Shown piece after piece: positions 1-21,949 of a DNA stretch of 21,949 nt. The notes below the pieces were generated by a model. That model was given only the letters and a program-made list of their open reading frames with translations, had not been told where the DNA came from and did not search any database. The position numbers and the translations under genes are program-made. Numbering within the stretch: the first letter of the stretch is position 1; every line of letters starts with the position of its first letter. The stretch comes from a virus. Where the stretch lies: positions 1-21,949 of the IMG/VR virus record IMGVR_UViG_3300036857_000174; one strand, 5' to 3'.

Positions 1-127
1 CTCGGGTTCTCCGCGCGTAGGTCGCCGCGGCTCTCGCGCATCATCACGTAGCAGGGTGGGAGATCACCGCCGCATCGGCCCGAGCTCGAGCTCGTGGTGC
101 GCGCCGGCGCCGGCGCATCGGGTGGTG
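1..127. repeat. Terminal direct repeat, left copy (circular closure)
   Basis: The first 127 bases are identical to the last 127 bases of the window. A repeat of exactly 127 bases equals the largest k commonly used by de Bruijn assemblers, so it most likely marks a circular or circularly permuted contig rather than a biological terminal repeat. It falls inside a coding gene that is intact only when the ends are joined, which supports the circle. Unique length is then 21,822 bases. Confidence 0.93.
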
Positions 128-407
128 TCGATCGTGCCGGCGCCGGCACGGTGGTGGTGGGCGCGATGGTCTCGAGGTAGCGCACGAGCGTTACCGCGTG
201 GTGGAGCTCGGCGAGCACCGCACGTGGTGCGCGCTCGCCGGTCTCGGTGAGGCGCGTGGTCTCGGCCTCGGCGGCCTCGAGGTGCGCCACGGGTGTCGGC
301 TCGCGCGGTGGCTCGATGCGTGCGGGCTCCTCGTGGTGCTCGAGCGCGTGGGTGGCGCCGACCGAGACCGAGCACGCCACCACAAGCGCGGCCGCCATGC
401 GGATCAC
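1..407 (-). CDS. Transglycosylase, Rpf-like, N-terminal part (gene crosses the circle junction)
   Basis: This is the N-terminal portion of a 187-residue protein whose reading frame continues at 21822 and stops at 21666. I chose the GTG at 407 because its GTGA overlaps the stop of the upstream gene (404-406); an ATG at 398 is an alternative. The part here has a short hydrophobic N-terminus (about residues 4-20, Ala/Val rich, a Cys at 12). That looks like a signal sequence or membrane anchor. A Glu-rich stretch and a Thr/Pro/Ala-rich linker (about 80-110) follow. The catalytic domain is in the other piece, with the probable catalytic Glu at 125 of the joined protein. Export and cell-wall cleavage are inferred. 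Seen alone this piece would look like an unrecognisable truncated gene. Confidence 0.8.
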   Translation of the reverse strand, partial: MIRMAAALVVACSVSVGATHALEHHEEPARIEPPREPTPVAHLEAAEAETTRLTETGERAPRAVLAELHHAVTLVRYLETIAPTTTVPAPARSTPPDAPAPARTTSSSSGRCGGDLPPCYVMMRESRGDLRAENP

Positions 408-643
408 GTGCTCGGCCTCGGGATCTCGTCGCTCTCCTCGTCGCAGCACGCCGGCCATGTGATGCCGGCGGCGAGGTGGAGCACGTGCCAAGCCATATCG
501 ACCTCAACCACCCGCTCGAGCACCGAGCCGGCATCGGCACCCTCGAGGCGCTCACGTGCGGCCACGTATGCGAGCGCGGCCTCCTCGAGCGGGCTCATGG
601 TGGCGGCCGGCGCCGAGCGCGGCACACGCTTGCCGGTGGTCAC
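404..643 (-). CDS. Hypothetical protein, 79 aa
   Basis: The gene starts with GTG at 643, in a GTGA overlap with the stop of the preceding gene (640-642), and ends in a GTGA overlap with the transglycosylase. The middle is predicted helical and rich in Ala, Glu and Leu. The C-terminal part has a Cys-Cys pair followed by an acidic stretch. I do not recognise a family. Support comes from the tight overlaps on both sides and from codon use like its neighbours. No function can be assigned; its place between replication genes and a wall enzyme gives no clear hint. Confidence 0.65.
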   Translation of the reverse strand: MTTGKRVPRSAPAATMSPLEEAALAYVAARERLEGADAGSVLERVVEVDMAWHVLHLAAGITWPACCDEESDEIPRPST

Positions 644-834
644 CCTTGCGGCCTCGAGGTGATGGGTGTGGCGAGTGGCGCTCCGTGGCGCACCGAATCG
701 AGGTAGAGGCTCGCGGCGATGCTCACGAGCGCGAGCTCGCCGGCGGTGGCCATCTCGGCCTCCTCGGCATTGAGGAGCTCGGCGGCGGCCTCGAGCGCCT
801 CGTGCGCGAGCACCGCGATCTCGGCGAGAGTCAT
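640..834 (-). CDS. Hypothetical small helical protein, 64 aa
   Basis: The ATG at 834 overlaps the upstream stop (831-833) as ATGA, and the TGA overlaps the GTG of the next gene. The protein is mostly alpha-helical by composition, with runs of Ala, Glu and Leu in the first 45 residues, and has a Pro/Ser/Arg tail. No Cys pairs, membrane span or known motif is visible. It may be a helical adaptor or regulatory peptide, but that is only a guess from composition. Confidence 0.62.
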   Translation of the reverse strand: MTLAEIAVLAHEALEAAAELLNAEEAEMATAGELALVSIAASLYLDSVRHGAPLATPITSRPQG

Positions 835-1175
835 TCGATCACCTCGGCGAACCGTGCGAGCTCGAGGATCACGTACGCGCGCTCGGGTGCGGCGCCGCGC
901 CGCTTGACCACCACCACCGGCACGAGATCGAAACCGCGCGAGCGGGCCGACGCGATCCGCGCCTCTTCTCTCACCTCATCGAGCCATCGTGGGATCTCGA
1001 GCCGGCCGCAGTCTTTGCAATCGAGGTAGAACCCCACCACGCCGCTCACGTCGCCGCGGTCATCGTGCGCACCGGCGCGTAGCGTGCGCTCCGCGTACGG
1101 GTGGCCATGGGTGCGCAGCACCGCCACCACCTCGCGCTCCCACCGTTTGCCGCGCTCGCCGTTGGTATTGGTCAT
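831..1175 (-). CDS. PD-(D/E)XK nuclease, Holliday-junction-resolvase-like, 114 aa
   Basis: The ATG at 1175 overlaps the methyltransferase stop as ATGA; a longer upstream extension is possible but unsupported. The N-terminus carries a basic GERGKRWEREVV stretch with a Glu at 14. It is followed by an Asp in GDVSG (D42) and an LDCKDC strand (D52, K54). This E...D...(D/E)xK layout is the core of PD-(D/E)XK nucleases and resembles phage and archaeal-type Holliday junction resolvases. A helix and a Val-rich strand follow. Expected action is metal-dependent cleavage of branched DNA from recombination or before packaging. It sits downstream of a RecT-like protein and an exonuclease, which fits. The exact substrate is inferred. 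Confidence 0.7.
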   Translation of the reverse strand: MTNTNGERGKRWEREVVAVLRTHGHPYAERTLRAGAHDDRGDVSGVVGFYLDCKDCGRLEIPRWLDEVREEARIASARSRGFDLVPVVVVKRRGAAPERAYVILELARFAEVIE

Positions 1176-1672
1176 GTGAGCGCGAGCTCCGGTTGCCGGC
1201 ACCGTGCGGCCGCGGTCACCGCACCCGAGCCGGGGAAGAGATCCTCGAGGTGGTCACCCTCGTGCCAATCGAGGAGCTCGAGCACCCATGCGGTAAACGC
1301 GGCGGGCTTGGCGCCGGTGAACCCCTCGCCGTGGCCACCGATACCGCCGGGCGCGGCCACGAGCGCATCCCACACGGTGGAGCGCTCGCCGGGCGCGAGC
1401 GCTCGCCGATCGGTCACGAAGAGTACGGGCTCCCATGACCACCGCACGCGGCTCCACCCGTTGGCCGCGTAGGTACGGGCCCACGCGGCGCACCGTGCCT
1501 CGGGTGCGAGCTGCCACACCTCGAGGAGCGCGGCCGCCGAGGTGGAGAGCGCCCACCCGTCAAACGTGCGGAGATACTCGATGAGGAGCGGGTGGTTCAC
1601 TTCGCGGCCACCCGCGTAGCGGTGCGCTTGCCCCGGATACGGTGGGTCCGCGTACGCGAGGCGCCTCACCAT
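1172..1672 (-). CDS. DNA methyltransferase (DPPY type), 166 aa
   Basis: The enzyme should transfer a methyl group from S-adenosylmethionine to adenine N6 or cytosine N4. The catalytic motif DPPY lies near the N-terminus (residues 9-12). The AdoMet-binding motif DLFPGSG lies near the C-terminus (144-150). This circular order, catalytic motif first, is that of beta-class amino-methyltransferases. The length is short, leaving little room for a separate target-recognition domain. The ATG at 1672 reads ATGGTGA across the end of the upstream gene; GTG at 1669 is the alternative. No restriction partner is adjacent, so an orphan role (protection from host restriction, or regulation) is the likely reading. 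Target sequence unknown. Confidence 0.85.
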   Translation of the reverse strand: MVRRLAYADPPYPGQAHRYAGGREVNHPLLIEYLRTFDGWALSTSAAALLEVWQLAPEARCAAWARTYAANGWSRVRWSWEPVLFVTDRRALAPGERSTVWDALVAAPGGIGGHGEGFTGAKPAAFTAWVLELLDWHEGDHLEDLFPGSGAVTAAARCRQPELALT

Positions 1673-1851
1673 CGCATGAGCCCCAAGAGCACGAGCGTGA
1701 AGATGGCGAGCTCGAGCCCGAGCGCGGCGGCCACACCGCGCCACACCGAGCTCGGCGCCGGTGGCCGACCGACCACGCGCCGAGCGGGCGGGCGGGCTCG
1801 GTCGCGCGGCCGGCCGACCACGGGCCCAACCCCGTGGGTGGAGCGCCTCAC
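1666..1851 (-). CDS. Small single-pass membrane protein, 61 aa
   Basis: A GTG at 1851 overlaps the stop of the upstream nuclease gene as GTGA, and the TGA overlaps the methyltransferase start. The N-terminal 35 residues are rich in Arg, Pro and Gly. The C-terminal 23 residues form one hydrophobic span (Val-Ala-Ala-Ala-Leu to Leu-Met-Arg-Trp). With the basic part before the span it would probably keep its N-terminus in the cytoplasm. No family is recognised. The gene stands on the overlaps and its uninterrupted frame. Confidence 0.6.
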   Translation of the reverse strand: MRRSTHGVGPVVGRPRDRARPPARRVVGRPPAPSSVWRGVAAALGLELAIFTLVLLGLMRW

Positions 1852-2267
1852 ACCGGCCTCATGCTTTCGATCGGTACGCGGATGAGCGGCTCGCGATCGG
1901 CAGGAGCTCGTGGATGGGTGTGGCCACCGAGCTCGAGGCGCGACGCATCGATGTCGCGCACCCGTATCCACCGGAGCTCATCGGTGTAGGCCACCACGAA
2001 GAGCGCCGGCAACGTGGTTGCGCGCTCGGTGGCATCGAGCGCCCACCATTTGCGGAGAGAGAGCAACGCATCCGGGTATTGGCTCGCCGGGCACGTGCGG
2101 CCTTTGACCTCAACCACCGCGCACAATCGGCGGGCCCGCAGCACGTAGAAGTCAATCGGCGCGAACGGGCCCGCAAAACGGTGGAGCTCGCATCGCCACG
2201 CGCGCTCCATGCGGCCGGCGGCCTCGAGCTCGCGTGTGCGGTCGGCCTCGGTGGCGAACGTGGTCAC
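1848..2267 (-). CDS. PD-(D/E)XK nuclease family protein, 139 aa
   Basis: The GTG at 2267 forms a GTGA overlap with the upstream gene, which decides this start. The core is visible as PIDFYV (D39), then a hydrophobic strand and VVEVKGR (E53, K55): the D...ExK signature of PD-(D/E)XK nucleases. A Glu-containing helix precedes it and a Tyr/Trp-containing helix follows. It is a second small nuclease in the same operon, different in sequence from the one at 831-1175. It may act on branched or single-stranded recombination intermediates; that assignment is inferred from the fold and the context only. Confidence 0.68.
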   Translation of the reverse strand: MTTFATEADRTRELEAAGRMERAWRCELHRFAGPFAPIDFYVLRARRLCAVVEVKGRTCPASQYPDALLSLRKWWALDATERATTLPALFVVAYTDELRWIRVRDIDASRLELGGHTHPRAPADREPLIRVPIESMRPV

Positions 2268-2665
2268 GTCGCACGCTCGCCGGCGCGGCATTGGCAATTG
2301 ACCACGAGGTGGCCACACCGCTCGCAGCGCGCCACGATCGGCGGCGCATTGGTTGTCCGCGTCCGCGGCGCGTTATCCACCGTGTCGCGTCCGCGGTCCG
2401 CGTCCGCGGCGGCCGATGGCCACCCACCCACCCCTTGCCCCTTCGGGGCAGGGTGGGTGCCATCCGCGGACATTTCGAGCTCATCGAGCCCTACGGGCTC
2501 GATGGCCGCGGACATTCTGTGGACAACCTCAGCCACCAAAATGTCCGCGAGTTTGTCCGCGAGTTTGGCCACCACAATGTCCGCGATGGCCTCGGCCTCG
2601 AGCACCGCGCGCCGCCGGGCTTTCTGATCCCGGTTGTACGCGTTGCGCTCCTCGGTGGCCATCAT
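2264..2665 (-). CDS. Hypothetical protein with C-terminal Cys cluster, 133 aa
   Basis: The overlap with the upstream coiled-coil gene supports a start at 2665 or the ATG just after it. The N-terminal 55 residues are helical and contain a short in-frame LADK/LADI duplication. The middle (about 65-115) is a low-complexity linker rich in Gly, Pro, Asp, Arg and Thr. The C-terminus has CERCGHLVVNCQC, four Cys spaced as in a small zinc site. The DNA for the linker carries DnaA-box-like sites and repeated TCCGCG, so the linker may be shaped by DNA function rather than protein function. A DNA-binding role linked to replication is possible but unproven. Confidence 0.65.
   Translation of the reverse strand: MMATEERNAYNRDQKARRRAVLEAEAIADIVVAKLADKLADILVAEVVHRMSAAIEPVGLDELEMSADGTHPAPKGQGVGGWPSAAADADRGRDTVDNAPRTRTTNAPPIVARCERCGHLVVNCQCRAGERAT
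2351..2586. other. Candidate replication origin inside a gene
   Basis: In about 235 bases TCCGCG occurs nine times in one orientation (starting at 2354, 2360, 2388, 2395, 2403, 2463, 2544, 2556, 2580) and once more inverted at 2507. The last three copies are spaced 12 and 24 bases. TGTGGACAA at 2518-2526 is the exact complement of TTGTCCACA, the DnaA box of streptomycetes and mycobacteria. TTATCCACC at 2371-2379 is a one-mismatch match to the general box. A strong hairpin lies between them. Repeats plus DnaA boxes plus a hairpin is the usual make-up of an origin. The part at 2544-2585 also encodes a protein repeat, so some copies could reflect coding. Confidence 0.5.
2425..2459. repeat. Long GC-rich hairpin in the origin candidate
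   Basis: The inner stem TGCCCC (2436-2441) pairs with GGGGCA (2445-2450) over a three-base loop. Allowing single-base bulges, CACCCA and CCC on the left continue to pair with GGG and TGGGTG on the right, giving about 15 base pairs. It lies in the low-complexity linker of the surrounding gene. It could be an origin hairpin or a pause site in the leftward transcript. It has no T-tract, so a simple terminator is unlikely. Confidence 0.6.
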
Positions 2666-2874
2666 CGGCGCCTCATCGCTCGCGCGGTTGGATGCTCGGC
2701 GCGTGATGCGTTGCGCGCGTCACCCTCGAGGTGGTCGGTGCGGCGCTCGAGCTCGGCGATGCGGGCCGCGAGGAGATCCACGCGGGCATCACTCGCGCCG
2801 AGGCGCACGAGCTCCGAGAGCTCATGCTGTAGCTGCGCCACGCGCTCCTCGAGCTCCTCGAGCCGGCCCATCAC
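2662..2874 (-). CDS. Small coiled-coil protein, 70 aa
   Basis: The start is GTG at 2874 (GTGA overlap with the upstream stop) or the ATG directly behind it at 2871. Residues 3-50 show Leu, Val and Ile in heptad spacing with many Glu and Arg, a clear coiled coil that suggests dimers or oligomers. The tail is basic (Arg-rich at the end). Small coiled-coil proteins are common next to phage recombination genes, but no family is recognised and no function can be stated. Confidence 0.65.
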   Translation of the reverse strand: MMGRLEELEERVAQLQHELSELVRLGASDARVDLLAARIAELERRTDHLEGDARNASRAEHPTARAMRRR

Positions 2875-3152
2875 AAGAGCCGATCGGTGCCCTCGATCGC
2901 GGCGGCGGCCGCCGCGTCAAGCTGCTTTCGGATGCCGGCGGGTAGCGGCCCGTCGATCACCACCGCGGTGGTGGCGGTGAGGTAGGTGTCGCACACCACG
3001 AGGCTCTCGCCGTTGGTGCGCTCGGCGATCTTGGAGACCACGCCGCGCAGCACCACCACGAGCTCGGCGCCGAGCTCGAGCGCCTCGTTTTCTTTCTCAT
3101 CGCCGGCGGTGCCTCGGAGCTGATACCGCACGAGATCGGGTGTGCCTTTCAC
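2871..3152 (-). CDS. Hypothetical protein, 93 aa, next to recombinase
   Basis: The GTG at 3152 overlaps the RecT-like stop as GTGA. The composition alternates hydrophobic and charged residues, suggesting a beta-rich fold through residue 70. A helical Ala/Asp-rich C-terminus follows. No catalytic motif or metal site is visible. Being coupled directly behind the annealing protein suggests a partner in recombination or single-strand DNA handling. That is inference from position only. Confidence 0.68.
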   Translation of the reverse strand: MKGTPDLVRYQLRGTAGDEKENEALELGAELVVVLRGVVSKIAERTNGESLVVCDTYLTATTAVVIDGPLPAGIRKQLDAAAAAAIEGTDRLL

Positions 3153-4066
3153 GTGGTGCCCTCCTCCTCGGGTGGTGGCGGTGGTGCGGCCTCGAGCGCA
3201 TCGATCACCCGTTGCGCCTCATCGGCGGTGAGCTCGCTCGAGGAGGTGAGCACGCGGCCGAGCACCGAGCTCGCATGTTGGAGCCGCTCGGCGCGGTCGG
3301 TCACGCCGCGATTGCGGTAGAGCCCGAGCAAACGGTTGAGCTGCCCGCGCGATGCGGTGGGTTGCCCCTCTTCACCCGCGAGTGGCGGCTCGGGTGGTGC
3401 CGGCGGCTCGGTCGGCGGTGCGATCGGGATGGCGGCCGCGGTGGGCCGGCGCCGGCGCCTCGTGGTGGGCCGCGTGGTCTCCACCCCTGTCGCGCCGGCA
3501 CCGGGCACCTCTTGCGGCTCCGCTCCGCTGCTCTCGAGATCCTCGAGCTCCTCGGTGGCCGCGAGTCCACCGATCACATCGGCGAACACCGCACGTGCGA
3601 GCTCGGCGCTTGCGCGTGCGCTCAACATCTGCCGCGGGTAGGCGCGCCAATTCGGCTTGCCCGAGAGCCCCGCGCGCCGCGCATCGTCCATATTCCACGT
3701 GACTTGCGTTACCACGTCATCGTCGGAGCGGCGGCCGGCCCATGTGGCTCTCGAGGTGGAGAGCTCGAGCGGCCACACCTTGTGCCCCGCCGCGAGAATG
3801 AGCGCACGTTGCGCCTCGGCCGCGAGGCTCGGCCGACCATCGATCACCGCAATTTTCGCGAGTGATTGCATCGGGCCGAGCCCCACCTCGTCGCCGTAGA
3901 GGATCGCGGCGGCGATCTCGGGCGCGTTGTTGCGCATCGCGCGTGGCACAAACCCGGTAGCGCGTATTTGGTTGGCGAGCTCCACCGCCGGTGCCATGAG
4001 CTCGATCCACCGATTGTGCGCGGGCATCTCGGTGGCCTCGGGTGCGCGGTACTGCGCGATGCTCAT
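3149..4066 (-). CDS. RecT-like single-strand annealing recombinase, 305 aa
   Basis: The protein should pair complementary single strands made by the exonuclease encoded just upstream. Residues 28-95 carry the pattern of actinophage RecT-like proteins: hydrophobic helix, GFVPRAM, ILYGDEVGLGPMQSL and VIDGRPSLAAEAQRAL. A conserved-looking YPRQMLSARASAELARAVF segment follows. A Pro/Arg/Thr-rich linker separates a C-terminal helical part (about 240-295) of the type seen at the end of such proteins, then an acidic Pro-rich tail. The ATG at 4066 overlaps the exonuclease stop as ATGA. The frame stays open further upstream, but that part is the shadow of the exonuclease gene. Family confidence is good; the mechanism is inherited from the family. 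Confidence 0.82.
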   Translation of the reverse strand: MSIAQYRAPEATEMPAHNRWIELMAPAVELANQIRATGFVPRAMRNNAPEIAAAILYGDEVGLGPMQSLAKIAVIDGRPSLAAEAQRALILAAGHKVWPLELSTSRATWAGRRSDDDVVTQVTWNMDDARRAGLSGKPNWRAYPRQMLSARASAELARAVFADVIGGLAATEELEDLESSGAEPQEVPGAGATGVETTRPTTRRRRRPTAAAIPIAPPTEPPAPPEPPLAGEEGQPTASRGQLNRLLGLYRNRGVTDRAERLQHASSVLGRVLTSSSELTADEAQRVIDALEAAPPPPPEEEGTT

Positions 4067-4833
4067 TTCGCGGCCTCGAGCCACCGTGGCGCGGTGAGCG
4101 CCTCGCTCACGTACTCCTCGCGTGGTGCCTCGGTGAAGCGTGCGACCACCGCCGCGTGCAAGAACACGCGGAACGTGCGCTCGGTCACGTTCACCGGCAC
4201 GAGCTCGTAACCATCGGCGCGGAGCCACACCACCGCGCACGCATCGATCTCGGGCATCTCGTGCTCGAGCCCGTCGCCATCGAGGTAGGTCTCCGCGTTC
4301 GCGTACGCGGCGAGCTGTAACGCCGCCTCGGGATACACACCACTCGCGCTCGTTTTCCAATCGAGGAGCCACGTGCGCCCATCGCCGAGCTCGGCGATGA
4401 GATCGGCGGTGCCCGCGTACCGCCACTCGCGGTTGAGCACCGGCACCTCCACGAGCCGCTCTTGCACGCGCCAATCACGGATGAATGCGAGGTAGGCATC
4501 TACGTGGCCGAGGAGCTCATCGGCGATCTCGAGCTCTTCGCCGGCGGCGAGCCGCACCGCGAGCGCGTGGATCTCGGTACCGCGTGCGGCGGCCGCACCC
4601 GAGACCTCGAAACGGGCCGAGGTGAGCCGCCGCATTTTCTCGGCGGTGCCCACCTCGGCGAGCTCGGCCCAATGGTCACACGCGTAGCCGGCGGTGGTGC
4701 GTGCCACCCAATCCTCGAGGTGCTTGGGCACACCTTTGCCGAGGATCGTGGTCACGCCGGGCACGAGCTCGCCATCGAGGTAGTAGGAGTGGCCGCGGCC
4801 GCGGTTCACGCGGCCGGTGCGCGGCGGGCTCAC
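4063..4833 (-). CDS. RecB/Cas4-type PD-(D/E)XK exonuclease, 256 aa
   Basis: The product resembles the RecB-like nuclease module found in phage exonucleases that work with RecT proteins. Visible residues are GTEIHA (H89), YAGTADLIAEL (D144), WLLDWKTS (D158 and K160) and QLAAYA (Q173). This H...D...DxK...QxxxY order is typical of the RecB/Cas4 group. The C-terminus has no four-Cys iron-sulfur cluster, so it is not a canonical Cas4. Expected activity is resection of double-strand ends to load the RecT-like protein. It starts at 4833 in an overlap with the HTH gene. The protein lacks any helicase domain. Confidence 0.85.
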   Translation of the reverse strand: MSPPRTGRVNRGRGHSYYLDGELVPGVTTILGKGVPKHLEDWVARTTAGYACDHWAELAEVGTAEKMRRLTSARFEVSGAAAARGTEIHALAVRLAAGEELEIADELLGHVDAYLAFIRDWRVQERLVEVPVLNREWRYAGTADLIAELGDGRTWLLDWKTSASGVYPEAALQLAAYANAETYLDGDGLEHEMPEIDACAVVWLRADGYELVPVNVTERTFRVFLHAAVVARFTEAPREEYVSEALTAPRWLEAAK

Positions 4834-5102
4834 GAGAGCCCCAAGAACCGCTCGAGCTCCGCGTGGGTGATGCGCAATTGTGTGCCCACGCGGCGGGCTC
4901 GGAGCTCACCCTCATTGATGAGCCGCCGCACCGTTTTATCGGACACCTTGAGCTCTCGAGCGGCCGCGGGAATGGTGTAGACGAGCGGCGGCGGCGGTGG
5001 CGCGGCGGCGCCCCTCTTGGTGGTGGCCTTGCGGCCGGCGGTGCGCTTGGTGATGCGCTTGGCGGGCTTCGCGGCGGTGCGCCGCGCGGGCTTGGCGGGC
5101 AT
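4830..5102 (-). CDS. Excisionase-type HTH protein with histone-H1-like tail, 90 aa
   Basis: This is the first gene of the leftward operon. Residues 41-90 form a MerR/excisionase-type winged helix-turn-helix (YTIPAAARELKVSDKTVRRLINEGEL...). Residues 1-32 are a Lys/Arg/Ala/Pro tail with AAKPAKR-like repeats similar to bacterial histone-H1-like tails. A run of five prolines (36-40) acts as hinge. The protein could be the excisionase, a Cro-like regulator of the divergent promoters, or both. The start at 5102 lies just downstream of a good promoter, so the mRNA is probably leaderless. The basic tail may add non-specific DNA binding or bending. Confidence 0.8.
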   Translation of the reverse strand: MPAKPARRTAAKPAKRITKRTAGRKATTKRGAAAPPPPPLVYTIPAAARELKVSDKTVRRLINEGELRARRVGTQLRITHAELERFLGLS

Positions 5103-5109
5103 GTGGCCG

Positions 5110-5139
5110 AACGTAGAACGTTGCCCAACGCGGAGTCAA
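5110..5139 (-). promoter_or_regulatory. Leftward early promoter
   Basis: Read on the minus strand, TTGACT (plus positions 5134-5139) and TACGTT (5110-5115) are separated by 18 bases, a good sigma70-type match. The expected transcription start falls at or next to the ATG at 5102, so the message should be leaderless. The imperfect palindrome CGTTGCCCAACG (5119-5130) lies in the spacer. The perfect palindrome CGTTGCGCAACG (5141-5152) lies directly upstream of the -35. This is a classic layout for repression. Confidence 0.7.
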
Positions 5140-5152
5140 CCGTTGCGCAACG
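5119..5152. promoter_or_regulatory. Paired palindromic operators
   Basis: CGTTGCCCAACG (5119-5130) and CGTTGCGCAACG (5141-5152) start 22 bases apart, two helical turns. This puts two bound dimers on the same face of the DNA. The second is a perfect 12-base palindrome that recurs exactly at 7288-7299. They flank and split the -35 element of the leftward promoter. The HTH repressor encoded at 5199-5585 is the most likely ligand. Confidence 0.6.
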
Positions 5153-5160
5153 CGCGGGCC

Positions 5161-5203
5161 TTGGCCATGCGTGGCCAACCGTGGTCAACTACAGTCACGT
5201 GAC
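5161..5203. promoter_or_regulatory. Second operator cluster and repressor promoter region
   Basis: TTGGCCA-TGCG-TGGCCAA (5161-5178) is an inverted repeat with 7-base arms. It overlaps TGGCCAACCGTGGTCA (5172-5187), a segment found with one change at 7044-7059 upstream of the integrase. GTCACGTGAC (5194-5203) is a further palindrome covering the repressor start. TACAGT (5190-5195) is a plausible -10 for rightward transcription of the repressor, again leaving almost no leader. No good -35 is seen at the right distance. Confidence 0.5.
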
Positions 5204-5585
5204 GGTGGTGTCATTTAGTGAAGAGCTCGCACGAGCCCGCCAAAAGCGTGGCCTCTCACAATCGGAGCTCGCGGCCGCGTGCGCGATTGGAAAGTCTCAT
5301 CTCTCGCGCATTGAGTCTGACAAGGTGATGCCGTCACCCGCGTTACTCGAGCGGCTCATCGAAGAGTTAGAGCCACCGAATAGCACCGCAACGCCTTGGC
5401 GCAAATGCGTGGCCAATCATCGAGCGCGTGCCTCGGTGTTGCGTTTGGTTGAGGTTGCCGAGCGTAACGAGGCGCTCGCCAAACGCGTGGATGCGCTCTC
5501 GCGCAAGGTTGAAGAACTTAGCGCGATGGTGGAGAGCCACGAGCACGATGATCGTGGCTCGCGTAGTGCTCGGTCATCTCGGTAA
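5199..5585 (+). CDS. HTH (XRE family) immunity repressor, about 128 aa
   Basis: This is the only gene convincingly on the plus strand. Residues 5-57 form an XRE/Cro-CI helix-turn-helix (SFSEELARARQKRGLSQSEL, then IGKSHLSRIES). The C-terminal half holds a coiled coil (about 85-118, with regularly spaced Leu/Val) that probably drives dimer or tetramer formation. No peptidase-type LexA/CI catalytic domain is present, so RecA-stimulated self-cleavage is unlikely. Possible GTG starts are 5199, 5205 and 5208; none has a ribosome-binding site, consistent with a leaderless message. Its codon use is less GC-rich at third positions than its neighbours (for example TTA, GAA, AAT). It should repress the leftward operon and maintain lysogeny. 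Confidence 0.85.
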   Translation: MTVVSFSEELARARQKRGLSQSELAAACAIGKSHLSRIESDKVMPSPALLERLIEELEPPNSTATPWRKCVANHRARASVLRLVEVAERNEALAKRVDALSRKVEELSAMVESHEHDDRGSRSARSSR

Positions 5586-5733
5586 CGCGCTGCTCGATCT
5601 CGGCAACGCGTTGCTCGGTGCGACGGGTGGAGCACTCGAGCTTGCGTGCGAGCGCTCCGATCATCGCGGCCGCGCCATTGAGCCATGCGGCGGCCGCGTC
5701 GGGATCATGTGGAGTCAAGCGCCGGCCCTCCAT
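5518..5733 (-). CDS. Small coiled-coil protein, 71 aa, convergent with repressor
   Basis: The minus-strand frame from ATG 5733 has GC-rich third positions like the other phage genes. It predicts a helical N-terminal part (AAAAWLNGAAAMIGALARKLE) and a heptad-type EQRVAEIEQRVTEMTE stretch. Its last 68 bases overlap the 3' end of the repressor gene on the opposite strand. No Shine-Dalgarno is seen; a 12-base inverted repeat ends two bases upstream of the ATG. It could be carried on integrase read-through. Antisense overlap could also modulate repressor expression. Function unknown; the call rests on coding character. Confidence 0.45.
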   Translation of the reverse strand: MEGRRLTPHDPDAAAAWLNGAAAMIGALARKLECSTRRTEQRVAEIEQRVTEMTEHYASHDHRARGSPPSR

Positions 5734-5881
5734 GTGTGGCGGTGTGGTTTGGGTTGCCAATTCCGCATCGCGAGGTAACGCAAAAAAACCCACACCGCCA
5801 CCGCTCCCACGATCCCGGTGCGACGAGCCCGAGCGGACGTTACCCACCGTTGGCCTCGGTTGCACGTGGTTGGCCAACGCT
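5734..5881. other. Intergenic region between int and the small coiled-coil gene
   Basis: Besides the inverted repeat, this stretch holds CGTTACCCACCGTTGGCC near 5838-5855 and the palindrome GTTGGCCAAC (5869-5878), both resembling the operator elements at 5119-5187. These end four bases before the integrase stop codon. No gene is seen. A third binding area for the repressor or the excisionase-type protein is possible. Confidence 0.4.
5736..5801. repeat. 12-base inverted repeat with A7 tract downstream of int
   Basis: GTGGCGGTGTGG (5736-5747) and CCACACCGCCAC (5790-5801) are perfect inverted repeats around a 42-base loop. Seven A's (5782-5788) sit beside the right arm, which read as T7 on the minus strand after GTGGG. 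This could be an unusual terminator of integrase mRNA or a leader structure controlling the small gene that starts at 5733. The long loop makes a standard intrinsic terminator uncertain. Confidence 0.5.
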
Positions 5882-7024
5882 TCACCGGCCGAGCTCGCGC
5901 ACCCTCGCGCCGACCGCGTCCGCGGCGCGTTGGTCGGCGGCCGCGCGCCCGTGCGCGTATCGGTTGGTGGTGGACATATCGCGATGGCCGAGCCGATCAC
6001 GCGCGGTGGCCGAGTCTGTTGCGGCGAGCACCTCGGTTGCGTGGTAGTGGCGGAGATCGTGGAACCGCACACCCTTGACGCCACTCGCCGCGCGAGCACG
6101 CCGCCATGCCCACGTAACGCGGTCGGGCCTCCATGGCTCCGAGCCGGCGGGATGGTCGGAGAACACATACGCGAGCGGCTCGAGCATCACACCGGCCTCG
6201 AGCGCGTAGTCCGCGGCCCATGCCCAATGTGCGCGCAAGAGCTCCACGGTGCCGGCATCGAGGTGGATCTCTCGCACCGCGTGCGTTTTCGTGCTCTTGA
6301 CGATCACCTCGCGCGTGGTCGGCACCACATCGATGGCGCGCTCGATGCGCAGCACGCCGGCCTCGAGCTCGAGATCCGACCATCGGAGCCCGCATAGCTC
6401 GCCGCGCCGCATACCCGTGGCGGCGGTGAGGAGCGCGGCCACGCGGAACGCGGGCTCATCGATCGCGCCGAGCACGCGGCGGATCTCATCGTGGGTGGCA
6501 TCGGTGATGCGCGGCGGTTGCCACGGGATCGTGGTGCGCTTGGTCGCGCGTGCGGGGTTGCGGTCGATCCATTCCCACCGCACCGCGGTGGTGAGGAGCG
6601 CCGAGATCACCGCGTGCACTTGGTGGACGGTGCCGGGCGCGCGGCCGGCCTCGAGCTCGCGATAGAGGCGCTCGAGCTCGCCGGCGGTGATCTTGGCCAC
6701 CGGCACCTCCGCGAGCCGTGGGAGCACGTACCGCTCGAGGTTCGCGAGGTAGCCGCGGCGGGTGGAGTCCGCGAGGCTCGGCGCGACCACCTCGCGCCAT
6801 TCGGTCACGAGCTGCCCGAACGTTTTGCGGCGGTTGAGATTGGCGAGCTCATCGAACCCCGCCACGAGCTCGGCGATGCGGCGATCCGCGTCACGCGCGG
6901 AACCCTTGAACGCCTCGGAGTAGGTGGCGCGCGTGCCGTCGGGCCGGCGGCCGAGATTGATGCGGAGCCGCCACCGGCGGCCTCCATCGGGTGCGGTGCC
7001 TCGCGGCTCTTTGTAGCCTCTCAT
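5882..7024 (-). CDS. int: Tyrosine integrase, 380 aa
   Basis: This is a phage tyrosine recombinase that joins attP to a host tRNA-Leu gene. Domains run in order: N-terminal arm-binding region (about 1-60, Arg-rich with GRRPDGTR), SAM-like core-binding domain (65-160) and catalytic domain (170-370). Catalytic residues are visible: R206 in TGMRRGEL, K246 in KSTKT, H322 and R325 in FHDLRHYHAT, H347 in LGHRDM and nucleophile Y356 in TTNRYAHG. The ATG at 7024 is preceded by AAAGGGAAAG as a ribosome-binding site. A longer frame upstream runs through attP and is not supported. Length is typical of actinophage integrases. Its promoter region contains operator-like and attP elements. Confidence 0.95.
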   Translation of the reverse strand: MRGYKEPRGTAPDGGRRWRLRINLGRRPDGTRATYSEAFKGSARDADRRIAELVAGFDELANLNRRKTFGQLVTEWREVVAPSLADSTRRGYLANLERYVLPRLAEVPVAKITAGELERLYRELEAGRAPGTVHQVHAVISALLTTAVRWEWIDRNPARATKRTTIPWQPPRITDATHDEIRRVLGAIDEPAFRVAALLTAATGMRRGELCGLRWSDLELEAGVLRIERAIDVVPTTREVIVKSTKTHAVREIHLDAGTVELLRAHWAWAADYALEAGVMLEPLAYVFSDHPAGSEPWRPDRVTWAWRRARAASGVKGVRFHDLRHYHATEVLAATDSATARDRLGHRDMSTTNRYAHGRAAADQRAADAVGARVRELGR

Positions 7025-7043
7025 CGTGCTTTCCCTTTGCTCT

Positions 7044-7059
7044 TGGTCAACCGTGGTCA
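7044..7059. promoter_or_regulatory. Operator-like element upstream of int
   Basis: TGGTCAACCGTGGTCA differs at one base from TGGCCAACCGTGGTCA at 5172-5187 in the repressor control region. It sits 20 bases before the integrase start, where binding of the repressor would block integrase expression. Conservation between two control regions of a small genome suggests a shared ligand. Confidence 0.55.
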
Positions 7060-7081
7060 CGGGTACCCAATACTGTACCCG
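7060..7081. repeat. Left arm-type repeat of attP
   Basis: CGGGTAC (7060-7066) and GTACCCG (7075-7081) form an inverted repeat with an 8-base spacer. GGTACCCAAT within it (7062-7071) is repeated exactly at 7314-7323 on the other side of the core. This is the expected position for integrase arm-type sites. TACAGT read on the minus strand (7071-7076) may also be the -10 of the int promoter. Confidence 0.55.
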
Positions 7082-7146
7082 TCTCCATGGTGGCACGTTG
7101 CCTCGTGGTTGGGCAATGGCCTCTGAGCAGGGAAAACATCGAGCTA

Positions 7147-7184
7147 GCCCGAGTGGTGGAATGGCAGACACGACGGACTCAAAA
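7147..7184 (+). other. attP core: 5' half of a tRNA-Leu(CAA) gene
   Basis: The stretch folds as the first half of a leucine tRNA. It has acceptor strand GCCCGAG (7147-7153), TG, D-stem GTG (7156-7158) pairing with CAC (7169-7171), anticodon-stem strand ACGGA (7173-7177) and a seven-base loop CTCAAAA (7178-7184) with anticodon CAA. Beyond 7185 the second half of the stem, T-arm and acceptor complement are missing. It is therefore a tRNA fragment, not a gene. The shared identity with the host should end at or just after the anticodon loop, the strand-exchange region for many integrases. Host identity is inferred. Confidence 0.75.
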
Positions 7185-7202
7185 CGCGCTCACGGGTGCG
7201 CC

Positions 7203-7233
7203 ACCGTTGCCCACCGTTGCCCAACCGTCACCC
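7203..7233. repeat. Tandem ACCGTTGCCC repeats in attP right arm
   Basis: ACCGTTGCCC occurs at 7203-7212 and 7213-7222 head to tail, followed by a degenerate ACCGTCACCC at 7224-7233. The 10-11 base period places each copy on the same face of the helix. CGTTGCCC also occurs in the operator at 5119. They may be arm-type sites for integrase or sites for the excisionase-type protein. Confidence 0.5.
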
Positions 7234-7269
7234 GTTTGCCCTGCTCACGGGCCGTTTTCGTGGCAACCG

Positions 7270-7299
7270 TTGGCCATGCGTGGCGAGCGTTGCGCAACG
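7270..7299. promoter_or_regulatory. Copy of immunity-region elements in attP right arm
   Basis: TTGGCCATGCGTGGC (7270-7284) is identical over 15 bases to 5161-5175. CGTTGCGCAACG (7288-7299) is identical to 5141-5152. The two elements occur in opposite order in the two places. This points to binding of the same protein, not to a simple duplication of one segment. Confidence 0.6.
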
Positions 7300-7313
7300 T
7301 TGGGCACGTGCTC

Positions 7314-7334
7314 GGTACCCAATCCGGTACCCAA
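7314..7334. repeat. Right arm-type direct repeats of attP
   Basis: GGTACCCAA at 7314-7322 and 7326-7334 are direct repeats 12 bases apart. They match the left-arm element at 7062-7070. Together with the left copy they bracket the tRNA-like core, as arm-type sites of a tyrosine integrase do. Confidence 0.55.
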
Positions 7335-7447
7335 GATCGGCGGTGCCGGCACGACGGACTCCGCGTCCCCCGTGCGCCGCGAGGGTACGGTAACCACGTG
7401 CCCGAGCGCTCATAGCGCTTGGCGGCGCATTGCTCGAGGCACGAGGT

Positions 7448-7489
7448 GAGCCGGCCGGCGCCTCACCCTTTGCGGGTGTCGGCCGGCTC
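7448..7489 (-). terminator. Hairpin at the end of the late operon
   Basis: GAGCCGGCCG (7448-7457) pairs with CGGCCGGCTC (7480-7489), and CACCC (7464-7468) pairs with GGGTG (7474-7478) inside. The stop codon of the last late gene (7488-7490) lies in the hairpin. No T-tract follows on the minus strand, so it is either a GC-rich terminator without U-tract, as often seen in actinobacteria, or an mRNA 3'-end stabiliser. It would insulate attP and int from late transcription. Confidence 0.65.
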
Positions 7490-7940
7490 AACCCTTGAGG
7501 CACGCGAGGAGCGTGGCGGTGGCCTCGGGGTTGCGTTGGTGTACGTCGATCTCGGTGGCGGTGTAGCCGGGCGGGCACGTGGGCCCCGGCGCGCCCGTGG
7601 CGCCCGGCGGGCCCGGCACCGTGGAGTCTCGGCCCGGCGCGCCGGCGGGCCCCGTGGCGCCTCTCGGGCCCGGCACCGTGGAGTCTCGGCCCGGCGCGCC
7701 GGCGGCGCCTCGTGGGCCCGGCACCGTGGAGTCTCGGCCCGGCGCGCCTTGTGGGCCCGGCACGGTGGAGTCCTTGCCGGCGGGCCCGGCGGGCCCCGGT
7801 GGGCCGGCCACCGGCACGGTGACGGTAACGGGTGTCGGCTCGCTCGAGCTCGGGCTCGAGGTGGTGGCGGCGGCGGTGCCGAGCGCGGCGGTGGCGGCGA
7901 TACACACCACCGAGGTGATGAGGTAGCCGGTGCTCTTCAC
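7488..7940 (-). CDS. Collagen-like secreted protein, 150 aa
   Basis: This is the last gene of the late operon. A hydrophobic N-terminus (about residues 6-26) looks like a signal peptide or membrane anchor, with a possible cleavage site after the Ala-rich stretch. The middle (about 45-119) consists of Gly-X-Y triplets. They are broken four times by the same seven-residue unit, G(K/R)DSTVP, so each collagen tract is only a few triplets long. The C-terminal 30 residues carry two Cys and may form a trimer-nucleating or binding cap. The start is GTG 7940, overlapping the upstream stop as GTGA. Collagen-like phage proteins are usually virion fibres; here secretion within a lysis cassette is the odd feature. 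Role unknown. Confidence 0.82.
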   Translation of the reverse strand: MKSTGYLITSVVCIAATAALGTAAATTSSPSSSEPTPVTVTVPVAGPPGPAGPAGKDSTVPGPQGAPGRDSTVPGPRGAAGAPGRDSTVPGPRGATGPAGAPGRDSTVPGPPGATGAPGPTCPPGYTATEIDVHQRNPEATATLLACLKG

Positions 7941-8152
7941 GCGCCCTCGGCCCGTCTCATGCGCTCGGTGTGGAGCTGATCGGCCACCGCCTCGGCCTCG
8001 GTGCGCGCGGCCTTGAGCCGCTCCTCACATTGCTCCTCGCCACGAGCCTCGGCCTCGCCGCGTGCCTTGACCACCGCGGCCCATGCGGTGAGCACCGCGG
8101 CCACGCCGGTGAGCGTGGCGCCCACCGCGAGCTCGAGCTCGTGCGCATCCAC
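7937..8152 (-). CDS. Membrane protein with coiled coil (spanin/holin-like), 71 aa
   Basis: A GTG at 8152 lies one base after the preceding stop. Residues 8-30 form one hydrophobic span. The rest is a charged coiled coil (KARGEAEARGEEQCEERLKA and on) ending in Arg-rich sequence. The membrane-span-plus-coiled-coil form recalls i-spanin-like or accessory lysis proteins placed after endolysins in actinophages. No lipoprotein partner is obvious. It could equally be a small holin partner. Confidence 0.62.
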   Translation of the reverse strand: MDAHELELAVGATLTGVAAVLTAWAAVVKARGEAEARGEEQCEERLKAARTEAEAVADQLHTERMRRAEGA

Positions 8153-8153
8153 C

Positions 8154-8435
8154 TCACGGGCCCGGTGGCGGCTCGGATGGTCGGGTGGCGGCGAGCTCCT
8201 CGAGCGGTACGCGCGGCACCGTTTCGGGCCGCACGAAGAGCTCGGAGACCGCGATATAGGCGGCGAGCGCCACGCCGGTGATGATCGCGCCACCTTGGGC
8301 GGAGACCACCTCGGCGCCGAGGAGCACCGTTACCACCGCTTGCACGAGCCCGTAGAGCACCCACGTCCACCGCACCGGATCGCGGGTGAGCCGGCCGCCA
8401 CCGATCGGTGCGGGTGGCCGCGCGGGCGCGCTCAT
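8154..8435 (-). CDS. Holin-like membrane protein, 93 aa
   Basis: The ATG at 8435 overlaps the endolysin stop as ATGA. A short Pro/Arg-rich N-terminus is followed by two hydrophobic segments (about residues 22-43 and 47-66). A polar Pro-rich tail follows. Two spans and a position directly after an endolysin are typical of class II holins of actinophages. It would make membrane lesions that release the amidase or collapse the membrane potential. The assignment rests on topology and position, since holins share little sequence. Confidence 0.68.
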   Translation of the reverse strand: MSAPARPPAPIGGGRLTRDPVRWTWVLYGLVQAVVTVLLGAEVVSAQGGAIITGVALAAYIAVSELFVRPETVPRVPLEELAATRPSEPPPGP

Positions 8436-9244
8436 GTGGTCGGATCGTCCGCGGATTGGCCGTGGGTCGCGCACGCGTGCATCACGTCCCACCCGCGTGC
8501 GTCAACCGAGACCACGTTCATTCCCGGCACCTTGAGCAACGCGTCATAGCCCTCTTGGTCGATGTTGCACCAGTAGCCGGGTCCGACGAGCGCGGCACCG
8601 TTTGGTCCAAAAGCGATATACATTCCGAGCTCCACAAGTGAGGTGCCGGCGGCCTTGCCGCCGAGCGCGTTGGTTACGAGCGGTTGCCAATCGGGTGGGC
8701 AATTGCCGCCGCATGTGTCGATCTTGCGTGCGGTGAGCACGCGGTGCTCGGTGACGTAGCCGGCATGTGGGAGCGCGAGGCACTCGAGCGCCACCGCGGC
8801 GGCGATGGCCAAGCCATCTTGGAGCGCTTGGCTCCATGGTTCGCCGGTGCCGCTGTTTTGCGCAGCGATCGAGAAAAGCCGATCGTTGGCGCTTGTGTCA
8901 TCGCGCAATCCGCGTGCGCTCGCGCTCACGCAACCCGCGCGGCCCTCGAGCGCCTCGGTGAGCGCCACGCTCGAGATCTTGCCCGAGCTGTTGGCTTTCT
9001 CTCGCGCCAAGATCCACGCGCACCCGTATCGGTCGATGAGCACGTTGTAGAGCGGGCTGTCGCTCGAGCCGTGGTGACAGTACGCGGCATCGGCCTCGGG
9101 TGAGCTCGAGCTCGAGCTCGCGGTGTGATGCATCACCACCGCGCGGTGGTCGGCGGAGCCACCGTGGCTCTCCCACCCATCGAACACATTGACCACGAGC
9201 CCGCGTTGCGCGAGCCGTGTCGGGTAATCGGTGGGCACGAGCAT
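8432..9244 (-). CDS. Endolysin, N-acetylmuramoyl-L-alanine amidase, 270 aa
   Basis: An Amidase_2/PGRP-type zinc amidase that cuts the amide bond between MurNAc and the stem peptide. The N-terminal His pair in VVMHHTAS (39-40) and EHR (H167) supply zinc ligands. D176 or C178 in the RKIDTCG segment supplies the third. The C-terminal ~75 residues after the catalytic domain are not recognised and may bind the wall. A run of six Ser (43-48) directly follows the His motif, encoded by alternating AGC and TCG codons that make a palindromic tract. The ATG at 9244 overlaps the upstream TAA by one base. No signal sequence, so holin-dependent export is expected. Confidence 0.9.
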   Translation of the reverse strand: MLVPTDYPTRLAQRGLVVNVFDGWESHGGSADHRAVVMHHTASSSSSSPEADAAYCHHGSSDSPLYNVLIDRYGCAWILAREKANSSGKISSVALTEALEGRAGCVSASARGLRDDTSANDRLFSIAAQNSGTGEPWSQALQDGLAIAAAVALECLALPHAGYVTEHRVLTARKIDTCGGNCPPDWQPLVTNALGGKAAGTSLVELGMYIAFGPNGAALVGPGYWCNIDQEGYDALLKVPGMNVVSVDARGWDVMHACATHGQSADDPTT

Positions 9245-9426
9245 TACGGGCTCCGATCAGTGGCGCGCACCGCCGCGTAGAGCACCGCCGCGAAACCCGC
9301 GGTGATGGCACCGGCCCACGAGAGCCGAATGAGCCACGCGGCCGGTGTGTCATCGATCGCGAAATACACCGCGAGCACGATGCCCACGATGAGCACCGCG
9401 AGCGCGGCGAGCCGCGTGATGGTCAC
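9244..9426 (-). CDS. Small two-span membrane protein (holin-like), 60 aa
   Basis: The ATG at 9426 forms an ATGA overlap with the upstream stop. Two hydrophobic spans (about 5-23 and 34-54) are joined by a short loop containing Asp-Asp. The tail is short and basic. Its size, topology and position immediately before the endolysin fit a holin or antiholin. With the product of 8154-8435 it may form a two-component holin system, which is common in actinophages. Confidence 0.7.
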   Translation of the reverse strand: MTITRLAALAVLIVGIVLAVYFAIDDTPAAWLIRLSWAGAITAGFAAVLYAAVRATDRSP

Positions 9427-9605
9427 CCCTCCTCGGTGCTCTCGCTCGAGCTCTCCTCGTCGCTCGAGGTGTCGGTGGTGTCTTGCTCGTCGCTCACGTC
9501 GCTCTCATCGGGTGACGGGAGATCCTCGGGCCGTACGGTGCGCTCACGCTCCTCGCGCTCACGCTCGATGGTCTCGCGCTCGTGGTTGGGCTCTTGTGTT
9601 GTCAT
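9423..9605 (-). CDS. Highly charged small protein, 60 aa
   Basis: The ATG at 9605 is preceded by AAGGAGA, one of the best ribosome-binding sites in the genome, so expression should be strong. Residues 8-23 are Arg/Glu repeats (RERE type). The rest is Asp, Ser, Thr and Glu, giving a very acidic disordered tail. No Cys, aromatic residue or membrane span is present. It may be a charged adaptor at the tail-lysis boundary; the family is not recognised. Confidence 0.65.
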   Translation of the reverse strand: MTTQEPNHERETIEREREERERTVRPEDLPSPDESDVSDEQDTTDTSSDEESSSESTEEG

Positions 9606-9614
9606 CGTGTCTCC

Positions 9615-10232
9615 TTAGCTTGCCGGCCCGATATCTTCGAGCCATGCCGAGGCGCGTTGTTGGTTTGCGTCGCCGAGCCATGACGTGCCCGCGCCACCGG
9701 TCCATGGTCCGCCTTGGATCTTGTATGCGCCCGCGGTTGGGATGGTTACGAGCGCGTGCGCGTTGACGGTGGATTGTGCGCTCACGGGTGTTGCGGGTGG
9801 ACTGATTGCGTGAATCCATACGCCGCTGCCACCCGCCGCGCCTACTTGGTTGAAATAGCAGATGATTCCCGCGTTGGCGTTCCACACGACGTTGACGTGA
9901 ACGCCAACGCGAATGAGTCGGCCCGCGGGTGGCGCGGTCGCGACGTTCAATGTCATTAGGTCGGTCGGTGTGGACGCGTTGACGTTCGCGGTCATCTCGG
10001 CCCATGCGAGCCGTCCCCACGGCATCGTCCACGGCAACGTCCACGCGGTGCCGTTCCATTGCTCCGTACGCTTGGAGTCCGCAAGGTAGGACATCTGTCC
10101 GGCCTTGGGTGCGGGTATCGCGGTGTTGCGTGCGGCGGCGGTGGCGAACGTTGCAACCACCTGCTCTTGCACATAGGGGTTGAAATCCGCGGCGAGCACC
10201 TCTTCGCCGGCAACCCACACCTTGGTCGGCAT
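9615..10232 (-). CDS. Minor tail or fibre protein, 205 aa
   Basis: Residues 1-65 carry a pattern common in actinophage tail proteins: VWVAGEEVLAADFNPYVQEQ, then a Pro-bounded segment with GQMSYLADSKR and an EQWNGTAW strand. The C-terminal ~130 residues are beta-rich with small residues and resemble a jelly-roll head domain of a receptor-binding protein. GGAGGAGGG before the ATG is a very strong ribosome-binding site. It is the last tail gene before lysis, where host-range fibres often lie. Receptor function is inferred. Confidence 0.72.
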   Translation of the reverse strand: MPTKVWVAGEEVLAADFNPYVQEQVVATFATAAARNTAIPAPKAGQMSYLADSKRTEQWNGTAWTLPWTMPWGRLAWAEMTANVNASTPTDLMTLNVATAPPAGRLIRVGVHVNVVWNANAGIICYFNQVGAAGGSGVWIHAISPPATPVSAQSTVNAHALVTIPTAGAYKIQGGPWTGGAGTSWLGDANQQRASAWLEDIGPAS

Positions 10233-10244
10233 CGTGCCCTCCTC

Positions 10245-11663
10245 CTATGCGAGACCCATCACGAAACCCGCGTCGAGCCGATCTTGTGAGTGTGGGCCCA
10301 TGTGGAACACCGCTCCCGCGTATTGGAGCGGTTGCGCGGCAACCGTTTGGAGCGTGGTCTCCCACGCGGCGCGCGTGATCTTGTGTTTGTGGCCGACCAC
10401 GCGCACGAGCCCATCGATCACGTTTTCGGGTAGATCGGGTGGCGCCCACACGATGCGCACAAGATCGCTCACGTATTCGAGCGCGAGGATCGGGCCGAAC
10501 ACCTCCCACGAGCGCGGATCGATCGCCGGCCGCAGCGTCACACCCTCGAGCGCTATTTGCGGGTACGCGTAGAGCACGAGCACCGTTTGCGCCCACGTGC
10601 CCACCTGACCATCATCGGCGAGCCCGAGATCGGTGCGCTTGTAGTCGTAGCGGTCGAACCGATCGATGGACGATTGTGCGAGCGCCTCCACGGTGGTGCC
10701 GCCGGTGCGCGCCGCGTAGACCGCGTTTCGCATTTGCCGATCGAGGTTGCTCGGCGCAACATCGATGAGCACATCGTGGAACGTTTCGCCGGCCTCCTCG
10801 AGCGCATCGCACCCGAGCACGATCACGGGCGCGCCATGTTGAAACCATGTGGTGCGGTTCACCCATCGGAGCGCGCCGGCGGCGGTGAAGTAGACGTAGC
10901 CGAGCTCGTCATCGAGCGTGCGGTTGAGGAGCTCCCATCCCGATTGTGCGAGCGTGGTGGCTTGCAAGGTGACCGAGCTCGCGGCGCCGGCCTCCACGGT
11001 GCCTTGCCATTGGTAGTAGTCCACGAGCCTTTGCACGCGTTGCGCGGTGGTGTCGCCGGCACCTTGCGGTGGTTGCTCGGGTTGGTCGTAGTTCACCCAC
11101 CGTTTGGTCTCATCGCTCGCGATGAGCCGCGCTTGGCGGCGCCACGGGCGCGGCACCCAATCCTCACCCCAAGAATCGGCGGTGCCGGTGAAGAGCTCCA
11201 CGCGTTGCCACGCGCCGGTGTCGCCATTGACAACCTCGGCGAACACCTCCACGGGTGTGCCGGGCACGAGCCGCGAGCGGCCGCCATACGCGTACGGTGA
11301 GTGTGGGTTGAGCGGATCGTATTTGGCGGTGGGATCGGCGAGCGTGACTTGCGCGGTCGCGCTATCGGGCTTGGAGAAAATGCCTTGGCTCGAGCTCGCG
11401 CCACCGGCCACCTCGAGATCGAGCACATCGCACGAGAGATCCACCCACAACCGCTCGGCGCCGGCGGAGAGCGTGACGGGTGTACCGCCACCCATCACGT
11501 TGCCGGCATCGAGCCGATCGTAGGTGTGCGGGCCCATGTGAAATGTGTTGCCGGCGGCGAGCCCCGCGCGCACCCATAGCCGCACGTACCCGCCCCAATT
11601 CGGTGAGCTCGCACCACCTACGGTGCCGCTCGGCCACGCATCACCGGGATGCCACGCCGCCAT
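10245..11663 (-). CDS. Minor tail (tail tip) protein, 472 aa
   Basis: The gene lies directly behind the tape measure, the usual place of distal-tail and tail-tip proteins, and the product's size fits. The start ATG 11663 is chosen because it directly follows the tape-measure stop. The sequence is beta-rich with many Trp and Tyr. The motif FHMGPHxxDRLDAGxVMG occurs at residues 41-58 and again in the last 20 residues (453-470), bracketing the protein. Between them an SVTLQATTLAQSG-type segment and several Asp-rich strands suggest a baseplate hub fold, but no domain is assigned with certainty. Confidence 0.75.
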   Translation of the reverse strand: MAAWHPGDAWPSGTVGGASSPNWGGYVRLWVRAGLAAGNTFHMGPHTYDRLDAGNVMGGGTPVTLSAGAERLWVDLSCDVLDLEVAGGASSSQGIFSKPDSATAQVTLADPTAKYDPLNPHSPYAYGGRSRLVPGTPVEVFAEVVNGDTGAWQRVELFTGTADSWGEDWVPRPWRRQARLIASDETKRWVNYDQPEQPPQGAGDTTAQRVQRLVDYYQWQGTVEAGAASSVTLQATTLAQSGWELLNRTLDDELGYVYFTAAGALRWVNRTTWFQHGAPVIVLGCDALEEAGETFHDVLIDVAPSNLDRQMRNAVYAARTGGTTVEALAQSSIDRFDRYDYKRTDLGLADDGQVGTWAQTVLVLYAYPQIALEGVTLRPAIDPRSWEVFGPILALEYVSDLVRIVWAPPDLPENVIDGLVRVVGHKHKITRAAWETTLQTVAAQPLQYAGAVFHMGPHSQDRLDAGFVMGLA

Positions 11664-11664
11664 C

Positions 11665-13347
11665 TCACGCGCTCGCTCGGGTTGGTACGTCGAGCGGCCC
11701 GTTGCGCGCGGTGTAGCCGCGCAACGCGTTGGCCACCGCACGTTGGATCTCGGGTGCATCGGCACCGAGCCCGGTGGTGGTCACATGAACGGTGAGATTG
11801 GTGGTACTGCCGAACGTGCGACCCACACCCGAGAATTGCTCACCACGGTGGACGATCGCGAGCCCGGTGCGCAGCACCGAGCCACCCGATGCGAGCAACG
11901 GGATATCGGGCAGTCCGATGGTTTGGCCACCGAAGTGGAACGGGCCCACGCTCACCTCGGGCACCTTGAATTCGATCGCGTTCCACGCGCGCAGCACCGT
12001 ATTTATCGGGCCTTTGATCGCGTTCACGATGAGCCCCACGGTGTGCGAGATCCCACCGAACACCGAGGAGATGGCATCGGCCAACGCGGAGAATTTGTCG
12101 CGCACCCATGAGTAGACCGCGCTCGCCGCGTCCATGAGCGTGCGAAAGATCGCGATTACCGCGCCGATCTCGGCGCGCCATATCGCAACCCACGGTGAGA
12201 GCCACGCGCCGAGCTGATCGAGGCGCGCTTGCACCCAACCCGCCACCGCGCCGACCACCGATTGGATCGTGGACCAAATCGCATCCCAATTGCTCGCGAG
12301 CCATTTCACGATCGCGACGAGCCCCACGATGGCGCCGACCATCGGCAAGAACCACGCGATGATCGCCGCGTAAGCCTTGTGCTCCATGATCCACGTCCAC
12401 ACCCGATCCCAATTCGTCCACAAGAGCACGATGGCGGCCACGAGCGCGACCACACCCAACGCGATGAGCACGATCGGGTTTGCATCGAGCGCCGCATTGA
12501 GCACCCATATCGCGGCGGCCGCGCCGATCACCCACGGTAAGAGCCCGCTGTTGGCAAGCGCTTTGATCGCGGGTAGGAGCGTGGCATTGAACACCTTCGC
12601 GAGCGCGGTCACCGCGGGAAGGAGCGCGTTGCCGAGCTGCGCTTGGAGATCGCGCCATTGCGCTTGCGCGATGCGCTGTTGGTTCGCGAGCCCGCCGCTC
12701 GTGCGCGCGAAATCACCCGTGGCCTTACCGGCACCCTCGAGCACCAATTGGTAGGTGGCCGCGGCTTTCTCGGAATCGGTGAGCTGATCGGCATTGGTCT
12801 TGCCGGTCATCGCCATGGCCTTTTGTTGCACCTTGGCCGCGTTGATCGTCGGGATGAGCCGCTGTAGCGAGTCATACTCACCGCGCATCGCGCTCGCGAT
12901 CATGTCGGACACTTCCGCGGCGCCACCGCTCACGTTGTGGAATGACGCGAGATCGGCGGAGAGCTTCACGATGCCGGTGCTCATCTTGAGGCTCTGCTTC
13001 TCGCCGAGCCCTACTTGGGTGAACATCGTCTGAAACGAGCTCGCGCTCTCGAGCGCCTGTTGCTGACTCAACCCCATCGAGGTGGCCGCGGTTTTGCTCC
13101 ACGCGAGGATCTCTTTGGAGCTCTTGCCGAACGCCACCTGACTCTTGTTGATCGTCTCGTTTAGGTCGCTCGCGGCGCCGACCATCTGTCGCACCTGATC
13201 CACGACAAACGCGCCGGCCACCGCCGCGCCCACCGTTTTGAGCACGCTCTTCACGCGCGAGCCGGTGCTCTCCACCTTGCCGATATCGCGCGTGAGTTTC
13301 GACGCGTCCGAAATAATGTCGATCTTGAGGATCGCCGGCGCGGCCAC
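11665..13347 (-). CDS. Tape measure protein, 560 aa
   Basis: This sets tail length and is ejected with the DNA. The N-terminal part is helical with coiled-coil character (residues 14-240, many Gln, Ala, Ser and Lys). Hydrophobic spans follow at about 268-350. Then come helices with regular Trp and a Gly-rich C-terminus (HFGGQTIGLPDIPLLASGG) typical of tape measures. At the usual ~1.5 angstrom per residue the tail would be about 80 nm. Position after the frameshifted chaperone pair is diagnostic. The GTG at 13347 directly abuts the chaperone stop (TAGGTG), suggesting re-initiation. It is short for the class, in line with the small genome. Confidence 0.93.
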   Translation of the reverse strand: MAAPAILKIDIISDASKLTRDIGKVESTGSRVKSVLKTVGAAVAGAFVVDQVRQMVGAASDLNETINKSQVAFGKSSKEILAWSKTAATSMGLSQQQALESASSFQTMFTQVGLGEKQSLKMSTGIVKLSADLASFHNVSGGAAEVSDMIASAMRGEYDSLQRLIPTINAAKVQQKAMAMTGKTNADQLTDSEKAAATYQLVLEGAGKATGDFARTSGGLANQQRIAQAQWRDLQAQLGNALLPAVTALAKVFNATLLPAIKALANSGLLPWVIGAAAAIWVLNAALDANPIVLIALGVVALVAAIVLLWTNWDRVWTWIMEHKAYAAIIAWFLPMVGAIVGLVAIVKWLASNWDAIWSTIQSVVGAVAGWVQARLDQLGAWLSPWVAIWRAEIGAVIAIFRTLMDAASAVYSWVRDKFSALADAISSVFGGISHTVGLIVNAIKGPINTVLRAWNAIEFKVPEVSVGPFHFGGQTIGLPDIPLLASGGSVLRTGLAIVHRGEQFSGVGRTFGSTTNLTVHVTTTGLGADAPEIQRAVANALRGYTARNGPLDVPTRASA

Positions 13348-13748
13348 CTAACGCCTCCGCTGCGCGCGATCGATCTCCTCGATGACCTCCACCGCGGTGA
13401 AGAGCGCACGCGTATCGGCGAGCCACTCCTCGTGCGCGATGCCGGTGCGGAGCGCGACGATCACCGCGAGCCGTCCTAGGGTGTCGCGCCCGTAGGGTTT
13501 AGCTGCTCGAGCTCCTCGGCATCGAGGCTCTCGGGCATCCCATCGAGCACCTCGAGGAATGCGTCATAGTTGCGCGGCACCTCGGTGCCGGTGCGCATGA
13601 GCGCCGCGTGCACCACCTGAAACGTCATCTCCATGGGCCGCGGCGTTTCGGGATCGATCACGAGCGATGCCCAATCGCGTGCGCACGTTTCCACCACGAT
13701 CGGCTCGCTCTCACCCTTGAGCTCTACGCGGAACCGTTGCCATGCCAT
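13348..13748 (-). CDS. Tail assembly chaperone, frameshifted long form, 133 aa
   Basis: The zero-frame gene (13476-13748) ends 15 bases after a slippery heptamer A-AAC-CCT (plus strand AGGGTTT, 13494-13500). A -1 slip there fuses its first 85 residues to a 48-residue extension in the -1 frame, starting YGRDTLGRLAVIVALRTG and ending RAQRRR before TAG at 13348-13350. The nucleotide count is consistent: 401 bases plus one re-read base give 134 codons. This is the lambda G/GT type arrangement conserved in long-tailed phages. CTA, AAC and CCT are uncommon codons here, which marks the site. The long form should bind the tape measure. Confidence 0.88.
13476..13748 (-). CDS. Tail assembly chaperone, short form, 90 aa
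   Basis: This is the zero-frame product of the chaperone pair. It has an N-terminal beta part (residues 1-35) and a helical C-terminal part with an acidic end (PESLDAEELEQLNP) just before the slippery site. A weak AGAGG-type ribosome-binding site lies before ATG 13748. The short form is normally made in large excess over the frameshifted form and coats the tape measure before tube assembly. Confidence 0.85.
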   Translation of the reverse strand: MAWQRFRVELKGESEPIVVETCARDWASLVIDPETPRPMEMTFQVVHAALMRTGTEVPRNYDAFLEVLDGMPESLDAEELEQLNPTGATP

Positions 13749-13749
13749 C

Positions 13750-14130
13750 TCAAGCGCCTCTCACATGATCGAGCGCGGCTTGCACATCGTGGGTGTACCG
13801 CGCTACCCATCGGCTTTCGGTCGCACGCGCGGCCTCGCTCACAAACGGTTGAGCGGTGATATGGCGCGCCGGCCAACCCCAATGAATCGGGCCCGCGTAG
13901 GGCACCGAGGCGCGGCCGGCCATCACGCGCGCACCGTTGGCACGTTTCGCGGGCCGCACCGAGCCCGCGAGGTTGCCCGATCGGCGCGGCGCACGTTGCG
14001 CGGCGGCGGCCGCCACCATCGAGCCCACCGCCGCGTGTGCCTCTTTGAGCTCGGCGATATCTTCACCGGCGCGCCGCAGCGTGCGCACGAGGGTATTGAG
14101 CCCCTCAACCGTTACGGTCGGCTCGGTCAT
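13750..14130 (-). CDS. HK97 gp10-like neck protein, 126 aa
   Basis: The ATG at 14130 overlaps the major tail protein stop as ATGA; a longer upstream frame is mostly Arg from the shadow of that gene. The sequence has the gp10-like pattern: an N-terminal helix (LNTLVRTLRRAGEDIAELK), APRRSGNLAGSVRP, then PYAGPIHWGWPARHITAQPFV and a C-terminal helix. This family forms part of the head-tail joining complex. Its place between tail tube and chaperone genes is slightly later than in lambda-like order but seen in many siphoviruses. Confidence 0.83.
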   Translation of the reverse strand: MTEPTVTVEGLNTLVRTLRRAGEDIAELKEAHAAVGSMVAAAAAQRAPRRSGNLAGSVRPAKRANGARVMAGRASVPYAGPIHWGWPARHITAQPFVSEAARATESRWVARYTHDVQAALDHVRGA

Positions 14131-14597
14131 ACGCCGGCGGTCTCGGGCGCGGCGGCGCCGGCGGCGGCGCCGGCGGGTGTGCGCACGAGCTGCGCGGTGA
14201 GACTCCACTCGAAATCCGAGGTGAGCCGCGTGTTCACGTCGCCGCCGTAGGTCTCGGATGGCACCTCAATGCGGAGCTCACCCGAGAGCGTGGGCCCCGC
14301 CGCGTTGGGTGTGTAGGTGAACGCCATCACCTCGAGATCGTGCTCATAGCAAAACTCGGTGATGCTCTCCGCGGCCGGTGCCGTCCAATCTTGGATGAAC
14401 GTGCCCGCGAGTGAGCGGCCCGAGAGCTTGCGGCCGGCGGGAATCTGATCGCCGCACAAGGTCTCGACCGCGTCGCCATCATCGTCGTAGGACGAATTGA
14501 TCCGCGCGTTTGTCACTTGGCACGAGAAATCGAGCTCGGTGGGTGTGGTGCCGAGCTTGAGCTCGCCATCCTTGAGCCGAGATTCCACGATGGTCAT
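14127..14597 (-). CDS. Major tail (tube) protein, 156 aa
   Basis: ATG 14597 overlaps the upstream stop as ATGA. The protein is beta-rich and has the tube-protein pattern: early segment LKLGTTPTELDFSCQVTNAR, a loop with an Asp-rich turn, and paired strands around TFIQDW and EVMAFTYTPN. A further strand pair lies near the C-terminus. It ends in an Ala-rich tail. Size and place between tail terminator and chaperone fit a siphovirus tube. Motif conservation is weak across the family, so the call leans on order and composition. Confidence 0.8.
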   Translation of the reverse strand: MTIVESRLKDGELKLGTTPTELDFSCQVTNARINSSYDDDGDAVETLCGDQIPAGRKLSGRSLAGTFIQDWTAPAAESITEFCYEHDLEVMAFTYTPNAAGPTLSGELRIEVPSETYGGDVNTRLTSDFEWSLTAQLVRTPAGAAAGAAAPETAGV

Positions 14598-15007
14598 GCG
14601 AGCGCCTCCACGTAATCGAGCCGGTATGCGGGCATCGGTGGGTTGTCGGGTGAGAGAACGTAAGAGATGAGCTCGGCGCGCTCGAGCGGGAGCTCTTCGG
14701 CTACCGCGTCCACGAGGAGATCGAGCACCTTGTGTGCGTCCGCGTTGCCGGTGCCGGGCGCGATGGCAACCAATTGCCACGTGGCGGTGTAGCCGCACGC
14801 GAGATCCCACTCGCGCCGCGGCGGCGGGATGAGCACGCATGGCGGGGTTGCGCTGCGCGGATCGGCGGTGGCGCGGATGCCGGCGGCGGTGAGTTTCGCG
14901 GCGAGCTCGAGCGCACGCGGGTAAGAGCTCCCGAGCACGCCGGGCTCGGGTGCCACCGCGGTGATATCGAACGCGGAGCCAAACGCGGAGGAGAACGCGC
15001 CGCTCAC
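14594..15007 (-). CDS. Tail terminator / tail completion protein, 137 aa
   Basis: ATG 15007 overlaps the preceding stop as ATGA. It shows a helix (YPRALELAAKLTAAGI), a strand with IPPPRREWDLACGYTATWQLVAIAPG, a helix (DAHKVLDLLVDAVAEEL) and a final strand. This alpha/beta order is that of tail terminators such as lambda gpU and the actinophage equivalents. It should cap the tail and connect it to the head completion proteins. Gene order supports it. Confidence 0.75.
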   Translation of the reverse strand: MSGAFSSAFGSAFDITAVAPEPGVLGSSYPRALELAAKLTAAGIRATADPRSATPPCVLIPPPRREWDLACGYTATWQLVAIAPGTGNADAHKVLDLLVDAVAEELPLERAELISYVLSPDNPPMPAYRLDYVEALA

Positions 15008-15483
15008 CCGAGCGCCACCGCGGTGAGCGTGAGATTCTCGACCGAGCCGCCACCTACCGCGGCCTTGTATTGCGCGGCGATCGTGGTGGTGCCGGCGGCG
15101 AGCGCTTGCACGTAAGAGATCGAGAGCGTTACGTCCACCGTTTGTTTCGCGCCGGCGCGTAACCGTTGGTGATCTTGCGGCGGTACCACGGTGGCGCCGG
15201 TGAGCGCGAGCGCGAGCTCCACCGCGTTGTTATTGACCGCGGTATCGAGGTACGCGCTCAAGATGAGTAGACACGGGTGGTCGGCGGCGAGTGTGAAATC
15301 TCGCGGTGTGCCCAATGGTGTCCACGCGGCCGCGGCGCCGAGCGCGAGCGGGCCGGCCACGGTGCCGGTGGCGAATAGCGCACCCTTGTTGTAGAGCTCG
15401 GTGGTGATCGTGCGCATATCGTCCGCGCCGATCTCACCCGCGGTGTTGTCGGGTAACAGCGCGAGGAGCTCGTCAAGTGTCAT
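15004..15483 (-). CDS. Head-region structural protein, fibre-like, 159 aa
   Basis: The ATG at 15483 overlaps the connector stop as ATGA. The N-terminal 35 residues contain LLALLPDNTAGEIGADDMRTITTELY. This segment recurs in phage fibre and decoration proteins, where it forms a short helical base for trimers. The rest is beta-rich with a jelly-roll-like pattern of alternating strands. It lies among head-tail joining genes, where a head fibre or a neck decoration is a reasonable guess. I do not recognise a precise family. Confidence 0.6.
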   Translation of the reverse strand: MTLDELLALLPDNTAGEIGADDMRTITTELYNKGALFATGTVAGPLALGAAAAWTPLGTPRDFTLAADHPCLLILSAYLDTAVNNNAVELALALTGATVVPPQDHQRLRAGAKQTVDVTLSISYVQALAAGTTTIAAQYKAAVGGGSVENLTLTAVALG

Positions 15484-15821
15484 GCGATCACGCTCGGTTG
15501 AAACTCGCCGAGCTCCCACAACGCGCGCACGTCGGGATCGAGGCGCGGGATCGCGGAGATGCCGAGATCGGCGAACCCCGCCACACCGGCAACCGAGCCG
15601 CGCCGGCCGTACACACGCGCGGCGTAGAGGTTCGCGCCCTCATCGATCTTGGGTGGCCACCCGTCGAGCTCGACACCATCGGGATCGAGCGTGACATCGG
15701 GCCGCCATGTGGTGGCTTGGTTGTTGGCGGCCGCCACCGCGGCGAGCATCGCGGCCTCATCTTGGCTCGATGCGGGATCGAGACCGAGAAAGATCTTGAG
15801 GCTCTCCACGGTGGCGGGCAT
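15480..15821 (-). CDS. Head-tail connector (adaptor), 113 aa
   Basis: The AGGGGGGA before the ATG at 15821 is a good ribosome-binding site and decides the start. The protein has the helical build of gp6-like adaptors: N-terminal helix VESLKIFLGL, SSQDEAAMLAAVAAANNQ and a long C-terminal helix around NLYAARVYGRR with GVAGFADLGIS after it. Such adaptors bind beneath the portal. Position directly after the capsid gene is the usual one. Confidence 0.82.
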   Translation of the reverse strand: MPATVESLKIFLGLDPASSQDEAAMLAAVAAANNQATTWRPDVTLDPDGVELDGWPPKIDEGANLYAARVYGRRGSVAGVAGFADLGISAIPRLDPDVRALWELGEFQPSVIA

Positions 15822-15830
15822 TGGTCCCCC

Positions 15831-17039
15831 CTATCGGCCGCCGCTCGGCGCGGCCGCTTGCGTGCCGGCCGGTGTAATGCCGGTGATCTTCACCGCCGCG
15901 AGCGGATCGGGCACCGTTGCGAGCGCGCGGATCTCCGCGAGCAAAAGCACGATGTTGCGAATGAAGTAGTCATCGTGCGAATCGGTGAGGTACAGCGCGG
16001 TTTGTCCGCGCGTGAAGAGCTGCACCGCGGTGCCCATGTTGCCCACGTACGCGGTGCCGGCGGGCAGACTCGGCACCGCCACCGGCCGCAACCCCCAATA
16101 GCTCGAGGTGCCCACCGGCCCGTTGTTGGTCGTCGCCATCGCGGCAATGTCGAGATCCGCGAAATCCGCGGGGTTGAGGAGCACCGCGTTCGCGGGCCCG
16201 TATCCGTTGGTCTCGACCACCGCCACCGCGGAGCGGATCGCGCCCATCATCGATGAGCCGCCTTGGGTGGGAATGGTGGCCTCACCTTGCAACGCGGCCG
16301 AGACCGCGGCCTCGAGCGCGGTGAGAATGCCTTGGCGGAGCCGGCCCTCCACGATCGAGCGAATTTGCGGTATGTCCTCGAGCGCTTGGCGCGTGATGCC
16401 TTTCCAATGCGCGTAGGTGTCGAGGCTGTCGCTCTTGGCGGTGGGTGTCATCGCCATTTCGGGCTTGGCCGCGCCCTCGGCCACCACCGGCGCGGCCGGC
16501 GCGGGGTTGGGTGCCCATTGGAGCCATTGCACCGCCGAGAGCCCCGTGGTCACCTTGCCGATCACATCGAGGAGCGGTGTGGATGCTTGGAATGTCGCCG
16601 GTGTGTAGACAAACGGTGGTGTCACCCACGGTGCCGGCAACGCGGTGGTGATCTCGGCGCGCTCCTCGAACGGGCCCGGCACCATCACGCTCTCGCTCGA
16701 GCCGCGGCCGGTGTAGCCGCGGAACGCATCGGACTCCACGAAGAGATCACCCCAACCGCGTACCTCGAGCTCGGCGATGTTGCGGCGCGCCGGCGGCTCA
16801 TCGTGCGGCGCATCGAGCTCGCCGCGCAGCCGCGCGTAGGCGCGTTGGCTTTCCGCTTGCGCGTTGTATTCCACGAGCTGCGCATCGATCGTGGCGCACC
16901 GCTCTTGCCATGCGGTCATGCTCGAGCGCTCGGTGTCGGTGAGATCGCGCTCTTCGCCGGCGGCCTTGTTGGTGAGCTCGTTGGCGGCCTCGGTGAGTGA
17001 GTCACGCTCGGCCGTCAATCGGGAAAGGTATTGGATCAT
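15831..17039 (-). CDS. Major capsid protein, HK97 fold, 402 aa
   Basis: I start it at ATG 17039 because GGAGG sits seven bases upstream; an in-frame extension to 17090 lacks such a site. Residues 1-90 are helical and charged and act as the delta (scaffold) domain. Protease cleavage would be expected somewhere after that, near the Arg/Pro-rich turn at 80-90. The remainder has HK97 patterns: WVTPPFVYTPATFQASTPLLDVIG, a long spine helix (IVEGRLRQGILTALEAAVS) and a C-terminal HDDYFIRNIVLLLAEIRA segment. It directly follows the protease and portal genes, as in HK97-type modules. Confidence 0.93.
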   Translation of the reverse strand: MIQYLSRLTAERDSLTEAANELTNKAAGEERDLTDTERSSMTAWQERCATIDAQLVEYNAQAESQRAYARLRGELDAPHDEPPARRNIAELEVRGWGDLFVESDAFRGYTGRGSSESVMVPGPFEERAEITTALPAPWVTPPFVYTPATFQASTPLLDVIGKVTTGLSAVQWLQWAPNPAPAAPVVAEGAAKPEMAMTPTAKSDSLDTYAHWKGITRQALEDIPQIRSIVEGRLRQGILTALEAAVSAALQGEATIPTQGGSSMMGAIRSAVAVVETNGYGPANAVLLNPADFADLDIAAMATTNNGPVGTSSYWGLRPVAVPSLPAGTAYVGNMGTAVQLFTRGQTALYLTDSHDDYFIRNIVLLLAEIRALATVPDPLAAVKITGITPAGTQAAAPSGGR

Positions 17040-17171
17040 CTCGTTTGCCTCCGCGTGGATCGAGACGCCTTTCGCGTCACTCGGTGTCACGGGTGCAAAC
17101 GGGTGAGCCGCTCGGTGCCGGCGGGCCGATGCCTCGGGTGCCGGCGGCGAGCCTCGGGCCGATGCGGGCCG
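17040..17171. other. Leader between protease and capsid genes
   Basis: These 132 bases hold no convincing gene. GACGC (17064-17068) and GCGTC (17074-17078) form a small hairpin about 25 bases upstream of the capsid start, which could stabilise or punctuate capsid mRNA. GCCTCGGG is repeated directly near 17131 and 17150. No clear promoter is visible. It is one of the few junctions in the operon without overlap, suggesting independent translation of the abundant capsid. Confidence 0.4.
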
Positions 17172-17726
17172 CTACCGCGGACGATACAGAATCGGTGCGA
17201 TCGGCGAAAGGTTCACCGCCGGGCGCGCCGCGAACGGTGCGAGGAGCTCGCTGAGATCTTGCGCATTGCGAACCGAGAGCATCGCCGCACCTTGGTAGGC
17301 GGGTAACGCCACCATGCTCACCTCGCCGAGCTTGGCCTCGAGGATCTCGCGCACACCATCGGCGCCGCGGCCCACCCGCACCGGCACCCACCCGCACGAG
17401 AGCCCATCGAGGTACCCGTGCCGGCACTCCTCGAGGAGCTCGTCACCGGGCGCGCCCTCGTTCACGAGAAACTCGCCGATGAGCCCCTCGGGTGCCTCGC
17501 GAAACGCGCGTGAGCGGCCGAGCTTGCGCTCCCGATCGTGGTTGCGGAGGAGCGGGATCTTGCCGCCGCGATGCTCGATCGAACGGGAGAACGCGCCGCG
17601 GCGTATCCGCTCGCCGCTCGGATCGCCGGTGAGGTAGGTGGTCTCGTCATACGGTGCGACCACACCCACGATCACGCGCTCGGCCTCGGCCACCGAACGC
17701 ATTTCCATCACGAGCTCGTTACTCAT
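17172..17726 (-). CDS. Prohead protease (S78 family), 184 aa
   Basis: This serine protease removes the delta domain of the capsid protein during head maturation. The catalytic His is H63 in LLRNHDRERKLG and the nucleophile is S110 in LDGLSCGWVPV, the typical HK97/herpes-protease-like pair. The N-terminal strand GVVAPYDETTYLTGDPSGERI and RRGAFSRSI are also family marks. ATG 17726 overlaps the portal stop as ATGA. The length is normal for an unfused protease. Confidence 0.93.
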   Translation of the reverse strand: MSNELVMEMRSVAEAERVIVGVVAPYDETTYLTGDPSGERIRRGAFSRSIEHRGGKIPLLRNHDRERKLGRSRAFREAPEGLIGEFLVNEGAPGDELLEECRHGYLDGLSCGWVPVRVGRGADGVREILEAKLGEVSMVALPAYQGAAMLSVRNAQDLSELLAPFAARPAVNLSPIAPILYRPR

Positions 17727-18973
17727 GCGATCCCCTCACTTGCGAGCGGCGGCCGATCCTCGAGGTTGCGCACCTCATCGATCGTGAGCCAACCCGCGTC
17801 AAGCGCTTTCTTGTACGCGTCGAAACGGGTAGCGGTGTCGGCGCGCTGTAGTCCGTTGGTGTCGATCTTGAGCCACGTGCCGGCCGGAAACTCGGCGCTC
17901 AACACACCCTCGATGCGATTGATCCACGGCATGAGTGTGAATTGCGCGAGCTCTCGGTGGCGGCTCTCCACGTTGGAGTACGTCGAGCTGTCGCCGGCCA
18001 CGCCCATCATGTACGCGGGCACATTGAACGCCATCGCGATGTCGCGGAGGCTCCACTCGCGTGCGCTGTTGAGCTGCGCATCCACCGGACTGATCGAGAT
18101 CGGGTGAAACTCGGTGGTCGCATTGAGCACCGCGATTGAACGTTTCGAGCCGCCATGCTGCGCGAGCCACGCGCTCTTGAGCGCTTGCGCTTGGTCCGCG
18201 GTCATCGATGGTTGCGAGCTCTTGAGGTAGCCGGCCGGCACACCGCTCGTGAACACACCCGCCGCATACGAGCGCACCGTGGACGCGAGACCGAGCTCGG
18301 CACCGTAGGTGGAGATCACACCTTTGCCGTGCCCATCCCAATACGGGAGCGCACCGCGGAGATGCAAAACGCTTGAGCTCGGGAGCGGGATCTCACCCAC
18401 CCAATACGTGCCCTCTTCGATCGTCACATCACACGGGTGGAGCTGCCACAACGGTGGCGCCGGCGCGCCGGCCGCGTCGCGCACCGGCGCGTAGACGTAC
18501 CCGTCGCCGAACCACAACGCGGCGCAAATCCAATTCGCCCAAAACTCGACACCCGAGAGCCGGCAATCCCACACGCGGGCGGGATCTACAACGCGGCCAT
18601 CGATGCGCAACGCTTGCGGATCGGTGATCCACGCGGGCACCGGCAACCGCTCGTAATCGCCGCGCCGCACATACCACGGGAGCCCCGCGGTGGTGTCGCA
18701 AATGAGCGTGGTGCATCGGCCCACCGCGGCCATCGCCGAGAGCCCGAACGGATCATCTCGCGTGAGCGGTTGGCCGAACGGGCCGCCGGTGCCGTCGCCA
18801 CCCGCCGGGCCCATCCACCACAACCACGGTTGATCCTGCTCCCACCCATCGGGTGTGTTGAGCAATACATCGCGGCCATCGGTGGCGATGCGCACACGGG
18901 TGCCGGCGCGCACCGTATCGATGGGTGAGCCGGGCGGCTCGAGCTCCGCGGCCCGTTTCCGAAAGAGCCCCAC
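17723..18973 (-). CDS. Portal protein, HK97 type, 416 aa
   Basis: Twelve copies should form the DNA entry ring. The sequence shows the family pattern: N-terminal MGLFRKRA, a Trp-rich segment, SAMAAVGRCTTLICDTTAGLPWYV, WANWICAALWFGDGYVY, and a late ILxxGTTEFHPI-like stretch. It then has SAREWSLRDIAMAFNVPAYMMG and a helical crown region. The start is GTG 18973, without an obvious ribosome-binding site. A GTTGCGCAAC palindrome lies 18 bases upstream. Order terminase-portal-protease-capsid is the standard module. Confidence 0.93.
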   Translation of the reverse strand: MGLFRKRAAELEPPGSPIDTVRAGTRVRIATDGRDVLLNTPDGWEQDQPWLWWMGPAGGDGTGGPFGQPLTRDDPFGLSAMAAVGRCTTLICDTTAGLPWYVRRGDYERLPVPAWITDPQALRIDGRVVDPARVWDCRLSGVEFWANWICAALWFGDGYVYAPVRDAAGAPAPPLWQLHPCDVTIEEGTYWVGEIPLPSSSVLHLRGALPYWDGHGKGVISTYGAELGLASTVRSYAAGVFTSGVPAGYLKSSQPSMTADQAQALKSAWLAQHGGSKRSIAVLNATTEFHPISISPVDAQLNSAREWSLRDIAMAFNVPAYMMGVAGDSSTYSNVESRHRELAQFTLMPWINRIEGVLSAEFPAGTWLKIDTNGLQRADTATRFDAYKKALDAGWLTIDEVRNLEDRPPLASEGIA

Positions 18974-19021
18974 GAGGAGAGCGTAAACGCGTTGCGCAAC
19001 CTCGAGGCAACATCGCCGGCG

Positions 19022-19111
19022 CTACGTGCGCCGGCGCCAATGCCATGCGAGATGCAAGAGCACCGTGGCCGCGAGCACGAGGAGCCCGATCGCGAGCACG
19101 AGATCCACCAC
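19022..19111 (-). CDS. Possible small membrane peptide, 29 aa
   Basis: Between the terminase stop and the portal start, a GTG at 19111 opens a 29-residue frame. It is almost one membrane span (VVDLVLAIGLLVLAATVLLHLAWHW) ending RRRT. It begins 11 bases after the terminase stop. The C-terminal Arg cluster suggests the C-terminus stays in the cytoplasm. It lies among packaging genes, where a membrane peptide has no evident job. The codon use matches neighbours, but the call is weak because of the size. Confidence 0.42.
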   Translation of the reverse strand: MVDLVLAIGLLVLAATVLLHLAWHWRRRT

Positions 19112-19122
19112 CGCGCTCGAGG

Positions 19123-20568
19123 CTAGAACGCCACCCAATCGGGTGCCACCGGCCGCGCCGGCGCATTGAGCACCGCGTGCCGCGCCAGCACGAGCACGTA
19201 CGCCGCGTCCACATCGGCCGCCGGTGAGCGCCGGCGGAGCACACCATCCGCGGTCACCGCGCCCATGTGCGAGCTCGTCATCGGATCGGCGGGATGGACG
19301 AGCGTGCGCGCAATCACGCTCTCGTGAAACGCGTTGGTGGCGCGGATGAGATCGGCCGGCCCGATCGGGAGCACCGGCACCTCGGTGCCCTCGAGCGCAC
19401 GCAGCGCGGCCGCCTCCGCGGCCGAACGTGCGACCACCGCCACCGCGGTCGGAGACCACCGGCCCACGAGCTCGGCGAGGCGCTCCGCCGCACGCGGCAA
19501 TACCGGCCCATCGATCGCCACGTAGCCGGCCACCGCCTCGAGGTGCACGCGGCCATCGGGCCGGCGGTACGCCACACCGATCGTGGCATGGCGGAGCTCG
19601 GGCCCCGCATCGAGCGCGAAACACACCGCCGCACCATCGGGCACGCTCGCGTGCGGCTCGGTAGTCGCATCCCACGTGCCGGCCGGCAACCATGGGCGGA
19701 GGCTCGCCACGCGCCGACATAGCACCTCGGTCTCGAATACCTCGGGATCATCGTGCGCCGCTTCACTCGCGATGGTCTCCGCGGAGATGAGGTACCCGAG
19801 CGCGGGATTGGACTGTTGCCACGCTCGAGGATCGGTGCGTGCGAGCTCACGCTCGGCCGACCACTCGAACCAAGCGCTATCCGTCGCCGCTTGCGTTTGC
19901 GCCGCGAGCCGGCCTTGCGCCGCGAGCGAATCGAGCACCACCGAACCATCATCACCCTCGTTACTGATGGCCCACACTTGCGAGCTCGGCCGAGCGCGGC
20001 GCGTTTTCTCGAGCGCCGCCCAACCGGACCATTCCCGATACTCGCGGAGCTCATCGAGGATCACGAGATCCGCGTGCAACCCGCGGCCACCGCGCCGCGT
20101 CGCGCTCACCACCTTGTAACGGTGCGCGCCAATCCAAAACGCCTCGCGGCCATTGGTCCGGCACACATCGTGAACCTCGAGCTCGGCATCGAGCGCGAGC
20201 TCGAGCGCCTCGCGCCACGCATCGAGCGCCACATCTCGGTTTTGCGATGCGGCGAGCACGTTCTCACCAAAGAGCGCCATACCCGCGAGCGCGCGCACAC
20301 CCACGAGCGTGGTCTTTCCGTTCTGCCGGCCGACCATCACACCCACCGTGCGCGTGCTCCACCGGCCCTCGGCCCACACCAACCCGTGGCGGATCGTCCA
20401 CTCTTGCCATGGCAGGAGCTCGAGCCCGAGCCGATCGCGTGCGAACCGCACCACGAGCCCACCCTTGGAGAGCCCGCGCGGCCGAGCGGTGGCGATTCTC
20501 GGCACGCTCGAGCCGAGGAGCTCGAGCTCGGCCGAGGCTCGGTGGGTCCGCTCGAGAGTGGTCATCAT
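19123..20568 (-). CDS. terL: Terminase large subunit, 481 aa
   Basis: The ATPase-nuclease motor that packages DNA into the head. Walker A is GRQNGKTT (80-87), Walker B is LVILDE (168-173). An adenine-binding LPWQEWTIRHGLVW segment lies at 52-65. A nuclease domain begins near FALDAGPELRHATIG. It belongs to the Terminase_1 type with HK97-like motifs. Start at ATG 20568 (a second ATG at 20565). An N-terminal extension into the repeat region upstream is rejected. No obvious ribosome-binding site precedes it. Confidence 0.95.
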   Translation of the reverse strand: MMTTLERTHRASAELELLGSSVPRIATARPRGLSKGGLVVRFARDRLGLELLPWQEWTIRHGLVWAEGRWSTRTVGVMVGRQNGKTTLVGVRALAGMALFGENVLAASQNRDVALDAWREALELALDAELEVHDVCRTNGREAFWIGAHRYKVVSATRRGGRGLHADLVILDELREYREWSGWAALEKTRRARPSSQVWAISNEGDDGSVVLDSLAAQGRLAAQTQAATDSAWFEWSAERELARTDPRAWQQSNPALGYLISAETIASEAAHDDPEVFETEVLCRRVASLRPWLPAGTWDATTEPHASVPDGAAVCFALDAGPELRHATIGVAYRRPDGRVHLEAVAGYVAIDGPVLPRAAERLAELVGRWSPTAVAVVARSAAEAAALRALEGTEVPVLPIGPADLIRATNAFHESVIARTLVHPADPMTSSHMGAVTADGVLRRRSPAADVDAAYVLVLARHAVLNAPARPVAPDWVAF

Positions 20569-20582
20569 CGGCCGAGCTCGGA

Positions 20583-20641
20583 GGTGTTCGTAGCACGTTT
20601 GCGCCGGTGGCGGCCGCCGCTGTTCGTGGCGCAAACGTGCC
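20583..20641. repeat. First repeat pair of the packaging-site candidate
   Basis: TGTTCGT begins at 20585 and 20621, 36 bases apart. In addition GCACGTTTGCGCC (20593-20605) and GGCGCAAACGTGC (20628-20640) are perfect 13-base inverted repeats with 22 bases between them. The elements are therefore direct at one end and inverted at the other. A protein dimer or tetramer could bridge them. Confidence 0.65.
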
Positions 20642-20707
20642 GGCGCGGTCGGCACGATCGTGGCTTGCGCCCTCGGAGGGAAACGGAGAGGAGGGACGCA
20701 GGGTGCG

Positions 20708-20737
20708 CGGGCCGGTGCCGGCCCGAAAAAACGGGCC
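20708..20737. repeat. GC palindrome and A6 tract at the centre of the packaging-site candidate
   Basis: CGGGCCGG (20708-20715) and CCGGCCCG (20718-20725) pair with a two-base gap. AAAAAA follows (20726-20731), then CGGGCC (20732-20737), which can also pair back to GGCCCG. It lies midway between the two repeat pairs. It could be the cut site of a cos or a bent spacer. As a leftward terminator the T-tract would lie on the wrong side of the first hairpin. Confidence 0.5.
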
Positions 20738-20757
20738 CCGTCTCACCCATCACCCCA

Positions 20758-20814
20758 TGTTCGTGCCTCGTTTGTGCCATCACCCCCCGGTGGTGTTCGT
20801 AGCACGCTTGAGTC
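20758..20814. repeat. Second repeat pair of the packaging-site candidate
   Basis: TGTTCGT begins at 20758 and 20794, again 36 bases apart. GGTGTTCGTAGCACG (20792-20806) is identical to 20583-20597 in the first pair, and the next four bases differ only once. The fourth element runs two bases into the end of the zinc-ribbon gene. Confidence 0.65.
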
Positions 20815-20941
20815 ATGTGGAGCGGCGGCCGCGTCCACATGCTGCGCACACCCATCGGAGCGCGGGCCCGTAGCGCGCCCATCGGGTGGGTGGTGCGGTG
20901 CCGCATCGTGCGCATGTGAGGTGCGGTGGCTTGGTCACCAT
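20813..20941 (-). CDS. Small zinc-ribbon protein, 42 aa
   Basis: ATG 20941 (reading ATGGTGA) overlaps the HNH stop; GTG at 20938 gives a tighter GTGA overlap. The protein is little more than a zinc ribbon: LTCARCG in the first third and VCAACG near the end, with Arg and Trp between and a basic GRGRRST tail. Four Cys in two CxxC pairs should hold one zinc. It lies between the HNH endonuclease and the packaging-site candidate, directly before terminase, so a DNA-binding part of the packaging machinery is conceivable. Its small size makes the call moderate. Confidence 0.62.
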   Translation of the reverse strand: MVTKPPHLTCARCGTAPPTRWARYGPALRWVCAACGRGRRST

Positions 20942-21186
20942 TGCCTCGAGGTGGCGGGCACTTGCGCCGGCCGTTGCCGGCGGCGGCTGTTGCACTCGAG
21001 GTGTGCGGCTCGGAGGTTGCGTGGCTCATCGGTGCCGCCGTAAATGCGTGGGATCACGTGATCCACGCTGTTGGCGCCACGCTTGCCGCAGAGCCAACAC
21101 ACATGATCGTCACGGGTGAGGATCATGCGGCGGAGTACCTCGGCGCGGCGGGTACCGCCACGCTCACTCCATTGGCTCGCCATCAC
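20935..21186 (-). CDS. HNH endonuclease, 83 aa
   Basis: The sequence shows CWLCG (C30, C33), then VDHVIPR (D42, H43), then NLRAAHLECN (N57, H62, C65): the zinc-bound HNH (beta-beta-alpha metal) nuclease pattern. The start is GTG 21186, overlapping the upstream stop, or the ATG that follows. HNH proteins encoded next to terminase assist cleavage at cos in HK97-like phages. The position here, two genes upstream of terminase and beside the repeat region, fits that role. A homing endonuclease is less likely because the gene is integrated in the operon by overlaps on both sides. Confidence 0.88.
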   Translation of the reverse strand: MMASQWSERGGTRRAEVLRRMILTRDDHVCWLCGKRGANSVDHVIPRIYGGTDEPRNLRAAHLECNSRRRQRPAQVPATSRQW

Positions 21187-21419
21187 CCGTGCCGTGCGGC
21201 CTTGCCGCGCAAGAGCTCGAGCGCGTAGCCGAGCTCCTCGAGCGCCTCGGCGAGATCGGGTCTCGTCGCATCGTCCGGGTAGGCGCGGCCGGTGATCTCA
21301 TCGAGCGCACGCTCGCACGCATCGGTTGCGTTCTCCACGTGGGTGAGCACCATCGAGAGATCGGGTGCGAGCGCGTACGCGATGCGGCGGCCGAGGCTCG
21401 GGCGCGGATGGTCGGTCAT
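21183..21419 (-). CDS. Hypothetical helical protein, 78 aa
   Basis: ATG 21419 overlaps the upstream stop as ATGA, and the TGA overlaps the HNH start. The product is predicted almost fully helical: SLGRRIAYALAPDLSMVLTHVENATDACERALDEI, then a short loop and DLAEALEELGYALELLRGK. No catalytic residues, metal sites or membrane span are seen. As no small terminase is recognisable, this or a neighbouring small gene might fill that role, but the sequence does not show it. Confidence 0.65.
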   Translation of the reverse strand: MTDHPRPSLGRRIAYALAPDLSMVLTHVENATDACERALDEITGRAYPDDATRPDLAEALEELGYALELLRGKAARHG

Positions 21420-21655
21420 CTCGAGCGCTTGGGTGTGTGGTGTCGGGTTGCGATCGATGGCCATTTGCGATTGACCGCGCGCTCGACCTTCGCGTAGGTG
21501 CCGCCGGTGTGTGACTGCGCGGCGCGTGCGAGCGCGTTGCGGGCTCGTTTCTTGGTGTCGATCGGGTATGCCTTGCGGCCTTTGCCACCTACGCTCGAGC
21601 TCGGCCCGTAGACGTAGCTCCCGCGCGGTAGCGCCTTGCGTTGGGTTGCTCTCAT
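21416..21655 (-). CDS. Small basic protein with capsid-associated-type motif, 79 aa
   Basis: GGAGG lies eight bases before the ATG at 21655 and fixes the start. The protein is basic (Lys/Arg through the length). It carries KGRKAYPIDTKKRARNALARAAQ...AKVERAVNRKWPSI, a pattern also seen as a short C-terminal module in phage structural and hypothetical proteins (AYPIDT, ALARAAQ and RAVxRKxP parts). What the module does is not established to my knowledge. The high charge suggests nucleic acid binding. Confidence 0.68.
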   Translation of the reverse strand: MRATQRKALPRGSYVYGPSSSVGGKGRKAYPIDTKKRARNALARAAQSHTGGTYAKVERAVNRKWPSIATRHHTPKRSR

Positions 21656-21665
21656 CGGTTGCCTC

Positions 21666-21949
21666 CTAGCACGCGCTCCAATTCGCGCAGCCGGCACCAC
21701 CGGCCCACACTTGGCGGGCGCGCTCATCTTGCACCGCCTCGGGTGCGTCACTTGCGTGCGCGTACCCACCGAACCCCGCCCACGTGCCATCGATGAATTG
21801 CCATTTGCCCGAGGCGCTCGAGCTCGGGTTCTCCGCGCGTAGGTCGCCGCGGCTCTCGCGCATCATCACGTAGCAGGGTGGGAGATCACCGCCGCATCGG
21901 CCCGAGCTCGAGCTCGTGGTGCGCGCCGGCGCCGGCGCATCGGGTGGTG
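21666..21949 (-). CDS. Transglycosylase, Rpf-like, catalytic part (continues at 407-1)
   Basis: This piece holds the C-terminal catalytic domain of the 187-residue protein whose start is at 407 in the left copy. The visible domain begins with CYVMMRESRGDLRAENPSSSASG, with E125 of the joined protein as the probable catalytic acid. GKWQFIDGTWAGFGGY follows, and the domain ends in AGGAGCANWSAC. The ESxG and (K/L)(W/F)QF(I/L)xxTW patterns are those of Rpf and lytic-transglycosylase-like domains that cleave peptidoglycan glycan strands. Three or four Cys may form disulfides outside the cell. Stop TAG at 21666. A truncated start at 21869 is an artefact of the linear cut. Confidence 0.88.
   Translation of the reverse strand, partial: PPDAPAPARTTSSSSGRCGGDLPPCYVMMRESRGDLRAENPSSSASGKWQFIDGTWAGFGGYAHASDAPEAVQDERARQVWAGGAGCANWSAC
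21823..21949. repeat. Terminal direct repeat, right copy (circular closure)
   Basis: Identical to positions 1-127. Joining the two copies restores an uninterrupted transglycosylase gene with a proper start and stop, which would not be expected for an accidental repeat. Confidence 0.93.

Follow-up and report, generated by a model that had tools for sequence, protein, structure and literature searches.

When an element integrates into a tRNA gene, the gene usually stays downstream of its own promoter. The locus described in this work raises the question of whether a phage that carries the 5' half of a host tRNA gene in its attachment site (attP) would also have to provide the promoter of the tRNA that is rebuilt upon integration. 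At sites of this kind, transcription must come from the element unless the host does without the tRNA, and promoter donation and a possible phage control of a host tRNA are thus directly testable. The locus was identified in the IMG/VR record IMGVR_UViG_3300036857_000174, where positions 1-21,949 were analysed (21,949 nt, hereafter the window). The record has no completeness estimate and may be a fragment. We estimate a probability of about 0.8 that the locus serves a temperate actinobacterial phage as its attP, that a lambda-type tyrosine integrase uses the anticodon loop of host tRNA-Leu(CAA), and that the tRNA is rebuilt behind phage DNA.

The identity block of the attP is located at 7147-7184 on the + strand (GCCCGAGTGGTGGAATGGCAGACACGACGGACTCAAAA) and represents a tRNA-Leu(CAA) 5' half that starts at G1 and runs through the anticodon loop. 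In an exact scan of 84,980 species genomes, three contigs had a tRNA-Leu(CAA) whose opening 38 nt were identical to the block (38/38). The tRNA-Leu(CAA) genes with the exact half were read by ARAGORN at 1756-1839 (L002), 359-442 (L003), and 3915-3833 (L004, reverse). A 38-nt exact match is far above chance expectation. The identity opens at G1, where the preceding bases are CGAGCTA in the phage and CGACCAC or GTGCCCG in the hosts. It closes at the last base of the anticodon loop, after which the phage continues with cgcgctcac and the hosts continue with tccgttgcc or tccgttggg. The match to three tRNA genes bears out the claim of the first-pass annotation that the attP core carries the 5' half of tRNA-Leu(CAA). 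That annotation would have been contradicted by an attB identity reaching the 3' end of the tRNA or by prophages of this type integrated elsewhere. The identity stops at the anticodon loop, and no such prophage was encountered. The loop CTCAAAA (7178-7184, + strand) contains the last 7 bases common to attB and is presumed to be the 7-bp strand-exchange (overlap) region. The crossover would lie within this loop, as the displaced fragments of integrated relatives start at the anticodon arm.

The two junctions that integration would produce were assembled in silico and read with ARAGORN. The junction between phage left and host right gave a complete tRNA-Leu(CAA) with L002, L004, L246, L250, L251, and L253. 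The junction between host left and phage right, assembled with L002 only, gave no tRNA. The 5' part thus comes from the element, and the in silico junction with the element restores the tRNA, as expected of a 5'-fragment integrator. The phage DNA that had been predicted upstream of the rebuilt tRNA is likewise present in these junctions. We propose that a lambda-type tyrosine integrase recombines within the anticodon loop of host tRNA-Leu(CAA) and that the attP would bear the 5' half of the tRNA gene on the int side. After integration, the host promoter would stay joined to a useless 5' half, and the int-side junction would rebuild a complete tRNA, with its 5' half from the phage and its 3' half from the host. 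Integration in the loop would therefore leave the rebuilt tRNA with phage DNA upstream, namely about 120 bp followed by the divergent int gene. Transcription of the tRNA would have to start in phage DNA, most simply within 7025-7146. We infer integration in a cell, the position of the crossover, and promoter activity.

The gene that adjoins the core encodes a tyrosine integrase of 380 aa (5882-7024, - strand; start codon taken at MRGYKEP) with three Pfam domains (PF00589, E 8.5e-22; PF22022; PF14659). The core is located 122 bp from the integrase start, and int is divergent and reads away from the core. The site exhibits the features of an anticodon-loop attP, which are the adjoining tyrosine integrase gene and a core that is common to a host tRNA gene and has one boundary at the anticodon loop. 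Repeats of the ACCGTTGCCCA type flank the core on both sides and are putative arm-type integrase sites, some of which are perhaps regulator sites. The putative left-arm site GCCATTGCCCA (7110-7120, - strand) is a copy of ACCGTTGCCCA with 2 mismatches in the opposite orientation. The putative right arm has two adjacent perfect copies of ACCGTTGCCCA (7203-7223, + strand), which are the only two perfect matches in the window. A third putative right-arm copy, ACCGTTGGCCA (7266-7276, + strand), was identified by repeat search. Further to the right, 12 nt of the tRNA half are repeated at 7350-7361, which is 181 bp from the core. The flanks of this copy are 15/17 alike to 7164-7180, and the copy is perhaps the trace of an earlier att event.

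The Pfam search of the window also identified a capsid protein, an amidase, an HNH protein, an XRE-type regulator, and an HTH_17 excisionase-like protein. The XRE-type HTH regulator (5199-5585, + strand; PF01381, E 3e-11; start uncertain) is a candidate immunity repressor. The HTH_17 protein is encoded at 4830-5102 on the - strand (PF12728, E 1e-13). ARAGORN read no complete tRNA in the 21,949-nt window, and the Rfam scan of the attP region gave a chance match only. Beside the attP (7488-7940), a small collagen-like protein is predicted, which has a Gly-Pro-rich repeat and a hydrophobic N-terminal stretch.

The host is probably actinobacterial, because the terminase of the window is closest to actinophage terminases and the 5' half with at most 3 mismatches is present, always within a complete gene, in 18 of the 58 genomes of the order to which two exact hosts belong. 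Two of the three contigs with the exact match are from this one actinobacterial order. The third contig is labelled Gemmatimonadota, so the half alone does not identify the host. The search of actinobacterial genomes that the first-pass annotation had proposed yielded the matching tRNA-Leu(CAA) but no prophage of this phage joined there. The searches yielded no lysogen of this phage or of any close relative, and the best integrase match had 41% identity. Among 395 genomes of the host class, none had an orphan 5' half of this stem type. A broader pattern gave 75 sites in 396 genomes of the phylum, and those examined were complete tRNAs (30/30). Positions 6000-8600 of the phage had no nucleotide match in 50,697 phage records, and the exact 38-mer was present in no viral contig except this record. 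The integrase relatives in viral contigs were at most 40% identical, with nearly all below 31%.

The integrase relatives that were compared are from Actinobacteria and exhibit about 26-41% identity. The adjoining tRNA turns its 3' end to int in 35/37 cases, and this phage would on that account be the flipped form. The larger group of these relatives (20/35) has the identity block between the loop and the int start. The window has the block in the same place with the tRNA reversed. The distance between int and tRNA is 73-131 nt in most upstream cases and 122 nt in the window. One integrated relative (G377) has a displaced copy of tRNA positions 31-75 about 5 kb away. One genome from the order of the exact hosts (G427) has an island of about 7.5 kb at tRNA-Leu(CAA) in the ordinary arrangement, with a displaced copy of positions 30-84. 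Both displaced fragments indicate that related integrases exchange at the anticodon loop. In the flipped form of the usual 3'-half arrangement, the identity block would stay on the int side and the tRNA would be reversed. The flipped orientation is probably due to the nearly palindromic anticodon stem-loop. Since the stem-loop is an inverted repeat around 7 bp, a switch of orientation would need just another overlap sequence. We infer this switch from the geometry, and it offers a simple account of this phage, in which the integrase-side identity block is the same and the tRNA is flipped.

If the tRNA is made, the geometry demands a promoter in 7025-7146, yet none is visible. Read-through from int cannot help because int reads leftwards. 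The first-pass annotation had named a weak candidate (7109-7139, + strand; TTGGGC/TGGGCA ... AAACAT), which is the best upstream pair. The hexamers TTGGGC (7109-7114) and AAACAT (7134-7139) are indeed present, but they fail the sigma-70 scan and are no better than chance as promoter evidence. The sigma-70 score of the window was no better than those of shuffles (p = 0.28). The -10 candidate of the window was equalled by 36% of window segments under a host-derived -10 matrix. The sigma-70 scan, the shuffles, and the host-derived -10 matrix gave no recognisable promoter in the upstream phage DNA. The tRNA genes of the actinobacterial group exhibit a -10-like element with the consensus GGTACCATG. 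AAACAT is located 7 nt before G1 and resembles the CAACAT of several host genes.

The sigma-70 matrix was also applied to 16 upstream regions, which consist of 15 distinct sites and one complete tRNA in L202. Upstream of the tRNA start, the matrix gave a modest excess (Fisher p = 0.02), and the downstream control had no excess (p = 0.64). The excess came mainly from L168 (TTGACT-18-TACAAT), L094 (TTGGCA-19-GATAAT), and P-SSP7 (TTGTTA-16-TATAAT), which have good sigma-70-like promoter candidates. In P-SSP7 (L239), TATAAT with TTGTTA 16 bp upstream is located 19 nt before the tRNA half, just upstream of a 35-nt match (1601-1635). Integration of P-SSP7 would place this TATAAT box before the rebuilt tRNA-Leu(UAA), although the gene served by this promoter may be that of the phage RNA polymerase.

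Elements that resemble operators were identified by sequence search on both sides of the core. The inverted-repeat element GGTACCCAATACTGTACCC is located in the interval between int and the core (7062-7080, + strand), and a second copy, GGTACCCAATCCGGTACCC, is located to the right of the core (7314-7332, + strand). These two operator-like copies (GGTACCCAATnCnGTACCC) thus lie one on either side of the attP, with none elsewhere in the window and 0/100 in shuffles. The palindrome AGCGTTGCGCAACGTT (7286-7301, + strand) resembles another (5139-5154) that lies upstream of the XRE-type regulator. The interval between HTH_17 and XRE (5100-5212) has CGTTGCGCAACG, CAACCGTGGTCA, and TTGGCCATGCGTGGC in common with the attP region. 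The count of words shared between the regulator control region and the attP (p about 0.04) is weakly significant, as the genome is repetitive. The intergenic region between the repressor and HTH_17 has a 15-nt word in common with the attP, and 26 of 2000 random pairs reach 15 nt. Since such sharing is unexceptional in a repetitive genome, common regulator sites are only suggested.

It is possible that phage regulators act on the expression of the tRNA. It is doubtful that tRNA-Leu(CAA) in the lysogen is transcribed from the phage DNA between int and the core and that a phage regulator sets its level and thereby the translation of UUG-rich genes. The new part, if true, would be that a host tRNA is expressed under regulation from phage DNA. 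The attP sites with a tRNA-Leu 5' half would then represent a recurrent phage takeover of tRNA promoters.

The attP could be as described above and the tRNA could still be dispensable. In that case, no phage promoter would be needed because tRNA-Leu(UAA), which reads UUG by wobble, could cover this codon, and the rebuilt gene would perhaps be silent or barely expressed. This account fits with the lack of a convincing promoter upstream. It also fits with the dispensability of tRNA-Leu(CAA) in E. coli (leuX). However, all 38 nt to G1 are kept exactly, as they also are in other groups, and this exceeds what a 7-bp overlap and the core sites need. P-SSP7 and HTVC109P moreover use CTTAAAA (UAA) halves, and a tRNA-Leu(UAA) target should be essential. 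We consider a dispensable tRNA unlikely. A complete tRNA-Leu elsewhere in the phage could also cover the loss, and the half would then serve recombination only. Such tRNA-dependent lysogeny is known in mycobacteriophages (PMC10865867), and the tRNA could lie outside the 21.9-kb record if the record is a fragment. The 21.9-kb window has no tRNA, although the record may be incomplete. The tRNA-dependent phages have about 10 bp in common with attB and the tRNA is not rebuilt (PMC10865867), whereas the window has 38 bp in common and the tRNA is rebuilt. Both situations are alike in that the phage affects the host-tRNA supply of the lysogen. They differ in that tRNA-dependent lysogeny makes up for a broken host gene with a complete phage tRNA under its own promoter, whereas a hybrid gene would be rebuilt by this phage (PMC10865867). 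We therefore give this explanation hardly any weight.

The half could instead be a relic of imprecise excision, with the working attP elsewhere. The recurrence of the 12-nt word CACGACGGACTC at 7350-7361 suggests that the tRNA sequence was maybe copied more than once. A relic is nevertheless very improbable, as the half is full-length and undecayed, paired repeats surround it, and its distance from int is typical (122 nt). The locus might even be an ordinary 3'-type site in another host, with a coincidental resemblance to a 5' half. With the host assigned as probably actinobacterial, there would be room for such a site. Against it, the 38-nt exact match has the D-arm and anticodon features and ends at G1 and the loop, and the three exact tRNA matches refute the coincidence in practice. 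We give this explanation practically no chance.

The findings in this work favour an attP that rebuilds tRNA-Leu(CAA) behind phage DNA; integration sites of this kind are uncommon but have been described before. The arrangement is not singular, given the precedents of the T7-like marine cyanophages S-TIP37 and P-SSP7, of 159/3919 Islander islands, and of archaeal pTN3. The phages P-SSP7, S-TIP37, HTVC109P, and HTVC041P, the last two of which are pelagiphages, have the 5' half downstream of int and use leucine tRNAs with other anticodons. The halves of P-SSP7 and HTVC109P read CTTAAAA (UAA). The attP of P-SSP7 and S-TIP37 is the 39-bp first half of tRNA-Leu, and integration at such a site was shown experimentally, with stable lysogens not found (PMC8776855). 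The window is similar to both phages in having a tRNA-Leu 5' half to the anticodon loop, a tyrosine integrase beside it, and phage DNA upstream of the rebuilt tRNA. In P-SSP7 and S-TIP37, however, int is upstream of the half and co-directional with it, whereas int of the window is divergent. The targets also differ (UAA and CAG leucine tRNAs versus CAA in the window), and the int proteins are distantly related.

Islander lists 159 islands with 5' fragments versus 3760 with 3' fragments (PMC4383910). The 5'-fragment islands are like the window in that the 5' fragment is displaced and the rebuilt tRNA has element DNA upstream. The islands are known in integrated form, whereas the window is known from the phage form alone. 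Archaeal elements of the pTN3/TKV4 type use a tRNA-Leu 5' half as att, with 41 bp shared (PMC5495485, PMC8371274). The tRNA-Leu of pTN3-like elements is rebuilt away from its original promoter, and its expression is attributed to the integrase promoter; this situation is termed 'seldomly encountered in bacteria' (PMC8371274, PMC5495485). The att of pTN3/TKV4 lies within the integrase gene, which is split on integration, whereas the core of the window lies outside the divergent int. The Cluster J mycobacteriophages at tRNA-Leu are 3'-half anticodon-loop phages (PMC3706429). They have a tyrosine integrase, a core boundary at the anticodon loop, and paired arm-type sites (putative in the window). 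Cluster J carries the 3' half and leaves the host promoter in place, whereas the window carries the 5' half.

A pattern search of viral contigs identified orphan tRNA-Leu(CAA) 5' halves with the same cut base beside integrases in at least about 10 further viral groups; the pattern was built to pick out 5' halves, and a 5'/3' ratio is therefore not derivable from it. The groups among the matches listed are L032, L094, L095, L127, L156, L168, L175, L176, L198, and L202, together with near-copies. The integrase is located on the 5'-half side in all listed groups except L032. The integrases of the listed groups are mostly distant from one another and from the integrase of the window. This suggests that leucine-tRNA 5'-half sites are commoner among uncultivated phages than isolated literature cases imply.

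Several other loci were considered as candidates. L325 (G403) was set aside as an ambiguous case of an integrated 5'-type relative, with the displaced 3' half on the other side of the tRNA and the contig ending inside int. L205, L166, and L152 have a complete tRNA-Leu(CAA) just downstream of the integrase or divergent from it, and they were rejected with no second half in the records. In L340 (G403:C70; 9383-9420, 14016-14091, and 14237-15313), a tRNA-Lys(TTT) lies between a displaced 3' half and a divergent integrase that is 125 nt from the tRNA 5' end; perhaps one tRNA is used from both ends. In L040 and L044 (position 103-120), a tRNA-Leu(CAA) 5' half runs through the anticodon stem (TCCGTTGGC) and then diverges. 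This half is located near the contig end and is a possible prophage edge of the 5' type.
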